NCBI GenBank assembly: GCA_003151515.1
Contig: PLXS01000030.1
Coordinates: forward strand, 15,757 to 79,756
DNA: 64,000 bases
Direction: 5' to 3'
Source of the DNA: Opitutaceae bacterium
Lineage (GTDB): Bacteria > Verrucomicrobiota > Verrucomicrobiia > Opitutales > Opitutaceae
The notes beneath the pieces were generated by a model. The model ran no database searches, was not told where the DNA came from, and worked only from the letters and a program-made list of their open reading frames with translations. This document shows, in pieces, positions 1 through 64,000 of this stretch. Position numbers and translations under genes: made by a program. The number at the start of each line of letters is the position of its first letter. Within the stretch, counting starts at the first letter, position 1.

Positions 1-2789
1 ATCATCATGATGGCGTTCTTCTGCACGATGCCTATCAGGAGCACGATCCCGATGATCGCGACGACCGTGAGCTCGGAGCCGCAGATCATGAGGGCCAGGA
101 GCGCGCCGACCCCGGCCGAGGGCAGCGTCGAGAGGATCGTTATCGGGTGGATGTAGCTCTCGTAGAGGACCCCGAGGACGATGTAGACCGTGACAATCGC
201 GCTCAAGATCAGGATCGCCTCGTTCGAGAGCGAGCCAACGAACGCCTGCGCGGTGCCCTGGAATGAACCCTGCATCGCCGCCGGCGGGGGATTCTCGGCG
301 ATGACCTTCTTGATGGCGGTCACGGCCGCCCCGAGCGAGGCGTCGGGCGCCAGGTTGAAGGAGATCGTTGTCGCCGGGAACTGGCCCATGTGGCTGATGA
401 GCGAGGGCGCCATCCGGTCCTCGCCCCGGGTTATCGCCCCCAGCGGCACCCCACCGCCCGTGCCGGACTTCAGGTAGATGTTGTTCAGCATCTGGGGCGA
501 TATCTGGAACGACGGGTCCACCTCGAGGATCACGTGGTACTGGTTGAGCTGCGTGAACACGGTGGACACCTGCCGCTGGCCGAAGCTGTCGTACAAGGTG
601 TCGTCGATGTTCTGCGGCGTGATGCCGAGGCGCGTGGCCGTCGCCCGGTCGAAGTGCAGGTAGAGCTGGCGCCCCTTCGTCTCCAGGTCGCTAGCGACGT
701 CGGCCAGCTGGGGCAGCTTCTTCATGCGGTCGACAAGCTTCACGGCATACGCGGAGAGCTCGCGGGCGTCCGGGTCCTCGAGGCTGTACTGGTACTCCGT
801 CCTGCTGACGATGTCCTCGACGGAGATGTCCTGGACCGGCTGCATGTAGAGGGTGACGCCCGCCACCTTCGCCAGGGACGGCTGGAGCCTGCGGATGACG
901 TCCGAGGCGGAGATGTGCCGCTCCTCGAGGGGCTTCAGGTTGATCTGGATCCTGCCCGCGTTGAGGGTCGTGTTCGTCCCGTCGACCCCGATGAACGACG
1001 ACAGGCTCTCGACGGCGGGGTCCTTGAGGACCGCCTCGGCGAGCTGCTGCTGGAGCTTCGCCATCTCGGCCATCGACACGTCCTGGTCGGCCTCCGACAC
1101 GCCCTGGATCTCGCCCGTGTCCTGCACCGGGAAGAATCCCTTCGGGATGACGATGAACAGGAGGAACGTGAGGGCGAGGGTCGCGGCGCCGGCGACCAGG
1201 GTGAGGGTCTGGTGGCGCAGCACCCACTGCAGGGCGCGGCTGTAGCCGCGTATGATGGATTCGAACACCTTTTCCGAGGACTTGTAGAAGCGCCCCTGCT
1301 CCGAGGGCGCCTGGTGACGCAGCAGGCGCGCGCACAGCATCGGCGTGAGCGTCAGGGAGACGACCGCCGAGATGAGGATCGTGACACTAAGCGTTATCGC
1401 GAACTCCCTGAAGAGCCGGCCCGTTATGTCCCCCATGAAGAGCAGCGGAATGAGGACGGCGATGAGCGACACCGTCAGCGACATGATCGTGAAACCGATC
1501 TGCTCGGCGCCCTTCAGGGCCGCCGGGAGCGGCTTCTCCCCCTGCTCCACGTAGCGCGAGATGTTCTCGATCATGACGATGGCGTCGTCCACCACGAACC
1601 CCGTCGAGATCGTGAGCGCCATCAGCGTCAGGTTGTTCAGGCTGTAGCCCAGGGCATACATGACGGCGAACGTACCGACCAGGGACAGGGGCACCGCCAC
1701 GCTCGGGATAAGGGTGCCGGCCGCCGTGCGCAGGAAGAGGAAGATGACGGCGACGACGAGCGCGATGCAGATGACGAGCTCGAGCTCGACGTCGTTCACA
1801 GACGCGCGCACCGTGACGGTGCGGTCGGACAGGTAGGATATCTTTATCGCGGAGGGTATCGTCGCCCGCAGCTTCGGCAGCAGGGTCTTGATCCGGTCCA
1901 CGACCTGGATGATGTTCGCGCCCGGCTGCCTCTGGATGTTGACGATTACGGCCGGCGTGCTGTTCATCCACGCCGACTGCTCGACGTTCTCGATGCCGTC
2001 GACGACCCGGGCCACGTCCTTGAGCATGATGGGGGCGCCGTTGCGGTAGGCGATGACGATCTTGGAATAGTCCTGGCTGGTGGTGATCTGGTCGTTGGCC
2101 CCGATCTGGTAGTCCTTGTGGGGCCCGTCGAAGCTACCCTTGGCGGCGTCCAGGCTCGTCGCCTGAAGCGCCAGGCGGATGTCCTCCATGCTCAGGCCGT
2201 AGCCCGCCAGCTGCGTCGGGTTGACCTGCACGCGCACCGCCGGCTTCTGGCCGCCGCTGATCGTGACGGCGCCGACGCCCGGCAGCTGCGAGATCTTCTC
2301 GGCCAGGCGCGTGTCGGTGTAGTCCTCGACCTTCGAGAGGGGGATGGAGTCGGACGTGAGCGCCAGGGTGAGCACCGGCGCGTCGGCGGGGTTCACCTTG
2401 TTGTATATCGGCGGCGTCGGAAGGTTCGCCGGCAGGTAGGTCTGGGCGGCGTTGATCGCCTCCTGGACCTCCTGCTCCGCCACGTCGATGTTCAGGCTCA
2501 GGTTGAACTGCAGGGTGATGATGGATGCCCCCTGCGAGCTGGAGGAGAGCATCTGGTTCAAGCCGGGCACCTCGCCAAGCTGGCGCTCGAGCGGCGCGGT
2601 CACGGCCGACGCCACGACGTCCGGATCGGCCCCCGGGTAGAAGGTCACGACCTGCATCGTGGGATAGTCGACCTCGGGGAGCGCAGCGATCGGCAGCTGG
2701 TGGAACCCCACGAGCCCCAGCAGCAGGATCGCCGTCATCAGGAGCGACGTGGCGATCGGCCTGAGGATGAACGGCCGGGAGGGATTCAT
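1..2789 (-). CDS. mdtB: RND multidrug efflux transporter, MdtB/MdtC type (3' end cut by window)
   Basis: Inner-membrane proton-driven pump of the HAE1 RND family. Translating the minus strand from the ATG at 2789 gives an uninterrupted frame of 929 codons to the window edge. It opens MNPSRPFILRP, the usual cytoplasmic amphipathic start, and then the first membrane helix. The proton-relay segment in TM4 reads VVDDAIVMIENI, and the following stretch (RYVEQGEKPLPAALKGA, then GFTIMSLTVSLIAVLIPLLF) is very close to enterobacterial MdtB/MdtC. The last visible residues, GIVLLIGIVQKNAIMM, belong to TM11, so only about 100 residues are missing. It overlaps the stop of the adaptor gene by 4 bp (ATGA), which fixes the start and implies translational coupling. 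MdtB and MdtC normally form a heteromer; a second RND gene may lie beyond the left edge. Substrates cannot be told from sequence. Confidence 0.93.
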   Translation of the reverse strand, partial: MNPSRPFILRPIATSLLMTAILLLGLVGFHQLPIAALPEVDYPTMQVVTFYPGADPDVVASAVTAPLERQLGEVPGLNQMLSSSSQGASIITLQFNLSLNIDVAEQEVQEAINAAQTYLPANLPTPPIYNKVNPADAPVLTLALTSDSIPLSKVEDYTDTRLAEKISQLPGVGAVTISGGQKPAVRVQVNPTQLAGYGLSMEDIRLALQATSLDAAKGSFDGPHKDYQIGANDQITTSQDYSKIVIAYRNGAPIMLKDVARVVDGIENVEQSAWMNSTPAVIVNIQRQPGANIIQVVDRIKTLLPKLRATIPSAIKISYLSDRTVTVRASVNDVELELVICIALVVAVIFLFLRTAAGTLIPSVAVPLSLVGTFAVMYALGYSLNNLTLMALTISTGFVVDDAIVMIENISRYVEQGEKPLPAALKGAEQIGFTIMSLTVSLIAVLIPLLFMGDITGRLFREFAITLSVTILISAVVSLTLTPMLCARLLRHQAPSEQGRFYKSSEKVFESIIRGYSRALQWVLRHQTLTLVAGAATLALTFLLFIVIPKGFFPVQDTGEIQGVSEADQDVSMAEMAKLQQQLAEAVLKDPAVESLSSFIGVDGTNTTLNAGRIQINLKPLEERHISASDVIRRLQPSLAKVAGVTLYMQPVQDISVEDIVSRTEYQYSLEDPDARELSAYAVKLVDRMKKLPQLADVASDLETKGRQLYLHFDRATATRLGITPQNIDDTLYDSFGQRQVSTVFTQLNQYHVILEVDPSFQISPQMLNNIYLKSGTGGGVPLGAITRGEDRMAPSLISHMGQFPATTISFNLAPDASLGAAVTAIKKVIAENPPPAAMQGSFQGTAQAFVGSLSNEAILILSAIVTVYIVLGVLYESYIHPITILSTLPSAGVGALLALMICGSELTVVAIIGIVLLIGIVQKNAIMM

Positions 2790-3955
2790 TGAGCGCCGGT
2801 TGGGCGGGCGGGCGCGGCGGCCTCGCGCAGCGAGACCTTGGAGCCGGGCTGGAGGCGGTCGAAGCCGTCGGTCACAAGGGTGTCGCCGGCGTTGACGCCG
2901 CTCACGGCCGACGTTTCGCCCTCGGCCGCGACCACCTTGACGTCCCGGGGCTGGACCGTGCCGTCGGGCTGCACGACGTACGCGAAACGCTCCATGTCGT
3001 TCAGCTGCACGGCCGCCGTCGGCACGAGAACCACGTTGTCGAGCGTCTTGAGCAGCAGGCGCGTGTTCACGAACTGGTTCGGGAAGAGCTCGGACTTCAG
3101 GTTCGGGAAGGTCGCCCTCGCCTTCACGGTGCCCGTGGTCGTGTCGATCTGGTTGTCGAGCGTAAGGAGAGTCCCCTCCGCAATCTGCTTGGACTGGGAG
3201 CGGTCCAGCGCCAGGACCGTCAGGGCCTTTCCGCCCTTCATCTGCTCCACGATCTCCGCTATGTGGTCCTCCGCCACGGTGAAGATCACGGTGATGGGCT
3301 GCAGCTGGGTGACGGTGGCCAGCGGCGTCGTCCCGTTGGCCTGGACGATGTTGCCCGGGTCCACGAGGCGCAGGCCGACCCTGCCGTTTATGGGGGAGGC
3401 GATGCGCGTGTAGTCAAAATTGACCTGCGCGGCGTCTACCGCGCCCTGGTCGAGATTCACGATCCCCTCGTTCTCCTCCACGGTCGCCTCGGCCGTGGCG
3501 GCCTGCTGCTCCGGGATGGCGTGCTCGGTGAAGGCCTCCTGGTAGCGCTTGAGGTCGATCCGGGAGTTTTTCAGGAGCGCCTGGTCGCGAGCGAGCTGGC
3601 CCTTGGCCTGCGCGAGGGCGGCGGCGTAGGGGCGCGGATCGATGACCGCGAGGACGTCGCCTTTCTTCACGATCTGGCCCTCCGTGTAGTCGACCTCCGT
3701 GAGTTCGCCGACGACGCGGCTGGTCACAGTGACCGTGTACACGGGCGTCACGGTCCCGATCGCGTCGAGGTAGACGTCGAGCTTGCCCGTCTTCGCCTTG
3801 GCCTCGGAAACCGAGACTCCGGCGCCCCCGCGGGCGTCGGCGCCGGAGGAGGACCTGCCGCACCCGCATAGGATCGTGAGCGCGGCCGCAAGGACGGCCG
3901 CCGCCGCGAAGCCTGTTGCGCGTTTCTTTTTCCTTACGTCGCGTGCTTGGTGCAT
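2786..3955 (-). CDS. mdtA: RND efflux periplasmic adaptor lipoprotein, MdtA-like
   Basis: Membrane fusion protein that links the RND pump at its 3' side to an outer-membrane channel. 389 residues. The N-terminus MHQARDVRKKKRATG is followed by a hydrophobic helix ending ILCGC, a plausible lipobox, so it is probably a lipoprotein. It has a barrel-sandwich/HlyD core (VDYTEGQIVKKGDVLAVIDPRPY), a short coiled-coil hairpin, and then FDYTRIASPINGRVGLRLVDPG, the MdtA signature. The start at 3955 is chosen because AAGGAGA lies about 9 nt upstream; an in-frame start 25 codons earlier has no such site. The stop overlaps the pump ATG by 4 bp. No TolC gene is adjacent, so the channel must be encoded elsewhere (the TolC-like protein at 43416 belongs to an EmrAB set). 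Confidence 0.93.
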   Translation of the reverse strand: MHQARDVRKKKRATGFAAAAVLAAALTILCGCGRSSSGADARGGAGVSVSEAKAKTGKLDVYLDAIGTVTPVYTVTVTSRVVGELTEVDYTEGQIVKKGDVLAVIDPRPYAAALAQAKGQLARDQALLKNSRIDLKRYQEAFTEHAIPEQQAATAEATVEENEGIVNLDQGAVDAAQVNFDYTRIASPINGRVGLRLVDPGNIVQANGTTPLATVTQLQPITVIFTVAEDHIAEIVEQMKGGKALTVLALDRSQSKQIAEGTLLTLDNQIDTTTGTVKARATFPNLKSELFPNQFVNTRLLLKTLDNVVLVPTAAVQLNDMERFAYVVQPDGTVQPRDVKVVAAEGETSAVSGVNAGDTLVTDGFDRLQPGSKVSLREAAAPARPTGAQ

Positions 3956-4150
3956 CAAATGTGTCTCCTTTTCAATGCCGGTGGGGCCAATGGGTAGGTT
4001 CATGGGCTGCAGGATCAGTCCGGGGATCAAGTGTAGGACGGTGGGAGAGTGTTTTGGTTGCGCGAAGACCCCCAGATATGGCTGTTCTTTTGGGGCCCCC
4101 GTGTGCCGCCCCGAGGCGTACCCGACGTAAGCCCATGGCGGCCCCTGATT

Positions 4151-4178
4151 CTTATACTTCTAGCGTCAGGCCTTACAA
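4151..4178 (-). promoter_or_regulatory. Candidate sigma-70 promoter of the mdtAB operon
   Basis: In the 307-bp gap between mdtA and the fic gene the minus strand shows TTGTAA (4178-4173), 16 bp, then TATAAG (4156-4151), about 195 bp before the mdtA start. The heptamer TCAGGCC occurs twice around it (4165-4171 and 4187-4193), which could be a regulator site. The rest of the gap is GC-rich with no gene or clear hairpin. Prediction by eye only. Confidence 0.4.
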
Positions 4179-4262
4179 TTACGATATCAGGCCCGGATTG
4201 GGGCGCGCCCGAATACGCTTCCCCGCACAAGGGGACCCCGGCCGAGGGCCCCGCGGCGCTGG

Positions 4263-5450
4263 TCAGGCGTGGACGTGGCCGGGAGGGAACAGTCGCGGGA
4301 AGTAGGTGCCCAGGACCTTGGCCGGAAGGGCCAGCCTGACCGGCGATTTTGGCGTCAGGGACTTGAGGAGCCCGGCCTCCACGGCGGCCGCGAGGGCGGT
4401 CCGTCCGGTGCGCTCGCCCGCGCCGGCGATCCGGCCCGCGTCGCCGCGCTGGAACTCCCCCCGGTAGAGCGCCTCGCGAAGCAGCAGGAGTATCCGCGCG
4501 CCCGTCTCCCCGAAGCCCGCCTCCACGCGCACATAGTGCTCAATCCGCTCGGCGAGCGTGTCGAGTTCGAAGAGGGCGTCCATGAAGCTGATCTGGTCGA
4601 GCATGACCTTGAGGACGAATTCGCAGAATTCCCGCAGCGCGCGCTCGCTCAGGTGCCCGTTTCCGTCGCCCGCCGCCGCGGGATCCCGCTCGTGGTCGGC
4701 GTTGGCCAGGCGCTCGTAGTATTCCTGGCGGGCAAAGGCCAGCCCTCGGGAAAGCGACCATAGGCCCCCAGCATCAATCCCGAGCTGGCGTATGAGCGTG
4801 TCGGAGAAGATGCGCACGACCCGGCCGTTGCCGTCGCGGAAGGGGTGTATCCAGGCGAGGCGGTGGTGGCTCGCGCCGACGGCGACGATCCTCGCCGCGA
4901 GCGTTCGCCCCGGAGCCTCGTAGCGCCGCCGGAAATGGCCCATCAGCCCCGGCACGAGCGCGTGCGGAGGGGCGAGGTGCGCCCCCACCCTGACGTCGCG
5001 CTCGCGCAGCGCACCCGGCGTGATCGGCACCTGGGCGCCGGTCACCGCCGTCGCGGTGCGCAACGACTCGGGCAGCGCCGAGTAGAACCGCCTGTGGACC
5101 TCGCAGAGGAAATCCCCGGAAAAGGGCGAGCCCCCGTATTCGGCGGCCCAGCTCTGGCACGCGAGGTGGGCGAGTGCCAGCTGTTGCAGGTCACGCTTCT
5201 TGGGCTCGGTAGAGAAATCGTCGTGGAGCGCCGCCTCGATTTCCGTGACGAGGGTCTGCTGGCCCTCGATCAGGTTGGAGTAGTAGCAGTGCAGAAGCCG
5301 CGTTATTCCGGCCAGTTCCTCGCGAAGCTGCGGCCGGAGCTTCGCCTGGAGCTGGCCGGAACGCAGGATGACAGCGCAAGCCCGATCCTCCAGGGCTGCC
5401 ATGTTCTGCTCGGGAAGGACGGGTTCGATAGAGGTTTCCGTGAGGTCCAT
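4263..5450 (-). CDS. Fic family protein (class II, N-terminal inhibitory helix)
   Basis: Fic enzymes transfer AMP (sometimes other nucleotides) to hydroxyl side chains of target proteins. 395 residues. The catalytic motif HPFRDGNGR is complete at residues 202-210. Residues 58-63 read SNLIEG, matching the inhibitory (S/T)xxxE(G/N) motif placed before the Fic core, hence class II with self-inhibition. The last ~80 residues look like a winged helix (GRIAGAGERTGRTALAAAVEAGLL), as in Fic proteins that may bind DNA. AGGA lies about 9 nt before the ATG at 5450. No antitoxin partner gene is adjacent, which fits an intramolecularly controlled enzyme. The promoter contains four TGCCGAT repeats, suggesting specific regulation, perhaps by the protein itself. 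Target proteins are unknown. Confidence 0.92.
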   Translation of the reverse strand: MDLTETSIEPVLPEQNMAALEDRACAVILRSGQLQAKLRPQLREELAGITRLLHCYYSNLIEGQQTLVTEIEAALHDDFSTEPKKRDLQQLALAHLACQSWAAEYGGSPFSGDFLCEVHRRFYSALPESLRTATAVTGAQVPITPGALRERDVRVGAHLAPPHALVPGLMGHFRRRYEAPGRTLAARIVAVGASHHRLAWIHPFRDGNGRVVRIFSDTLIRQLGIDAGGLWSLSRGLAFARQEYYERLANADHERDPAAAGDGNGHLSERALREFCEFVLKVMLDQISFMDALFELDTLAERIEHYVRVEAGFGETGARILLLLREALYRGEFQRGDAGRIAGAGERTGRTALAAAVEAGLLKSLTPKSPVRLALPAKVLGTYFPRLFPPGHVHA

Positions 5451-5452
5451 TT

Positions 5453-5565
5453 TGCCGATCCTAATGCCGATCTAACTAGTATATGATATATTGTAAAGCA
5501 ATTATTTACGTAATATGCCATATGTGGATATCGCTCACATTGCCGATATTCTTGCCGATTGGCAA
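5453..5565 (-). promoter_or_regulatory. Fic upstream region with paired TGCCGAT repeats and a dyad
   Basis: The heptamer TGCCGAT (plus-strand reading) occurs at 5453-5459, 5465-5471, 5541-5547 and 5553-5559. Each pair is spaced exactly 12 bp start to start, and the pairs are 88 bp apart. The last copy is part of an inverted repeat TTGCC-GATT-GGCAA (5552-5565). One pair sits in the fic leader directly before the start codon; the other lies beyond an AT-rich segment (5472-5520) where the promoter should be. The arrangement suggests an operator bound on one helix face. The following stretch, 5566-5794, holds no recognisable gene, only an AT-rich patch and noncoding sequence downstream of the glucanase gene. 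Confidence 0.5.
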
Positions 5566-5794
5566 AGCATCGGGCCAATCAACCTAATTAATTCATTTTC
5601 AAATAAATAGATCTGTCTACCGCAGCCTGCGACCGGGGAGAGCTTTGCCAGCTCAAGTCACCATGGATCCTCCGGGAACTGGGCACCAAGGTACTCCGAT
5701 CCCGCCGTCCAGATGCCTGTTTTCTCCAGCACCGGCATAGTCCCCGCTACCGGTTGCCGCTGTAAGACCACGGCTTGCTACCGCTCGCAGCTGC

Positions 5795-7564
5795 TCAGTT
5801 CCTTTGGATGGAGAAGAAGGGAGAATCGTTCCGAATGTCCCCCACCCTTGATCCGACCAGCGCAAGGCCTCCAGCGGCGTTCCGGCCAATGATCAGGCCA
5901 TACCGGGAAGGAGTTCCGATTCCATAGCCGGAAACGGCAACGTTCTCGAGCAGCGTGTGTAAAAGCGAAGGATGTCCGTTCCGGTTTGGCGGTGTAACAA
6001 TTGAAATCCCGTCCGAGAAACTGTCGCGGATATCTACCTGCCGGATGGTCAAGCCGGAGATGCTCCGATGATCGAGGCAGACCTGCAGTGATCCTCGCCA
6101 GGCCCAATCGTGGTCGTAACCGCCGCAGCGCAACAGTCGGCAATTCTGGACAACCGTGTCACCGCTGAAGTTGTTGTCGATTTTTAGGGTCTCATCGGAT
6201 GTAGGGAATGTCGTGCTGATCAGGATGCCGCACCCAGCTGTGATGTCGGTGAATAGGCAGTCCTCGATCCTGTTGCTCTCGCCGCCATAAATGGCCCCGC
6301 CGTTCGCGAGGTACGGAAGCTGTCCTGTGCAGCGCCGGATGATGTTATTCCCCGGCTTGTGGCCCTTCCCGACGAATCCCTGGTCGGACGCCGCGGGCCA
6401 TATTGCAAAGCAGTCGTCGCCCGTACCGCGGGTGCTGCAATTCTCGATGACCGTATCGTAGGTGCCGACGCAAAGGTTTACTCCGTCCGCGAGCAGGTTG
6501 CGGTACCTGCAACCCGTGATTCGCAAATTGGACCCGTTGTAAATCCAGGTTCCCGTCTTGGTGTGCTCGATCCAGACGCGGGTGATTGACGAGTCGGCGC
6601 AGCCCGCGCCAACAATGCCGTCGTTTGGCTCGCTGTCGTTCCGGTAGCTCAATTTCCCTACGATCGAGAATTCCGCGAGATGGATGTCGCTGCCCTTGAG
6701 TTTGAACCTCACCCGACGGGCGGCGTCACTGTACAATTCCGGATCACCGATGAAAGTCGTGTGCCACATTCCCGCGCCCTGGATTGTGGTCGAGGAAAGA
6801 AGGACAATGTCATGGGTCAACCTGTATTCCCCGGCCGGGACCCAGACAATTTTCCCCTGACTGCGGGCGGCCGCCACACACCTTAGCAGCGCGTCGGTGT
6901 CATCGGTCACTCCATTTCCCGTTGCACCAAAATCAAGCACCGATATCGACGTGGCAGGCGCGGCGAGTGGTGGTGGGGCGGCCTCGAGGTCGACGAGGTC
7001 GATCAAGCACGGTAGCGCGTCGGATCCGCCCTTTGCCAGGCGGACGACGTCGCCAGCGGCGATCGCAAGACCTTTCACGCGCACCTCGTCATAAAAGTTG
7101 CGCGGCTTTCCGTCAGCGGGATTATTTGTGAACGGGTAGTTCCCGTAGAGCCACGAATAGCGGGAAGTGACCACGAGCGACCTAACGGGCTTCCCGTTGA
7201 TCGAAAGCTCGATGTTGCTGGTGGCCCCTCCGCCGCCAGGCGCATCGGGGAGGCTGTAGCGAACCACCAGTGCATTTGCGCCCGCCGCCGCCGTGAACTC
7301 CACATATTGAGTCGCTTTGAGACTGACGCATTTCTGGCCCGAGGATTCAGTTTCGACCTGGTACGGGTCATACCTTGGTCCAAGCACGGCGCCCGTAGTC
7401 CGCATAGCCTCGGCCTCGTACGTGGTCCAGGGAGTGTCCGCGCCGACGTTTGCCTTGAGGCTGTTCGCAAAAACCGCGCAGGCGGCTTGAAGCGCAACGC
7501 CCAGCATGAGCACGCGCATCTTCGCGGACAGCGGCCCGCTGAAATCACTTGTGAATGGGCTCAT
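5795..7564 (-). CDS. Secreted GH87 alpha-1,3-glucanase / mycodextranase-like enzyme with N-terminal CBM35-like domain
   Basis: Predicted endo-hydrolase of alpha-1,3- or mixed alpha-1,3/1,4-glucan. 589 residues from the ATG at 7564. A hydrophobic signal segment (MRVLMLGVALQAACAVFA, residues 16-33) is followed by a carbohydrate-binding beta-sandwich (about 45-195) containing NYPFTN and GKPRNFYDEV, which I associate with bacterial alpha-1,3-glucanases. The rest is a right-handed parallel beta-helix beginning DFGATGNGVTDDT. Asp360 (LLADGVN) and Asp383-Asp384 (RGTGDD) have offsets of 23 and 24, the spacing of the three catalytic aspartates known in GH87. It lies 16 bp after the GH65 gene in the operon. 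The start at 7564 is chosen because the earlier in-frame start at 7651 would overlap GH65 by 71 bp. A generic pectate-lyase-fold protein is the alternative call. Confidence 0.8.
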   Translation of the reverse strand: MSPFTSDFSGPLSAKMRVLMLGVALQAACAVFANSLKANVGADTPWTTYEAEAMRTTGAVLGPRYDPYQVETESSGQKCVSLKATQYVEFTAAAGANALVVRYSLPDAPGGGGATSNIELSINGKPVRSLVVTSRYSWLYGNYPFTNNPADGKPRNFYDEVRVKGLAIAAGDVVRLAKGGSDALPCLIDLVDLEAAPPPLAAPATSISVLDFGATGNGVTDDTDALLRCVAAARSQGKIVWVPAGEYRLTHDIVLLSSTTIQGAGMWHTTFIGDPELYSDAARRVRFKLKGSDIHLAEFSIVGKLSYRNDSEPNDGIVGAGCADSSITRVWIEHTKTGTWIYNGSNLRITGCRYRNLLADGVNLCVGTYDTVIENCSTRGTGDDCFAIWPAASDQGFVGKGHKPGNNIIRRCTGQLPYLANGGAIYGGESNRIEDCLFTDITAGCGILISTTFPTSDETLKIDNNFSGDTVVQNCRLLRCGGYDHDWAWRGSLQVCLDHRSISGLTIRQVDIRDSFSDGISIVTPPNRNGHPSLLHTLLENVAVSGYGIGTPSRYGLIIGRNAAGGLALVGSRVGDIRNDSPFFSIQRN

Positions 7565-7580
7565 CTTCCAGAAATCCGGC

Positions 7581-9932
7581 CTAATTGCAGGAGGCGGAAA
7601 TCCGGTTTGTCGCGGGCTTCGACGGCAAGCGGCGGACGACGTCATACTCAATTGTCTGGGGTATGCCAGGCGCGCAATTCACGCTGACTCCGGCCACAAC
7701 AAACAACCGCGTGCGCCGATTGTCATGGGATGGGGTGATCGCGACGGCCGACTTTGTAATCCGAATGTGGAATAAGTCCCCCTTGTAGGCCAGCTTGAAG
7801 CGGAGGCTGCGCCATTTTGAGAACAGCCGCGGATTTATCGCGACGCGGGTCTCGTCCGCGTGCAAGCCGGCGAAACCGAAAACCGCCGTCATCCATGCGC
7901 CGCCGTTGGCGGCAGGGTGCGAGCCGCCCGTGAAGACGTTACCGACGTGCATTTTGTACTTTGCCTCGAGGTCGATCTTCGCGGTCTTTAGGAAGTAAAG
8001 GTAGGCAAATTCGAGATTTCCAAACTCCGTGGCCACCATCGCGTAGGCACAGGCGCTGAGACTGGAGCCATGCTCGGTAAACGGTTCATAATACTCCCAG
8101 TTCGCCTTCTTTACACCGGTGGAGAAGCGGTCCCTGAACAGGTTCAGCATCATAACCACGTCGGCCTGCTTGATGACTTTCGTTTCCACGGCCAGTCCCT
8201 GTGCAGCTCCCAAATACTCGTTGGGGTGAAGCCTCTTGGCCTTGAGCTCTGAAACAGAAGCGTCCCTCAGCCGGCTGTAGCCATCGAACTGCTCGATGAC
8301 TCCTGTCCTGGCATCCGGTCCGGGCACAAAGAGCAGCTCTGTTCCCTCCACGAACGTGGCCAGCTCCGCTTCAATGCCGATCTTCTTAACCAGGCGGCTA
8401 AAGTCGGCGGGATAATGGCGCTTGAGGTAGTCGACGACCGCGTTTGCAATGGCAAAGGTTTCCTTCACCACCATGTTCGTGAACGCATTGTTGTTGACGC
8501 GTTCGTGGTATTCGTCGGGTCCGATGACGTCGAGGATTTCGTAGCGTCCCTTGTCCTTCTTGAAGTAGGCGTATGAAACGTAGAACCGTGCGCACTCAAG
8601 GATCACCTCGGCGCCCCCCTCAAGAAGAAGACGGTCGTCGCCGGTGATCTTGAAATACTCCCACATTGCGATGGCCACGTCGCCGCTGATATGAACCTGC
8701 TTGTCGCGGAAGTGCGTCCGCAGGTCCCGACCCGTGGAGGGGTCGCCGACATTGAAGTAGGAGCAGGCGTCGTCGCCCGTCTCTTGGCTTTCCCATGCGT
8801 AAAACGCACCGCGGTAGCCCGGACCCTCGGTCTTGGCCTTACGGCGTGCGCCATCTAGGGTCTTGATTCGGTAGCGCATGAGCTCCACCGCCTTCTCGGG
8901 ATAGGTGTGTAGGAAAAACGGGAACATGAACATCTCAGTATCCCAGAAGATCGCCCCTTTGTAGACTTGTCCCGACAATGCGCGCGCCGCGATCGAGTTG
9001 GTGCTGCTCTCGGTCGGTGCCACCATGAGCAATTGGAATATGCTGTAGCGGAGGGCGCGCTGCGCCTCGTCGTCGCCCTCGACCTCGACGTCGCAACGTT
9101 CCCACTTTTTCTCCCACTCCGAGCGATGCTGCGCCAAGCAAGCCTCGTATCCTAGCGCCCTCGCCTTCTCGACTGTCGCCACGGCCGCATCCAACACCGG
9201 CCCCTTCACCGGGTCGTTCTCGGTGAAGACGGCAAAATACTTACAGAAGGTGTAGGTTCTTCCCGCCTCGGCTTTGAACTTCACCACGCGGAGATGGCGG
9301 CGGTCCCTAACCTCGCGGCTCTCCTTCCCAAACGCCAGATCCACGGCCTCTGCGACCACCACACGCCTGCGCATCTCGTGCGTGACGCCTTGGACCGCGA
9401 GCACCGAGCCGCGCAGCTCGGGCCTGAGGTTTACCAAATGGGGTCCATTCAGATCCCAAATATTGTAGTCGATACCGGTGCGAATGGTGACCTGCGCCGC
9501 CCGATCGCAGCACACACTGTATTTGATCACGCCCAAGTTTGGCGTCGCCGCGCTGAGAAAGCGGGCGGACGAGATGGTCATCGCGTTGCCCTTGACCTTG
9601 AATGTGCTCTCTCGCTCATACAGGGCGCTATCCAAGTGCAGTCGCGCGCTGTGGTGCTTCAGTCTTCTGCCAAGCGCGGAGAGGGTCTCGCCGCCGAGCG
9701 CAGCCACCGTGAACCCTCCGTTGGGTGCGTTTACCGGCTCCCGCCACGCATCACCAACCTGGTCATAAATCCCGGCCAGCGTTATCCCCACCTTCTCCCT
9801 TGGGCCAAATTCGTCGAGAGTCCCTCGGTAACCCATGTACCCGTTCGCGAGCTGGTACACATTACCATTGCGCATGATGTTTTCGGGCTCGTTGACGAAG
9901 GAGTCCGTACTGACGATCCAGGGACCTTTCAT
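7581..9932 (-). CDS. GH65 disaccharide phosphorylase (nigerose/kojibiose phosphorylase-like)
   Basis: Cytoplasmic inverting phosphorylase that splits an alpha-glucosyl disaccharide with phosphate into beta-glucose 1-phosphate and glucose. 783 residues, the usual GH65 length, no signal peptide. N-terminal beta-sandwich (1-270, with NGYMGYRGTLDE), then the (alpha/alpha)6 barrel. It has the substrate motif FWDTE (329-333), the general acid Glu474 in GPDEYHE, and the phosphate region GGSHPAANGGAW. Bond specificity (alpha-1,1, 1,2, 1,3 or 1,4) cannot be read reliably. The GH87 enzyme next door favours nigerose (alpha-1,3), and the beta-phosphoglucomutase in the same operon fits the product. The ATG overlaps the stop of the transporter gene by 4 bp (ATGA). 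Confidence 0.9.
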   Translation of the reverse strand: MKGPWIVSTDSFVNEPENIMRNGNVYQLANGYMGYRGTLDEFGPREKVGITLAGIYDQVGDAWREPVNAPNGGFTVAALGGETLSALGRRLKHHSARLHLDSALYERESTFKVKGNAMTISSARFLSAATPNLGVIKYSVCCDRAAQVTIRTGIDYNIWDLNGPHLVNLRPELRGSVLAVQGVTHEMRRRVVVAEAVDLAFGKESREVRDRRHLRVVKFKAEAGRTYTFCKYFAVFTENDPVKGPVLDAAVATVEKARALGYEACLAQHRSEWEKKWERCDVEVEGDDEAQRALRYSIFQLLMVAPTESSTNSIAARALSGQVYKGAIFWDTEMFMFPFFLHTYPEKAVELMRYRIKTLDGARRKAKTEGPGYRGAFYAWESQETGDDACSYFNVGDPSTGRDLRTHFRDKQVHISGDVAIAMWEYFKITGDDRLLLEGGAEVILECARFYVSYAYFKKDKGRYEILDVIGPDEYHERVNNNAFTNMVVKETFAIANAVVDYLKRHYPADFSRLVKKIGIEAELATFVEGTELLFVPGPDARTGVIEQFDGYSRLRDASVSELKAKRLHPNEYLGAAQGLAVETKVIKQADVVMMLNLFRDRFSTGVKKANWEYYEPFTEHGSSLSACAYAMVATEFGNLEFAYLYFLKTAKIDLEAKYKMHVGNVFTGGSHPAANGGAWMTAVFGFAGLHADETRVAINPRLFSKWRSLRFKLAYKGDLFHIRITKSAVAITPSHDNRRTRLFVVAGVSVNCAPGIPQTIEYDVVRRLPSKPATNRISASCN

Positions 9933-11440
9933 GAAATTTCTCTCGCTTTCGCCATGTCCTTCACGAAAAGCATCGCGAAGCCAGCGAGTACCATGACCAC
10001 TCCGCCCAAGACGAGCGCGTAGATTGCGTGGCCGTGGAACACGGTGCGCAGCAGCAGGCCGAGGCTTGCTGATGCCAGAATCTGCGGAATGACCACGAAC
10101 AGGTTGAACATGCCCATGTAGACGCCCATCTTTTGGTGCGGCACCGCCGAGCTCAGGATTGCATAGGGCATCGTGAGCAGGCTGGCCCAGGCGATGCCGA
10201 CTGCGGACATCGAGACCAGCAGCAGCTTGGGATCCCTGAACAGGTACATGGAGATCAGGCCCAGGCCGCCGATGATCAGGCAGATCACATGGGTCCCGAC
10301 GCGGCCGGTCTTTCTCGCCATATACGGCAGGAAGGGGGCAACCAACGCCGCCACCCCGTTATAGACCGCCATCAATACGCCAACCCAGTTTGCGCCGTCA
10401 TTGTAGGCAACGGAGCGGGTATCCGTGCTGCCGAAATGATAGGTTGTGACCGCCGAATTCGCATAGATGAACATTGCGAACAGTGCGAACCACGTGAGAA
10501 CCGTGACCAACGCAAGTTGGGTCATCGTCCTCGGCATGTTCTTCAGGTCGTAGATGATCTCCACCAATCCATCGATTTTCCCCGCCGAAAATCGGAGTGC
10601 GGCCAAAAGCTGGAATGCGCCGTAGCCGGCTATGCCAAAGCCCAGAATGTACAGCGCCTTATCCCACTGCAGGGAATGCACGAAATACGCGAACACCGAG
10701 CCGGCGACTACGAGTACCGAGCCCTCCGCCAGATAACGCCCAATATTCAGTTCGATCGCCGGGCCCTCCTTGCCAGTTACTTCGCCTGCAACCTGGTTGA
10801 ATTCCTCCTGCTCGGATGGCGAATACTCTTTCACCGTCAGGATGGTGCGAAGGACAGCCAGCAGATATACGAGGCCGCCGAGGTAGAAAGACCAGCGGAC
10901 CGTAGGAGGAATCTCGCCCGCGGCCGCGGTGTTGGCCAAATGTAGCCAGCGTGCAAAAATGTACGGCAGCAAGGAGGCGACAACCGAGCTGGCCCCGATG
11001 AAGAATGTCTGCACGGCGAAGCCCGTGGTCCGCTGTTCATCCGGCAGCATGTCTCCAATGAACGCGCGAAACGGCTGCATGGTGACATTGATGGACGCGT
11101 CCATGACCCATAACATGCCCGCCGCAAACCACAGGCCGGGCGAATTGGGCATGACAAGCAATGAGAACGAGGCGAGAATCGCCCCGAGCAGAAAATAGGG
11201 CTTCCGACGCCCCAATCGGTTCCAGGTCTTGTCGCTAAGGTACCCAATAATGGGCTGAATCATCAGGCCTGAAACCGGTGCGGCTATCCATAGGACCGCG
11301 ATGTCATCAACCTTTGCTCCGAGCGTTTCAAAGATCCGGCTGACGTTGGCATTCTGAAGCGCGAAGCCGAATTGAATGCCCACATAGCCGAAGCTCATGT
11401 TCCAGAGCTGCCAGAAGCTTAGGATCGGCTTCCTCTTCAC
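9929..11440 (-). CDS. MFS sugar transporter (glycoside/SLC45-like)
   Basis: Inner-membrane importer, probably bringing the di- or oligosaccharides released by GH87 into the cell for the GH65 enzyme. 503 residues with about 12 hydrophobic helices. The opening SFWQLWNMSFGYVGIQFGFALQNANVSRIFETLGA is typical of sugar/proton symporters related to sucrose and maltose carriers, as are PIIGYLSDKTWNRLGRRKPY (loop 2-3) and MQPFRAFIGDMLPDEQRTTG. The GTG at 11440 is chosen because AAAGGA sits 6 nt upstream and it overlaps the preceding stop as GTGA; an upstream in-frame ATG would intrude 73 bp into the mutase gene. Its stop overlaps the GH65 start. Confidence 0.88.
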   Translation of the reverse strand: MKRKPILSFWQLWNMSFGYVGIQFGFALQNANVSRIFETLGAKVDDIAVLWIAAPVSGLMIQPIIGYLSDKTWNRLGRRKPYFLLGAILASFSLLVMPNSPGLWFAAGMLWVMDASINVTMQPFRAFIGDMLPDEQRTTGFAVQTFFIGASSVVASLLPYIFARWLHLANTAAAGEIPPTVRWSFYLGGLVYLLAVLRTILTVKEYSPSEQEEFNQVAGEVTGKEGPAIELNIGRYLAEGSVLVVAGSVFAYFVHSLQWDKALYILGFGIAGYGAFQLLAALRFSAGKIDGLVEIIYDLKNMPRTMTQLALVTVLTWFALFAMFIYANSAVTTYHFGSTDTRSVAYNDGANWVGVLMAVYNGVAALVAPFLPYMARKTGRVGTHVICLIIGGLGLISMYLFRDPKLLLVSMSAVGIAWASLLTMPYAILSSAVPHQKMGVYMGMFNLFVVIPQILASASLGLLLRTVFHGHAIYALVLGGVVMVLAGFAMLFVKDMAKAREIS

Positions 11441-12414
11441 AGATTTCCTTTCCGCCTTGGATCGCCTTGCGGCTGGGCACCGCCACAGCTGCGCCGGGCT
11501 TTGACCCATCGGTCAATCTGATCGACGCTGGCCTCGGCCAGGTCCCGCACCACCACATCAGCCCCGTGATCATACAACTCGCCGGCGTTGTTCGATCGGG
11601 CGACTCCTATAACAAGCGCAAAACCGCCTGCAATCCCAGCCCAGACGCCCGTCGCGGCGTCCTCCACAACCACGGCCCTTCCGTAGGGAACGCGCATATT
11701 GTCGGATGCCGCTGTAAAAATGTCCGGCTCGGGCTTGCCTTTGAGCCCCAGCCTTTCGGAAACGTTGCCATCCACGACCGTGTCGAAGAGGTTTGTGGTC
11801 CCGGTGGTGCTTAGAATGGCCGCCCCGTTCTTGCTGGATGTTGCCAGACCCACCTTGATCCCGTGGCGGCGGAGGTTTTTCACTAGGGCGATTGAGGAAT
11901 CAAAAGTTTTGACGCCATCCTCAAGAAGCCGGTTGAAAAGGCTGTTTTTCTGATTGCCCAATCCGCAGATCGTTTCGCGTCCCGGTGCGTCGCCAGATGA
12001 CCCAAATTCCAAGCTGATCCCTCGCGAATTCAAGAATGCCTGCACTCCCTTGTAACGGGGCCTCCCATCGACATGGGCGAGATAATCAGCGGAAGTAAAT
12101 TCCTTGAAAGGCTGACGAAACACGCGTTCGCGGCTTCGGAGGTACGCGTCAAACGTTTTCTTCCAAGCGGCCGCATGCACTGAAGCGGTGTCCGTAATCA
12201 CCCCGTCCATGTCGAAAATCACTGCGTCGAACTCTGAAATGATATTCAAGGTGATATTCGCGATCTTGGTTCGTCGATTAGCGACGCCCCATCTATGGGC
12301 CTTGGAAAGACCTGCCCCGAATGTGGCGCCGCTGTTGTTGCAGGGTTTGATGCCAGGCGAAGCCGAACTTGAAATGTTGGTTTGATTTAGTGTCACGCGA
12401 CCACGGGAAGACAC
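11437..12414 (-). CDS. pgmB: Beta-phosphoglucomutase (HAD superfamily)
   Basis: Converts beta-glucose 1-phosphate, the GH65 product, to glucose 6-phosphate. HAD core with the nucleophile motif FDMDGVITDT (Asp68 and Asp70), a helical cap region (FTSADYLAHVDGRPRYKGV), GLATSSKN for motif II, KPEPDIF for motif III Lys, and VVVEDAATGVWAG for motif IV. Written from the GTG at 12414, which has CGGAG 7 nt upstream, it is 325 residues. The first ~58 residues are low-complexity and outside the fold, so the true start may be further in (for example TTG at 12249). It stands downstream of a hairpin that separates it from the TonB gene and overlaps the MFS gene as GTGA. Confidence 0.88.
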   Translation of the reverse strand: MSSRGRVTLNQTNISSSASPGIKPCNNSGATFGAGLSKAHRWGVANRRTKIANITLNIISEFDAVIFDMDGVITDTASVHAAAWKKTFDAYLRSRERVFRQPFKEFTSADYLAHVDGRPRYKGVQAFLNSRGISLEFGSSGDAPGRETICGLGNQKNSLFNRLLEDGVKTFDSSIALVKNLRRHGIKVGLATSSKNGAAILSTTGTTNLFDTVVDGNVSERLGLKGKPEPDIFTAASDNMRVPYGRAVVVEDAATGVWAGIAGGFALVIGVARSNNAGELYDHGADVVVRDLAEASVDQIDRWVKARRSCGGAQPQGDPRRKGNL

Positions 12415-12432
12415 CCCGTCGACTCCGATTAA

Positions 12433-12466
12433 TGAAAGTCGCCAGCCTTTTGGATCGGCTGGCGAC
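12433..12466 (-). terminator. Hairpin between TonB receptor and downstream sugar genes
   Basis: Perfect 10-bp stem GTCGCCAGCC / GGCTGGCGAC (12438-12447 with 12457-12466) with a 9-nt loop. On the minus strand it is followed by TTTCATT, a weak U-tract. It lies 43 bp after the receptor stop and just before the mutase gene. This is the place expected for a leaky terminator or mRNA-stabilising stem that leaves the receptor more highly expressed than the cytoplasmic enzymes. Confidence 0.6.
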
Positions 12467-12508
12467 CGGTACTATCCCCGGGATCGTACCTACCTCAGGA
12501 CTAAGAGA

Positions 12509-15500
12509 TCAGAAACTGAATACGTTCCTGACCGTCCACTTCTCCGTCGGACCGATGCGATAGAACGCAGGTTGTACCACTCCGTTTATCGGTGCCTGAT
12601 AGCTGACCGGAATCAGATAATTCCCTCTGCCGACGTTTTCGATGTTGAGCTGGATGTTCCATAAGATCTTGTTGGTGATCTTACGGTGATAACCAACCCA
12701 AAGGTCGAAGTAGGTCTCACTCCCTTGCATTTCCGGCGCGGCTAGGTTCGGGAGGTATGGAGGCGGAAGCGCGGGATCGCCAGTCGGGGGATAGCCGAGG
12801 ATCTCAGGGCCAGTATAACGCACGCCACCACCAATGTTAACACCTTTGAGGAAGCCGCGATCGAAGTCATAGTTCGACGTCAGATTGAAGCGCCACTTGG
12901 CCATCTGCGACGCCGCAACACCTTGCTGCTGCTGGAGTTCGGCGTAAGCGCCACCTACCGCAGGAAGGCCGTTGTAAGCGATGTAGTAGGCTTGGGCGAC
13001 GTTAGGAACGCTTGGAGCGATGTCCTGCCCCCAGAACCACTGCTGAGAGCCGCCGGGGCCTTTAACATAGGCCGCCGTCTCCGCCATGAACTTGGTCAAG
13101 GCCGCGTCACCGATTTGCGTGATGACCGCATTCGTTTCTGTAGCGTTGAGTGTAACGCGCCAGTTCTTGGTGGGATTGGCGTCGAGCTCAAATTCCCAGC
13201 CCTGGGACACGGAGTTTTCGGTAATCGCGAAATTTTGTTCGCCTGGGGTGCCCTGCAACTGGCTTCTCGGGACAAGGCCGGCCTGTACTTGAGCCAGGCT
13301 ACCCATGCCCCAATTCTTAAAGAAGTTAGGGAAATCAGTGTTAAGCTGGGTCTCCCATGCCCGCGTGGCTGCGGTCGAGGCATTCTGTAGATCCTCCATC
13401 GCCTGAGTGTGGTAGTTATTGCCATCGAAGTACCAGCCCGAGCCCTCGCCTCCAACAGCTAGACCAGCCACGCCCCCATCGGGGCCGATGCCCGGATTAG
13501 GGGACTGAACAGACGTGGGTCCTGCTTGGAGCGGAGTGGACTGGTCAGTGTGATAATAAAAGACGTTGCCGTAGTACGCCGAGTTGCCAACGAAATTGGC
13601 CAGCTCGGCGGCGAAGGCAGTACCGTCGGGGTTCGAACCGTTCGTGATGCCGGTCACATAGCGATTGATCTTGAGGGCCAACTTGCCGTTACGAGTCTCG
13701 ATCAGAATGCCGCGCTCAATGGTCTTGCCTGCCGGAGGCGCGACGGGATCACCGTTAATGTCGAGGCGGCTTGAGTTCGGCTGGAAATTGGTCGATGTGC
13801 TGTAGGCCAGACTGACATCGAAGGGAAGCTTGCTGGCAAGCCCTTTCACGCCAGGGAGTTCCCCGAGGTGAGCCACAAGACTATAGGAGCGGGATTGAAC
13901 TTCTACACGGCCCTGTTGGCCGTTCGAAAAGTTGACGTCATTGAAGTTTATGCTTTGCGGGTCGTTCGCATCGCCGAGGGTGGCTTGATCAGCATAGCTC
14001 GTGTTGATATCTTTGCGCCAGCCATAGATACCCACAAGCGCGTCGTCCAGCCACTTGCCTTCGTAGACCAACGCCTGAGAGGTAGTCACCGAGCGCGTAA
14101 TGCTATCGGAGGTCGCCAAAAGGTCGCGGTTGACGGAAGGGTCGGCTTCAGAATTGGTAACTGTCAAGGTCTGCTCGCCCGCCCAGCCATTGTAGTACGC
14201 AGGGTTGGTAGGGCTCAATGATGAGTTCGCCGGGTTCGGAGTGAAATCGAAGTAATTGATCGGTTGGTTACCGATCGTCGGGTTGCCGGTGACCCTGGGA
14301 ATATTAGCCCCCGAGAGCGACTTGCCCACCAACGAGGACCCCAGATAAATGACCTGTTGCGATGCTACACTTTCGAAGTTACTACCGCTGTATCCGCCGT
14401 CGAGAGTGTCGGCGAGAGCGGTATTTGCGCCGAGATAACCATACTGCTGCCAAGCCATGGTGTCGGTAGTTTGCTTCGCATCTTCCGCCAAGCCGGTCAG
14501 GGTTTGGATGCCAAGGATCCTTGCCCACCATGCATTGCTGTCACTCGTGAAGTTATGTGTGACAAAGCCCGTGGCGCGCGAATCTTCGCGATCGCTTGTA
14601 TATTCGTTATTGGTTGGGTAGTCGCCGTTAACGACATACGGGCGGCCATAGTTCGGATTCGGGCTCGCGGTTGCAAGCGAGGTTCCGTCGTTGTTGGTAG
14701 CCATGACGTCAATGTACAAGGGAACGGCACCGCCGAAGGGGTTGATCTGGCCGTCATTGTAGTGCTGTTTGTTGTAAGCAATGTCGAAGCCAACCTGGTC
14801 ATGGAGGAAGGTTTGCGAGAGATCCGCCGTCGCTGACCAGAAACGTTGCCATTCCGATTTCATGGTGCCGTCGATCAAATTCTTGTAGAAATTGAAGGCC
14901 GAAGGATTGGTCAGCGAGGTATCCGTGAAGAGGCCAGCGTTGGCGTAAGGCAGCCCCGCATAGATTGGTTCCTGCGCTGCGCCGTTTATGTTGAGCCAGG
15001 AGCCGGGAAACGCGCCATAGAGCGGAACGAGGCCGGTGGTCGTGGCCAAACCAGGCTGAGGCAGGGAGGTGAAGCGGTACGTGCCCGCAGAACCGACGGT
15101 GGAACCGTTCTGGATAACATTTAACGGAAAACTGGAATTGCCGAGTTGGCTGTTCGTAAACCACGGGTCGGTATTCGAATTGCCGGCGCGGCCGGCGCCT
15201 GCATAACCATTGGCAGCGCTGGCGATGTAACCAGCGGGGAGGCCGGTTGTCCACGAATTCAAACCGTTCAATCCCGCCTGATAAGCTCCAGTATCGGCGG
15301 GTGTAAAAAACGGAGTAATTTGGTCCTCCGGAGGAAGCACGCGAGGATTGTCGGAATCGACCTGGCCAGATTCGAAGTTCGCCTTGAAGACGGTATGATT
15401 TCCGCCTTTGTTCAGGAAAGCAGGTTCGACGCGGAGTGCACCGGATATGCGCTGGTCCTTCGAATAGGCCGGCTTCTGCTCATATTTTTCGTCGTCGTGC

Positions 15501-16243
15501 AGGACGTCGAGCCGGAAGGCGACCTGATCAGGCACGATCTGGAAATTGTAATCCAAGCTCTCGCGGGTGCTGCCCCAGCTGCCAAAGCGCAAGTCGAGGT
15601 TTCCAGAATTAGTGAATTCCGCATTCTTGGTGCCGGCATTGATGATGCCGGCTGGACTGCCTTCACCAAAGAGAATCGCATTCGGGCCGCGTGAGATATC
15701 GATGCGGTCGATATTATATGAGTCCCAGGGGATGTCTGAGACAAAGAAATCGTGGGTATTATCGGCAGCAGCGAGACCGCGGATACGGGTGTCCTCGCTC
15801 GGATGGATGGTGTCTTCGGTAAGGAGCGCACTGCTGCTACCGGGACCGGGACTTGCAAAGTTGCCATATACGCCACCCACTTCAGCACCGCCGATGCGTT
15901 GGAGCAGCGAGGTGTTGTCGGTCGCTCCGGTGTCCAGGAGGAGCTGCTGCGTGACCACGCTCACGGAACTGCCGATGTCGCGCAGTTGGGTGCTGAGTCG
16001 GTTGCCGGCCAGCGTGGTATCCGCATTATAGCTTTCTGAGCCGCTGGTGGCTTTGACTTCGAACGGGGACAGCAAGAGAACTTCTTCTTCCGGGGCAGCC
16101 GACGGGTTCGGGACAACCTGCGCGTTGGCGGGCTGGGCGGGCTGGGCGGGACTCGGGGCTGTCTGGGCCTGGATACTCGCGCAGGCGGATATCGCGGCGA
16201 CCAATACGGCTACAAGCCGTGAATGCCTTGGTGTGTACTTCAT
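12509..16243 (-). CDS. TonB-dependent outer-membrane receptor of the alpha-glucan locus
   Basis: Outer-membrane importer, here presumably for alpha-gluco-oligosaccharides. 1244 residues from the ATG at 16243. The signal peptide MKYTPRHSRLVAVLVAAISACASIQAQ is followed by a Pro/Ala linker, then LLLSPFEVKATSGSESYNADTTLAG, the LSPFEV-type TonB contact typical of Opitutaceae receptors. A plug domain follows (RIDISRGPNAILFGEGSPAG) and a 22-strand barrel ending KWTVRNVFSF. There is no SusD gene beside it. The ATG has no Shine-Dalgarno and directly follows a 12-bp tandem repeat; a GTG at 16300 (GGGAG about 12 nt before it) would add 19 residues including TTPQTTPQT. Confidence 0.9.
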   Translation of the reverse strand: MKYTPRHSRLVAVLVAAISACASIQAQTAPSPAQPAQPANAQVVPNPSAAPEEEVLLLSPFEVKATSGSESYNADTTLAGNRLSTQLRDIGSSVSVVTQQLLLDTGATDNTSLLQRIGGAEVGGVYGNFASPGPGSSSALLTEDTIHPSEDTRIRGLAAADNTHDFFVSDIPWDSYNIDRIDISRGPNAILFGEGSPAGIINAGTKNAEFTNSGNLDLRFGSWGSTRESLDYNFQIVPDQVAFRLDVLHDDEKYEQKPAYSKDQRISGALRVEPAFLNKGGNHTVFKANFESGQVDSDNPRVLPPEDQITPFFTPADTGAYQAGLNGLNSWTTGLPAGYIASAANGYAGAGRAGNSNTDPWFTNSQLGNSSFPLNVIQNGSTVGSAGTYRFTSLPQPGLATTTGLVPLYGAFPGSWLNINGAAQEPIYAGLPYANAGLFTDTSLTNPSAFNFYKNLIDGTMKSEWQRFWSATADLSQTFLHDQVGFDIAYNKQHYNDGQINPFGGAVPLYIDVMATNNDGTSLATASPNPNYGRPYVVNGDYPTNNEYTSDREDSRATGFVTHNFTSDSNAWWARILGIQTLTGLAEDAKQTTDTMAWQQYGYLGANTALADTLDGGYSGSNFESVASQQVIYLGSSLVGKSLSGANIPRVTGNPTIGNQPINYFDFTPNPANSSLSPTNPAYYNGWAGEQTLTVTNSEADPSVNRDLLATSDSITRSVTTSQALVYEGKWLDDALVGIYGWRKDINTSYADQATLGDANDPQSINFNDVNFSNGQQGRVEVQSRSYSLVAHLGELPGVKGLASKLPFDVSLAYSTSTNFQPNSSRLDINGDPVAPPAGKTIERGILIETRNGKLALKINRYVTGITNGSNPDGTAFAAELANFVGNSAYYGNVFYYHTDQSTPLQAGPTSVQSPNPGIGPDGGVAGLAVGGEGSGWYFDGNNYHTQAMEDLQNASTAATRAWETQLNTDFPNFFKNWGMGSLAQVQAGLVPRSQLQGTPGEQNFAITENSVSQGWEFELDANPTKNWRVTLNATETNAVITQIGDAALTKFMAETAAYVKGPGGSQQWFWGQDIAPSVPNVAQAYYIAYNGLPAVGGAYAELQQQQGVAASQMAKWRFNLTSNYDFDRGFLKGVNIGGGVRYTGPEILGYPPTGDPALPPPYLPNLAAPEMQGSETYFDLWVGYHRKITNKILWNIQLNIENVGRGNYLIPVSYQAPINGVVQPAFYRIGPTEKWTVRNVFSF

Positions 16244-16274
16244 AGTTTGGGGTGTAGTTTGGGGTGTAGTTTGG
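16244..16274 (-). repeat. 12-bp tandem repeat abutting the receptor start codon
   Basis: The unit AGTTTGGGGTGT (plus strand) is repeated 2.6 times and ends exactly at the ATG of the TonB receptor gene, taking the place of a ribosome binding site. The unit length is a multiple of three, so copy change would keep the frame if translation starts at the upstream GTG (16300). Confidence 0.75.
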
Positions 16275-16354
16275 TTGCTAGGGAGAAGGCTGCGCTTCAC
16301 CTGGGCCGGAATCTCCCATCAGGCGATGGGGTGAATGGGGTCGTTTGCGGGGTA

Positions 16355-16383
16355 GAGCGATCGCTAGGGGAACCCGATCGCTC
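16355..16383 (-). promoter_or_regulatory. Inverted repeat in the receptor leader
   Basis: GAGCGATCG (16355-16363) and CGATCGCTC (16375-16383) form a perfect 9-bp inverted repeat around an 11-nt centre. The left arm extends into the self-palindrome AGCGATCGCT (16356-16365). It lies 112-140 bp before the receptor ATG in the 269-bp gap that must hold the operon promoter. It could be an operator (for instance for the LacI protein at 24462) or an RNA hairpin. No confident -35/-10 pair was found in this gap. Confidence 0.4.
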
Positions 16384-16512
16384 AGGCTGGAGCGTGATCA
16401 ATCCTGGGGGGATGCTTCCGATGGGGATGTTTCTGATATCACTGACTGACGGAAGCGATTTGCTACAAGCCGGGCGCCAATTCGATTCTATCCGTATGCA
16501 AACGTTGCGGAG

Positions 16513-19500
16513 TTACGGTTGCGAGAGAACCAACGACGACGATCCGGGAGGAAAAGGATGCTGCGTTGTCATCCCCAATGGCCAGCGAACGCGGACTTGG
16601 CGCGGCGGATTTGCGTCCGAATAGCCGAAAAAACAGGCCGAAGTGGATTGGCTGTAGTAGCCGGAACCGGCGTACACTTCGCTGTTCCTGGTCGAGCCAT
16701 CCGTCAGTTCGACGGTGATCCTTGCACCCACCCCAGCAGGATTGCCGGCCGGCCCACGCAGCATGATGCTCACGGATTTGCGGCCGGCAACGCCGTTGTT
16801 CCGAAAGGCGAGCACATCGTCGTTGTTTCTCGAGACGAGAAAGTCCGGCCAGCCGTCGTGATCAAGATCGAGCACGACGAGCGCTTTCGCGTCACGCGGC
16901 GCCACCAAACCGCTCTCGGCGGGAGGCACCGCGGTGAAGTGGCCCTGGCCATCGCCACGCAGCATCTGGCTCAGGCCGCCGTCGAAACGGCCGACGGCGG
17001 GAATGGGCGCGAACGAATTCTGCACCGCGTAGATGCCGGCATTGCCGTCGCCAAAAAAATCTCCGGCGACGATCCCCTGCAGCGGGGCGATCTGGGCGAT
17101 CCGCGGCAGCGGTTCAAAGCGGTAGGTTCCATCGCTTTGGCTGAGGAACACGCCGCTGCGCAGCTCCGTGGCCGCGAAGCGCTGGGCTTTCGCGATCTTA
17201 TCCTCGCCAAAAATATCCCCCACCGTGGCCCGCGCATAATCGTTGTTGAGGGGGAAATGTTTCAAAATGAACGGTAACACGGCGCCAAGATCGCGGCGCG
17301 CGCGCCAGGGATAGATGCGGTCGCCCTCGTAATAGGCTTCGACCAGATTCGAGGAACCGTCGCCGTTGAAGTCACCCGAGTAAATCAGGGCCGGATGCCG
17401 CGCATCCGCGTGGTACTGCGTATTCAAACCCAAATTGCCCACCACGTAATCAGGCCGGCCGTCGCCGTTGAAATCCGCCGCCGCGATCGACGTCCACCAG
17501 CCGGTGCCCGCCGCGGCAAAGCCCGCCCTTTCTGTCCAGTCCTCGAAGCCTGTGCCGCGATTATTATGGAAATATTTCACGTGGCCCCACTCAAGGGTCA
17601 GCAGCAGGTCCGGCCACCCGTCTCCGTCCACATCGCTCCAGAGAGCCGATGTGACCATGCCGACTTCACGCAGCCCGGGAGCCAAAGTGTCGGTGACGTC
17701 TTCAAACGTGCCGCCGTGGTTCTTCAGCAGGGCGCTTTGCGGCGCGAACGGGTACTGCCCGGAGCTGATCCGGCCGCCGATAAACACATCCAACCATCCG
17801 TCCCGATCGAAGTCCGCGGCCGCGACCGCCCCCGCATTGATCGACAATGGCGGCAAGGCGTCCCCGCCGGCAGGTCGCAAGCCGCCCTGGCCATCGCCAA
17901 GGTAGAGACGGGGTTGGTACTCCGACATCCCGGCGGGGAGTGAATTGCCCCCCATGGTGACGAGAACATCGTCGTTGCCGTCGCCATTCGCATCGAAAAC
18001 CAAGATCGGCCCATTATCGACCGGATTGGCGGAAACTCCCGCAAGGGGAGCGACCTCGAAGTTTGCCCCGCCGATGCGGCGGGCGATTGTCGGCAGATCC
18101 TGCGTGGTGCCTCCGATCACAATCGATTCCCGTTCTCCTCCGGCCAGTTTTCCCACCGCCAAGGCCGGACCGCGGCGATTGAAGCGAAACGGCACCAAAC
18201 GCTGCAACGCCGCTTCATCGACGGTCTCCTCCCGCATGCGCACGGCAAGGCCCAGGTCATGGCTCACCTCCTTAAACGACGTGCGGGGCGCTGAAACCTC
18301 CGCCGGCTGGGAAACGGAAGCGGGCGCGGCGGGTCCAGCGGGTTCGGCAATCAGATAACGCTGATCCACCGCCACATTTTCCCAGGCCTGCACGCGGCCA
18401 CTGGGCCAGGTTACAACGAGACGCTCGATCACCGTATCCTCTCCCAGACCGAATTGGAGCATGGGCTCGCTGCACGAAAGGTAGCCCCGTGCCAGGCCCA
18501 GCGTGGACACCTGCACCCCCAGCGCGCTTTCGATTCGAACGGTGGCCCCAATGCCAAAGCGATTCGACGCCGTCCCGCGGAGGTCAAAAATCACCCGATG
18601 TCCCGTTTGGCAATCATTCCTCAGGACCGTGGCGCCGGCGTGGTAGTTGCTATAGACGATATCGAGGTCTCCATCCCCATCCAGGTCGCCGTAGGCGGCG
18701 CCAAAACTCACTCCCCGTTGATCGAGGCCCCAGTCCGTGCTGACGTCTTCAAACTGGAGGTTCCCGAGATTACGCATGGCAATGTGCTTTTCCGACCGGA
18801 TCGGACTCCCCGTCATGATTCGAATGGACTCGGACATGCCTTCGGCGCTCATCTGACGTTTCACGACGTCAACGCTAGGATCGTACGGAAATCCATTTGT
18901 GACGTGCAGGTCGAGGCGACCATCATTGTCCAAATCCACCAGACGGATCGACCAAGTCCAATCGGTGGCGGCGACTCCCGCCAGGAACGCCGCTTCCTGA
19001 AAATAACCCGTTCCCGTATTGATCAGCAGGGCATTTCGAGGAATCTTCGCCACTGTTGTGGCGCCATCCGGCCGTTCGTCGAGGCGCGCCCTGGCATCGG
19101 CCATCATACGCTGGTCCTTCTCATGGGTGGCGGAGGCCATGTCGGCGACGATGAAATCGATCAGCCCGTCGTTGTTCACGTCACCGTAATCCGAGCCCAT
19201 GGAGGAGAAAGCCGTGTGCGGCAACACGCTTCCGGAAACGTCGGTAAACGTTCCATCCCGGTTGTTATGGAAAAGGGAGTCCGGCACGCCGTAGTCGTAG
19301 CCAGCGTAAAGATCCGGCCAACCGTCGTTATCATAGTCCCACCAGGTTGCAGAATGACTGCGGGTGCGCAGAACGATGCCCGCCTTGTCGGTGACGTTCA
19401 GAAACGTCCCATCGCCCTGATTACGGAACATATACCCTCGCCGCCCGCCACTGTCGCTTTCGTTGGCCAGCATGTTCGTGGCGATGTACACATCGAGCAG

Positions 19501-20142
19501 CCCGTCGCGGTCGTAGTCGCTGAACGCCGCCATCACCGAGGAATCGACCACGTCCAGGCCGTAGGCATGGGCCATCTCCTTGAAGGTGCCGTCGCCCTGG
19601 TTGATATAGAGCAGGTTCGGAGCATTATAGCGACAGACGTAGATATCCAGGAGGCCGTCGTTATTCACATCGGCAAAGGTGGCGCCAAACTTCCAAATCT
19701 TCGCCGCGTCACCCTTGTCCCCGACGCCGGCCTTGTCCGTCACGTCCTCGAACTTGAAGTTGCCGAGATTGCGGAAAAGGCGGCATGATTCCGTTTTGCT
19801 GACCACGAAAATATCCGGCCTTCCGTCGTTGTCGAAATCCCCGATCGCAACGCCCGTCCCGATGGAGCCGCCGTTGTATTGTTGGAACAGGGCGCCCTTC
19901 ATCTGTGGATCGGCGTACTGGTTTTCCGTCCGCACGCCAGTGGCTTCGGGTGGAAGCGGGGTGAACATGGTCTTTCCGGGCGGACCGGAGCGCGGATTCA
20001 ACTTGCGCCCCACCAAAGGCGCGGTCTCAAATGGGACCGGTTTTGTCTGGGGAGTTTCCTGGGCCGCGACCCGAAGCCAGCCGCGCAGGCCGAAGCCCAC
20101 GGCGGCGGCAGAGGACCGCACGATCATTTCCCGACGATTCAT
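16513..20142 (-). CDS. Large exported FG-GAP/VCBS repeat protein with UnbV/ASPIC domain (CRTAC1-like)
   Basis: 1209 residues. MNRREMIVRSSAAAVGFGLRG has the twin-arginine look (NRREMI), so Tat export is likely. The protein has many beta-propeller FG-GAP/VCBS blades of the form GDFDNDGRPDIFV or DVNNDGLLDIYV in two sets: about residues 60-510 and 690-1120. Between them lies a UnbV/ASPIC domain (about 520-590; RFGIGATVRIES ... VTWPSGRVQ). Such blades bind Ca2+ through the DxDxDG loops and mediate carbohydrate or protein binding at the cell surface. GGAAG lies about 10 nt before the ATG. It follows the GT-C membrane protein by 45 bp, so the two are probably one operon. The last part (1120-1209) again resembles an ASPIC segment (VSIMLRGPAGNPAGVGARI). 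The exact role is unknown. Confidence 0.85.
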   Translation of the reverse strand: MNRREMIVRSSAAAVGFGLRGWLRVAAQETPQTKPVPFETAPLVGRKLNPRSGPPGKTMFTPLPPEATGVRTENQYADPQMKGALFQQYNGGSIGTGVAIGDFDNDGRPDIFVVSKTESCRLFRNLGNFKFEDVTDKAGVGDKGDAAKIWKFGATFADVNNDGLLDIYVCRYNAPNLLYINQGDGTFKEMAHAYGLDVVDSSVMAAFSDYDRDGLLDVYIATNMLANESDSGGRRGYMFRNQGDGTFLNVTDKAGIVLRTRSHSATWWDYDNDGWPDLYAGYDYGVPDSLFHNNRDGTFTDVSGSVLPHTAFSSMGSDYGDVNNDGLIDFIVADMASATHEKDQRMMADARARLDERPDGATTVAKIPRNALLINTGTGYFQEAAFLAGVAATDWTWSIRLVDLDNDGRLDLHVTNGFPYDPSVDVVKRQMSAEGMSESIRIMTGSPIRSEKHIAMRNLGNLQFEDVSTDWGLDQRGVSFGAAYGDLDGDGDLDIVYSNYHAGATVLRNDCQTGHRVIFDLRGTASNRFGIGATVRIESALGVQVSTLGLARGYLSCSEPMLQFGLGEDTVIERLVVTWPSGRVQAWENVAVDQRYLIAEPAGPAAPASVSQPAEVSAPRTSFKEVSHDLGLAVRMREETVDEAALQRLVPFRFNRRGPALAVGKLAGGERESIVIGGTTQDLPTIARRIGGANFEVAPLAGVSANPVDNGPILVFDANGDGNDDVLVTMGGNSLPAGMSEYQPRLYLGDGQGGLRPAGGDALPPLSINAGAVAAADFDRDGWLDVFIGGRISSGQYPFAPQSALLKNHGGTFEDVTDTLAPGLREVGMVTSALWSDVDGDGWPDLLLTLEWGHVKYFHNNRGTGFEDWTERAGFAAAGTGWWTSIAAADFNGDGRPDYVVGNLGLNTQYHADARHPALIYSGDFNGDGSSNLVEAYYEGDRIYPWRARRDLGAVLPFILKHFPLNNDYARATVGDIFGEDKIAKAQRFAATELRSGVFLSQSDGTYRFEPLPRIAQIAPLQGIVAGDFFGDGNAGIYAVQNSFAPIPAVGRFDGGLSQMLRGDGQGHFTAVPPAESGLVAPRDAKALVVLDLDHDGWPDFLVSRNNDDVLAFRNNGVAGRKSVSIMLRGPAGNPAGVGARITVELTDGSTRNSEVYAGSGYYSQSTSACFFGYSDANPPRQVRVRWPLGMTTQHPFPPGSSSLVLSQP

Positions 20143-20187
20143 GGGCTGTTTTCTTCCGCGCTGCCTGTCGGCTTCATGTCATACCCC

Positions 20188-22635
20188 CTACTGCAATCGA
20201 AAGCGCAAGGTCGGGGGCATAAGGCTGAGCGCGAGGGCGTGTTCCGCCGGCGGCATGGTCACTCCCAATCCGCGACACAAAACCAGCAGCCGGTAAACGG
20301 ACCCCGGTGACAGTGAACGGATGCGGTCATCATCGATGGCATTGATACACAGCGCCAATTGTTTCTTGGCGAGCACCGTGACTTTGGCTCGGGCCAAAAC
20401 CACCGCGAGATCGACGCGGCGGTTCCATGAAATCAAGGGCTGAACTCTCAGCGCCAGGCGTGACTGCAGCACCTTCAGGTCCTTGGCCAATTCGGCATCA
20501 TCGTGGATGGCGGCTGCCACCTGGGCACGGGCGACCCAGGCGCCGAAATCGGTGGAGAATCGGGTCAGCCCCTCGGCCGCCGACCGGGCCCGACCCAAAT
20601 CCCCTATTTCGGCAAAATACAGCGCGATATTGCCCAGGGTGGTCGCGTCATCCTGTTCATCGACAACCTCTAAAACCGTCACGGACTGGTCCTCGAAACC
20701 CGGGATGGAAGGCAACGGGTAGGCCAGGGGACGCAGCCAGCGTGGAAGAGTCGTGAATTTCAGTTTATCGATGAAGGTTCCTTCGATTTGACCGAAGGCA
20801 GCGCGGTCAAAGTCATTGAAGAACGTGTCCCAAGACAGCAGGACGATGTGCGTGATGTTGCGGCGATTCACCATTTCCTTCGCCTCTTCGACGTTCCGGA
20901 CGCTCATGATGCGAATGGCGGCATCTATGCCGTCTTTGTTTTCATCGCTCACCGAGCCGAGGCCACGGAACGCTCCATAATAACAAAGGGCAGTGGATGC
21001 GCTGGGGGGCGAAAGCACGATCACGGTCCCCGGATCGGAATGCTGGCTGATCCAACCCGCAAGATCGCGCAAAATCAGGTCCTGAACCTCTGTTCGGCTA
21101 AGGACATCGCCCTGGCTTGGCCGGTCCCAACCCAAAACGTAAATCAACCCGGGAGCGAGCAAAACGACGACGACGCTGATCCAGCCAAGGCGTGCCTTGG
21201 GGCCAATCGCCTGGGAGGAAATCCCCGGCGCCACCGCGGCCAGGGTAACCAGCAGCAATGCATCGAAGGTTTGCCACCAGGTGAGCTTAACGCAGGCGAG
21301 GGATAGCGCCACCATCACCGGTCCCAGCGTGATCGCAACTGCCGCCCGGGTCGGCTTCGCGATCTGGCGATTCTTCAGAACCCAGATGGCCGGAAGCAGC
21401 GCGCCCAGCGGCGCCAGCGTCAGCCACAGCCAGATCGATGGTCCCTGGATTCCTATCCATGCCGCCAGGTTTGGCGCCACGATCCCGCCGCGGAGCCGAG
21501 TCAGATGCGAGCCTAGGCTGTCGAGAACGAAAAGATCGACGCCGTGACGGATCAGGAGCGCGGCGGGCACGGCGATCACGACCGCGATGGACAACGAAAC
21601 CAGGACGAGATTCTTGGGGGACCGGGAGAAGGTCCGGTTTTGAAGCCAAGCGCTTGCCTGGACCAGCAGCTCTCCCGCGCCGAGCCACGCCAGACCCTGG
21701 AGCGGGTGGACAAACGACAGTTCCCACGTCCAGAGTTCGGAAGGCGAGTATTCGACCAGTGAGGCCAGCATCGTGGTCGCGGCTCCCGCGCAGGCCCAAG
21801 CGCGCCAAGGAAGCAGAGGTGTCGGCCCGTTTGCCGGCGTATTGCCGCGCGGAGCGAGGAGTGGGACGAGGAGACCGCCGCCGGCAATTCCCCACAGGAC
21901 CGGAAGCTGCACGGAAACTTTGACCCACAATCCCAATCCGCCCGCGATGCCGGCAAGAATGAACCAACGTCGCCTGGCTTCCTCGTTTTCGGGCGCTGCC
22001 GCGGCAGCGCAGGAAAGAAGCAGCACGCTCGCCATCGCGAGAGCCTGAGCGAGACCTCGGTCATCAGGCGCGCCCGGCCAAAACCCCGTGATGAAGGGAA
22101 AAAGAGAGACCAGGCCGACGGATACGAGAGAGGCAGAAAGCGAACCAAAACACTTCGCGGCGAGAATCGCCGATCCCAATATGATAATTCCCCATAAAAG
22201 CGGATCGGCCAAGAGAGCTGCCTTTTCGACCAGCGTCGAGGGGGGCGCTCCTGTAGCTAAATGCTCACACCAGGCGAGGAAACCCAACCACCATCGATAA
22301 GGTGAGGGTGTAAGCACGGTCCGGCCGAAAGGCGCATTTTCATAATCGATGTGGCGCACTCTGGCTTCGCCGCGATTCAGCATGCGCTGGGTTTGCGCGA
22401 GCCAGTGGTAACTCGCGTCGAGTTGATCGGGTATGGGCAGCGAATTGTTGGGCGTCAGCTCTGCATCGCCTGGAGCGGAACCGGTGACGCCCCCGGTGTG
22501 ATTCTCAGCGGGGGCTCCGATGGTTGAGAGGTAATCGAGGCGATTGATTCGGGCGGCGGTGTTCCAAATGAGAATGGCGCCGGCCCCCAGCAGGAATGCA
22601 ATCCAGACCGAGGAGAAATGCCGTCGCGATTTCAT
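20188..22635 (-). CDS. Multi-span GT-C-like membrane protein (STT3-type architecture)
   Basis: 815 residues. An N-terminal helix is followed by a periplasmic loop with LDASYHWLAQTQRMLNRGEARVRHIDYENAPFG, placed like the first acidic loop of STT3-type GT-C glycosyltransferases. Roughly ten membrane helices follow, with a second acidic loop WPGAPDDRGLAQALAMAS. The soluble C-terminal part (about 520-815) carries a flavodoxin-like segment (GTVIVLSPPSASTALCYYG) and a TPR-like helical tail. Function as a glycan transferase is inference; no donor or acceptor is known. No clear ribosome site precedes the ATG at 22635. A disrupted paralog lies head to head at 22824-24431. The shared operon with the UnbV protein suggests they act together at the cell envelope. 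Confidence 0.65.
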   Translation of the reverse strand: MKSRRHFSSVWIAFLLGAGAILIWNTAARINRLDYLSTIGAPAENHTGGVTGSAPGDAELTPNNSLPIPDQLDASYHWLAQTQRMLNRGEARVRHIDYENAPFGRTVLTPSPYRWWLGFLAWCEHLATGAPPSTLVEKAALLADPLLWGIIILGSAILAAKCFGSLSASLVSVGLVSLFPFITGFWPGAPDDRGLAQALAMASVLLLSCAAAAAPENEEARRRWFILAGIAGGLGLWVKVSVQLPVLWGIAGGGLLVPLLAPRGNTPANGPTPLLPWRAWACAGAATTMLASLVEYSPSELWTWELSFVHPLQGLAWLGAGELLVQASAWLQNRTFSRSPKNLVLVSLSIAVVIAVPAALLIRHGVDLFVLDSLGSHLTRLRGGIVAPNLAAWIGIQGPSIWLWLTLAPLGALLPAIWVLKNRQIAKPTRAAVAITLGPVMVALSLACVKLTWWQTFDALLLVTLAAVAPGISSQAIGPKARLGWISVVVVLLAPGLIYVLGWDRPSQGDVLSRTEVQDLILRDLAGWISQHSDPGTVIVLSPPSASTALCYYGAFRGLGSVSDENKDGIDAAIRIMSVRNVEEAKEMVNRRNITHIVLLSWDTFFNDFDRAAFGQIEGTFIDKLKFTTLPRWLRPLAYPLPSIPGFEDQSVTVLEVVDEQDDATTLGNIALYFAEIGDLGRARSAAEGLTRFSTDFGAWVARAQVAAAIHDDAELAKDLKVLQSRLALRVQPLISWNRRVDLAVVLARAKVTVLAKKQLALCINAIDDDRIRSLSPGSVYRLLVLCRGLGVTMPPAEHALALSLMPPTLRFRLQ

Positions 22636-22693
22636 TGGGATTGCGGGTTGCCCAAAACAGGCGCATCCAAGGTCGTCGGCAAGCTCTTCCTAG

Positions 22694-22823
22694 CATCCGG
22701 GCTATGCGGACGCGTCTCAGGTCAGCAAGCCACGGCGGATCTGGTGAAGCGTATTCAAGACAGCTCCGCGTGGGACAGCACTCTGATCATCATCACCTAT
22801 GACGAAAACGGCGGGCGCTGGGA
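22694..22823 (+). pseudogene. Fragment of a phosphoesterase (phospholipase C / AcpA type)
   Basis: A short conceptual translation shows HPGYAD (22694-22711), then after a one-base frame change SGQQATADLVKRIQDSSAWD, then STLIIITYDENGGRW (ending 22821). This matches the YDExGG metal site region of the phosphoesterase family (PF04185). Only about 42 residues of an approximately 400-residue family remain. It has no start, no downstream DHV motif, and runs straight into another gene remnant. It also occupies the promoter side of the GT-C gene at 22635. Confidence 0.65.
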
Positions 22824-24431
22824 GCGAAGGCGTGGAGAGCCTGGGGTATTGGAGGGGGGGCGGCAGTCTTGGGCTTCTATCTGATCGAGTCTTTTCCTAA
22901 TGGAATGGCCGGCTGGGAGCTCCGAACCATACATCCACTCTACGGTGTGGCGTGGCTGGGCTTGGGTTTGGCCCTTTCGCTGGTAGCAGAAGCGACCCAA
23001 CGCGGAATCCGAGCCTGGACGCTTCGCAGCTGGGGCCTAGGGGCGTTCTCGCTCGTGGCTGTTGCGGCGTTGCCCGTCGCGATGTGGAAGCTCGATAGCA
23101 AGGGTTTCCTCGCTCCGGAATTCGCTTTCTTGAGGTTGGCGAAGCTACCCGGCAGTGACGTGAGCGCCAGCGTTCTCGCCTGGATGATACACGACGGAAT
23201 CACGGCAAAGATTTGCGCCACCCTCCTTCCAGCACTTCTGGTCCTGCCGGCTGGATGGCTGATCATGCGGAGGTCGACGACGCCTTGGGGGCGTGCGTCC
23301 GTCGCCATCGCCCTGGGTCCGGTGCTGGTTGCCGTCGGGCAGGCCACGTGGCGTGTCGGCGAATGGAGCGCCGCCGACGCATTGTTGCTCGGGTTGCTGG
23401 TTGCGACCACCAGTCACTCGTCGCCAGGCCGAGTCGTCGATTATGCTTGGTCCGCAACCGTGGCTGTCGTGCTCGCTCTCGGGATAAGTCAACTTCTGCC
23501 TTCAGCGCAAATGGGCACTTTGACCAACGCCGAGTTGCTCGACTTGGTAGAGCGCGACCTGGCCCAATGGATGGCTTAACATGCGCCTTCTGAGCAGGCA
23601 GTCGTGCTCGCCCCGCCCAGCGAGACGATGACCCTTTATTATTGAAACTTGCGGGGGCTTGGCACGCCCGCTTGGGAAAACCTCGCAGGAATCCAGGCCG
23701 CCATCCGCATCGTCAGCGCCTCCAACCTGGACGAAGCCAAGGGATTGATCGACCGTCGCGGCGTCAGGTTCATAGTGATCCCTTCCTGGGATTCCTATCT
23801 GGACGAATATGCCCGGAACGGAATGGGGCAATTGGAGGGTACCTTTATTGCCCGGCTGCACGTTTGGAACATGACCCGTTGGCTGCGGCCGATCGCGTAT
23901 CACCTGCCGGCCGGGGCCGGCTTGGACGGCCAGTCCGTCACAATCTTCGAGGTTGTCGATGACCAGGACGAAGCACTGGCGCTTTGCCGCTTGGCCCAAT
24001 ATTTCGTGGAAATGAACCGGATGGATCTGGCGGAAGGCGCCGCCCGGGGGCTGCGGCGTTATCCGTCGGATCTTGATTCCTGGATAGCCCGTGCCGAGGT
24101 TGCCACTGCGACTGGCAATGAGGAGGCAGCAGCCGGCGCCTTGAAGCTGATCATACCCAGAATCAAGAGCGGCGCCTATCCTCGCCTGCCGCTGGACCGA
24201 CGGGTGGGGCTCGCGGTTCTGTTGGCGCGCAACAGGCAGACGGACCTTGCACGCGAGCAAACACGCGCCTGCGTCGATCAATTGAACGAGACCGCATTAC
24301 GGTCGCTCTCAACCGGCTCCCTCTATCGCCTCCTGGTGCTGATCAGGGGTTTCGGCTTAAGGATCGACCAGCCACCAATGCTCGATCTCGCCAGGAATCT
24401 TCGTCCCCGGGATTTGCGCGGTCGATTCTGA
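22824..24431 (+). pseudogene. Decayed paralog of the GT-C membrane protein
   Basis: The frame aligns without gaps to the C-terminal ~530 residues of the intact protein at 20188-22635. Examples are WRAWGIGGGAA against WRAWACAGAA, and SLSTGSLYRLLVLIRGFG against SLSPGSVYRLLVLCRGLG. The N-terminal ~285 residues are gone. Two in-frame stops interrupt it: TAA at 23577-23579 (after ERDLAQWMA, where the paralog continues) and TGA at 23643-23645 (YY-stop-NLRGLG, where the paralog reads YYGAFRGLG; a GGA to TGA change is likely). The upstream join to the phosphoesterase scrap lies at about 22822. The reading frame is otherwise intact, so inactivation looks recent. Confidence 0.85.
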
Positions 24432-24461
24432 GGACGGCCACAGCGACCGTGCACACGCGAC

Positions 24462-25547
24462 CTAAACCTCGCAGCCGGTCTTGACTCCCATCGGCGGCCG
24501 CAATGTCCCGCCGTCGTGCCAGTGTCCGTGAACTTGAAGGGTACGGGGAAGCTGGGGAATCCCGCGTTCCCCGGCCTGCAGTTTCGAAAACAACATGTCG
24601 ACCGCGGCGCGGCCAATCTCCTCAGAATGCTGCTTAACCCCGGACCAATCCGAATGAATCCGGGTCACGTCGAGCGAGACAAGGCCGACATCCTTCGGAA
24701 CATGCTTGCCGCTGCCCGCCAGCCAGGCATCCATGATGTTGGGTTCGTTGCGGAATGTTGAGAGAGTCAGAACGCAGTCGACTTTGTGCTTGTCGACCCA
24801 GCTCAAGAATAGGTCGGCGTTCATCTGCGTTGGCAGGAGCGGCGGGATCTGGGCCAACAAAGGCATTGTCACTGAAAGTCCTGCGTAACCGAGGGACCAC
24901 CGAGCATCGGTTATATTGTCCTGATACTTTTCAATCGCGAGGCCGATGCGGCGGTAGCCGCATTGCGTGATCCTCCTGGCGGCCATTGTCACGGCCTCCG
25001 AATGGTCGCTCAAGACGCAATCGAGACGTGGCGATGCGATTTGGTGGCCCACTTGAACAATTGCAAAATCGTTCCATGGAAACGAGATCGCGTGCGGCTC
25101 CGTCGGAAATGCCGCCAGGAGAGCGCCGGTAATCCCGCGGGCCGCGAGAATCCCGCCGAGCCGCTGTCCCGTCATCCCACTCGAACAAAGTGTGAACTCT
25201 GTGATTCCGTATCCGAATGATTCGGCGCGTTCGCGCGCCGCCTCCCAATTGCTTTGGAGAGTGGGAGTTGCCCGCCATTCATGAGAGTCGGCGACCGGTG
25301 TCACGAATGCGATTGTCCCAAGATGATTCTGTGCGTCGCCGCGGCGGGTGGCTCGCATAACCTGACTCACCAGCGCATTGTGCTTGTAACCAACGGCCGT
25401 CGCAGCAGCGCAGACCCGCAGCTGCGTTGAATTCGCCATCTTCGCAGCGCCGCTCAGGCAGCGCGATGCAGTGGAAATGGAAACTCCAGCCTTTCTTGCA
25501 ACAGCTTGGAGTGTGGACGCCGTGCGGGGTGGCACAACGGTGTTCAT
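24462..25547 (-). CDS. LacI-family transcriptional regulator
   Basis: 361 residues. An N-terminal LacI helix-turn-helix (about residues 11-35; LQAVARKAGVSISTASRCLSG) with the hinge helix is followed by a periplasmic-binding-protein-like effector domain (GTIAFVTPV ..., DVGLVSLDV). The effector is probably a sugar. It stands beside, and facing the same way as, the GT-C, UnbV and alpha-glucan genes and is the only regulator in that region, so it is the best candidate to control the receptor operon; that link is inference. Upstream, 25548-25766 holds no gene. A partial dyad TGTA-TGCATG-TACA lies near 25700 in that gap. Confidence 0.88.
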   Translation of the reverse strand: MNTVVPPRTASTLQAVARKAGVSISTASRCLSGAAKMANSTQLRVCAAATAVGYKHNALVSQVMRATRRGDAQNHLGTIAFVTPVADSHEWRATPTLQSNWEAARERAESFGYGITEFTLCSSGMTGQRLGGILAARGITGALLAAFPTEPHAISFPWNDFAIVQVGHQIASPRLDCVLSDHSEAVTMAARRITQCGYRRIGLAIEKYQDNITDARWSLGYAGLSVTMPLLAQIPPLLPTQMNADLFLSWVDKHKVDCVLTLSTFRNEPNIMDAWLAGSGKHVPKDVGLVSLDVTRIHSDWSGVKQHSEEIGRAAVDMLFSKLQAGERGIPQLPRTLQVHGHWHDGGTLRPPMGVKTGCEV

Positions 25548-25766
25548 GTATCTTAGGGTTCCTGATGCGACTGGAACTCGCAGTCAAGTGATCTACGGCG
25601 GATTGCCTTCAAGTGGCGGCTCCAATCGGTCATCTCCCGAAAGAGTCAAAAGCACGAGTTATATTGTCGGATAGTCTCCGTCATCGTACACTTCGTTTGT
25701 ATGCATGTACACTTACGGTGTCGTTCCTTATACTTTCCTTTGTAAGAAAACAACGCCGCGAAATCC

Positions 25767-27269
25767 TCAGACGTCGAGCTGCGGCCTCTTGGGGTCGGGC
25801 CAGTCGAGGTGGTGGAACTTTCCACGGGGCTGGTCGACGCGCTCGTAGGTGTGGGCGCCGAAGTAGTCGCGCTGCGCCTGCAGGAGGTTGGCCGGCAGGC
25901 GCGCGCTCCTGTAGCCGTCGTAATAGGCGAGCGAGGCGCTGAAGGTGGGCGCGGGCACGCCGCATTCCGCGGCCAGGGCGATCACCTTCCTCCAGTTGGT
26001 CTGCGCCGCCTTGAACGTCCTGTTGAAGTACGGATCGAGGAGGAGGTTCGCCAGGTCCGGCTTGCGCGTGAAGGCCTCGGTGATCTTCTGCAGGAACGCG
26101 GCGCGGATGATGCAGCCGCCCCGCCATATCTGGGCAATCTCGCCGAAGTTCAGGTTCCAGCCGTAGTCCTGGGCGCCCGTGCGCATGAGCTGGAATCCCT
26201 GCGCGTAGCTGCAGATCTTCGAGCAGTAGAGGGCGTCGTGGATCGCCGCCACCAGCGCCTTCTTAGACCCGCGGTATTTCTTGGAGGGCCCCCTGAGTAT
26301 CTTCGAGGCGGCGACCCGCTCCTCCTTGACCGCCGAGAGGCACCGGGCGAACACCGCCTCCGCGATGGTCGGCGCCGGCACGCCCATGTCCAGCGCGTTG
26401 GTCGATGTCCACTTGCCGGTCCCCTTCTGACCCGCCGCGTCGAGAACGACGTCGACGAACGGCTTGCGGGTGACGGGGTCCCTCTGCCTGAGGATGTCCG
26501 CCGTGATCTCGATTAGGAAGCTGTCCAGGATCCCCTTGTTCCATTCCGTGAATACCCCGCTCATCTCCGCGGGCTTCATGCCAAGCAGCCCCTTCATCAG
26601 CGCATAGGCCTCGCAGATCATCTGCATGTCGCCGTACTCGATGCCGTTGTGGACCATCTTCACGTAGTGGCCCGCCCCGTTGGAGCCGATGTAGGCCGTG
26701 CAGGGCACCCCGCCACTGACGGGCCTGCCTGGCGCGGCGCCCGTGATCGGCTTTCCCGTCGCCGGGTCGACCTTGGCGGCAATGGCCTCCCAGACCGGCT
26801 TCAACTCGAGCCAGGCCTGGTAGTCGCCGCCGGGCATGAGCGACGGCCCGAAGCGAGCGCCCTCCTCCCCGCCGGACACGCCGCTGCCGATGAACCTCAG
26901 GCCCTTGTCGCTGTAGGCCTTCTCGCGCCTGATCGTGTCCGTCCAGAGCGCATTGCCGCCGTCGATCACGATGTCGCCCTTCTCGAGGCAGGGCGTCAGG
27001 CCGTCGATGACCGCGTCCGTCCCCTTTCCGGCCTGCACGAGGAGGATGATCTTCCTCGGCTTCGCGATCGAGGCCACGAGCTCCTTCACGGACTTTGTCC
27101 CGACGATCCCTCCCGGCGTGCCCGGGTTTTCCGCCACAAACTTGTCGGTCTTCTCGGTCGTGCGGTTGAATACCGAGATCTGGAAGCCGTGATCGGCTAT
27201 GTTCAGGGCCAGGTTCTGGCCCATGACCGCGAGGCCAACGAGCCCGATGTCGGAAAATTGCTTAGCCAT
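25767..27269 (-). CDS. gnd: 6-phosphogluconate dehydrogenase, decarboxylating
   Basis: Oxidative pentose phosphate pathway enzyme: 6-phosphogluconate + NADP+ to ribulose 5-phosphate + CO2 + NADPH. 500 residues, slightly longer than the ~470 of E. coli. Rossmann start [27 protein letters not shown] for cofactor choice, and [10 protein letters not shown]. Catalytic region [21 protein letters not shown], then [20 protein letters not shown] with the catalytic Lys and Asn. The helical domain carries [12 protein letters not shown] and ends with the substrate tail [13 protein letters not shown] content rises again here, marking return to the chromosomal backbone after the lower-GC region. Confidence 0.96.
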
Positions 27270-27323
27270 GGCGCCACGAATCTCCCCGACAAGCGCCCTT
27301 AAACCAAGCTGTTTCTGGGCCGG

Positions 27324-27653
27324 CTACTTCTTGTGCGGCTGGTCCGGCGTCGACGCCTGGTTGGTCTGATAGGCGCCCGCGCTCGGGAAGAACGGGGCGA
27401 TCTTGTCGAAGAACGGCGTCAAGGCCTTGGGCTCGGTGCGATAGTAGATCCAATTGAAGAACAACAGGCCGCCGCCGATGAAAAGGACGGCGCCCATGAC
27501 AATCTTGTTCGTCTGCATCACTTTACGCAAGACGAGGACGACGATGATGATCGCGAGGATAGCGATCCCCAGCTTCGCCCAGAATGCCGGCGGGATCTTC
27601 TGGAGCTTATCGAGCGTGGTGGCTGCTGCGAAGTATGCGTCTGGAATGCCCAT
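27324..27653 (-). CDS. Small membrane protein of unknown function
   Basis: 109 residues from the ATG at 27653 (MGIPDAYFAAATTLDKLQ). Two predicted membrane helices: AKLGIAILAIIIVVLVL (about 29-45) and IVMGAVLFIGGGLLFFNWIYY (about 54-74). A polar C-terminal tail ends PDQPHKK. An in-frame start 17 codons earlier is possible but adds a basic, non-membrane stretch. No family recognised. It is 54 bp upstream of gnd on the same strand. Confidence 0.7.
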   Translation of the reverse strand: MGIPDAYFAAATTLDKLQKIPPAFWAKLGIAILAIIIVVLVLRKVMQTNKIVMGAVLFIGGGLLFFNWIYYRTEPKALTPFFDKIAPFFPSAGAYQTNQASTPDQPHKK

Positions 27654-27731
27654 TTTCGTGGCTGTTTTGTAACGATGCCTGGGCTGGGTGTCGAGTTGAA
27701 GCACATGCGCGGCGGCGGCGGGTTTTGACCG

Positions 27732-28178
27732 TCATCTGGTCGTCCCCGCGGCCGGGCCATCCCTCTCTGCGCAGCTGATCCACTCCGAGGCCCCGCCGGC
27801 GTAGTGCTCCTTCTTCCAGATGGGCAGGCGCGCCTTCGTCTCGTCGATGATGTAGCGGCAGGCGTCGAACGCGGCGCCCCTGTGGACCGCGGCCACCGCG
27901 ACCCAGACCGCGACGTCTCCGAGCCCGAGCCGGCCGGTCCGGTGCACGCACTCGGCGCGCAGGATTTCAAAACGCCCCCGGGCCTCCGCGAGGATCCTCT
28001 CCCCCTCCTTCTCGGCGAGCGGAACGTAGGCCTCGTACTCGAGCGCCTGCACCGCCCTGCCCTCGTTCAGGTCGCGCACCCGCCCCTCGAAGAACGCGAG
28101 CCCCCCGCAGCGCGGGTCGCCGAAGCCCTCGACGAGGGCTGCGGGGGCGATCGGGGAGCCCGTCATCCTGAAGGCCAT
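27732..28178 (-). CDS. moaE: Molybdopterin synthase catalytic subunit
   Basis: Large subunit of molybdopterin synthase, which inserts two sulfurs into precursor Z (cyclic pyranopterin monophosphate). 148 residues, normal length. Motifs: FFEGRVRDLNEG, ALEYEAYVPLAEKE, HRTGRLGLGDVAVWVAVAAVHRGAAFDACRYIIDETKARLPIWKKEHY, with the conserved catalytic lysine region at PIWKKE. It follows moaD by 6 bp with a GGGGGG run as ribosome site. Last gene of the moeA-moaC-moaD-moaE set. Confidence 0.95.
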   Translation of the reverse strand: MAFRMTGSPIAPAALVEGFGDPRCGGLAFFEGRVRDLNEGRAVQALEYEAYVPLAEKEGERILAEARGRFEILRAECVHRTGRLGLGDVAVWVAVAAVHRGAAFDACRYIIDETKARLPIWKKEHYAGGASEWISCAERDGPAAGTTR

Positions 28179-28184
28179 GGCGAA

Positions 28185-28430
28185 TCAGCCCCCCGCCACC
28201 GGCGGAATGAATACAACCGAGTCCCCGTCCCGGATGGCGGCCCCCCAGGGCTCGAACTCGTCGTTGACGGCCACCCGGAGCCGGTCCGCCCGCAGGGTGA
28301 AGCCATGGCGCGCCCGCAGCTCCTCGTAGAGCTCGGCCGCCGTCGCCGCCCCGGTCGACACGCGCTCCTCGCCAAGCCCGCGCTGCTCGCGAAGGACGGC
28401 GAAGTAGCGCACGTGCAGGCTCTTCTTCAC
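28185..28430 (-). CDS. moaD: Molybdopterin synthase sulfur carrier subunit
   Basis: Ubiquitin-like small subunit that carries the thiocarboxylate for MoaE. 81 residues ending in PPVAGG; the terminal Gly-Gly is the functional signature. Beta-grasp features: VRYFAVLREQRG, VAVNDEF, IRDGDSVVFIPPVAGG. The GTG start at 28430 overlaps the moaC stop as GTGA. Confidence 0.95.
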   Translation of the reverse strand: MKKSLHVRYFAVLREQRGLGEERVSTGAATAAELYEELRARHGFTLRADRLRVAVNDEFEPWGAAIRDGDSVVFIPPVAGG

Positions 28431-28927
28431 GGGGCTCGGTAGTCCCTCCTGCCGCCCGTCTTTTCGAGGAGGCGCACCTCCCGGACCACGATGCCGCGGC
28501 TGACAGCCTTGCCCATGTCGTAGAGGGTGAGGGCGGCGACGCTCGCCCCGGTCAAGGCCTCCATCTCGACGCCCGTGCGCGCCCGCGTGGCCGCCCGGCA
28601 GTGGATCTCCACGTCCGCCGAGCCGTCAGGGCGGGGCGGGCAGACCCTGATCTCGACCGTGCAGTCCTCGAGCGGGAGCGGGTGGCACAGCGGGATGAGG
28701 TCCGCGGTCCTCTTCGCCCCCATGATGCCGGCCAGGACCGCGGCCTGGAACACCGGGCCCTTGCGGCTGGGGATGTCGCCGTCCTCGAGCCTGCGCGCGA
28801 GCGCGGGCGGCAGCGCGACGACCGCCACCGCGTGGGCCGTCCTGCGCGTGACGCGCTTGCCCCCGACGTCGACCATGCGGGGCCGGTTCGACGCGTCGAT
28901 GTGCGAGAATTCCTTCTTCTTGGCCAT
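28427..28927 (-). CDS. moaC: Cyclic pyranopterin monophosphate synthase
   Basis: Works after MoaA to form cyclic pyranopterin monophosphate in Mo-cofactor biosynthesis. 166 residues. Motifs: FSHIDASNRPRMVDVG at the start, RKGPVFQAAVLAGIMGAKRT, DLIPLCHPLPL, TGVEMEALTGASVAALTLYDMGKA with the conserved acidic and lysine residues. The start at 28927 is chosen because MAKKKEFSHID is the normal family N-terminus; a longer in-frame extension would run into moeA. Overlaps moaD by 4 bp. Confidence 0.95.
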   Translation of the reverse strand: MAKKKEFSHIDASNRPRMVDVGGKRVTRRTAHAVAVVALPPALARRLEDGDIPSRKGPVFQAAVLAGIMGAKRTADLIPLCHPLPLEDCTVEIRVCPPRPDGSADVEIHCRAATRARTGVEMEALTGASVAALTLYDMGKAVSRGIVVREVRLLEKTGGRRDYRAP

Positions 28928-28988
28928 CCTTGCCCGAAAGTTGTGCGCTATTTCGCGCCAGTTCAACCGCAGCGTTGCCGGTCGCGGC

Positions 28989-30218
28989 TTAGGCCCACCG
29001 CCAGAAGGGCGCGAGGACGCCCGCGGGAAGGCCGCCCCGGCCGGCCGGCAGCTCGACGAACCCGTCCGTGTCCACGAGCCCGGCCAGGTCGCCCGATGTC
29101 CCGAGGGGCTCGGGGCTCGCCAGCAGCTCCGCACGGGGCCCGCTCGAGATCCGCACGGGCATGAGGAGGGACAGCTTCGGGTCGGACGGGCAGTCGGCGG
29201 CGAGTGCGGCGGTCAGCGGGGCTCGGGGGGTCATCCCGCTCGCGTGGTTTAGCGCCGGCAGCACGTAGCGGTGCAGGCACGTGTAGGCCGAGACCGGGTT
29301 GCCGGGAAGGGCGAACACGGGCGATACCCTGCCGCTCAGACCGAACCAGAAGGGCTTTCCGGGCCGCTGGGCGACGCCCTGGAACACCTTGTGGACGCCC
29401 TGGCGCTCGAGCTCGGCCGGAAGGAAGTCGAACTTGCCCTTGGAGATGCCCCCGGTGATGAGCAGCACGTCGTACTCGGCGAGGATGTGCCAGAGCATGT
29501 GCTCGATCTCGTGCCTGATGTCGCGCAGGTGGAAGCGGTCGGCCCGCGGGTAGCCGGACTGCATGAGCGCCGCCCGCAGAGAGTAGTCGTTGCTGCGCCG
29601 AATCTGGTGCGGCCCCACGAGCGCGTCGACCTCGACCAGCTCGTCCCCGGTCGAGACCACGGCGATCTTCGGCGAGTGCGCCACGTTGAGCGCGGGGTGC
29701 CCGCAGGCCGCGGCGACGGCGATCTCCCTGCCCGTCAGGCGCGCGCCCGCGCGCACGATCACCTCGCCGGCCCTGTGGTCCGAGCCGCGCCGGTGGACGT
29801 TCATGTGCGCGGCGTCCCCCTCGGGGGCCCGCGCGACCTGCGCCCAGGACCCCTCGCGCGGCGCATCCTCATACGGGATGACGCAGTCGGCGCCTTGCGG
29901 AAGGACGGCGCCCGTCATCACCTCGACGCACGCGTCCTCCGCCGGGCCCAGCGTGAGCGGCATCATTCCGGCGGCCTGCGTCGCCTCGACGCGGAAGCGC
30001 CTCACGCCCGAGCGCAGCGACGAGGAGCGCACCGCGAAACCGTCCATTGTCACCCTGTCGAAAGGGGGCAGGTCCCGGTCCGCCCGCAGGTCGCCCCTGA
30101 GCACGCGCCCGTGCGCCTCGGCGATCGCGCAGTCCTCCTTGTGAAAGAGCGGGATCGTATCGAGGATGAGCGCCAGGGCGTCGCCGGGTGTGAGCACGAC
30201 GGCGATGATAATACACAA
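28989..30218 (-). CDS. moeA: Molybdopterin molybdenumtransferase
   Basis: Inserts molybdate into adenylylated molybdopterin. 409 residues, normal for MoeA. Motifs: DLPPFDRVTMDGFAVRSS, VEVMTGAVLPQGADCVIPYEDA, VVSTGDELVEVD, LLITGGISKGKFDF, VFALPGNPVSAYTC. The start is uncertain: a TTG at 30218 opens MCIIIAVVLTPGDALALI and a GTG at 30197 gives MLTPGDALALI. Neither has a strong ribosome site. It is divergent from moaA with 46 bp between them, so both promoters lie in that short space. No MogA or MoaB gene is seen in this cluster. Confidence 0.93.
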   Translation of the reverse strand: MCIIIAVVLTPGDALALILDTIPLFHKEDCAIAEAHGRVLRGDLRADRDLPPFDRVTMDGFAVRSSSLRSGVRRFRVEATQAAGMMPLTLGPAEDACVEVMTGAVLPQGADCVIPYEDAPREGSWAQVARAPEGDAAHMNVHRRGSDHRAGEVIVRAGARLTGREIAVAAACGHPALNVAHSPKIAVVSTGDELVEVDALVGPHQIRRSNDYSLRAALMQSGYPRADRFHLRDIRHEIEHMLWHILAEYDVLLITGGISKGKFDFLPAELERQGVHKVFQGVAQRPGKPFWFGLSGRVSPVFALPGNPVSAYTCLHRYVLPALNHASGMTPRAPLTAALAADCPSDPKLSLLMPVRISSGPRAELLASPEPLGTSGDLAGLVDTDGFVELPAGRGGLPAGVLAPFWRWA

Positions 30219-30264
30219 TTCGCTGCTCGCGAAATAACGATTTCAGGCTTTTTTTGCCAATCCC

Positions 30265-31281
30265 ATGGCCGCGAACCCCGACACACTAGGCCGCCCCGTG
30301 CGCGACCTGCGCGTCTCGGTCACCGACCGGTGCAACTTCCGCTGCCCGTACTGCATGCCCAAGGAGGCCTTCGGGCCCGACCATCCCTTCCTGCCCCCGC
30401 ACAGGCTGATGACCCAGGAGGAGCTCAAGAGGATCGTCGGGGCATTCGTGGGCCTGGGCGTCCACAAGGTGCGGCTGACGGGCGGCGAGCCGCTGCTGCG
30501 CCCGGAGCTGCCCGCCATCATCCGCTCGGTCAAGCACGACCTGAAGGTCGAGGACGTGTCCCTGACCACGAACGGCTGGTTCCTCGCTAGGCAGGCGGCC
30601 GCGCTCAGGCAGGCGGGGCTGGACCGGATCAACGTGTCCCTGGACTCGCTTGACGAGGCCACCGGCGGCAGGATGAACGGCCTCGGCTTCAAGGTCTCCC
30701 GGATCCTCGAGGGCATTGACGCCGCCGCCGCCGCCGGCCTCCCGGTGAAGGTCAACTGCGTCGTGCAGAGGGGCGTCAACGACGGCGAGATCGTTGCGCT
30801 CTGCGAGTACTTCCGGGCGCGGGGGCACGTGCTGCGCTTCATCGAGTACATGGACGTCGGCAACACGAACCACTGGTCCGGCTCGCAGGTCGTCGCGGCC
30901 CGCGAGCTCGTGGAGCGCATCTCGGCGGCCTTCCCCCTCGAGCCCCTTGTGCCAGCGTTTCGCGGCGAGGTCGCGGCGCGCTACCGCTACGCCGACGGGG
31001 GCGGGGAGATCGGGATCGTCAGCTCGGTCACCGAGCCGTTCTGCAGGGACTGCCACCGCGCCAGGCTCTCGGCGGACGGCAAGCTCTTCACGTGCCTGTT
31101 CGCCTCCGCGGGGACCGACATCCTGGGCCTGCTGCGCCGCGGCGCGGACGACGCGGCCCTGGGCGAGCGCATCGCGGGCGTGTGGCGCGCGCGCACCGAT
31201 CGCTACAGCGAGGAGAGGGCCGCCATCCTCGCCGCCGGGAAGGCGCGCGAGAAGGTCGAGATGAGCTACATCGGGGGCTAG
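30265..31281 (+). CDS. moaA: GTP 3',8-cyclase (radical SAM)
   Basis: First enzyme of Mo-cofactor biosynthesis: SAM-dependent conversion of GTP to 3',8-cyclo-GTP. 338 residues. N-terminal 4Fe-4S radical SAM site CNFRCPYC (Cys23, 27, 30) after LRVSVTDR. C-terminal second cluster CRDCHRARLSADGKLFTC. Ends SYIGG; the terminal Gly-Gly is required in MoaA. RLTGGEPLLRPEL is the SAM GGE motif. Its TAG stop overlaps the TAG of the convergent gmk gene in the palindrome CTAG. Confidence 0.96.
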   Translation: MAANPDTLGRPVRDLRVSVTDRCNFRCPYCMPKEAFGPDHPFLPPHRLMTQEELKRIVGAFVGLGVHKVRLTGGEPLLRPELPAIIRSVKHDLKVEDVSLTTNGWFLARQAAALRQAGLDRINVSLDSLDEATGGRMNGLGFKVSRILEGIDAAAAAGLPVKVNCVVQRGVNDGEIVALCEYFRARGHVLRFIEYMDVGNTNHWSGSQVVAARELVERISAAFPLEPLVPAFRGEVAARYRYADGGGEIGIVSSVTEPFCRDCHRARLSADGKLFTCLFASAGTDILGLLRRGADDAALGERIAGVWRARTDRYSEERAAILAAGKAREKVEMSYIGG

Positions 31282-31904
31282 GGCCCGGCGGGCCGCCCCG
31301 CTATCCTCGTCAGGATGTCCAGCAGTGCGGCAAAGTCGTCGTCGCGCGTCCTGCTCTCTATCAGGAAGTCGAACTTCGGGGCCTCGCGCAGCTCCGCCTC
31401 GGCCGTCGCCATGCGCCGGGCGATCTCCGCCTCGTCGTCCTTGCCCCTCTCGCGCATGCGCGCCATCAGGCGCTCGCGGTCGACCATGATGAATACCGTC
31501 GTCAGGGCCCGCGCGAGCAGGGGGTTGCCCGCAGCGATCCTGCGCAGGCTCTCGACCCCCTGGACGTCCACGCTCATGGCCAGGCTCTGCCCCTGACGCA
31601 GGGGGCCGAGGACGCTCGCGGCGAGCGTGCCGTAGCGGCGCTCGCCGTGGACCCACGCCCATTCCAGGAACTCGCCGGCGGCAATCCGGGCGTCGAACTG
31701 CTCCGGCGTGAAGAAGTGGTAGTGGACTCCGTTCACCTCGCCCTGCCTCGGCGCGCGCGTCGTGCTCGTCACGACGCGCTTGAACCCGATGTCCGCCTCC
31801 ACCAGCCGGTCGCACAGGGTGCTCTTGCCCGATCCGGCGGGCCCGGCGAGAACAAGCAGGACGGGGTTCCTCGGGTCGGGCCTCGGCGGGTGGCGGGCGC
31901 TCAT
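31278..31904 (-). CDS. gmk: Guanylate kinase
   Basis: Phosphorylates GMP to GDP with ATP. 208 residues. P-loop LAGPAGSGKST, GMP-binding segment VTSTTRAPRQGEVNGVHYHF, FLEWAWVHGERRYGT, and the lid region RMRERGKDDEAEIARRM. The ATG at 31904 overlaps the stop of the upstream membrane-protein gene (ATGA). Convergent with moaA; the two stop codons overlap. Confidence 0.95.
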   Translation of the reverse strand: MSARHPPRPDPRNPVLLVLAGPAGSGKSTLCDRLVEADIGFKRVVTSTTRAPRQGEVNGVHYHFFTPEQFDARIAAGEFLEWAWVHGERRYGTLAASVLGPLRQGQSLAMSVDVQGVESLRRIAAGNPLLARALTTVFIMVDRERLMARMRERGKDDEAEIARRMATAEAELREAPKFDFLIESRTRDDDFAALLDILTRIAGRPAGP

Positions 31905-32443
31905 CGCATCGTGAAGGCGACCCCGCAGAGGAGGAGCCCGTAGGCCACGAGGAAGCCGCCCAGGCCCCGGGACCTCGCGCCGCGCGCGAAGAGCCAACCC
32001 AGAAAGTCGCGCAGCCTCCAGGGCTGCGCCCCGACCCAGATCGCGAGCGCAATGGCGAGATAGACGAAGCCCACCATGAAAAGCCGCAGCGGCCGGCCGT
32101 ATTCCATGTAGGCCGCGTCAAGGAACGGCGCAGCCCCGATCAGCACGAGCGCGCAGGCGCCCCGCACGCCGAGGAAGTCCGGCACGCACTTGAACGATAG
32201 CACGGCCACGGCCGCGAATCCGATGAACAGGAGCGTGCGGTACTCGCCGAAGTCCGCGTTCGACAGGTGCCAGATGTTGTAGAGGAACCAGGCAGCGGCC
32301 GCGCCGAAGACGACGTTGCCGACCGAGGCGGACCTGGGAAAGGCCGCGATCGCCGCCTTCGCCCCCGAATGGTCCAGCAGGAGCGGCGTGCCGAAGAGGA
32401 CCAGGACGAGCCCGGGGATGAGCGTGGCGGCGAACAGGGACAT
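31901..32443 (-). CDS. Integral membrane protein of unknown function
   Basis: 180 residues with about five or six hydrophobic helices (LFAATLIPGLVLVLFGTPLLL, VVFGAAAAWFLYNIWHL, LLFIGFAAVAVLSF, ALVLIGAAPFLDAAYM, LFMVGFVYLAIALAIWVGAQ, FLVAYGLLLCGVAF). No family recognised and no charged active-site motif visible. It sits between miaB (14 bp upstream) and gmk (4-bp overlap), probably one transcript. Confidence 0.8.
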   Translation of the reverse strand: MSLFAATLIPGLVLVLFGTPLLLDHSGAKAAIAAFPRSASVGNVVFGAAAAWFLYNIWHLSNADFGEYRTLLFIGFAAVAVLSFKCVPDFLGVRGACALVLIGAAPFLDAAYMEYGRPLRLFMVGFVYLAIALAIWVGAQPWRLRDFLGWLFARGARSRGLGGFLVAYGLLLCGVAFTMR

Positions 32444-32457
32444 TCGGGTCTTGGCCC

Positions 32458-33849
32458 TTAGAGTGACGCGGGGCAGGCCGCGGATTGCAAGCCGGCTCCC
32501 GCGGGAACCAGGCTTCCGTAGAGCGTGCTGACGCTGGCGTCCGTGATCGCCACCGCGGCGAGCGACCCCGCGAGCCGCCCCGGGCCCTCAAACACGACGG
32601 CGCGGTTTGCGCGCGTCCTGCCCGACAGGCGCATCCCGGTCTTGTCCGGGCCCTCGACAAGCACCTCCTGGACCGCGCCCACAAGGGAGGTGCTGCGCCG
32701 CAGCGAGCCCGCGCGCAGGACCTCGAGCAGGGCCTGGTTGCGCCTCTCCCTCACCGCCTCGGGCACCTGGCCCGGCATGGTCGCCGCGGGCGTCCCCGTC
32801 CGCACCGAGTACTTGAAGACGTAGGCCATGTCGTAGTCCACCTCCTCGCAGAGCGTCCTTGTCCGCTCGAAGTCCTCGTCGGTCTCGCCGGGGAAGCCGA
32901 CGATGATGTCCGTCGAGAACGCCATGGCGGGCTGGGCCGCTTTTAGCATGCGCACGATCTCCAGGTAGCGCTCGCGGCTGTAGGGCCGGTTCATCGCGCG
33001 AAGGATCGAGTCGCTGCCTGACTGCACGGGAAGGTGCACGTGCTCGCCGAGCTTCGGCAGGCGGGAGAAGGCCTCGGTCAGGTCGCGCCTGAAGCCGCGC
33101 GGGTGCGGCGAGGTGAAGCGGATGCGCTCGATGCCCGGGATCTCATGGACGCGCTCCAGCAGCTGGACGAACGGCGAGGCGCCGGCCTCGCGGGGGTGGT
33201 CCCTGCGGCCGTAGCTGGTGACGATCTGCCCGAGGAGGGTCACCTCGCGCACGCCCCGGCCCGCGAGCTCCTCGCACTCGCGCACGATGTCTTCCATCGG
33301 CCGGGAGCGCTCGTCGCCCCGGGTCCTGGGCACGATGCAGAAGGTGCAGTTCATGTCGCAGCCCTGCTGGATCGAGACGAAGGCGCAGACCCGGCGCCCG
33401 GGGCCCTCCATGTGGTCGCGGATCGTGTTCTGCGAGCCCTCCTCGGACCCGGTCTCCACGATCGCCTCGGCGATCGGGATGCCCGCCTCCCGTGCGGCGC
33501 GAAGGTTGTCGAGGTAGTCGGGGACCCGGTGGAACTTCTGGGTTCCGACGATCAGATCCACGTCGGGCAGCCGCTCGAGGAGGTCGGCGCCGCGGTTCTG
33601 CGCCATGCATCCCAGGATGCCGAGCACGAAGTCGGGTTCGCGCCGCTTGCGCGCGGCCGCGTACCCGGCCTTGCCGATGGCCTTCTGCTCGGCGGCGTCG
33701 CGCACGCTGCACGTGTTGAGCAGGAGGATGTCGCAGTCGTCCTCGCTCGGGACGATCCGGTATCCGCGGGCGCGAAGCATCGCCGCGACGGCCTCGCTGT
33801 CGCGCTCGTTCATCTGGCACCCGTAAGTCTTGATGTGGACCCGGTTCAT
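32458..33849 (-). CDS. miaB: tRNA-2-methylthio-N6-dimethylallyladenosine synthase
   Basis: Radical SAM methylthiotransferase that adds the 2-methylthio group to i6A37 in tRNA. 463 residues. UPF0004 domain with three cluster cysteines (KTYGCQMN, NTCSVR, GILGCMAQN), radical SAM motif GCDMNCTFCIVP, a C-terminal TRAM region (VLVEGPDKTGMRLSGRTRANRAVVFEG). The usual GQNVNSYG reads GQIVTSYG here, a mild divergence. An IS element is inserted 51 bp upstream of the ATG, probably beyond or within its promoter. Confidence 0.95.
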   Translation of the reverse strand: MNRVHIKTYGCQMNERDSEAVAAMLRARGYRIVPSEDDCDILLLNTCSVRDAAEQKAIGKAGYAAARKRREPDFVLGILGCMAQNRGADLLERLPDVDLIVGTQKFHRVPDYLDNLRAAREAGIPIAEAIVETGSEEGSQNTIRDHMEGPGRRVCAFVSIQQGCDMNCTFCIVPRTRGDERSRPMEDIVRECEELAGRGVREVTLLGQIVTSYGRRDHPREAGASPFVQLLERVHEIPGIERIRFTSPHPRGFRRDLTEAFSRLPKLGEHVHLPVQSGSDSILRAMNRPYSRERYLEIVRMLKAAQPAMAFSTDIIVGFPGETDEDFERTRTLCEEVDYDMAYVFKYSVRTGTPAATMPGQVPEAVRERRNQALLEVLRAGSLRRSTSLVGAVQEVLVEGPDKTGMRLSGRTRANRAVVFEGPGRLAGSLAAVAITDASVSTLYGSLVPAGAGLQSAACPASL

Positions 33850-33891
33850 CGGCGGGAGGGGCTACGTAATAGCGTGCCAAAAAGACGGTCA

Positions 33892-33899
33892 AACGGATT
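33892..33899. repeat. Target site duplication, left copy
   Basis: AACGGATT directly before the left inverted repeat of the IS element; identical to 34895-34902. Confidence 0.9.
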
Positions 33900-33923
33900 A
33901 CTGGGTATGCACTTTACTCAACC
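33900..33923 (+). repeat. IS left terminal inverted repeat
   Basis: 24 bp from ACTGGGTATGC to CTCAACC, exact inverse of 34871-34894. After one mismatch a further ACCAC also matches. Confidence 0.93.
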
Positions 33924-33947
33924 AACCACAACCTGTAGTGGTATGGC

Positions 33948-34865
33948 GTGGCAGGCGATTACCCGGATTCGCTGAAGGAATTGGAGTCTCGCTTTGCGAG
34001 TGAAGAGGCATGTCGGGAGTACCTGTTTAGGCTGCGATGGGCCGATGGGTTTAGGTGTCCAAGGTGCGGGCACAGACAAGCTTGGAGCATGAAGCGGGGC
34101 CTGTGGCTCTGCCAGGGGTGTCGCCGGCAGGTATCGGTCACATCGGGAACGATTTTCCAAGACAGCCGACTTTCGTTGCTGACCTGGTTTTGTGCGATTT
34201 GGCACGTCACCAGCCAGAGGCACGGAGTAAGTGCGGTCGATCTGCAACGCGAGCTCAGCCTGGGCAGTTATAGGACGGCCTGGACTCTGTTGCACAAGTT
34301 GCGGCGTGCGATGGTGCGCCCAGGCCGGGACCGTCTCGACGGTGTCGTCGAGGTGGATGAGACCTACTGGGGCGGTGGCGAAGTGGGTGTTAAAGGCCGA
34401 CTTACGTGCAAGGAGATCCTCGTTATGGTTGCCGCTGAGGTGGACGGCAAAGGGATCGGAAGAATACGCCTGCGCACCGCCGACGAGCTGACCAAGGCCA
34501 GTGCGAAGGCGTTTGTCACGGATATGATCGAGCCAGGCAGCACGATCCGAACCGATGGGCTGATCGTCTATGAGAACATCCCGAACTATGCACATGATCG
34601 GTCGGTGCGGGGAACCAATCCAAGGGCGGCAGCGGTACTGCTGCCAAGGGCCCATCGTGTGGCGTCCTTGTTGAAACGCTGGTTGCTGGGAACCCATCAG
34701 GGTGCGATTGGGCACAAGCAGCTCGGCCATTACCTCGACGAATTTGTGCTCCGATTTAACCGCCGAACGTCCGCTTCGCGCGGAAAGCTATTTTACCGCC
34801 TCGTTCAACAGGCTGTCGCGATGCCGCCGACCCCGTTTGACGCAATCCGCGGCCACAACCCCTAG
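33948..34865 (+). CDS. IS1595-family transposase
   Basis: 305 residues from a GTG at 33948. N-terminal zinc ribbon with FRCPRCGHRQAW and LCQGCRRQ (four cysteines), then ISXO2/IS1595 DDE domain starting VVEVDETYWGG. The second acidic residue is probably in IRTDGLIVYENI, and the third region is LGTHQGAIGHKQLGHYLDEFVLRFNRR, typical of this family. Complete frame, no stops or shifts, fills the element between the inverted repeats. Base composition is lower in GC than the neighbouring genes. Confidence 0.95.
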   Translation: MAGDYPDSLKELESRFASEEACREYLFRLRWADGFRCPRCGHRQAWSMKRGLWLCQGCRRQVSVTSGTIFQDSRLSLLTWFCAIWHVTSQRHGVSAVDLQRELSLGSYRTAWTLLHKLRRAMVRPGRDRLDGVVEVDETYWGGGEVGVKGRLTCKEILVMVAAEVDGKGIGRIRLRTADELTKASAKAFVTDMIEPGSTIRTDGLIVYENIPNYAHDRSVRGTNPRAAAVLLPRAHRVASLLKRWLLGTHQGAIGHKQLGHYLDEFVLRFNRRTSASRGKLFYRLVQQAVAMPPTPFDAIRGHNP

Positions 34866-34870
34866 TGGTC

Positions 34871-34894
34871 GGTTGAGTAAAGTGCATACCCAGT
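34871..34894 (-). repeat. IS right terminal inverted repeat
   Basis: 24 bp, exact inverse of 33900-33923; ends at CCCAGT before the target duplication. Confidence 0.93.
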
Positions 34895-34902
34895 AACGGA
34901 TT
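34895..34902. repeat. Target site duplication, right copy
   Basis: AACGGATT, identical to 33892-33899. Confidence 0.9.
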
Positions 34903-34956
34903 TGCCCCGGAGGCGGCCGGGCGGGAGGCTCCGGCACCCCCCTTGGGGGGACCGCC

Positions 34957-35610
34957 ATGGACGCCTCAGCCGTGATCTCCCGCCTGCGCTCGCTCGGAAG
35001 CAGCCGCAACGTCGCCGGCCAGCGCCGCTTCGGCATCACCCCCCGGACGCTCCATCTGGGGGTGCCCATTCCCGAGCTGCGCCGCATCGCCCGCTCCCAC
35101 CCCAACGACCACCCCCTGGCCCTCGCCCTCTGGTCGGCCAACATCCACGAGGCCAGGATACTTGCGGCCTACGTGGACGACCCCGCGCTCGTCACGGAGC
35201 GCCAGATGGACGCCTGGGCCCGCGGATTCGACTCGTGGGACGTCTGCGACCAGGTGTGCTCGAACCTGTTCGACCGCACGCCCCACGCCGTCGCAAGGGC
35301 GGCGGCCTGGAGCGCGAGGCGCCCCGAGTTCGTCAAGCGCGCCGGCTTCGCCATGATGGCCTGCCTCGCCGTCCACCGGAGGGACCTTCCGGACCGGGTC
35401 TTCCTTGGGTTCCTGCCGATCATCCGGCGGGAGGCGCATGACGGGCGAAACTTCGTCATGAAGGCGGCCAACTGGGCGCTTAGGCAGATTGGCAAGCGCA
35501 ACGGCCGGCTGCGCAGGGCGGCCGTGGCCGAGGCCCTCCGGATCGCCCGGCTGGGCGCCCCGTCCGCCCGCTGGATAGCCTCGGACGCCCTCCGGGAGCT
35601 CGGAAAATGA
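34957..35610 (+). CDS. AlkD-like DNA alkylation repair protein (HEAT repeat)
   Basis: 217 residues, all-helical HEAT-like fold. Family motifs: FGITPRTLHLGVPIPELRRIAR, then DSWDVCDQVCSNLFDRTP (conserved Trp-Asp), FVKRAGFAMMACLAVHR, and NFVMKAANWALRQIGKRN. AlkD-type glycosylases remove N3- and N7-alkylpurines without base flipping. Whether this member is an active glycosylase or a divergent relative is not certain from sequence. The IS element ends 62 bp upstream, so its expression may be altered. Confidence 0.85.
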   Translation: MDASAVISRLRSLGSSRNVAGQRRFGITPRTLHLGVPIPELRRIARSHPNDHPLALALWSANIHEARILAAYVDDPALVTERQMDAWARGFDSWDVCDQVCSNLFDRTPHAVARAAAWSARRPEFVKRAGFAMMACLAVHRRDLPDRVFLGFLPIIRREAHDGRNFVMKAANWALRQIGKRNGRLRRAAVAEALRIARLGAPSARWIASDALRELGK

Positions 35611-35665
35611 CGGCGGCAAGCCAATTCTGATCGCAACCCGCGCCGCGGTCGCTTTGCTCCAATAC

Positions 35666-37051
35666 ATGGGATTCTTTGACCGATTCGCCGGCAAGCAGCC
35701 CACTCCCGCCGCAGGTGACGCGGGCGCGACCCCGCCCGCGGGCCCCGCCGAGCCCTCCGTGTCGGGCGTGGCGCCGCGGCTCGTCGCCGCGCGGGAGAGG
35801 CTCGACGCCAAGGACCTTGCGGGGGCCCTGGCCATCTATGAGGAGGTTCTCTCGGTCGCGGGGGACCGCGCCGACGTCCTCGTCATCGTCTCGGGGGACC
35901 TCGGCTCGACGGGGAACATATCCCAGATCATCGAGCTTGTGGCCCCGCGCTACGACGCCCGCCGCCACGGACCCGCGACGGGGATCAACCTCATCCAGGC
36001 CTACCTGGCGGTGCGCGACTCGGATGCGGCGCGCCACGTCCTTGACATCCTCTTCTCCCTCGAGAAACCCGAGCTGCAGGAGCGCCTGAACGGATTCTCG
36101 AACGCCATCGCGGAGCTGATCCAGCACGGCGACGTGCAGGGGATCCCGGCCGCTCCGGCCTTTGCGGGCGCCCAGGGCGATGACGGGGCCAAGAGGCAGG
36201 CCGGCATCGCCCTCGTCACGATCAGCAGGCCCATCTGGTCATACGGCCTCGAGGCGTTCCCTGACGTGCTGCCCAAGAAGGAGGGCAAGCTGCGCCGGGT
36301 CGCCTTCGCGCAGCTCGCCCTACCCGGCGCCTACGGCGACATCGCCGCGGCGATGAGGCAGCCCGAGGACGAGCTCGGCCGATTCTCCCGCGGGATCCCC
36401 CTTTGGCTCGCCGAGACGTTCTTCTTTTCGCCGCTCTATTCGTCCGTCGCGGCGCTCGGCAACTACAACGAGTCGGACGGCTCCAGGCGTCCGGTCATAT
36501 TCCCGGCGGAATGGACGGTCGAGAACCTGAAGAAGCTCGTGGAGACCACGGCGGACGGGCTCGACTACATCTTCACCGGAACGCTCAAGCGCGAGGGCGA
36601 GGAGTTCGTCCTCGGCCTGCGGGTCTGGGAGGTGAAGAAGTTCCGCGAGCGCAAGCAGATCACCGCCCGCTGGACCGCGGCCACGGCCGACTCGGAGCTG
36701 ACGAAGCTGCACGAGTACGTCAGGGCGTTCATGGAATGGTCGCCCTACCCGGCCGGCGCGGCGTTGCCCTATTCCGCCCCGCCGTCGCCGGTCGCCTGGA
36801 TCGACGCCCTCGCCGCGCTGCTCGGCCTGTTCCTGGTCGATAAGGGCCTCCTTCCCAAGGAGCAGCTTCCCGGCCTTTCGAGCGTGTTCGACGCGTTCGC
36901 GCCGCACGCATTCAGCCCGCCCTCGTCCTCCCTCGCCTGGATCATGCTTCGCTCGAGGGCCGCGTCGCTCGGGCTCCAGCCGAGCCTGGCCGAGGTTCTC
37001 CTGAGCTCCCACCCCGCCGTCGCGCGGGCGCGCACCCTCATCGCCTCCTGA
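35666..37051 (+). CDS. Protein of unknown function, TPR-like N-terminus
   Basis: 461 residues from the ATG at 35666 (MGFFDRFAGKQ); a TTG four codons earlier is an alternative. A Pro/Ala-rich linker is followed by a helical repeat-like part (LDAKDLAGALAIYEEVLSVAGDRADVL; GINLIQAYLAVRDSDAARHVLDILF) resembling TPR units. The middle region (TVENLKKLVETTADGLDYIFTGTL, LGLRVWEVKKFRERKQI) looks like a compact alpha/beta domain. No signal peptide or membrane helix. I do not recognise a family. The good codon pattern and lack of stops in GC-rich DNA support a real gene. Confidence 0.75.
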   Translation: MGFFDRFAGKQPTPAAGDAGATPPAGPAEPSVSGVAPRLVAARERLDAKDLAGALAIYEEVLSVAGDRADVLVIVSGDLGSTGNISQIIELVAPRYDARRHGPATGINLIQAYLAVRDSDAARHVLDILFSLEKPELQERLNGFSNAIAELIQHGDVQGIPAAPAFAGAQGDDGAKRQAGIALVTISRPIWSYGLEAFPDVLPKKEGKLRRVAFAQLALPGAYGDIAAAMRQPEDELGRFSRGIPLWLAETFFFSPLYSSVAALGNYNESDGSRRPVIFPAEWTVENLKKLVETTADGLDYIFTGTLKREGEEFVLGLRVWEVKKFRERKQITARWTAATADSELTKLHEYVRAFMEWSPYPAGAALPYSAPPSPVAWIDALAALLGLFLVDKGLLPKEQLPGLSSVFDAFAPHAFSPPSSSLAWIMLRSRAASLGLQPSLAEVLLSSHPAVARARTLIAS

Positions 37052-37082
37052 AGGGGCGGGGCCGAGATCTGGACCGGCCGGC

Positions 37083-38144
37083 ATGCACCGTCTCACCACC
37101 GACCTTCGCATCCGTGCGACCAGGCCCATTCCGGCCCCCTCGGTGATCGAGGGGGAGTACCCCCTTGACGACGCGGGCGCCGCCCGCATCGCGGCGTCCC
37201 GAAGGGACATCGCCGCGATCATGGCGGGGCGCGACGAGCGCGTCTTCGTCGTCGTCGGCCCGTGCTCGATTCACGACGTCGCAGCCGCCGAGGAGTACGC
37301 AGCGCTCCTCAAGGCCGCCGCGGACAGGCACGCGGGCAGGCTCGTCGTCGCCATGCGCGTGTACTTCGAGAAGCCGCGCACAGTCGTAGGCTGGAAGGGC
37401 CTGATCAACGACCCGGACCTGGACGAGACCTTCCAGACGGCCAAGGGCCTGCGCCTCGCCAGGAAGCTCATGTCGGATGTAACGGCGATGGGCCTCGCCA
37501 TCGCGACGGAGTTCCTGGACGCCACGCTCGGCCAGTACTACGCGGACCTCGTGAGCTGGGGGGCGATCGGCGCGCGCACCGTGGAGAGCCAGATCCACCG
37601 CGAGCTCGCGTCGGGGCTCTCGATGCCGGTCGGCTTCAAGAACCGGACGGACGGCGACGTCAAGGTGGCGGTCGACGCCGTCCGGTCGGCGCGCCACCCG
37701 CACTGGTTTCCGTCGCTTTCCCGCGACGGGTCGCCCGCCTGCCTCCAGACGACGGGCAACGAGGACACCCACATCGTGCTGCGCGGGGGCGGCCCCGGCG
37801 GGGGCAACTACTCGGCCCAGGCCGTCCGCGCCGCGGTCGAGTCCCTGGCGGCGTGCGCGCTGCCGCCATTCGTCATGGTGGACTGCAGCCACGCGAACAG
37901 CGGGAAGGATCCGGAGCGCCAGGTCGCCGTGGCGGCCGATCTCGCCTCGCGCATTGCGGCCGGCGAACGCTCCGTCGCCGCCGTCATGATCGAGAGCAAC
38001 CTTGTCGGCGGATCTCAGGACTACAAGGCTCGCCCCCTGGTGTACGGCAGGAGCGTGACGGACCCGTGCCTGTCCTGGGAGAAGACGGCACCCGTGCTCT
38101 CCGCCCTCGCGGACGCCGTCGACCTGCGCCGGTCGCGGGCCTAA
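37083..38144 (+). CDS. aroG: 3-deoxy-7-phosphoheptulonate synthase, class I (AroFGH type)
   Basis: Condenses phosphoenolpyruvate and erythrose 4-phosphate to DAHP, the first step of the shikimate pathway. 353 residues, the length of E. coli AroG/F/H. Motifs: VVVGPCSIHD, VAMRVYFEKPRTVVGWKGLINDP, ATEFLDATLGQYYADLVSWGAIGARTVESQ, SMPVGFKNRTDG, VMVDCSHANSGKD, VMIESNLVGGSQ, SVTDPCLSWE with the metal ligands Cys, His, Glu and Asp. Which aromatic amino acid inhibits it cannot be told, so the symbol is approximate. Confidence 0.95.
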   Translation: MHRLTTDLRIRATRPIPAPSVIEGEYPLDDAGAARIAASRRDIAAIMAGRDERVFVVVGPCSIHDVAAAEEYAALLKAAADRHAGRLVVAMRVYFEKPRTVVGWKGLINDPDLDETFQTAKGLRLARKLMSDVTAMGLAIATEFLDATLGQYYADLVSWGAIGARTVESQIHRELASGLSMPVGFKNRTDGDVKVAVDAVRSARHPHWFPSLSRDGSPACLQTTGNEDTHIVLRGGGPGGGNYSAQAVRAAVESLAACALPPFVMVDCSHANSGKDPERQVAVAADLASRIAAGERSVAAVMIESNLVGGSQDYKARPLVYGRSVTDPCLSWEKTAPVLSALADAVDLRRSRA

Positions 38145-38159
38145 AAAGGGCCCGCGCTT

Positions 38160-39791
38160 TCAGGCGGCCGGGGGCACGCCGGGGGCTGCTGGCGGGGCCT
38201 CCTGGGCGGCGGGCGGCGGGGCAGGCGCCTGCTGCGCCTGCGCGGCGGGCTCCCCTTCCGGCTCGTCCTTCTTCTTCGGCCGCCCCTTGCGGTGCCTGCC
38301 AGAGTGCTCCCCGTCTCCCGAAGCGTACTTGGAGACCTTGGCGTTGAGCCAGAGCTCCCCCTTGCTGTTGCGGTTGAGCCAGAAGATCTCCCCGGCATGC
38401 TCGACGAAGACGGGCTTCTCCCGGGCCTTCTCCGGGATGTGCAGGCCGCAGGCCGAGAGGGCCCCCAGGAGCTCCTCGGGCGACTTGCCGAGCTCCGAGG
38501 CCAGGCGCTCGATAGTGGCCGCAACGCCCCCGGTCCTCGTCTCCCTGAGGAGCAGCCGCACCGCGGCCAGCACGTTTCCAGGCACCGGTGCGTTCGGATC
38601 GGCGGGGGCCGGCTCGGCCGACGGCGCAGGCTGGGCCCCGGCGGCCTCCTCCGCGCGCTTCTCGCGGGCGTTGATCCAGGTGGCCCCGCGGCTGTCCTTG
38701 CTCAGCCACCAGGATTCCTCGCCGACCTGCGCGAACACCGGCGGCTCGCCGGGCGCCGCGGCTGCGGAAAGGCCCATGGCCGTGAAAGCGTCGATGAGCG
38801 CGGCCTCGCTGCACTTGAGGGCGCGGGACAGGAAGCTCATGCTGCCCGAGCCGCCGGGCTCGTGGCGGTTGCGCCTCATCAGGGGGCGGATGCGCTCAAG
38901 GAGCGCCGGCCCCTCAGGGAGCGGGCCCGCCGGGGCCGAAGGCTCCTGCCCGACCCCGTGCTTCCTTTGCCTCTTCTCCTCGGCCTGGCCCCCGGGCTCC
39001 TCGGGCTTCGCGGCCTCCTCGGGTTTCGCGGCCTCCTCGGCCCTGACCGGCGCCGCCCTGACGGTGCGGAACACCGGGCGGGTCTTCTCCTTCGTGTTGA
39101 CCCAGAGCTCCCCGCGTCGGTTCACGTTCACCCAGTAGAGGTCCCCGTCGTAGTCGACGTACTTGATCTCAGCGTCCTCGTCCTCGGGAATCTCGAGACC
39201 GCATTCCTTGAGGGCGCCGATGACCTCGGCCTCCGAGAGGTCCCACTTCTTGGCGAGGTAGTCCACCCCCGCCGAGTAGCCCGGGCCCCTCTGGTTCCTG
39301 CGAAGGTGCGGGCGCATCGCCTCGAAGAAGGTCGGAAGCGCATCCTCGTCTCCGAGTTTGTCCCAGTCGTCCTCGGCCGCGTCCGTGTCGGGGGCGTCGG
39401 GGTCCGAGTCCCTCTCGGTGTCGCGCAGGCTCCTGAGGCCGTCGTGCTCGCGGCTGTCGCCCTGGGGCTGCTGGGCTTCGGCCTCGGGTCCGCCTGCCGC
39501 GCCGCCCGCCGCCTGCGCCGCGGTGGCGCTGCGAAACTTCGCCTCGAACTCCTCGCGCAGCTTGTCGGCCTCGACCTTGGCCGCCGCCGCCGCGGCGTCC
39601 CCGAGCGTCCAGTCGCGCTGGGTCGGCCTCCGGGCGAGACCGGAGAAGGCCAGGGGATTGTCCGGCTGCCCCCGAAACTCGATGATCTCCCACTCCTCCG
39701 ACCCGAGTTGATTTAGAAATGACTCCAGGAGCGCGGGCGAGGCGAAGCCTCCCTTGCCGCTCGAGATTACCTTGTATTCCCAGACTGCCAT
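38160..39791 (-). CDS. DUF4177-like protein with three copies of a winged-helix/WLN repeat
   Basis: 543 residues. Residues 1-60 (MAVWEYKVISSG ... LNQLGSEEWEIIEF) resemble DUF4177. A charged linker follows, then a ~82-residue unit occurs three times: 152-236, 297-378 and 406-488. Each has a helix (MRPHLRR / IRPLMRR / VRLLLRE), a winged-helix-like segment (YLAKKWDLSEAEVIGALKECGL; ALKCSEAALIDAFTAMGL; ELGKSPEELLGALSACGL) and a beta-hairpin signature such as YWVNVNRRGELWVNTKEK or FWLNRNSKGELWLNAKVSK. Linkers are Ala/Pro/Glu-rich, and the C-terminus is a Lys-rich then Ala/Pro-rich tail. No catalytic residues recognised; a binding or scaffold role is likely. Convergent with the DAHP synthase gene. 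Confidence 0.75.
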   Translation of the reverse strand: MAVWEYKVISSGKGGFASPALLESFLNQLGSEEWEIIEFRGQPDNPLAFSGLARRPTQRDWTLGDAAAAAAKVEADKLREEFEAKFRSATAAQAAGGAAGGPEAEAQQPQGDSREHDGLRSLRDTERDSDPDAPDTDAAEDDWDKLGDEDALPTFFEAMRPHLRRNQRGPGYSAGVDYLAKKWDLSEAEVIGALKECGLEIPEDEDAEIKYVDYDGDLYWVNVNRRGELWVNTKEKTRPVFRTVRAAPVRAEEAAKPEEAAKPEEPGGQAEEKRQRKHGVGQEPSAPAGPLPEGPALLERIRPLMRRNRHEPGGSGSMSFLSRALKCSEAALIDAFTAMGLSAAAAPGEPPVFAQVGEESWWLSKDSRGATWINAREKRAEEAAGAQPAPSAEPAPADPNAPVPGNVLAAVRLLLRETRTGGVAATIERLASELGKSPEELLGALSACGLHIPEKAREKPVFVEHAGEIFWLNRNSKGELWLNAKVSKYASGDGEHSGRHRKGRPKKKDEPEGEPAAQAQQAPAPPPAAQEAPPAAPGVPPAA

Positions 39792-39919
39792 AATTTGTTG
39801 CGAGGATTAGACATCCTAAATGCGGGTCCCGATGCCGAGACTAATCTTGTACGCAAACTGAGATTCCCGCCACCGGCAGGTTGATTAGTCCCCGTGAAAG
39901 TGCCCAAATCCCGGCCCGC

Positions 39920-40618
39920 ATGCCACGCCTAGACCAGCTCCTTGCCAGCCTTGGCTACGGGTCCCGCCGCGAGGTGCGGGACTGGATCGGGGCGGGCCGG
40001 GTCTCGGTCGGGGGCAGGCCCGCGACGGATCCCGGCGCGCGGGTCGAGCCCGGCTCCGTGCTGGTTGACGGCGGGCCCCTGGACCATCCCGGCGGGCTCC
40101 TCATCCTTCTGAACAAGCCGGCGGGCCTCGTTTGCTCGCACGGCACCGCCGAGGGGCCGAGCGTCTACGGGCTGCTGCCGGAGCGCTGGCGCCGGCGCAA
40201 TCCACCCGTGACCACGGTGGGGCGCCTCGACAAGGAGACGACCGGCCTGCTCCTGCTGACCGACCAGAGCGCCCTCGTCCACCGGCTGACCTCGCCCAGG
40301 CACAAGGTTCCCAAGGCGTACCGCGCCACCCTGGACCGCGAGCCCCCGGCCGAGGCTGAGGAGATTCTTGCAGGGGGCCGCCTCGTGCTCCCGGGGGAGG
40401 GCAAGCCGTGCGCCCCGGCAACGCTTCGACGTTTGGGCCCCCTTGAGATGGAGCTCGTGATCACCGAGGGACGCTTCCATCAGGTGCGCCGGATGTTTGG
40501 CGCCCTTGGGTGCGTGGTTCTAGGCCTCCACCGCGTGCGATTCGGCGACCTGGAGCTTGGAAGTCTCTTTGTCGGAGAATGGATGGAATTATCCATCAAT
40601 ACCTTCGACAAGACGTAG
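39920..40618 (+). CDS. rsuA: Small-subunit rRNA pseudouridine synthase, RsuA family
   Basis: Converts uridine to pseudouridine in rRNA (U516 of 16S in E. coli RsuA). 232 residues from the ATG at 39920. S4 RNA-binding domain (RLDQLLASLGYGSRREVRDWIGAGRVSVGG), then LLILLNKPAGLVCS, catalytic motif GRLDKETTGLLLLT with the nucleophilic Asp, and KAYRATLD, RFHQVRRMFGALG. The closely related RluB/E/F enzymes are possible alternatives, but the short length fits RsuA. A start 13 codons earlier is open but gives an unnatural leader. Confidence 0.9.
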   Translation: MPRLDQLLASLGYGSRREVRDWIGAGRVSVGGRPATDPGARVEPGSVLVDGGPLDHPGGLLILLNKPAGLVCSHGTAEGPSVYGLLPERWRRRNPPVTTVGRLDKETTGLLLLTDQSALVHRLTSPRHKVPKAYRATLDREPPAEAEEILAGGRLVLPGEGKPCAPATLRRLGPLEMELVITEGRFHQVRRMFGALGCVVLGLHRVRFGDLELGSLFVGEWMELSINTFDKT

Positions 40619-40719
40619 GCCCAGGAATGTCGGGGCGGCCGGTACGGGAGGCCTGTGACAAAATCGGCGGGCGGCGCTTGCAATCCAAGATGATTAGCTG
40701 CCTAATTACCCCTTTATTC

Positions 40720-41814
40720 ATGACGACCAAAGTCCATTTCAAGGGCGCCGATGTACCCGTGGAGGCGCCAACATCCGCGTCCAGGGCACCCTCGCGCAAG
40801 GCCGCAATCGGAGTCCTCGCCGCCGTCGTTCTGGCCGTCGGCGCATTCTACGGGATAAGGCGCGGGCAGTACTTCATGGTCCACGAGGAGACCGATGACG
40901 CGCAGGTCGAGGGCCACATCAGCCCCGTCCTGCCGAGGGTCTCGGGCTACGTCGCCAAGGTGCTTGCCGACGACAACGAGAGGGTCGGCGCCGGCCAGGC
41001 CCTCGTCGAGATCGACCCGAGGGAGCTCGACCTGAGGGTCGCGGCGGCGCAGGCCGCGCTTCGCAATTCGGCCGCCGAGCGCGCGACCGCGGACGCGTCC
41101 CTCGCCAGCGCAAAGGCGGCCGCGGCCACGGCCGCCGCGAACGTCCAGACGGCCCTCGTGCGCCAGCGCAAGGCGGCGCGCGACCTCGAGCGCGACGCAA
41201 GGCTTTTCAGCACGGGCGCCATCACGGACAGCCAGCTCAGCGACACCCAGGCGGCCGCGGACACCGCGGCCGCGGTGCTTGAGTCGACGCGCCGCGAGGC
41301 GGAGGCCTCCGACGCGGCGGTCGGCGTCGCCGCGGCCAGGGTGGCCGCGGCGCAGACAAACATCGCCGAGCGCTCATCGGACCTCGACCTTGCGAGGCTG
41401 CAGCGCTCCTACGCCACGGTGACCGCGCCCATCGCGGGACTCGTTTCCCGCAAGAGCGTGGAGCCCGGCCAGTATGTCCAGGCGGGCCAGACCCTCGTTT
41501 CGATCGCCTCGGAGACCGACGTGTGGGTCGTCGCGAACTTCAAGGAGACCCAGATGGCCCGCATGAGGCCCGGCCAGCAGGTCGAGTTCGAGGCCGACAA
41601 CTACCGCGGGTACGCCTTCCACGGGAAGGTCGATTCCATCTCCGGGGCGACCGGCGCGCGCTTCGCGCTCCTGCCCCCCGACAATTCGACCGGGAACTTC
41701 GTCAAGGTCACCCAGCGCATCCCGGTCAAGATCGTGCTCACGCAGGCGCCCGACGCCGACCACCCGCTTCGCCCCGGGGTGAGCGTCGACGCCATCGTCA
41801 GCGTCGCCGAGTAG
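40720..41814 (+). CDS. emrA: Efflux periplasmic adaptor, EmrA/HlyD family
   Basis: Bridges the EmrB-type transporter to the TolC-like channel encoded downstream. 364 residues. Short cytoplasmic N-terminus, one membrane helix (IGVLAAVVLAVGAFYGI), then the EmrA signature ETDDAQVEGHISPVLPRVSGYVAKVLADDN. Barrel-sandwich motif, long Ala-rich coiled-coil hairpin (about residues 95-235), and YATVTAPIAGLVSRKSVEPGQYV. Starts MTTKVHF; no clear ribosome site, and an ATG at 40690 is an alternative. First gene of emrA-emrB-tolC (28 bp and 10 bp gaps). Confidence 0.93.
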   Translation: MTTKVHFKGADVPVEAPTSASRAPSRKAAIGVLAAVVLAVGAFYGIRRGQYFMVHEETDDAQVEGHISPVLPRVSGYVAKVLADDNERVGAGQALVEIDPRELDLRVAAAQAALRNSAAERATADASLASAKAAAATAAANVQTALVRQRKAARDLERDARLFSTGAITDSQLSDTQAAADTAAAVLESTRREAEASDAAVGVAAARVAAAQTNIAERSSDLDLARLQRSYATVTAPIAGLVSRKSVEPGQYVQAGQTLVSIASETDVWVVANFKETQMARMRPGQQVEFEADNYRGYAFHGKVDSISGATGARFALLPPDNSTGNFVKVTQRIPVKIVLTQAPDADHPLRPGVSVDAIVSVAE

Positions 41815-41842
41815 CGCGCCGGCGACCCGCCGCCCCTCCTCC

Positions 41843-43405
41843 ATGGCCGAGCACGGACTGCGCAAGCTAGTGATCACCTTCACGGTGATCACCGCGGCGA
41901 TCATCGAGCTGATCGACACGTCGATCGTGAACGTGGCGCTCAACGACATGAGCGGGAACCTCGGCGCGACGCTCGAGGACGTGGCCTGGGTCATCACCTC
42001 CTACGCGATCGCCAACGTGATCATCATCCCGATGACGAGCTTCCTGGCCGCCCGCTTCGGCAGGAGGAACTACTACATCGGCTCCATTCTCCTCTTCACG
42101 GCGGCCTCGGTCGCCTGCGGCAACGCGCACAGCATCTGGGAGCTCGTCTCGTTCCGCTTCATCCAGGGCCTCGGGGGCGGCGCGCTCCTGTCAACCTCCC
42201 AGGCCATCCTCTTCGAGACCTTCTCCGTGGCGCAGCGCGGCTTCGCGGCTTCTCTCTTCGCGGTCGGCATCTTCGTCGGGCCGACGATGGGCCCGACGCT
42301 CGGGGGGTGGATCATCGACCAGTATTCCTGGCCGTGGATATTCTACATCAACCTGCCGATCGGCCTGCTGGCCGCGTTCCTGTCGTACCTCTACGTGAAG
42401 GAGCCCGCCCACGCGAGGAGCGCCGAGACGATCGACTGGCTTGGCATCGCGCTGCTCGTCGCGGGCCTGGGCGCGCTCCAGACGGTCCTCGAGCGAGGCG
42501 AGACCGAGGACTGGTTCTCGACGCGCTACATCGTCGCCCTGACCGCGGTGGCCGCCTCCTCCCTCCTTCTGTTCGTCGTCAGAGAGCTCACGACCGAGCA
42601 TCCCGTCGTGGACCTGCGCGTGCTAAGGAGCGGCAAGCTGGCCATCGCGGCCTGCCTCACGTTCGTGCTGGGGTTCGCCCTCTTCGCGACGGTCTTTATC
42701 GTCCCGGTATACACGCAGCGCCTGCTCGGCTACACGGCCCTGGAGACCGGCAAGCTTTTCATCCCGGGCGCGGTGGTCGCGGTGGTGTTCCTGCCGATGA
42801 TGGGGCGCCTCCTCGTCAAGGGGTTCCCTCCGCAGGTGATGGTCGTCGCGGGCTTCGCCATTGTGGCCCTCTTCGCGCTGCAGCTTTCCGGGCTGGACCT
42901 GGAGGCCCAGTCGGGAAACTTCTTCTGGCCCATCATCCTGCGCGCCATCGGCCTTAGTCTCATCACGATCCCGCTCACGCAGCTGGCCGTGTCCGGGCTG
43001 CATCCCCACGACATCCCCCAGGGCGTCGCGCTCAACAACATGATGCGCCAGATGGGCGGCTCCTTCGGCGTGGCGTTCATAAACACCTTCCTGGACCACC
43101 GCTACGCGGCGCACAGGATGAGCCTCGTCACCCGGCTCGTGCCCGGGGATGCGGCGACCGACGGGAGGATCGCGGCGCTCACCCGCGCGATGCTCGCCCA
43201 CGGCTCCAGTGCCTGGGAGGCGCCCAGGCGCGCCATGGGGCTCCTGGACCTGGTCGTCCAGCGCCAGGCGGGCCTTCTCAGTTATCTCGACGCCTTTCGT
43301 TTTGTCGGGTTCCTTTCCCTTGTGTGCGCCCCCCTGATCCTGTTCGTCGGGCGCACCCGCCCGCTATCAAAGACCGCGCTCGCAGCGACCGCCGACTCCC
43401 ACTGA
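41843..43405 (+). CDS. emrB: MFS multidrug transporter, EmrB/QacA (DHA2, 14 TM) family
   Basis: Drug:proton antiporter of the inner membrane. 520 residues with 14 predicted helices. Motif D1 near the start: IELIDTSIVNVALNDMSGNLGATLEDVAWVITSY. Motif A: FLAARFGRRNYY. Motif C-like: GIFVGPTMGPTLGGWI. C-terminal half: VALNNMMRQMGGSFGVAFINTFLDHR. Works with the adaptor and TolC homolog on either side. Substrates unknown; no regulator gene is adjacent. Confidence 0.95.
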   Translation: MAEHGLRKLVITFTVITAAIIELIDTSIVNVALNDMSGNLGATLEDVAWVITSYAIANVIIIPMTSFLAARFGRRNYYIGSILLFTAASVACGNAHSIWELVSFRFIQGLGGGALLSTSQAILFETFSVAQRGFAASLFAVGIFVGPTMGPTLGGWIIDQYSWPWIFYINLPIGLLAAFLSYLYVKEPAHARSAETIDWLGIALLVAGLGALQTVLERGETEDWFSTRYIVALTAVAASSLLLFVVRELTTEHPVVDLRVLRSGKLAIAACLTFVLGFALFATVFIVPVYTQRLLGYTALETGKLFIPGAVVAVVFLPMMGRLLVKGFPPQVMVVAGFAIVALFALQLSGLDLEAQSGNFFWPIILRAIGLSLITIPLTQLAVSGLHPHDIPQGVALNNMMRQMGGSFGVAFINTFLDHRYAAHRMSLVTRLVPGDAATDGRIAALTRAMLAHGSSAWEAPRRAMGLLDLVVQRQAGLLSYLDAFRFVGFLSLVCAPLILFVGRTRPLSKTALAATADSH

Positions 43406-43415
43406 TCCCGCACGC

Positions 43416-44750
43416 ATGAAGGCCCTCTCCATGAAAAGAACCGCCGCAACCCTACTGGCCCTGGCCGCCCTTGGCGCGTCAGCGCCCGCAGACGGGCAGG
43501 ACCCGGCGCCCATGACCCTCTCGCAGGCCATCTCCACGGTGATCGAGCGCTACCCGTCGATCGACGCCGCGAAGGCCGCCGTGGACGCCGCCCGGGCCCG
43601 CACGATGCAGTCGAACGCGGACCGCCTGCCCCAGGTGAGCGGCAACGCCAACTACCTCTACAATTCGCTTCGGCCCTACGTGGCGTTCGCCATTCCCGGG
43701 CTCCCCCCGGGGGCCATCTACGAGAACGTCCAGGACTCGTACGTCGCGAGCGTGACCGCGAGGCAACTCCTCACGGACTTCGGACGGACCGACAAGCTGG
43801 TCGAGATGGCGCGCTCCGGCCAGATCACCGCCGAGGACGCGCTCGAGGACACGAGGCACCAGCTCGGCTACCAGACGATCCAGTCCTTCTACGGGGTCAT
43901 CCTCCTGCGCAGCTCGTCCGACGTCGCCAGGGAGGAGATCAGCGCGCTTGAGGAGGCCCTGCGCATCGCCGAGCGCAAGTTCGCCGCGGGAACCGCGACC
44001 AAGTTCGACGTGCTTACGACCCAGGTGCGCCTTTCCAACGCCCACAACCACCTGACCGACACCCTCGCCTCGCTCGAGAAGGAGGAGAACGGGCTGCGCC
44101 AGCTCCTGGGCATGGACGTCGCGGCCCCGCTCGCCGTCACGGGCGACTTCGACGCCGGCGCGCTCGCGATCCCCGAGTCGGTGGCGATCTCGGACGGGCT
44201 GATGAACCGCCCGGAGATGAAGCTCGCCAAGGACGCCGAGCAGACGGCCCGCCTGAGGCTGGATGCTGCGGACCGGGGCAACAGGCCGACGCTCGACGCG
44301 CAGGTCTCGGCGGGCCTTGAGAACGGGATCGTCCCCAGCCTCTACGACAACAAGGGCTACCTGACGGCCGGCCTCGCGCTTGAGGTGCCGATATTCACGG
44401 GGAGGCGGGTCACGGGCGACCGCCTCGAGGCCGGCGCCGGGGTCCGCTCAGCCAAGGCCCGCGAGCTCGAGCTCACCCAGGCCATCACGGCGGACGTCGC
44501 CAACGCCTACGCCGACCTGAACGCGGCAAAGGCCAGGCTCGCGAGCGCCGACACCCTTGTCGCCCAGGCGAGCGAGGCCCTGGCCCTGGCCCAGACCCGC
44601 TACGCCAACGGCGTCATAACGAACTTCGAGCTCCTCGACGCCCAGAGCTCCATGCGGGCGGCCGAGCTCACGCGCCTGCAGGCGCGCTACGACTGCGTCC
44701 TCGCGCGCCAAGCCGTCGCGCGCGCCGCCGGCGTCGCCCCCCAGCCCTAA
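43416..44750 (+). CDS. tolC: TolC-family outer-membrane efflux channel
   Basis: 444 residues. Signal peptide MKRTAATLLALAALGASAPADG (from the second Met, 43431, if that start is used), then two tandem OEP repeats: LSQAISTVIERYPSID ... and, after residue ~230, LAIPESVAISDGLMNRPEMKLAKDAEQTARLRLDAADRGNRPTL. Long alpha-helical hairpins (IAERKFAAGTATKFDVLTTQVRL, LALAQTRYANGVITNFELLDAQSSMRAAEL) are the usual TolC/OprM patterns. Third gene of the emrAB-tolC operon, forming the outer-membrane exit of a complete tripartite system. Confidence 0.93.
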   Translation: MKALSMKRTAATLLALAALGASAPADGQDPAPMTLSQAISTVIERYPSIDAAKAAVDAARARTMQSNADRLPQVSGNANYLYNSLRPYVAFAIPGLPPGAIYENVQDSYVASVTARQLLTDFGRTDKLVEMARSGQITAEDALEDTRHQLGYQTIQSFYGVILLRSSSDVAREEISALEEALRIAERKFAAGTATKFDVLTTQVRLSNAHNHLTDTLASLEKEENGLRQLLGMDVAAPLAVTGDFDAGALAIPESVAISDGLMNRPEMKLAKDAEQTARLRLDAADRGNRPTLDAQVSAGLENGIVPSLYDNKGYLTAGLALEVPIFTGRRVTGDRLEAGAGVRSAKARELELTQAITADVANAYADLNAAKARLASADTLVAQASEALALAQTRYANGVITNFELLDAQSSMRAAELTRLQARYDCVLARQAVARAAGVAPQP

Positions 44751-44804
44751 GGGGCCGGGACGGGCGCGGTTGACGAGGGGCGCACCGTCTGCTGTCTTTT
44801 CGCC

Positions 44805-45614
44805 ATGTACACCATCATCGGTGGCGACGGCAAGGAGTACGGTCCAGTGTCCGCCGAGCAGGTTCGCGGCTGGATCGCGGGCGGGCGGGCCAACTTGAAG
44901 ACGAGGGTCAAGGCCCTCGGTAGCGATGAATGGAAGAGCGTGGAGGACTTCCCCGAATTGACGGCCGCGGCGGCCACGGTGTCGGCGTCCTCGGCCCCGG
45001 CGCGCAATCTGGACATCCTGAGCTGCTACGAGCGCAGCTGGACGCTTCTGAAGGCCAACTTCTGGCCGCTGGTCGGCGTGAACCTGCTTGTGGTGGTGAT
45101 GCTGCTCCTGATAGGGGCGACCCACTTCGGGGCAATCCTCATGGGGTCCCTGCTAGGCGGCGTCATCGTCGCCGGCCAGTACTACTTCTTCCTGCTAAGG
45201 GTCCGCGGGCAGCCCGCGACGCTGAAGGACGCCTTCGCCGGGTTCACCAAAGCCTTCGTGCAGCTGCTGGTGGCGGACATCCTGCTCTCCCTCTTCTACA
45301 CGCTCGGGCTCATCTGCCTCGTGCTTCCCGGCATCTACCTGGTGGTCGCCTACTCCTTCACCTACGTCCTTGCGGCCGACAAGGGCCTCGGTTTCTGGGA
45401 GGCGATGGAGACGAGCCGCAGGGTGGCCACCGGCCAGTGGTGGCGGGTCTTCGGCCTGATGCTCCTCGGTATTCCGTTCGCGCTCCTCGGCATCGCCGCG
45501 CTCGGCGTCGGCCTCCTGGTCACGTGGCCCCTGATAACCGGGGCGTTCGTCTACGCCTACGAGGACCTGTTCAACGCGAAGCCGGCCGCCCCCGTCACCC
45601 CTTCTTCTCCCTGA
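44805..45614 (+). CDS. GYF_2 domain membrane protein
   Basis: 269 residues. N-terminal GYF_2 (DUF4339) domain, residues 1-55: YTIIGGDGKEYGPVSAEQVRGWIAGGRANLKTRVKALGSDEWKSVEDF, probably a protein-interaction module for proline-rich partners. The remainder has about six membrane helices resembling the YciC/DUF975 type (LVGVNLLVVVMLLLIGAT; VLPGIYLVVAYSFTYVLAADKGLGFWEAMETSRRVATGQWWRVFGLMLL). Function unknown. Its 3' end overlaps the convergent doxX-like gene by 20 bp. Confidence 0.82.
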   Translation: MYTIIGGDGKEYGPVSAEQVRGWIAGGRANLKTRVKALGSDEWKSVEDFPELTAAAATVSASSAPARNLDILSCYERSWTLLKANFWPLVGVNLLVVVMLLLIGATHFGAILMGSLLGGVIVAGQYYFFLLRVRGQPATLKDAFAGFTKAFVQLLVADILLSLFYTLGLICLVLPGIYLVVAYSFTYVLAADKGLGFWEAMETSRRVATGQWWRVFGLMLLGIPFALLGIAALGVGLLVTWPLITGAFVYAYEDLFNAKPAAPVTPSSP

Positions 45615-46053
45615 ACAGAAGCGAGTCGAGGGCGATCCTGCCCGGGCCGAACACGAAGACGATCACGGCGGCGAACAGGAACGGCGTCGCCGAGGTGAAC
45701 TTGTCGGTGTCCGAGAATATGGCGTGCAGGGAATCCTTCTCGGCCGTCGCGTAGGCGACGCACATCACGCAGACGAGCGCGGGCGAGGCGAAGCGCGAGA
45801 GCAGGCCCAGCGCGAGGAGGGTCCCGCAGCCCAGCTCGGTGCACGAGGCCATCCCGGCGTTTAGCTTCGGGGCCGGGATGCCGAGCGAGTCGAAATACCC
45901 CGCGACCTGGCCCAAGCGGTGCAGCTTCCCCCAGCCCGTCTGCATGAACTGCCATCCCCAGTAGACGCGTACGATCAGCAGGAACGGGCATCTGAGCCAT
46001 GAGCCGGCCGTCGCCAGGAGGCCGTTTAGCTTGGAGATGAAGGCAAAGAGCAT
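45595..46053 (-). CDS. DoxX-family membrane protein of the bufferin-like operon
   Basis: 152 residues, four membrane helices. DoxX motifs: LLIVRVYWGWQFMQTGWGKLHRLGQVAGYFDSLGIPAPKLNAGMASCTELGCGTLLALGL, then AYATAEKDSLHAIFSD (periplasmic loop) and FLFAAVIVFVFGPGRIALD. DoxX-type proteins are regular members of MNIO/DUF692 peptide operons (called BufD there), possibly giving redox support. It lies 36 bp after the DUF2063 gene on the same strand, last gene of the operon. Confidence 0.87.
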   Translation of the reverse strand: MLFAFISKLNGLLATAGSWLRCPFLLIVRVYWGWQFMQTGWGKLHRLGQVAGYFDSLGIPAPKLNAGMASCTELGCGTLLALGLLSRFASPALVCVMCVAYATAEKDSLHAIFSDTDKFTSATPFLFAAVIVFVFGPGRIALDSLLFREKKG

Positions 46054-46089
46054 GTTTTTTCTTGGGGTGATTGCCGTCCGTGGACCTGG

Positions 46090-47022
46090 CTAGGATGCGC
46101 GGGCGCCGCTTTTATTCCCGGGGGCGCAGAACCAGCCAAGAGCCATCCAGACCTTGAACCAACGGCGCACGCGCCCGGGCGTGGCCGCCGGCCCGCCCGC
46201 CACGACGGCCCTCGACAGCGTTTCGCCCCGGGCGAGCGCCGATAGAATCCGGAACGCCGCGGGATCGAGCCTCTTGTAGAAGAGCCTGTCGTTGAGCCTG
46301 TGCACGGCGACCAGGGTGCGGGCCGGCCGGGGAAGCGCCGCCCGGCGGGCCGGGCGGTGGAAGGCGGCCTCGACCGGCGTGTTGCTCGCCTCCGAGCGCA
46401 GCGCGTCGCGCCGCTTGACGCGGATCAGGTACGTGTCGACCGGATAGCGCAGGTCGAGGAGCGTCACGTAGGGCTGCAGCCCGAGCCTCAGTCGCGCCGG
46501 GGGCGCGGACGCAAGGTGCGCCGCCGCCATGACCTCGCGCGCCTCGCCGTCGAAGGCCACCGTCTGCGCCCATTCAAAGCGGGCGATCTCCGCGGCAAGC
46601 GCGGTCCTGGGCGCCGTCAGGCGCGGGTTCTCGCGGATGAACCGCTCAAGGCGCGAGCACAGGTCCCGCAGCGTGAAGGAGCGCGACGGGCACCTCTCAA
46701 GGTAGGCCTGCGCGAGCCTGTCGAACGCCCGGTCCCCGAGCGCGGACACGAGGCCCGGGCAGTCGTCGCGGATCGCGTCGAAGAGCCTGAACCAGTACAT
46801 CCTGTTGTAGAGCTGGAGGCGCTCCACCGAGGTGAGCCTGTCGTTCGGCTTCACGAACTCGGCGGCCACCGTCTCCATCGGCCGGCCGTCGATCCAGAGC
46901 GGCTGCAGCCGGTCGTCCGCGGTGAGGGGCCGCAGCACGGCCGCGGCCATCATCCGCTGGAATTTCCTCAGGTCGGAGGTGGAGGCGATGCGCCTGGGCG
47001 CGTGCCTGGGCGGCGGTTTCAC
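46090..47022 (-). CDS. DUF2063 / BufC-HvfC family partner of the MNIO enzyme
   Basis: 310 residues. The N-terminal DUF2063 domain is recognised by LRKFQRMMAAAVLRPLT, then RLTSVERLQLYNRMYWFRLFDAIRDDCPGLVSALGDRAFDRLAQAYLERCPSRSFTLRDL. The C-terminal part (ALARGETLSRAVVAG) has a winged-helix look. In known systems this protein binds the DUF692 enzyme and presents the precursor peptide to it; the older label was putative DNA-binding protein. The GTG start at 47022 overlaps the MNIO stop as GTGA, so the two are translationally coupled and probably made in equal amounts. Confidence 0.87.
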   Translation of the reverse strand: MKPPPRHAPRRIASTSDLRKFQRMMAAAVLRPLTADDRLQPLWIDGRPMETVAAEFVKPNDRLTSVERLQLYNRMYWFRLFDAIRDDCPGLVSALGDRAFDRLAQAYLERCPSRSFTLRDLCSRLERFIRENPRLTAPRTALAAEIARFEWAQTVAFDGEAREVMAAAHLASAPPARLRLGLQPYVTLLDLRYPVDTYLIRVKRRDALRSEASNTPVEAAFHRPARRAALPRPARTLVAVHRLNDRLFYKRLDPAAFRILSALARGETLSRAVVAGGPAATPGRVRRWFKVWMALGWFCAPGNKSGARAS

Positions 47023-47867
47023 ACCGCGGCCCTCTTTGCGCCGTCAATGAACTCGTTCGCCTTGAGGGCCTCGTTGTGCACCTCGTCGAACGAGGGGATC
47101 TTGTCGTCCCACTCCAGAAGGGTCGCCGTTACGCCGCACAGGCGCGTGGCGTGCGCGTAGAGCTTCCAGACGGGGTCGAGTACCGGGTGGTCGTGCGTGT
47201 CCAGGATGTACTTCTCGAACTTGGTGTGGCCGGCGACGTGCATCTGCCCGACGCGGTGGTGCGGGATGTTGTTCACGTAGTCGTACGGGTCGAAGCCGTG
47301 GTTCTTGGACGAGACGTAGATGTTGTTTACGTCCAGCAGAATCCCGCAGTCCGCGAGCTCGACCACCTCGGTGAGGAATTCCCATTCGGTCATCTCGGAG
47401 GCGTGGAACTCGACGTAGCTGCTCACGTTCTCCACGCACACGGGCACCTCCACGTAGTCGCGCACCTGGCGGATCTTCTCGGCGGTGCGCCGGGCGGCGG
47501 CGAACGTGTACGGCATCGGCAGCAGGTCGTGCGTGTACGTCCCGTCGACGCTGCCCCAGCACAGGTGGTCCGACAGCCAGGGGGTCTTCGTGCGCCTTGC
47601 CAGGCCCTTCAGCCTCCTCAGGTGGGTCCTGTCGGGCCTGTCCGCCGAGCCGAAGTACATCGAGACCCCGTGCTGCACGACGCGGTACTGCTCGAGGATC
47701 TGGTCGAGGAGCGCGAGCGGGCGGCCGCCCTCAACCATGAAGTTCTCGGAGATGATCTCAAACCAGTCGACGACCGGCTTCTTCGAGAGGATGTGCGAGT
47801 AGTGGGGGACGCGAAGGCCTATGCCTATGCCGTAGCTGGTCTGCCCGTTGAATCGGTTGGCTGGCAT
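47019..47867 (-). CDS. MNIO (DUF692) peptide-modifying iron oxidase, BufB/MbnB-like
   Basis: 282 residues, TIM-barrel multinuclear non-heme iron oxidase. Motifs: GIGLRVPHYSHILSKKPVVDWFEIISENFM, VVQHGVSMYFGSAD, LSDHLCWGSVDG, VCVENVSSYVEFHASEMTEWEFL, CGILLDVNNIYVSSKNHGFDP, GQMHVAGHTKF, DTHDHPVLDPVW, TLLEWDDKIPSFDEV. The His, Asp, Asn and Glu residues in these blocks are the iron ligands of the family. Such enzymes oxidise cysteines of a partner peptide (oxazolone/thioamide in methanobactin, thiooxazole in bufferins). The obvious substrate is the Cys-rich protein at 47919-48212. The ATG follows a terminator U-tract with no room for a ribosome site, so its translation is unusual. Confidence 0.93.
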   Translation of the reverse strand: MPANRFNGQTSYGIGIGLRVPHYSHILSKKPVVDWFEIISENFMVEGGRPLALLDQILEQYRVVQHGVSMYFGSADRPDRTHLRRLKGLARRTKTPWLSDHLCWGSVDGTYTHDLLPMPYTFAAARRTAEKIRQVRDYVEVPVCVENVSSYVEFHASEMTEWEFLTEVVELADCGILLDVNNIYVSSKNHGFDPYDYVNNIPHHRVGQMHVAGHTKFEKYILDTHDHPVLDPVWKLYAHATRLCGVTATLLEWDDKIPSFDEVHNEALKANEFIDGAKRAAV

Positions 47868-47903
47868 AAAGAAAAACGCGGCCGGTCTTCACCCGGCCGC
47901 GTT
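47868..47903 (-). terminator. Intrinsic terminator/attenuator between precursor and MNIO genes
   Basis: 11-bp perfect stem AACGCGGCCGG / CCGGCCGCGTT (47875-47885 with 47893-47903), 7-nt loop. On the minus strand the stem runs into TTTTTCTTT (47876-47868), directly followed by the ATG of the MNIO gene at 47867. Read-through would set the ratio of precursor to enzyme. Confidence 0.85.
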
Positions 47904-47918
47904 GCTTCCAAGCACAGA

Positions 47919-48212
47919 TCAGGCGAAGACGACGCTGCTCGGGGTCGGCGTGGGGCTCGTGTTCGTGCTGCAGCCGCCCTTGCCCTTGCAGGAGTTCTGG
48001 CCCTTGCAGCCGTTGTCTCCGGACTTGCACCCGCCCGTGCCCTTGCAGGAGTTCTGGCCCTTGCAGTCGTGCTTGCCCGCGTCCTTCGAAGCGTCCTTCG
48101 AGGAATCGCCGCTTCCTGCCTGGTCGTGGGCGAATGCGCGCGCGGCCGTGGATCCTGCGTAGAGCCCGGCCATGGCCGCGGCGGTGACGATCAAGCGTGT
48201 CGTTTTGTTCAT
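47919..48212 (-). CDS. Secreted Cys-rich bufferin-like precursor peptide
   Basis: 97 residues from the ATG at 48212. Signal peptide about 1-28 (MNKTTRLIVTAAAMAGLYAG ... ARAFA, then HDQAG). An acidic/Ser/Lys linker follows, then two near-identical Cys units: CKGQNSCKGTGGC (50-62) and CKGQNSCKGKGGC (69-81), each C-x5-C-x5-C, joined by KSGDNG. A Pro/Thr/Ser tail ends SSVVFA. The pattern and the neighbouring DUF692, DUF2063 and DoxX genes mark it as the substrate of an MNIO enzyme, probably exported to chelate copper or another metal after cysteine modification. An upstream in-frame ATG at 48305 with GGAGG 4 nt before it would add 31 residues; I prefer 48212 because it gives a normal signal peptide. 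Confidence 0.85.
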   Translation of the reverse strand: MNKTTRLIVTAAAMAGLYAGSTAARAFAHDQAGSGDSSKDASKDAGKHDCKGQNSCKGTGGCKSGDNGCKGQNSCKGKGGCSTNTSPTPTPSSVVFA

Positions 48213-48303
48213 ATGTAACTGTTGTTTTTGGTTCTCCGGGAAACCGGGGCGGGTCCGCACCATGCGGGCCCGTCGGTACGGGGTATGAGCTGTCGATATG
48301 GGC

Positions 48304-48331
48304 ATTATTCCTCCGGCTAATGAAAATTCAA
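48304..48331 (-). promoter_or_regulatory. Candidate promoter of the bufferin-like operon
   Basis: Minus strand TTGAAT (48331-48326), 16 bp, AATAAT (48309-48304). Transcripts starting near 48297 would have an ~85-nt leader with two possible hairpins, GGTTCTCC/GGGAAACC (48230-48245) and around GGGTCCGCA/TGCGGGCCC (48251-48271). The same DNA also reads GGAGG-AATA-ATG, a rival ribosome site and start (48305), so either reading is tentative. Confidence 0.3.
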
Positions 48332-48365
48332 CCGGAATGGGTGCGCGCCACCCGAAAGTCACAGC

Positions 48366-49331
48366 TCACATGACCCGGTCGACCATCGCCGCGCCAGTCT
48401 CGAACGCCGCGAGGTTGGACAGGAAGTGGCGCACCAGCTCGGCGGCCTCGTCCCGGCGGCCCCCGGCCATGTGCGGGGTGATGAAGCAGTTGGGGGCCGA
48501 CCAGAGCGGGTGGCCGGGAGGCAGGGGCTCCGGCGTCGTCACGTCCAGATGCGCCGCGCCAAGCCTGCCCGCAGCCAGGGCCTCGATGAGCGCCTCCTGG
48601 TCGACCGTCGCGCCCCTGCCGACGTTGTAGAAGCGGGCCCCGGGCTTCATGCAGGATATCCTGCGGGCGTTCACGTAGTTGCGGGTCTCCTCGTTCTCCG
48701 GGAGGACATCGACGACGTGGTCGGCCTCCTCAAGGACCTGGGACAGCTTCCCCTCCGGGACGACGTGCACGCCGGGCTCGCTGCGGATGCTGCGCCGCAC
48801 GGCGTAGATGCGCGCCGAAAAGGGCCCGAGCAGCTGCGCCAGGCGCCGGCCGATCGCCCCGAAGCCCAGCATCACCACGGTGGACCCGGCAAGCAGGCGC
48901 GCCTCGGAGCGCCGCTCGGCCTGCGGCCATCCCCGGTCCCCGAGCTGCGTGCCGTACGAGGGGAGAAGGCGGCGGCCGTCGGCAAGCATCATCGCAAGCA
49001 CGTGCTCGGCGCACGCGTCGGCATAGACCTGCGAGGCGTTGGTGAAGGCGATCCCGCGGGATCGGACCGCCTCGCGGAACGCGTCGTTGTCGTAGCGCGT
49101 GTAGCCCGCGGTCGAGACCTCGATCCATCGAAGGCTCGGGCTCGCGAGGCAGTCGGCGGGGGCGGGCTGGCCGAACGCGACGTCAGCCGAGGCGAGCGCC
49201 GGGTCCCTGCGCCCGTGGGCGAGGACGGACGGCTGCCTCTCCTGCGCGAGGACGAGCGTGTGCGCCCCGACGCCCTGCCCGAGGAGCCGCATGGCCGCGG
49301 GGCCAAAGTCCCCGTTGCACCAGATCGTCAC
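48366..49331 (-). CDS. D-isomer-specific 2-hydroxyacid dehydrogenase
   Basis: 321 residues. NAD(P)-dependent reduction or oxidation of a 2-keto/2-hydroxy acid. Rossmann motif VVMLGFGAIGRRLAQLL, catalytic Arg region NVGRGATVDQEALIEALAAGRLGAAHLDV, Glu in TTPEPLPPGHPLW, catalytic His in FITPHMAGG. The N-terminal half is degenerate, as in many of these enzymes. The GTG at 49331 overlaps the stop of the lipoprotein gene as GTGA and begins MTIWCNGDFGPAAM; the longer open frame upstream is in the wrong gene. Substrate unknown; the operon with a binding lipoprotein may tie it to the compound taken up. Confidence 0.87.
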   Translation of the reverse strand: MTIWCNGDFGPAAMRLLGQGVGAHTLVLAQERQPSVLAHGRRDPALASADVAFGQPAPADCLASPSLRWIEVSTAGYTRYDNDAFREAVRSRGIAFTNASQVYADACAEHVLAMMLADGRRLLPSYGTQLGDRGWPQAERRSEARLLAGSTVVMLGFGAIGRRLAQLLGPFSARIYAVRRSIRSEPGVHVVPEGKLSQVLEEADHVVDVLPENEETRNYVNARRISCMKPGARFYNVGRGATVDQEALIEALAAGRLGAAHLDVTTPEPLPPGHPLWSAPNCFITPHMAGGRRDEAAELVRHFLSNLAAFETGAAMVDRVM

Positions 49332-49744
49332 TTGCCGATGGCGTTTACCACGATGCGGTGGGGGTCCGCCGCGTTGCCCAGGGTGACGGCGTAGCCGTTC
49401 ATGTTGAGGTACCTGACCCTGCCGCCCCACGAGACGCGCGCCTCGACGTTGAGCCCGTGGCGCAGGAGTTCGTCCTCGGCCAGGTACTCGACACGGAAGG
49501 CGACGGGCGATGCGCCCGGCTTGGTGATGGTCTGCGAGCCGAGCACGCGAAGCGGGGTGTCTCCCCTCTGGGGCACCACGATGCGAACGGCGACCACCGC
49601 GCCGGCGGGCAGCAGGGCGTCGCCCAGGTCGACGGTGCCTATGAGGACCCGCGAGGGGTCCCCCTCGGGGGTCGTGTCCAAGTGGCCGCAGCCCGCGAGG
49701 GCGGCGGCCGCAACGGCGGCAAGGATGGCAAGTGTCGGCTTCAC
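49328..49744 (-). CDS. YbaY/YscW-like lipoprotein
   Basis: 138 residues. Signal and lipobox LAILAAVAAAALAGC (Cys19), so lipid-anchored. The mature part is a small beta-sandwich: VLIGTVDLGDALLPAGAVVAVRIVVPQRGDTPLRVLGSQTI, then SPVAFRVEYLAEDELLRHGLNVEARVSWGGRVRYLNMN, the pattern of YbaY-type lipoproteins. Role unknown. Overlaps both neighbours by 4 bp (ATGA upstream, GTGA downstream). Confidence 0.78.
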   Translation of the reverse strand: MKPTLAILAAVAAAALAGCGHLDTTPEGDPSRVLIGTVDLGDALLPAGAVVAVRIVVPQRGDTPLRVLGSQTITKPGASPVAFRVEYLAEDELLRHGLNVEARVSWGGRVRYLNMNGYAVTLGNAADPHRIVVNAIGK

Positions 49745-50733
49745 GGGAGGAATTCCGTCGTCATGGCCTGGTCCACAGTGAGCCCGCCTTTCTGCAGGAT
49801 GCCAAGCTCCTCGAGCTGGCGGATCTGCAGGGCGATGCGCTCGCGGGTTATCCTGCCGACCATGGAGTCGTCAGAGGCGCCGCGACCGACGACCAGCTTC
49901 TCCTTGATGATCAGGTCGCGGCAGAACTTCATGAATTCGTCGGTGTTGTTGGGGTTCGCGCTCTTCATGAGCGCGTTGCCCGGCGAGGGGTCGCCCTCGA
50001 TGTAGTCCTTCCACCCGCGTATGTAGGCGGCCATGAACGCGCGCAGGTGGCCGGCGTTGCGGTTCGCCCATGGGCGGTTGGCCACGAGCGTCGCGTACGC
50101 GTCGAACCCGGCGTCCCACTCGAAGAGGAATTTCGGGGGCTTCCCGCCGCCCTTGACGATGTAGTAGGGCTCCGCGGTGTAGTAGCCCTGCTGGATGAAG
50201 TTCGGGTTGGCGATGAAGTTGGCGACCTCGAAGTTCTGGGGGATGGTGTTGAACTCGATGTGGTACTTCCTCTTCAGGTAGGGGATGAAGGCCCACTCGG
50301 GCCGCGCCATGATGGTCTTGCCGTTCAAGTCCTCGAAGCGCTTCACGGGATTGTCGGCGTGGAGCATGAGCACCGTCGGGTCGTTCTGGTATACGGCCCC
50401 GATCATGACGACGGGCAGCCGCTGCGCGATGGCTATCAGCGTGTTCGTGCTGTCGGTCTGCCCGATGTCGGCCTTGTCCGTGACCACCTTCTGCATCACG
50501 AACGCGTTGGCCCCACCCTGGACGAGGTCCACGTCGAGGCCCGCCTCCCTGAAGTAGCCCTTGGCGAGCGCCTGGTAGAGGCCCCCGTGCTCGGGCTCCG
50601 CGACCCAGTCCAGCTGGACCGTGACCCTGAACGGCTGCGCGGCGCCGGCAGGGGCCTCGGGGGCCCTGCGGGAGCAGCCCGCGGCCGCGAGGGCCGCGGC
50701 GCACCCAAGGGCAATCATTCGCTGGGCTTTCAT
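49741..50733 (-). CDS. NMT1/THI5-type ABC substrate-binding lipoprotein (paralog 1)
   Basis: 330 residues from the ATG at 50733 (MKAQRMIALG; an ATG 4 codons earlier is possible). Lipobox AAGC. NMT1/SsuA-like fold: VTVQLDWVAEPEHGGLYQALAKGYFREAGLDVDLVQGG, DIGQTDSTNTLIAIAQRLPVVMIGAVYQNDP, DLNGKTIMARPEWAFIPYL, FIQQGYYTAEPYYI. Such proteins bind pyrimidines, nitrate, sulfonates or flavins. It is clearly related to the protein at 54507-55529 (same EHGG-YQALAKG, FIQQ, RGW-D--GDP motifs). No permease or ATPase lies next to it, so it may share the transporter at 55529-57117. Confidence 0.88.
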   Translation of the reverse strand: MKAQRMIALGCAAALAAAGCSRRAPEAPAGAAQPFRVTVQLDWVAEPEHGGLYQALAKGYFREAGLDVDLVQGGANAFVMQKVVTDKADIGQTDSTNTLIAIAQRLPVVMIGAVYQNDPTVLMLHADNPVKRFEDLNGKTIMARPEWAFIPYLKRKYHIEFNTIPQNFEVANFIANPNFIQQGYYTAEPYYIVKGGGKPPKFLFEWDAGFDAYATLVANRPWANRNAGHLRAFMAAYIRGWKDYIEGDPSPGNALMKSANPNNTDEFMKFCRDLIIKEKLVVGRGASDDSMVGRITRERIALQIRQLEELGILQKGGLTVDQAMTTEFLP

Positions 50734-50822
50734 CCTTCGGCACATCGGTAGCGCGGCCGCGCGCCGCCCGCAACTGCGCAGTGCTCGCCCGCGGGGCGGG
50801 GTTTGTGCTAGGCAACGCTCTC

Positions 50823-51677
50823 ATGAGAACCTTATCCGCCGCCATCGCCGCGCTGGGGCTGCTCGCCGGCCCCGGCGCCGCACGCGCCCTGGACCTGCAC
50901 GATTCGAGGTCCTCCCCGTTCGACCTGGCATTCACCGGGCGCCTCTCCGGCGTCCCGGCCGGCCAGACCCGGTACGCGGCCTGGTCCGAAATCCGGGCCC
51001 TGCCCACCTCGAAGGTCACTCTCAACGGGGAGTTCACGAGCGGCGACCAGGTCCTGACGGTGGTCTTCCTGGGCGACCTTCTGAAGGCCCTGCCTGCCTC
51101 GGCGGGCACGGATGCCCTGCTCGCGACCTGCGGGGATGGGTATGCCTCTGTTTACACGCTCGACTTCATCGCGCAGTACCGGCCCTTCCTAGTCCTTGAG
51201 ATTAACGGAAAGGGGCCCAAGGACTGGCCCCCCCCGGGCCTCGACTACAACCCCGGGCCCTACGTGATCACCGTCTCGTCCGCGCTCGCGCCGGCGGCTG
51301 CGAAGTACCGCGACATCGAGCACAAGAAGCCGTGGGGGGTCGCCGCGATCGAGCTGGCAAACTACGCGGAGCGCTACCGGGGCATATACACCGGCCCCAG
51401 GGCCAGCCTTTCCGCGGCCGCGCGCGACGGGCGCGACATCTGGGTTAATTCCTGCGCCTGCTGCCACGCGGGGCCCCCGGGAAGCTTCGGGGGCACGAAG
51501 GCGGACCGGCCGTTCCAGGTGATCGCGGCCTACGCGGGCTACGACCGGCCCTTCTTCATGAAGTACGTGCGCAAGCCCAAGTCGCTCGTCCCCTGCGCCA
51601 AGATGGAGCCCCACCCGGATTATTCGGACGCGGAGCTCTCGAACCTGATCGAATTCATAACCGCCGACGAGCGGTGA
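50823..51677 (+). CDS. Exported mono-heme cytochrome c with an N-terminal SUOX-like domain
   Basis: 284 residues. Signal peptide (residues 1-22, ends AARA). Residues ~30-180 resemble the oxidoreductase molybdopterin-binding (sulfite-oxidase-like) fold: WSEIRALPTSKVTLNGEF, VVFLGDLLKALP, ATCGDGYASVYTLDFIAQYRPFLVLEINGKGP, YVITVSS; whether it binds a cofactor is unknown. The C-terminal class I cytochrome has heme site CACCH (211-215) and probable axial Met261 in CAKMEPHP. Probably periplasmic electron transfer. It is divergent from the binding-lipoprotein operon with 89 bp between, and convergent with the TonB gene. Confidence 0.8.
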   Translation: MRTLSAAIAALGLLAGPGAARALDLHDSRSSPFDLAFTGRLSGVPAGQTRYAAWSEIRALPTSKVTLNGEFTSGDQVLTVVFLGDLLKALPASAGTDALLATCGDGYASVYTLDFIAQYRPFLVLEINGKGPKDWPPPGLDYNPGPYVITVSSALAPAAAKYRDIEHKKPWGVAAIELANYAERYRGIYTGPRASLSAAARDGRDIWVNSCACCHAGPPGSFGGTKADRPFQVIAAYAGYDRPFFMKYVRKPKSLVPCAKMEPHPDYSDAELSNLIEFITADER

Positions 51678-51695
51678 CAGACCGGGGCGGCCATG

Positions 51696-51725
51696 AAAAG
51701 GGCGGGCCCCCGCGAAGGCCCGCCC
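51696..51725 (-). terminator. Hairpin terminator after the TonB receptor gene
   Basis: 9-bp stem GGGCGGGCC / GGCCCGCCC (51700-51708 with 51717-51725), 8-nt loop, followed on the minus strand by TTTT. It stands between convergent genes and could also slow plus-strand transcripts from the cytochrome gene, though no U-tract exists on that side. Confidence 0.8.
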
Positions 51726-51752
51726 CTCAACGGCAAGAATCGCCGCGCCAGA

Positions 51753-54395
51753 TCAGAAGTGCATCCTGAACGTGATTGATGCCGAGACCGGCGGACGGAC
51801 ATAAACGACGTCGTTTCCGGCAAAGCTCACGTCGATCGGATCAAGGACGCGCTGGTTGGTCATGTTCTCGATGTTCAGGCGCACGTCCCACCTCCTGCTG
51901 GGCGTGTAGGTGATGTAGCCGTCCAGCTCGTATTCGCTCGGGATGTGCAGCACCCCCTCGTCGTCGGCGTTCTGGTGCCCGATGAAGTTCGGTCCGATGC
52001 CGATGCCAATGCCGTGGCCGATCTTGTAATCGACAAACAGGTTTCCCATCACGGCCGGCACGCCGGGGGCCCGGATCTTGCCCGAGGGCGGCGTGTACGC
52101 GTAGTTCTGATAGGCGCCGTAGTTCACGGCGCCGATGCCCGTCCCGTAGGTCCCGTCGACCGGGGTCGTCGTCGCATAAAGGTCGAGGTAGTTTCCGGTC
52201 TCCTCGAAGAAGGAGCCGTAGGCTGTCGCGTCCTGGTAGGTCATGTTCGCGTTGATCGAGAGGCGCTTAGAGGGCTGGTACACGAGCTCCAGCTCGACGC
52301 CATTGGTCTTGACCTCGTTCGGAGGAGCCCCGTGCAGCTGGGGCACGAGCTTCTGCTGCTGGTAGAGCGACAGGCTGCCGTAGAGCGTGTTGTTGAGGAA
52401 GCTGCCCTTGTAGCCGACCTCGTAGAGAGTGCTCTTGGTCGACATGTCGGCCTTTAGCTGGTCGATGCCCTCGTAGCCGTTGTCGACACCGCCGAAGTTC
52501 GTCTGCCCGCGCACCGCGTCCACCCGGTCATAGGTCGCGTAGAGCGACTGCGTGTCGTTTAGCTTGTAGATGAAGCTGACGAAGTACGAGGGGTCGACCA
52601 CCGAGGCGACGTAGTTGTAAAGCGCGCCGCGGTCCAGGTAGACCGGGGTCGGCAGGGAGTAATAGCCGTAGTATGTGAGGAACGGATACGGATAGATGCC
52701 CTGCGGGTTGTTCGGGTTCTCGCCCGCCACGACCACCGGAGGGTTCGCCGTGTTGGCATTGATCGCGTCCTCGCGGAAGCCGAGGATGGCGGAGAAGGAC
52801 TTCGTGAACTTCACGTCGTCCTGGATGAACCCGCCCCAGTCGATGAGGGTCGTGTCCTGTATCTCCCCGTACGAGTAGCCGGGGTGCCCGGGGACCTGGA
52901 GTCCGGAGCCCCAGGTGTTGTTCTCGAGGGTGTATCCCGGGAAGAGGATATTGTTGTACGGCTGGCTCAGGTCGTAGTACCCGAAGGGCTCCATCGTGTA
53001 GTCGTCGCCCGAGCGCACATACTGGTAGCGGTAGTCGACGCCAGCGATAACGTCGTTGACCACCGGCCCGGCGTTGAACTCGCCGTGGTACTCCAGGCGG
53101 TCCTGGAGGTAGAGGTTCCTCGGCACCCACTCGTCGTAGCCGTAGTCCTCATACTTGTTCGAGTGCTCGAGGGCCCAGTAGGCGAGGTCGACGATGCTCG
53201 AGGTCGAGGTGAGGTCGATGGTCGTCTTGAGCTGCGACTGGAAGAGCTTCGAGCGCGCGGTGTCGTTGGGCCCGACGAGGGCGTCGTACGACGGCAACTT
53301 GGTGTACTTGGCCTGGGTCGGATCCACGATCTGGTAGGCGCCGTCGGCGCCTGACGGATAGTTCGTCGCGGGGTTCCCGTCCGTCGGAAGGTAGACGTCA
53401 TAGCCGTAACCGGCCAGGGCGCCGGTTGTCGGGACGGTCGTCGGCCCGGAGAGGTAGGTGCCGTTCCAGATGCCCTCCTGGGTAACGCGGTTCTCGCCGT
53501 TGATCTCATTCGTGCGGGTTGCGAAGCCCTGGAGCCACCATTCGAACTTGACCAAGCGCGACATGCGGTACGTGAGCGCCGTGTACACGTCCTGGGTGTT
53601 GTCCTTGGCGTACTGGTAGTACTCGTCGCCGTAGCGCGCGTTGTAGCTCACCCTGAAGGCGAGCTTGTCGTTGATGGGTCCGCCGAAATCCAGCGTGTAC
53701 TGGGGGTCCCCGTAGGAGTGGCCGCTGGTCCAGGTCCCGAGCGTCACCGAGAAGTCGACGTGCATCGCGTCGAAGTAGGGCTGCTTGGGCACGAAGTTGA
53801 CGTAGCCGCCGGGGCCGTTGCCCTGCGGCCCGTAGACCGCCGTGCCGGGGCCCTTGACGATGTCCATCGCCTCGACGCCGTTGAACGAGAGCGACGTGCT
53901 GTTGCGCGAGAACGGCATCAACTGCCCGTTCACGTAGATCTGGGCCTCGTCTCCGCGGATCTGCGGGACGCCCGGGATGCCGTAGTTCGCCGACGAGTAG
54001 ACGCCGGGCGAGAATTGGCCGAAATCCATCGCGTTCTTGATGTCGCGGTCCTCCATCCACGCGGAGTTGACGCTCGAGACCGAGCGCGGGATGTCGATGA
54101 TGTCCCGGTCGTCGCCATAGACACTGTTGATCGGGCGCACCGTCGGCAGGATTTGCTCCGTCACGGGGACGTCGCTCACCGTGTACTTCTCAAGGGTCGT
54201 CACCTTCTGGTTCTCCGCGCCCGTTTCCGTCGAGCTTGACGAGGAGACCGCCGAGGCCGACGGCGTCGCCGTTGAGGCGGTGGTGTTGGCGGGCGGGGGC
54301 GTTGATGACTGCGCTCGAAGCCCGGTACCGGAAGCTATTGCCGCGAGTAGGAAGGCCGTGACTGCTTGAACCTGTTTCCTGGTTGTTAGTTGCAT
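51753..54395 (-). CDS. TonB-dependent receptor (siderophore-receptor-like)
   Basis: 880 residues from the ATG at 54395. Signal peptide MQLTTRKQVQAVTAFLLAAIASG, Ser/Thr-rich linker, TonB contact TTLEKYTVSD, plug domain (DDRDIIDIPRSVSSVNSAWMEDRDIKNAMDFGQFSPGVY, IRGDEAQIYVNGQL, MDIVKGPGTAVYGPQGNGPGGYVN). The barrel ends PPVSASITFRMHF with terminal Phe. The plug style is like siderophore receptors, but the neighbours (binding protein, permease and ATPase of the NMT1 class) suggest uptake of the same small organic compound. It follows the second binding-protein gene by 111 bp of AT-rich, dyad-containing DNA, so it probably has its own promoter. Confidence 0.92.
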   Translation of the reverse strand: MQLTTRKQVQAVTAFLLAAIASGTGLRAQSSTPPPANTTASTATPSASAVSSSSSTETGAENQKVTTLEKYTVSDVPVTEQILPTVRPINSVYGDDRDIIDIPRSVSSVNSAWMEDRDIKNAMDFGQFSPGVYSSANYGIPGVPQIRGDEAQIYVNGQLMPFSRNSTSLSFNGVEAMDIVKGPGTAVYGPQGNGPGGYVNFVPKQPYFDAMHVDFSVTLGTWTSGHSYGDPQYTLDFGGPINDKLAFRVSYNARYGDEYYQYAKDNTQDVYTALTYRMSRLVKFEWWLQGFATRTNEINGENRVTQEGIWNGTYLSGPTTVPTTGALAGYGYDVYLPTDGNPATNYPSGADGAYQIVDPTQAKYTKLPSYDALVGPNDTARSKLFQSQLKTTIDLTSTSSIVDLAYWALEHSNKYEDYGYDEWVPRNLYLQDRLEYHGEFNAGPVVNDVIAGVDYRYQYVRSGDDYTMEPFGYYDLSQPYNNILFPGYTLENNTWGSGLQVPGHPGYSYGEIQDTTLIDWGGFIQDDVKFTKSFSAILGFREDAINANTANPPVVVAGENPNNPQGIYPYPFLTYYGYYSLPTPVYLDRGALYNYVASVVDPSYFVSFIYKLNDTQSLYATYDRVDAVRGQTNFGGVDNGYEGIDQLKADMSTKSTLYEVGYKGSFLNNTLYGSLSLYQQQKLVPQLHGAPPNEVKTNGVELELVYQPSKRLSINANMTYQDATAYGSFFEETGNYLDLYATTTPVDGTYGTGIGAVNYGAYQNYAYTPPSGKIRAPGVPAVMGNLFVDYKIGHGIGIGIGPNFIGHQNADDEGVLHIPSEYELDGYITYTPSRRWDVRLNIENMTNQRVLDPIDVSFAGNDVVYVRPPVSASITFRMHF

Positions 54396-54461
54396 GAATT
54401 TGCCTGGTGTAGGTGTTTGACTGGCGTCGGTTTCAGCAGTGGCCATGCCATGACCCGGTAG

Positions 54462-54511
54462 ACCAAACATTTTCTAATTGTTTGGTATACAAATATTAAC
54501 AAAATGTTAAT
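54462..54511 (-). promoter_or_regulatory. AT-rich double dyad upstream of the TonB receptor
   Basis: Two adjacent inverted repeats: ACCAAACA-N9-TGTTTGGT (54462-54486) and ATTAACA-N3-TGTTAAT (54495-54511, overlapping the stop of the binding-protein gene). They stand in an AT-rich patch unlike the GC-rich surroundings, 67-116 bp before the receptor start. Probable promoter/operator; a TTAACA and TATACC pair 15 bp apart lies between the dyads. Confidence 0.5.
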
Positions 54512-55529
54512 GTGCGACCTGCTCAAGCTCCGGGGGAAGCAGGTCGAATCGAGCAAACTTTTCCACCGGGATCAATTGCGGAATGATCTTTAATTGCGCG
54601 AGCTCCTCGACCTGGTCCTGCATGCGCTTGCGGGTCATCATCCCCAGTCGTTCGCCGGACTTCGGGTCGCCGCCGACGATCTTGTGCTCGCGCATCGCCT
54701 GCATCGAGAAATTGATGAAGTCGTCCGACATGCTCTCGTTGCGCGCGATGATCATCGCCTTTGCCGGGGCGGGGTCCCCGTTCATGAAGTCGTCCCAGCC
54801 GCGCAGGGACGCGGCGACGAAGGCCCTGACCGCCTCGGTGTGGTCCTTGAGGAACGCCTGCGTCGTGAAGATGACCCGGTAGGGGTCGTATCCGGATTCG
54901 GAAAGCTGGATCGTTCGCGGATGGCCGCCGTTCTTGCGCACGTAGTAGGGCTCGTTCGTCAGAAAACACTGCTGGATGAAGGTCTTGTCCGACATGAACT
55001 GAGCGAGCCCGTAGTTGAGCGGGATCTCCCTCAGGTCCAGGTGGTATCGCGCCCTGAGATAATCCATCCAGTAGACCCCGGGAGTCGCCATCACGGTGCG
55101 GTGGTTCAGGTCCGCGAAGGTCCTTGCCGGATCGTCGTCATGGAGGAGGAGCGCCTGCGGGTCGTGCTCCATGTATGCGCCCACGATGACGAAGGGCAGG
55201 TTCTGGCCCGCATAGACGATGAGGTCGTCGCTGCGCGCCATCGCGATGTCGACCTGCCCGGAGGCCATCAGCTGGGGCACGAGCACGCCCGGCCCGCCGG
55301 GCACGATGTCGACGTCGAGCCCCGCCTGCCTGTAGAAGCCCTTCGCGAGCGCCTGGTAGAAGCCGCCGTGCTCGCCCTGGGGGTACCAGTCGGTCTTGAA
55401 GCGGATCTTGGTCAGCGCGGCGGCGCCCGCGCCGGCCACGGCCGGGGCCGGTTTGGAGCATCCCGCAAGGCCAGCCAGCAGCGCCGGCAGCATCCATGCG
55501 AGGCGCAGGCGGATTGCGTGCGTTCTCAT
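54507..55529 (-). CDS. NMT1/THI5-type ABC substrate-binding lipoprotein (paralog 2)
   Basis: 340 residues from the ATG at 55529, which shares one base with the permease stop (TGATG). Lipobox LAGC after a basic start (MRTHAIRLRLAW). Family motifs: IRFKTDWYPQGEHGGFYQALAKGFYRQAGLDVDIVPGGPG, DIAMARSDDLIVYAGQNLPFVIVGAYMEHDP, DLNHRTVMATPGVYWMDYL, FIQQCFLTNEPYYV, AASLRGWDDFMNGDP. Last gene of the oxidase-ATPase-permease-binding protein operon, so it is the dedicated receptor of this ABC importer. Confidence 0.92.
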   Translation of the reverse strand: MRTHAIRLRLAWMLPALLAGLAGCSKPAPAVAGAGAAALTKIRFKTDWYPQGEHGGFYQALAKGFYRQAGLDVDIVPGGPGVLVPQLMASGQVDIAMARSDDLIVYAGQNLPFVIVGAYMEHDPQALLLHDDDPARTFADLNHRTVMATPGVYWMDYLRARYHLDLREIPLNYGLAQFMSDKTFIQQCFLTNEPYYVRKNGGHPRTIQLSESGYDPYRVIFTTQAFLKDHTEAVRAFVAASLRGWDDFMNGDPAPAKAMIIARNESMSDDFINFSMQAMREHKIVGGDPKSGERLGMMTRKRMQDQVEELAQLKIIPQLIPVEKFARFDLLPPELEQVAH

Positions 55530-56341
55530 CAGGTGTCGGTCCTGCTGAAGGAATCGTGCCACTTGTGCAGCGCAAGCCAGCTCAGGGCCATGACACCAGC
55601 GACGAAGATGAACCCGAGGACGCAGCCCACGGCGGCCGTGGCGAACAGGGCGCCCATCTGGAACTGGGAGCTGTAGATGATCGTCAGGTAGCCCAGCCCG
55701 CCCTGCCCGTTCGCCGAGTTGCCGGCGATGTAGTCGCCGACGATCGCGCCTATCGGCGCCAGCGTGGCCCCGATGCGCAGCCCCGTGAAGAAATACGGTT
55801 GGGCGGCCGGGACCCGCAAAAGGAATATCTCCTGGAACCTGGTCGCCCTGTACATCCTGAACAGGTCGACGAGGTTGTGGTCGGTCGAGATGAGCCCCTG
55901 GGTCGTGTTGACGACCATCGGGAAGAAGCAAATGAGGAACGTGATAATGGTGACGCTCTTCAGGCCCGGGCCGACCCACAGTATCAGGATGGGGGCGATC
56001 ACGATGATCGGCGTCATCTGCAGGATCATCAGGTACGGGTAGAAGCTCGCGCGCACTAGCGGCGAGAGCGACAGGAACAGCCCCATGGCGAAGCTCAGGA
56101 GCACCGCGAATCCGAAGCCGAGGATGGCGCCAGTGCCGGTCTGCAGGGTCGCAAGCCAGAGCGTCGGCCCCTTGTCGAAGAAGGCCCTGAGGACCTCGTG
56201 GGGCGTCGGCAGGAGGAAGCGCTGGTCCGGGCTGAGCCCCATGCAGACGGCGTACCATGCGAGGATCATTCCGACCCCGGTCGCAAAGGGGAGCAGGTTC
56301 GAGAGTATCCGCCGAAGTGGCGCCTTTGTTCGCGCGCTCAT
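55529..56341 (-). CDS. ABC transporter permease (SsuC/TauC/ThiX class)
   Basis: 270 residues, six predicted membrane helices. The EAA-type loop for ATPase contact is visible (MYRATRFQEIFLLRVPAAQPYFFTGLRIGATLAPIGAIVGDYI). N-terminal PTPHEVLRAFFDKGPTLWLATLQTGTGAILGF is typical of nitrate/sulfonate/pyrimidine importers. ATG at 56341 overlaps the ATPase stop by 4 bp (ATGA); its own stop overlaps the binding-protein start. Confidence 0.93.
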   Translation of the reverse strand: MSARTKAPLRRILSNLLPFATGVGMILAWYAVCMGLSPDQRFLLPTPHEVLRAFFDKGPTLWLATLQTGTGAILGFGFAVLLSFAMGLFLSLSPLVRASFYPYLMILQMTPIIVIAPILILWVGPGLKSVTIITFLICFFPMVVNTTQGLISTDHNLVDLFRMYRATRFQEIFLLRVPAAQPYFFTGLRIGATLAPIGAIVGDYIAGNSANGQGGLGYLTIIYSSQFQMGALFATAAVGCVLGFIFVAGVMALSWLALHKWHDSFSRTDT

Positions 56342-57117
56342 GCCTTGAGGTTCTCCACCGAGCGCAGGATTCCCGACACCTGCGCGACAAGCCTCTGGTA
56401 ATCCTGGGACTGGCGCGTCTCCGCCGTCCTCGGGTACGGCAGGCCGACTTGGATCTCGTCGTGGACCCGCCCCGGGTTGGCCGCAAGGACGAGGATGCGG
56501 TTCGACAGGAAGACGGCCTCGGCGACCGAGTGCGTCACGAAGAACGCGGTCCAGGCGAACTCCTGGCGGATGGCGAGCAGCTCCTCGTTCAGGTGGTCGC
56601 GGGTCATCTCGTCGAGGGCGCCGAACGGCTCGTCCAGGAGGAGGATGCTGGGCGAGACGCTCAGGGCGCGGGCGATCGACACGCGCATTTTCTGGCCGCC
56701 CGAGAGCTGGCGCGGGTAGAAGTCCCCCCGGTCGGCGAGCCTTACGAGCGAGAGGGCCCGGCGGACGACCTCGGCGCGGCCTGAGGCGTCGGAATGGTGC
56801 AGGCGAAGCGGCACCTCGACATTGCGCACTACGTCGAGCCAGGGCAAAAGCGTCGGCTCCTGGAAGACGAAGGCCAGCTTCTCTAGAGCCTTCGAGGGCT
56901 CCAGCCCGTCGACCACGATGCTACCCGAGGTGACCGGGTTGAGGCCGCAGATGAGCTTCAGGATGGTCGACTTCCCGCAGCCGCTCGGGCCTATGATGGC
57001 CACGAAGTCGCCCCGGGCCGCGGTGAAGCTCACCCTGTCCAGGATGAGCGGCCCGTCGCCGTAGCGCTTGCCGACGTCCCTTAGCTCGACGACCGGCGAC
57101 TGTTCGTCCCGCGTCAT
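56338..57117 (-). CDS. ABC transporter ATP-binding protein (SsuB/TauB/ThiZ class)
   Basis: 259 residues. Walker A GPSGCGKST, Q-loop FVFQEPTLLPW, signature LSGGQKMRVSIARAL, Walker B ILLLDEPFGALDEMTRDHL, switch His in FVTHSVAEAVFLSNRILVLA. LDEMTR and the C-terminal GRVHDEIQVGLPYPRT are typical of the nitrate/sulfonate/pyrimidine class. The ATG at 57117 overlaps the FAD-oxidase stop as ATGA. Confidence 0.95.
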   Translation of the reverse strand: MTRDEQSPVVELRDVGKRYGDGPLILDRVSFTAARGDFVAIIGPSGCGKSTILKLICGLNPVTSGSIVVDGLEPSKALEKLAFVFQEPTLLPWLDVVRNVEVPLRLHHSDASGRAEVVRRALSLVRLADRGDFYPRQLSGGQKMRVSIARALSVSPSILLLDEPFGALDEMTRDHLNEELLAIRQEFAWTAFFVTHSVAEAVFLSNRILVLAANPGRVHDEIQVGLPYPRTAETRQSQDYQRLVAQVSGILRSVENLKA

Positions 57118-58526
57118 GGCGCTGCGTGCTCGGCTGCGAACGGGTTCACGGGATAGGTCCTCATCTTGCCGGGATTGAGGAGCGAGCCCGGGTCGACCTC
57201 CGACTTGAAGGCCCTCTTGTCGGCGATGTTCGGGTGGCGCCCGCCGTCCTCCAGGAAAAACGTGTGTGGATTGGCGATGAAGACGCCTATCTCCTCGCAG
57301 AAGGCGATGAGCTCGGCCAGCCGCTCCTCGGACCTGAAGAAGACGAGCGGTATCCCGCCCACTACAACCTCGTCGGGGTTGTTGGCCACGGCGTTGCCCC
57401 TCATCATCTTCGCGTTGCCGGCCGTCCACTCCAGGTGGAAGAGGACCTCGCCCGGGAAGCGCCTCCGGATCTCGGCGAACTGCTCCCTGAAGTTGCGGCC
57501 GAAGCCCGACTGCACGTAGGTGATCGACGGGTCCATCTTGATCGCCCAGAGGGTGGTGTGATTCCAGGTGTAGTCGGAGATGAACGGGGGCCTGGGCGGA
57601 TCGGCGAGCGGCATGCGGTGCGCGCACTCGATGCCGGCCGCCGAGGCGTTTGCGACGACCTCGTCCGCCTGGGACCGGTCCACAAGCAAGAACGTGACCG
57701 CGTCGCCGGGGCGCAGATACCTGGCCAGGGGCTTGAAGTACGAGGGGATCGGCCACTCGAACTGGGTGACCAGGCGCTTGCGCCAGTCGCCGCGGCGCGA
57801 GGCGGCGTCCGTCCAGTCGAGGAGGCGGTCCCAGTCCGGCGAGCTCAAGATCAGCTGCTCGTAGTCGACCTTGGGGGCGAGCCTCATCTCGACCTCGACC
57901 ATGATCCCCGTGGTCCCGTAGGTGTGCAGCGCCTTCAGGCTCTGCGCCTCCTCCAGGCGCACGAGCCTCGGCTCGCCCTCGCAGGTCATCATCGTGAGCG
58001 ACTTCACGTTGCCCGGGGCGTTGATCCCCCCCCACGTGATCGAGCCGATGCCGCCCGAGCCGCCGCAGAGGAAGCCCCCCATGGTCGACTTGACCCAAGT
58101 CGAGGGCATGCACCGAAGCTCCCAGCCGAGCTTGCGCGCCTCGGCCTCGATGGTGCCCAGCCTCGCGCCCGCCTGGACGCGCGCGACCCCCCCGTCCAAT
58201 GACAGGATCCGATCCATGCGCGCCATGTCCACGACAACCCCGCCGTAGAGCGGCACGCACTGCCCGTAGTTGCCTGTCCCGGCGCCCCGCGGCACCAGGG
58301 GAACCTTCGCCCGGTAGCAGGCCGCCGCCGCCGCCTTGAGCTCGTCGATGCTCCCGGGACGCACAACCACGTCGGCCCTCTTGCCATCGAGCTGGCGCCT
58401 GAGGACGGGCGAGTACCAGTAGAAGTCCTTCGACAGGGCCTCGAGGGTCTCGCCGCCGTCGAACACGTTGGCGGCGCCGACGGCGGCTCGCAGGTCGGTT
58501 TTCAGGGATTCAAGCCGGTCAGCCAT
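57114..58526 (-). CDS. FAD-binding oxidoreductase, PCMH/GlcD-like
   Basis: 470 residues. N-terminal PCMH-type FAD domain: RADVVVRPGSIDELKAAAAACYRAKVPLVPRGAGTGNYGQCVPLYGGVVVDM, then GGFLCGGSGGIGSITWGGINAPGNV and the FAD-stabilising YGTTGIMVEVEMRLAP. The substrate-side C-terminal region ends DPGSLLNPGKMRTY, the usual FAD_binding_4 ending. No signal peptide. Possible substrates are hydroxy acids or alcohols; not assignable. First gene of the operon with the ABC importer, and divergent from the amidohydrolase with 134 bp between, so it probably acts on the imported compound or a breakdown product. Confidence 0.88.
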   Translation of the reverse strand: MADRLESLKTDLRAAVGAANVFDGGETLEALSKDFYWYSPVLRRQLDGKRADVVVRPGSIDELKAAAAACYRAKVPLVPRGAGTGNYGQCVPLYGGVVVDMARMDRILSLDGGVARVQAGARLGTIEAEARKLGWELRCMPSTWVKSTMGGFLCGGSGGIGSITWGGINAPGNVKSLTMMTCEGEPRLVRLEEAQSLKALHTYGTTGIMVEVEMRLAPKVDYEQLILSSPDWDRLLDWTDAASRRGDWRKRLVTQFEWPIPSYFKPLARYLRPGDAVTFLLVDRSQADEVVANASAAGIECAHRMPLADPPRPPFISDYTWNHTTLWAIKMDPSITYVQSGFGRNFREQFAEIRRRFPGEVLFHLEWTAGNAKMMRGNAVANNPDEVVVGGIPLVFFRSEERLAELIAFCEEIGVFIANPHTFFLEDGGRHPNIADKRAFKSEVDPGSLLNPGKMRTYPVNPFAAEHAAP

Positions 58527-58660
58527 TCGCGTGGTAAGCAAGAATGTTGCCCGCGGCTGGGCCTCCGCAAGCTGTCGTTTCGCCGGGCGCACCCGGGATG
58601 GAGTCTTGCCGCCCGCTGAGGCGGCACCTACGTTGCCCGCAAGAGCCCAGCTCCTCCGGA

Positions 58661-59947
58661 ATGCTTCTCATAAAGAGGGCCCGCGTGCCCGTCGCAGTCC
58701 TTCCCCCCATTCTCGCACGGCCGGCGCCGGACCCGGCGGAGCCGACCGTGCTCTGCGACATCGCGATCGACGGAGCCCGCATGGCCTCCGTGTCGCGGTC
58801 GGGCGGCTCCGGCGCGCCGCAGGGCGCCCGGCAGGCGGACCTGGGCGGGGCGCTGGCGTTTCCCGGTTTCGTGGACGCCCATGTCCACCTTGACAAGGCT
58901 CACACTTGGTCGCGCGCGCCGAACCGCAGTGGAACGTTCGCCGAGGCCCTGGAGACGCTCTCGCGCGACAAAGCGAACTGGACGAGGCCGGACCTCATGC
59001 GGCGGGCCGGCTTCGCGCTGCGATCCGCCTGGGAGCACGGCACCCGGGCCATCCGCACCCACGTGGACACGTGGCAGCCGCTCGTGGAGACGAGCCACGC
59101 CGCCATGCGCGATCTCCGGGACGAGTGGCGCGGGCGAATAGAGCTTCAGACCGTGCCCCTGACCGGGCTCGCCGAGTACTCGGCGGTCGGCGGGGAGGCG
59201 ATCGCGGACCTCGCGGTGCGCTTCGGGGCCTGCGCGCTCGGGGGCTGGTCGCCCATGTCCGCGGAGCTTCCGCGCCAGCTCGACCGCCTGATGGCGATCG
59301 CCGCAGACCGCGGGGTCGGGCTCGACCTGCACGTGGACGAGAACGGCAGGCAGGCCGAGGAGGTGCTGCGCTCGGTCGCCGAGGCCGTGCTGCGAAACCG
59401 CTTCCGCCAGCCTGTGGTGTGCGGGCACTGCTGCAGCCTGTCCGTCCAGGCGCCAGAGAGGCAGAGGTCCACGATCGCCCTCGTGAAGGAGGCGGCGATC
59501 CGCGTCGTCTCGCTTCCCCTGTGCAACCTCTACCTCCAGGACCGCCGCGAGGCCGGATTTTCCAGGACACCGCAGTGGCGCGGGCTCACCCTCGTGCATG
59601 ATCTCCTCGACGCGGGAGTTCCCGTGGCCTGCGCAAGCGACAACGTGCGGGACGCGTTCCACGCGTTCGGGGACTTTGACGCGGCCGAGGTCTACGCCCA
59701 GAGCGTCAAGCTCGCGCACCTGGACTCGAGGCTCGCGGAGTCCGTGGCCGTCGTCACCACGGCCGCCGCGGACATCGTCGGCCTGCCGCAGATGGGCCGG
59801 GTCGCCGCCGGGGCCCCGGCGCACCTCGTGGTCTTCCCGGCCCGCTCGATTGGCGAGCTCCTGAGCCGGCCGGGCTCGCCGCGCCGAATCGTGGACGGGG
59901 AGGAAATCCGGAAGGCGCGGCCGCCCGGCTACGACGAGCTCCTCTGA
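58661..59947 (+). CDS. Amidohydrolase, cytosine-deaminase (CodA)-like
   Basis: 428 residues from the ATG at 58661. Metal-dependent hydrolase of the amidohydrolase superfamily, hydrolysing a ring amidine or amide. Zn/Fe ligands: FVDAHVHLDKAH (His74, His76), LDLHVDENG (third His and Glu), VCGHCCSLS (fourth His), and the catalytic Asp in CASDNVRD. These are the CodA-subgroup motifs. Real cytosine activity is not assured; related members use isoguanine, creatinine or other ring compounds. Divergent from the FAD oxidase and 35 bp upstream of the DUF2165 gene. Confidence 0.88.
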   Translation: MLLIKRARVPVAVLPPILARPAPDPAEPTVLCDIAIDGARMASVSRSGGSGAPQGARQADLGGALAFPGFVDAHVHLDKAHTWSRAPNRSGTFAEALETLSRDKANWTRPDLMRRAGFALRSAWEHGTRAIRTHVDTWQPLVETSHAAMRDLRDEWRGRIELQTVPLTGLAEYSAVGGEAIADLAVRFGACALGGWSPMSAELPRQLDRLMAIAADRGVGLDLHVDENGRQAEEVLRSVAEAVLRNRFRQPVVCGHCCSLSVQAPERQRSTIALVKEAAIRVVSLPLCNLYLQDRREAGFSRTPQWRGLTLVHDLLDAGVPVACASDNVRDAFHAFGDFDAAEVYAQSVKLAHLDSRLAESVAVVTTAAADIVGLPQMGRVAAGAPAHLVVFPARSIGELLSRPGSPRRIVDGEEIRKARPPGYDELL

Positions 59948-59982
59948 GCGCCCCGGCCTAGCCCCTCACACCCCCAAAAACC

Positions 59983-60468
59983 ATGCAACTGAGACTCTGC
60001 AAGATCATCGTCACGGCCCTCTCGTCGCTCTTCCTGCTCGTCGTCGTCTTCAACAACCTGTCCGACCCGAACTCCAACTACCAGTTCGTGCGCCACGTCC
60101 TGAGCATGGACACGACCTTCCCCGGCAACGCCGGCATGTACCGCGCGATCCGAACGCCCATAATCCACAAGGTCTTCTACGCTTCGATCATCGGGTGGGA
60201 GGCCCTCTCGTGCGTGCTGATTGGCGCCGGGTCGGTGCGCCTTTGGAGGGCCCGCGGCGCCCCTGCCGCGGACTGGAGGAGGGCCAAGGGCCTGGCCTCG
60301 CTGGGGCTCACGGCGGGCCTCGTCCAGTGGTACCTCGCATTCATAACCGTCGGCGGCGAGTGGTTCCTCATGTGGCAGTCGCGGGTGTGGAACGGCCAGG
60401 AGGCGGCCTTCCGTCTCTTCGCGTTCATGGCCCTGACGCTTCTCTTCCTGAACCAGGCCGACGACTAG
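59983..60468 (+). CDS. DUF2165 small integral membrane protein
   Basis: 161 residues, about four membrane helices. Family pattern: VFNNLSDPNSNYQFVRHVLSMDTTFPGN then YRAIRTPIIHKVFYASIIGWEALSCVLIGAG and GGEWFLMWQSRVWNGQEAAFRLF. Function unknown. Located after the amidohydrolase, probably co-transcribed; a role as a membrane partner or permease accessory for the pathway is only a guess. Confidence 0.88.
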   Translation: MQLRLCKIIVTALSSLFLLVVVFNNLSDPNSNYQFVRHVLSMDTTFPGNAGMYRAIRTPIIHKVFYASIIGWEALSCVLIGAGSVRLWRARGAPAADWRRAKGLASLGLTAGLVQWYLAFITVGGEWFLMWQSRVWNGQEAAFRLFAFMALTLLFLNQADD

Positions 60469-60522
60469 GCCAACCGTCCCCCTGCCGGGTGGCGCGGGAC
60501 CGGCCGAATCCGGGGCCGGCCG

Positions 60523-61788
60523 CTAGCCGACCCGGTCGAGGACCCAGGGGACCACGGGACTCTGCGGGTCGTTGAAGATTACCTGGATCCCGGCCGTGAG
60601 CCCGGAGGCGAGAGGCACGGGGATGGCGAGCGCCGGCAGCCCGGCGAGGCTCGCCGGCGCGGTCAGCGAAAGCATGCGCAGCCGGTTCGCCGGCGTGCAG
60701 TCCGCCTTCGCAAGGGCGGCGAACGGGGCCGAAGGCATCGCGAGAAAGTCAAACGAGAGGAAGTACCGGGTCCAGACGAGGATGAGCGAAGCCTGGCTTG
60801 ACTCGACCGCCGCGACCTGCGCCGGCGAAATGGACCGCGCCCTGTCGATGCGCTCGCGCACGAGCGGGCCGTAGCGCTCGCGCTGCCGGTCGGCCCATTT
60901 CTTGTGGAATTTCCACGCCTCGACCCCGGCCAGGACGCCGTAGACCTCGGCCGAGGGCTCGAACCTGTGCACGAGCTCCTCGCTCGTGGCCGCGTCCGCC
61001 GGCACCGTGAATGCCGCGGCGGCCTTCCGGCAGGCGGCCGCGACCTCCGGGTCGACTCCCGGCATCTCCAGGTAGCACCCGCGGGGGGCCCTCTCGCTCG
61101 TTCGCATGCCGGCGAGCAGGGCCGTCGTGGTGCGCATGTCGCGCGCCGTCCCCGTGAACCACCCCGCGGTGTCGTAGCTTGGCGCCAGGGGCACGGCGTC
61201 GGAGATGAGCGGCGAGCGCGGGACCCCCCGGAAGCCGAAAAGGCCGCAGAACGCGGCCGGCACCCTTATGGAGCCGCCCGTGTCGCTGCCGACGGCAAGC
61301 GGCACGATGCCGGCGGCGACGGCGGCCGCCGAGCCGCTGCTTGATCCGCCGGACGTGCGCCCGGGGAAGCCCGGGCGCTCGCAGTCCCCGTAATGGGCGT
61401 TCTCGCCGGTCAGGCCCCAGGCGAACTCGAACATGTGGGTCTTTCCCGCCAGGACGGCGCCGGCGGCGCCCAGCTCGCGCACGATCCTCGAGCCCATGGC
61501 CGGGGCGGGCCGCACCTCCGGGAGGAACGAGGACCCGGCAAATGTCGGCATCCCCTCGGCGTCAAAGAGGTCCTTCGCGAGGTAGGGAACGCCGCGAAGC
61601 GGGCCGGCCGGTGCCGCGGCGAACGCCGCCTCGAGGGCCCTCCCCTCCAGGAGCACAGCCAGGGCCGCGCGCCGCTGCGCCGCGCCGAGGCCGGAATCCG
61701 CCCGGCGCAGCACCTCGGCCGCCGCGCCTTCGGGAGGCAGTTGCTGCCATTGCTCGAACGTCATTCGCAAGGGATGATTATGCTCCAC
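60523..61788 (-). CDS. Amidase (amidase signature family)
   Basis: 421 residues. Ser-cisSer-Lys hydrolase. Catalytic residues by spacing: Lys72 ([13 protein letters not shown]), Ser149 in [18 protein letters not shown], and nucleophile Ser173 in [14 protein letters not shown]; Ser149 and Ser173 are 24 apart, as in known members. It hydrolyses a C-N amide bond, perhaps of the product made by the neighbouring amidohydrolase. The start is uncertain: GTG at 61788 or ATG at 61764 (MTFEQWQQ). A 16-bp palindrome lies 78 bp upstream. Convergent with the DUF2165 gene. Confidence 0.93.
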
Positions 61789-61865
61789 ATTGCCCGGAAC
61801 GGCAATCCCTTAGGCCGGGTTTCGCCGGCGCCCGCGCGGGCAGCGCCGCCCATGCCGCGGCCATT

Positions 61866-61881
61866 ATTGGACATGTCCAAT
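61866..61881. promoter_or_regulatory. 16-bp perfect palindrome upstream of the amidase gene
   Basis: ATTGGACATGTCCAAT is fully self-complementary. It sits between the amidase gene (minus) and the small gene before recA (plus), and contains TTGGAC, so it may overlap a -35 box. The form fits a dimeric regulator of GntR, TetR or similar type; no regulator gene is next to it. Confidence 0.55.
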
Positions 61882-61942
61882 TAATGCCTTGACTTGGCCC
61901 CCCCGCGGGCCATTCCTGCGCCTCCCCCGCACCAACAAGCCC

Positions 61943-62287
61943 GTGAGCCGCCCCGCAGCAGGCCAGCCACCCATCCAACTTGTCCGCTTCACCCGGCGGA
62001 TCGAGCGCCAGTGCCGCATCCCCGGCCTGGCGGTGCCGGAATGGGCCGTGTGCGACGCGATCGTGAACGGGGCCCGGGCCGAGGCGCCCCGGCGCGGCCC
62101 GCGCGGCGGCAGGGTTTTCCGGTTCGAGAGGACCTACCCGGCGGGACCGGCGCCGCAGGGCCCCATGGGGGGCTTTTGCGGGCGGGTTGCCGTCCTTGGG
62201 GAGCTCACGGGCCGCGGCTGCACCGCTCTTCGGCTGCTTTGGCCCGCAAGGGGAGGCAAGAAATCTGGGATGGTCTGGGATTTTTGA
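61943..62287 (+). CDS. Small protein of unknown function before recA
   Basis: 114 residues if started at the GTG 61943 ([31 protein letters not shown]); a TTG at 61889 is an alternative. The frame has the coding-like pattern of neighbouring genes, and segments such as [18 protein letters not shown] and [20 protein letters not shown] look folded. No family recognised. It ends 16 bp before the recA ATG, so it may share its transcript. A competing plus-strand frame overlaps the same region, which lowers confidence. Confidence 0.4.
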
Positions 62288-62303
62288 ATCGCGCCGTTTC
62301 AAA

Positions 62304-63416
62304 ATGAATGCGTCAACAGGGGCCCCCCTCAAAGCCATGTCCAAAGCCACTCCCGTCAAAGCCATAGAGACAAAGGCCGCGTCCCAGTCCGCCACGCCGG
62401 GCCGGGACAAGAACATCGAGCTCGCCATATCCTCCATCACGAAGCAGTTCGGCGAGGGCTCGATCATGCGCCTTGGGAGCAACACCAAGATGAAGGTCGA
62501 GACCCTCTCGACGGGCTCGCTGGCGATCGACCTCGCGCTCGGGGTCGGCGGCCTCCCTCTGGGGCGAATTATCGAGGTCTACGGTCCGGAGTCGTCGGGA
62601 AAGACGACCTTCTGCCTGAGCGTGATCGCGGAGTGCCAGCGCAAGGGCGGGCTCGCCGCATTCATAGACGTGGAGCATGCGCTGGACCCGAAGTACGCCC
62701 GCGTGGTCGGCGTGAAGCTCGACGACCTGCTCGTCTCCCAGCCGGACAGCGGCGAGGACGCCCTGAACATCACCGAGACGCTCATACGCTCCAACTCGAT
62801 AGACCTGATCGTCCTTGATTCGGTGGCGGCCCTCATCTCGAAGCAGGAGCTGGACGGCCAGATGGGCGACCAGCAGATGGGCAGCCAGGCGCGGCTCATG
62901 TCCCAGGCGATGCGCCGGCTGACCGCGGTCGTCAGCAAGACGAAGTGCGTGTGCGTGTTCACCAACCAGATCCGCGAGAAGATTGGCGTCATGTTTGGCA
63001 ACCCCGAGACGACGCCGGGCGGCCGCGCCCTCAAGTTCTTCTCGTCGATCCGCATCGACATCCGCCGCAAGGACCAGATCAAGACGCCGGAGGGCCGCGT
63101 CGTCGGCAACCGCACCAAGATCAAGGTGGTCAAGAACAAGGTCGCCCCCCCGTTCACGGAGTGCGAGTTCGACATCATGTACGACGAGGGCATCTCGTCG
63201 ACCGGCTCGCTCCTCGACCTGGGCATCGAGCACAAGATCCTGGAGAAGAAGGGGGCCTGGATAACCTACCAGGGGGACCTCGTCGGCCAGGGCCGCGACG
63301 CCGCGAAGCAGGCGCTGCGCGAGAAGCCCGAGCTCGCCGAGAATATAAAGAAGGCGATCCTGGAGAAGGTGAACGTCACGGGCGGAACCGTGGTGACCGG
63401 CGATCCCGCGGTCTGA
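62304..63416 (+). CDS. recA: Recombinase RecA
   Basis: ATP-dependent DNA strand-exchange protein for homologous recombination and SOS induction. 370 residues from the ATG at 62304; ATG 62337 (MSKATPVKA) is an alternative start. Walker [10 protein letters not shown] (94-102), [18 protein letters not shown], Walker [12 protein letters not shown], loop L1 around [21 protein letters not shown], loop L2 [22 protein letters not shown], and [20 protein letters not shown]. The C-terminus [14 protein letters not shown] is short and less acidic than in E. coli. No clear LexA box was seen in the short upstream gap. Confidence 0.98.
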
Positions 63417-63592
63417 CGCGGACGGAAAGCGGGAGGGCCCGGCGGCGACCGCGCGCCGGAGAAGGCTCGCGGGGAGGTATTTCTTGCCTATGAATCCCCG
63501 TCGTGAAAAACCTCGCCTCCCCCGTCATCAACCAGCGCGGGAGGGCTGCGCATAGCCCGGACGGCGCCCCGCTGCCCGCAGGCCCCCATCGC

Positions 63593-64000
63593 ATGAATGC
63601 CATCCGCACAACCGCAGCAGCGGCCCTCCTCCTCGGGCTCTCCTCGGCGTTCGCGATCGCGGACACCCCGGCGGCCCCGGCCTCGACCCCGATAGCCCCG
63701 GTCCCGCCTGGCGTGGCGCTGCGGGCCGCGACCGTCAGGGTCGCCGTTGCCCCCGACCACCGCGACTGGACCTACAGGGTCGGAGAGACCGCGCACTTTA
63801 AGGTGACGGTGACGGCGGACAGCGAGCCGATCGACGGCGTCAGCGTGACGTACACGGTCGGCCCCGACATGTTCCCCGGGGAGAAGAGGATCGCGGCGCT
63901 CCCGCTCGAGGGCATGACGGTCGACGCCGGCACGATGAGCGAGCCGGGCTTCCTGCGCTGCATCGTGACGGCGCAGGTTGCGGGGCAGAGTTACCGGGGC
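63593..64000 (+). CDS. Secreted acetylxylan esterase-like protein (5' part, cut by window)
   Basis: 136 codons from the ATG at 63593 to the right edge. Signal peptide MNAIRTTAAAALLLGLSSAFA IA, Pro/Ala linker, then a beta-sandwich domain DHRDWTYRVGETAHFKVTVTADSEPIDGVSVTYTVGPDMFPGEKR and EPGFLRCIVTAQVAGQSYRG. I associate this arrangement with the N-terminal domain of AXE1-type acetylxylan esterases; the catalytic domain would lie beyond the window, so the family call is provisional. The gap from recA (63417-63592) shows no gene or clear terminator. Confidence 0.55.
   Translation, partial: MNAIRTTAAAALLLGLSSAFAIADTPAAPASTPIAPVPPGVALRAATVRVAVAPDHRDWTYRVGETAHFKVTVTADSEPIDGVSVTYTVGPDMFPGEKRIAALPLEGMTVDAGTMSEPGFLRCIVTAQVAGQSYRG

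Follow-up and report, generated by a model that had tools for sequence, protein, structure and literature searches.

A probable bufferin-type operon of a divergent Buf2 branch in an Opitutaceae genome, with precursors of variable cysteine number

The question raised by this locus is what could be made by four consecutive minus-strand genes, the first of which encodes a small cysteine-rich protein with a predicted export signal, that lie in the window (the whole stretch of 64,000 nucleotides of Opitutaceae DNA that was analysed). The initial annotation had recognised in them a precursor followed by DUF692, DUF2063 and DoxX genes, and all of them are present (Table 1), with family matches above the curated cut-offs. 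The profile search that it had proposed for the second gene confirmed DUF692: BufB scored 350 bits with PF05114 (cut-off 25), which places it among the MNIO (DUF692) enzymes, and 340.5 bits with the BufB model NF050167 (cut-off 310), while BufC reached 54 bits with PF09836 (DUF2063; cut-off 27.2) and DoxX 74 bits with PF07681 (cut-off 23.6). The models for HvfC (NF050145; 36, cut-off 142), HvfX (NF050144; 63.4, cut-off 80) and methanobactin (TIGR04159; 40.3, cut-off 325) stayed below their cut-offs, and no pearlin model was among the matches listed. The bufB and bufC genes overlap by 4 bases, and a convergent gene on the plus strand (44805-45614) shares 20 bases with the end of doxX.

Table 1. 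Genes of the operon and putative regulatory elements in the window
Feature	Position	Strand	Length	Basis or description
bufA, precursor	47919..48212	(-)	97 aa	ORF call; NF050166 BufA2 match
Intrinsic-terminator-like hairpin between bufA and bufB	47875..47903	(-)		11-pair stem and T tract
bufB, MNIO (DUF692) maturase	47019..47867	(-)	282 aa	PF05114 and NF050167 matches
bufC, DUF2063 and RRE-type partner (predicted PME-type 1)	46090..47022	(-)	310 aa	GTG start; PF09836, Foldseek
doxX, DoxX-family membrane protein, last operon gene	45595..46053	(-)	152 aa	PF07681 match
Sigma-70-type promoter-like site upstream of bufA	48304..48331	(-)		TTGAAT-16-AATAAT

The annotation had proposed a bufferin-like operon of an MNIO, its partner and DoxX, a reading that would fall if the enzyme lacked its iron ligands. 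In an in silico alignment, all nine ligands of TglH (PMC10880893) map to identical residues of BufB, namely H66, H101, E146, D179, N182, H210, D223, H225 and E252, and these intact ligands, together with the family matches, support that reading. Eight of the ligands are invariant in all 92 rows of the alignment and E252 is found in 91 of them; the presumed base, D254, is also kept. The residue preceding this base is Trp253 in 91/92 rows of the branch and Arg in nine proteobacterial BufBs and in the relative L019, the motif LEWD being present in 25/25 above-cut-off BufBs of a search of the phylum; Trp253 could alter the chemistry of BufB. Asp255, at the 'Cys-Lys' specificity site (equivalent to Phe250; PMC13097082), occurs in 87/92 rows and in 19 of those 25 BufBs. 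Asp occupies this site in the BufB of the window and in 7/9 aligned proteobacterial BufBs, but the rule is not strict, since Gly takes its place in L103, a Buf2 enzyme from Thiothrix. BufB of the window is 46.4% identical to that of Pseudomonas putida and 48.7% identical to that of Thiothrix.

The predicted model of BufC (pLDDT 90.5) matched, in a Foldseek search, chain A of TglHI (8hci_A, E 4.7e-6), which is TglI by exclusion, and NGO1945 (3dee, E 2.9e-5), these being the sole matches under E 0.001; BufC is thus predicted to have the NGO1945/TglI-like two-domain fold of a PME-type 1 partner. At the sequence level, phmmer gave no match of BufC to the PDB at E<=1, and a profile search of the PDB rendered ten chance-like matches (E of at least 0.05), mostly to ribosomal L18.

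As read by eye, residues 1 to about 28 of BufA, with a basic start, a hydrophobic stretch and an AFA-like site, make up a predicted Sec-type signal peptide, which is followed by a linker, by a core (C50-C81) with six cysteines spaced 6-6-7-6-6, and by a variable tail. The AlphaFold model is disordered (pLDDT 53.5), and its only helix of at least four residues (4-21) is of low confidence. The cysteines previously assigned (50, 56, 62, 69, 75 and 81) are exact, and they are invariant in alignment A1, made up of 30 sequences (the BufA of the window and 29 chosen relatives). In this alignment mean pairwise identity is highest in the core (0.81), 0.43 in the signal part, where A12, A13, G16 and G20 are invariant, and 0.23 in the linker, as expected if the signal peptide doubled as a leader; KG follows C56 and C75 in 30/30 rows.

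With regard to the family of the precursor, the claim that it differs from the usual DUF2282 bufferins stood, since no Pfam family matched BufA at E<=1 and a DUF2282 identity was therefore rejected, but a nearer relative, Buf2/BufA2, had been overlooked: the BufA2 model NF050166 matched BufA with E 4e-10 and 39.8 bits, below its cut-off of 60. All 30 sequences of A1 matched this model at E<=1e-3 and none at E<=3e-16, taken as about 60 bits, whereas 7/7 proteobacterial plasmid BufA2s scored 83-106 (nine plasmid loci were fetched, two of which, L109 and L110, gave no precursor and were excluded from BufA2 scoring and alignment). One of three odd members scanned singly (L095) gave no match at E<=0.01. 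This suggests that the NCBI BufA2 model misses precursors of a branch spanning at least two phyla.

The second bufferin family had already been described as Buf2/BufA2, 'Buf_6/12Cys' or 'Cys-Lys' captophorins (PMC12452194, PMC13097082), and has in common with the operon of the window a precursor of Sec type (as predicted here), an MNIO, a DUF2063-RRE partner, often DoxX, and the spacing of the first five cysteines. When aligned with seven proteobacterial BufA2s, C1-C5 of BufA are in register and C6 lies seven residues nearer, the C5-C6 spacing being 13 in BufA2 and 6 in the window. The duplicated CKGQNSC core, put forward as what sets this precursor apart, does not therefore define a new class; the string itself did not occur in the 30 papers listed, of 58 mentioning DUF692 or this string. 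A repeat limited to a single species was also rejected. The C-terminal Cys-xxx-GG of 6/7 aligned plasmid BufA2s is absent from BufA, and the motif at C1 is CKG instead of the CxG of BufA2. On sequence comparison, what actually sets the operon apart from Buf2 is that the sixth cysteine is moved, that the repeats vary in number and that BufB carries the Trp253 signature.

More distant systems share fewer traits. Buf1 (DUF2282, PF10048) has the same operon layout and enzyme family, but four cysteines where BufA has six. Methanobactin (MbnABC) and pearlin (TglAHI) systems share the MNIO iron site and, as TglI, the partner fold, although their precursors and leaders differ from those of the window. 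The 'Lys-Cys' captophorins (EGKCG oxazolins, fontiphorin, bulbicupramide) also have repeat-built cysteine arrays and MNIO plus DUF2063 maturation, but with a five-residue Lys-Cys repeat instead of a six-residue Cys-Lys one; MmrA has five to eight cysteines (PMC12538549), and a NACKG substrate is not processed by FonBC (PMC13097082).

A BufB match was found in 18 of the 57 genomes searched, including the genome of the window and one (G053) with only a distant relative (31% identity), and a BufA-type precursor adjoins BufB in 78 of the best 80 loci from genome contigs, so that the arrangement is not due to chance. Among these same 80 loci, a BufC relative is present in 78, and 52 have DoxX downstream in the same orientation; in the other 28 no downstream DoxX was found, and no more than 7 of these loci stop within 2.2 kb of bufB. 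As judged from sequence, the operon belongs to a divergent Buf2 branch, seen here in Verrucomicrobiota, Acidobacteriota and one Phycisphaerales record, given that none of the 30 precursors, as against all seven proteobacterial ones, reaches about 60 bits with the BufA2 model, that the sixth cysteine is moved, that Trp replaces Arg and that the number of cysteines varies. The number of cysteines per core ranges from 3 to 11, with a spacing that is mostly of 6 residues; single-unit precursors exist (L059, L088), which fits the suggestion of the initial annotation that each unit could become one metal site, and nearly pure CKGKDG arrays with 7 and 9 cysteines are found under BufBs that are 96.6-97.7% identical. 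By parsimony, the repeat-number class required 13 changes on the BufB tree, against a mean of 29.8 and a minimum of 25 in 300 shuffles. Of the 121 tips of the tree, 23 gave no count that could be used, namely nine proteobacterial ones, the outgroup, five lacking a precursor and eight atypical ones set as unknown by hand, and the counts of L052 and L061 were set to six by hand. Repeat number thus tracks the BufB tree, yet it has often changed.

We consider it likely that the locus is a bufferin/captophorin-type RiPP operon of a divergent Buf2 branch that makes a cysteine-derived metal-binding product. By analogy with characterised relatives, from which modification, export, copper as the metal and a role of DoxX are all extended to this locus, it is very probable that the operon converts cysteines of a small, putatively secreted protein to rings that bind metal, the most likely role being periplasmic copper buffering by 5-thiooxazoles formed at the CKG cysteines. 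BufA would be produced in excess over the enzymes because of the putative terminator after bufA: the hairpin found there (z -3.94) may keep enzyme expression lower than precursor expression, a terminator-like hairpin being present at this place in 31/88 loci tested; in the region one such hairpin was found against 1.3 expected. Promoter-like sites numbered one against 0.2 expected, and AATAAT or AATATT is kept in 8/8 aligned upstream regions of near relatives. In the cytoplasm, the RRE-type domain of BufC would hold BufA by its conserved part, the signal peptide or leader, and BufB, as a di- or tri-iron oxygenase, would act on the CKG cysteines, of which C50, C56, C69 and C75 are the likeliest targets, each undergoing a four-electron oxidation to 5-thiooxazole. 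The modified product would then leave via Sec and bind soft metal ions in the periplasm, most likely Cu(I), with DoxX in an assisting role.

It can also be the case, although this is rather unlikely, that the chemistry is the same and the product serves in another stress (oxidative, or due to another metal) or in metal storage, not against copper excess. Other metals and stresses have been suggested by Antoine et al. (PMC12452194), none of the genes that recur near the operon in this branch was recognised as a copper gene (cluster representatives read by eye), and in 8/80 loci doxX is followed by genes for a sigma factor of the ECF type and for what is likely its zinc-finger anti-sigma partner (names assigned by eye). 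Captophorins, however, bind copper (PMC13097082, PMC12538549), and two proteobacterial Buf2 operons have metal-related neighbours: L107 adjoins a gene for a heavy-metal P-type ATPase, and L108 one for a multicopper oxidase of copper resistance.

We regard as improbable a modification, or a set of target cysteines, other than that of the Buf1 5-thiooxazoles, in which Trp253 and the moved sixth cysteine would denote a changed reaction or register. The near-constant Trp of the branch and the LEWD motif, as opposed to the Arg of the proteobacterial BufBs and L019, would fit such a change, MNIOs elsewhere perform other chemistry (PMC12452194), and no solved structure of a Buf2 product was noticed in the literature searched; on the other hand, the iron ligands and the base of BufB are kept, and all characterised MNIO-PME1 cases are stated to install 5-thiooxazole (PMC13097082). 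That BufA is an unmodified metallothionein-like protein, the MNIO genes having some other target, would agree with its disordered model, as expected of a metallothionein without metal, but is very improbable in view of the precursor lying beside BufB in nearly all loci, of the tight constraint on the residues after C56 and C75, and of the known biology of Buf2 and captophorins.

In the literature found, the MNIO-DUF2063 products with described chemistry come from Proteobacteria. The modified, metal-binding product that we favour would be made here by one conserved enzyme branch with natural substrates of 3-11 regularly registered cysteines, which are at hand for testing by what rule such an MNIO-RRE pair counts and chooses cysteines, and whether more repeats bring a proportionate metal capacity. 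A broader proposal, to which we give even weight for and against, is that a separate verrucomicrobial and acidobacterial branch of metal-peptide RiPPs would use an MNIO with an Arg-to-Trp change to read the C-K-G hexad whatever its number, that lineages would tune metal capacity by gain or loss of hexads or 13-residue modules, and that verrucomicrobial methanotrophs would carry a reduced form. To our knowledge no methanobactin is known from these methanotrophs, and the reduced form might serve their copper economy. The host assembly of the window holds a single DUF692 match and a single clear BufA match; a second BufA-like match scored 14.6 bits (E 0.1).

The four genes that the initial annotation had placed on one strand were confirmed there, tightly spaced on the minus strand (see table), with bufC and bufB overlapping by 4 bases and a gap of 51 bases between bufA and bufB. 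The assignment of BufB, BufC and DoxX to their families is firm. The host assembly has one DUF692 match and one clear BufA-like match, and a BufB match was found in 18 of the 57 genomes searched, its own genome counted, one of the 18 (G053) having a distant relative only. The operon is real, conserved and of bufferin type, a variant of known bufferin systems rather than a new kind; we infer its chemistry, its metal and the role of DoxX.

Genes of the bufferin-type operon and its surroundings in the window
Feature	Position	Strand	Evidence
bufA (precursor)	48212-47919	-	BufA2-like, below NF050166 cut-off
bufB (DUF692)	47867-47019	-	PF05114, 350 bits; NF050167 (BufB), 340.5 bits, cut-off 310
bufC (DUF2063)	47022-46090	-	GTG start; PF09836, 54 bits, cut-off 27.2
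doxX	46053-45595	-	PF07681, 74 bits, cut-off 23.6
YscW-family lipoprotein gene	49328-49744	-	PF09619, 40.8 bits
NMT1/THI5-type binding protein gene	49741-50745		
EmrB-type MFS exporter, TolC-type outer membrane protein and GYF/DUF975 membrane genes	41843-45614	+	

The iron ligands of TglH, the pearlin MNIO (H71, H107, E151, D184, H216, E258; N187, D229, H231, in the accessible text of PMC10880893), were transferred to BufB by alignment, and all nine are identical (H66, H101, E146, D179, H210, E252; N182, D223, H225). When 90 other loci and the window protein, entered twice, are aligned (92 rows), eight of these ligands do not vary and 91 rows retain E252. D254, judged by where it sits in the motif, corresponds to Asp249, the presumed base of the captophorin MNIO FonB (PMC13097082, accessible text). 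According to the same text, the residue after the base is Phe in Lys-Cys enzymes and Asp in Cys-Lys enzymes; it is D255 in the window BufB, and Asp (87), Ala (3), Asn (1) or Ser (1) in the 92 rows. The Asp rule is not strict, since only seven of nine proteobacterial BufBs have Asp, the Buf2 enzyme of Thiothrix and an Asticcacaulis enzyme adjoining a DUF2282 gene carrying Gly. Immediately before the base, 91 of the 92 rows carry Trp; each of the nine proteobacterial BufBs has Arg there, as does L019, the distant DUF692 protein of G053 (31% identity, same gene order).

A phylum-wide search rendered BufB matches in 26 of 288 genomes, 25 above the cut-off; all 25, the window's included, have LEWD, and 19 have LEWDD. 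In a FastTree tree, 110 of the 111 sequences of this set separate from the nine proteobacterial BufBs (support 0.865). The exception, L113 (G317), pairs with Thiothrix with a support of 0.31, yet has LEWD, as LEWDA; the ORF upstream of it is larger and Gly-rich, with a single CAGGNSCANLGGC stretch, and is perhaps another type of precursor.

The AlphaFold model of BufC, built from 32 sequences (mean pLDDT 90.5), matched below E 0.001 solely chains A of TglHI (8hci, 8hi7) and NGO1945 (3dee). In 8hci the DUF692 protein is chain D, which by exclusion leaves TglI for chain A. Matches to the MbnABC chain 7fc0_C (E 0.89) and to TbiB1, an RRE protein (E of at least 2), were not significant. With 310 residues, BufC exceeds the 250-260 typical of PME-type 1 partners (DUF2063 plus RRE) in the accessible text of PMC12452194.

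The precursor matches no Pfam family at E<=1 and is therefore not a DUF2282 protein. Against the NCBIfam BufA2 profile it scored 39.8 bits (E 4e-10), below the cut-off of 60, so that it falls outside BufA2 by NCBI's own score test; it is homologous to BufA2 and most likely works like one. In A1, an alignment of the window BufA and 29 chosen, mostly six-Cys precursors, all 30 matched this profile at E<=1e-3 and none at E<=3e-16, taken as about 60 bits. Among three odd precursors scanned singly, L046 gave 18.8 bits, L088 17.9 bits and L095 no BufA2 match at E<=0.01. Nine proteobacterial plasmid loci were retrieved, two of which yielded no precursor by script, and the remaining seven BufA2s, scoring 83-106 bits, were aligned with the window BufA and four relatives of its branch. 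Both groups share the register of C1-C5 (6-6-7-6), whereas C6 lies 13 residues past C5 in canonical BufA2, followed by xxxGG in six of the seven, and 6 past C5 in the window BufA. Six-Cys precursors of DUF692/DUF2063 systems have been described as almost exclusively proteobacterial (PMC8692599, accessible text). No paper on this branch appeared among the best-ranked literature matches, most subscription papers lying outside that search, and the main text of PMC12452194, to which the check was confined (figures and supplements apart), contains no word starting Verrucomicrobi or Acidobacteri.

Searching with an HMM made from A1 recovered a precursor ahead of the BufB gene in 78 of the 80 best loci, a sample skewed to near relatives (none at L038 and L065). 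Cys numbered 3 in two precursors, 4 in ten, 5 in one, 6 in 52, 7 in one, 8 in five, 9 in four, 10 in one and 11 in two; the counts for L052 (8) and L061 (7) take in Cys beyond the core; L034 is an atypical case. The exact 6-6-7-6-6 spacing occurs in 49 of the 78, and among 400 Cys-Cys spacings 6 accounts for 314 and 7 for 60. Even between near relatives whole modules are gained or lost: L059 (3 Cys) and L097 (6) have BufBs 95.7% identical, L131 (7) and L046 (9) 97.7%, and L011 (6) and L035 (10) 90.1%. The ten precursors with four Cys all come from Acidobacteria, judged by title (Granulicella, Edaphobacter, Bryocella and kin), and alignment by eye shows that they have lost C3 and C4 together. 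Near-pure C-K-G-K-D/E-x hexad arrays of 7 to 11 Cys were seen in L046, L131, L132, L050 and L126; NCBI collagen-like adhesin models match the L046 precursor weakly, far below cut-offs.

KG directly follows C50 in 27, C56 in 30, C69 in 24 and C75 in 30 of the 30 A1 rows, and C62 and C81 in one each (L084), while GG precedes C62 and C81 in all 30; in the 49 regular loci KG follows C1 to C6 in 41, 47, 2, 36, 48 and 0 cases. From this pattern we propose that C50, C56, C69 and C75 would be the ring-forming residues. Within A1 the core is the best conserved part (mean pairwise identity 0.81); residues 1-28 reach 0.43, the tail 0.28 and the linker 0.23, and A12, A13, G16 and G20 are invariant. This pattern fits a putative signal peptide that would double as RiPP leader; bufferin precursors have signal peptides in place of typical leaders (PMC12452194, accessible text).

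One promoter-like site was found versus 0.2 expected; AATAAT/AATATT is kept in all eight upstream regions, and a -35-like TTG, by eye, in seven. The terminator-like hairpin between bufA and bufB is by number alone not above chance (one found versus 1.3 expected), and is credible because of its conservation across loci: a stem of at least 7 with a T tract occurs in 31 of 88 bufA-bufB intergenic stretches, versus 1.0% of letter shuffles. Seven of these 31 are acidobacterial, and 24 belong to Verrucomicrobiota, for the most part Opitutaceae as judged from title, kinship or the BufB tree; the window's own hairpin, which folds with z -3.94, is not counted, since the clipped stretch cut off its T tract. 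The other 57 loci include some Opitutaceae (e.g. L033, L036, L050, L011). In L017, L032, L046 and L053 hairpin and T tract are kept with different stem letters.

PF02461 (pmoA-type) genes were found in five of eight genomes searched; the small-genome Verrucomicrobiota that carry them are on this basis probably methanotrophs of a family we infer to be Methylacidiphilaceae. LEWDD-type BufB and BufC occur in L122, L128, L130 and L133 (G198, G096, G108, G125), as well as in L140 and L141, all six with a short precursor in which CKGK occurs twice and the C-terminus reads WC, CWC or CC. The fifth pmoA genome, G311 (L129), yielded only a weak, atypical precursor. DoxX was not found at the probable methanotroph loci, where a gene resembling ArsC/Spx, by eye, follows at a short distance. 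Judging from sequence, a copper peptide in methanotrophs is possible.

Within 4 kb, recurrent neighbours in this branch are the operon's own genes, local synteny (in Opitutaceae a 2-hydroxyacid dehydrogenase and a GYF/DUF975 gene, 15 loci each) and a sigma/anti-sigma pair. The latter, by eye an ECF-type sigma factor and a likely zinc-finger anti-sigma factor, follows doxX in 8 of 80 loci (L049, L060, L064, L072, L073, L076, L087, L098), all acidobacterial by title. In the accessible text of PMC12452194 sigma genes accompany Buf1, not Buf2, clusters, from which these operons differ; despite that statement, sigma factor and NrsF genes also come after the Asticcacaulis Buf2 operon L104. Copper or heavy-metal genes adjoin two proteobacterial Buf2 operons, and no copper genes were recognised among recurrent neighbour clusters of this branch (representatives by eye). 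A DUF1223-like gene, recognised by eye in L092, lies near the operon in that locus and five others of this branch, and one is annotated near that of a Sphingomonas plasmid (L106, 4047-4736). In the window, the YscW-family gene, whose product is probably an ordinary envelope lipoprotein, adjoins the NMT1/THI5-type gene, and the GYF/DUF975 gene is convergent with doxX.
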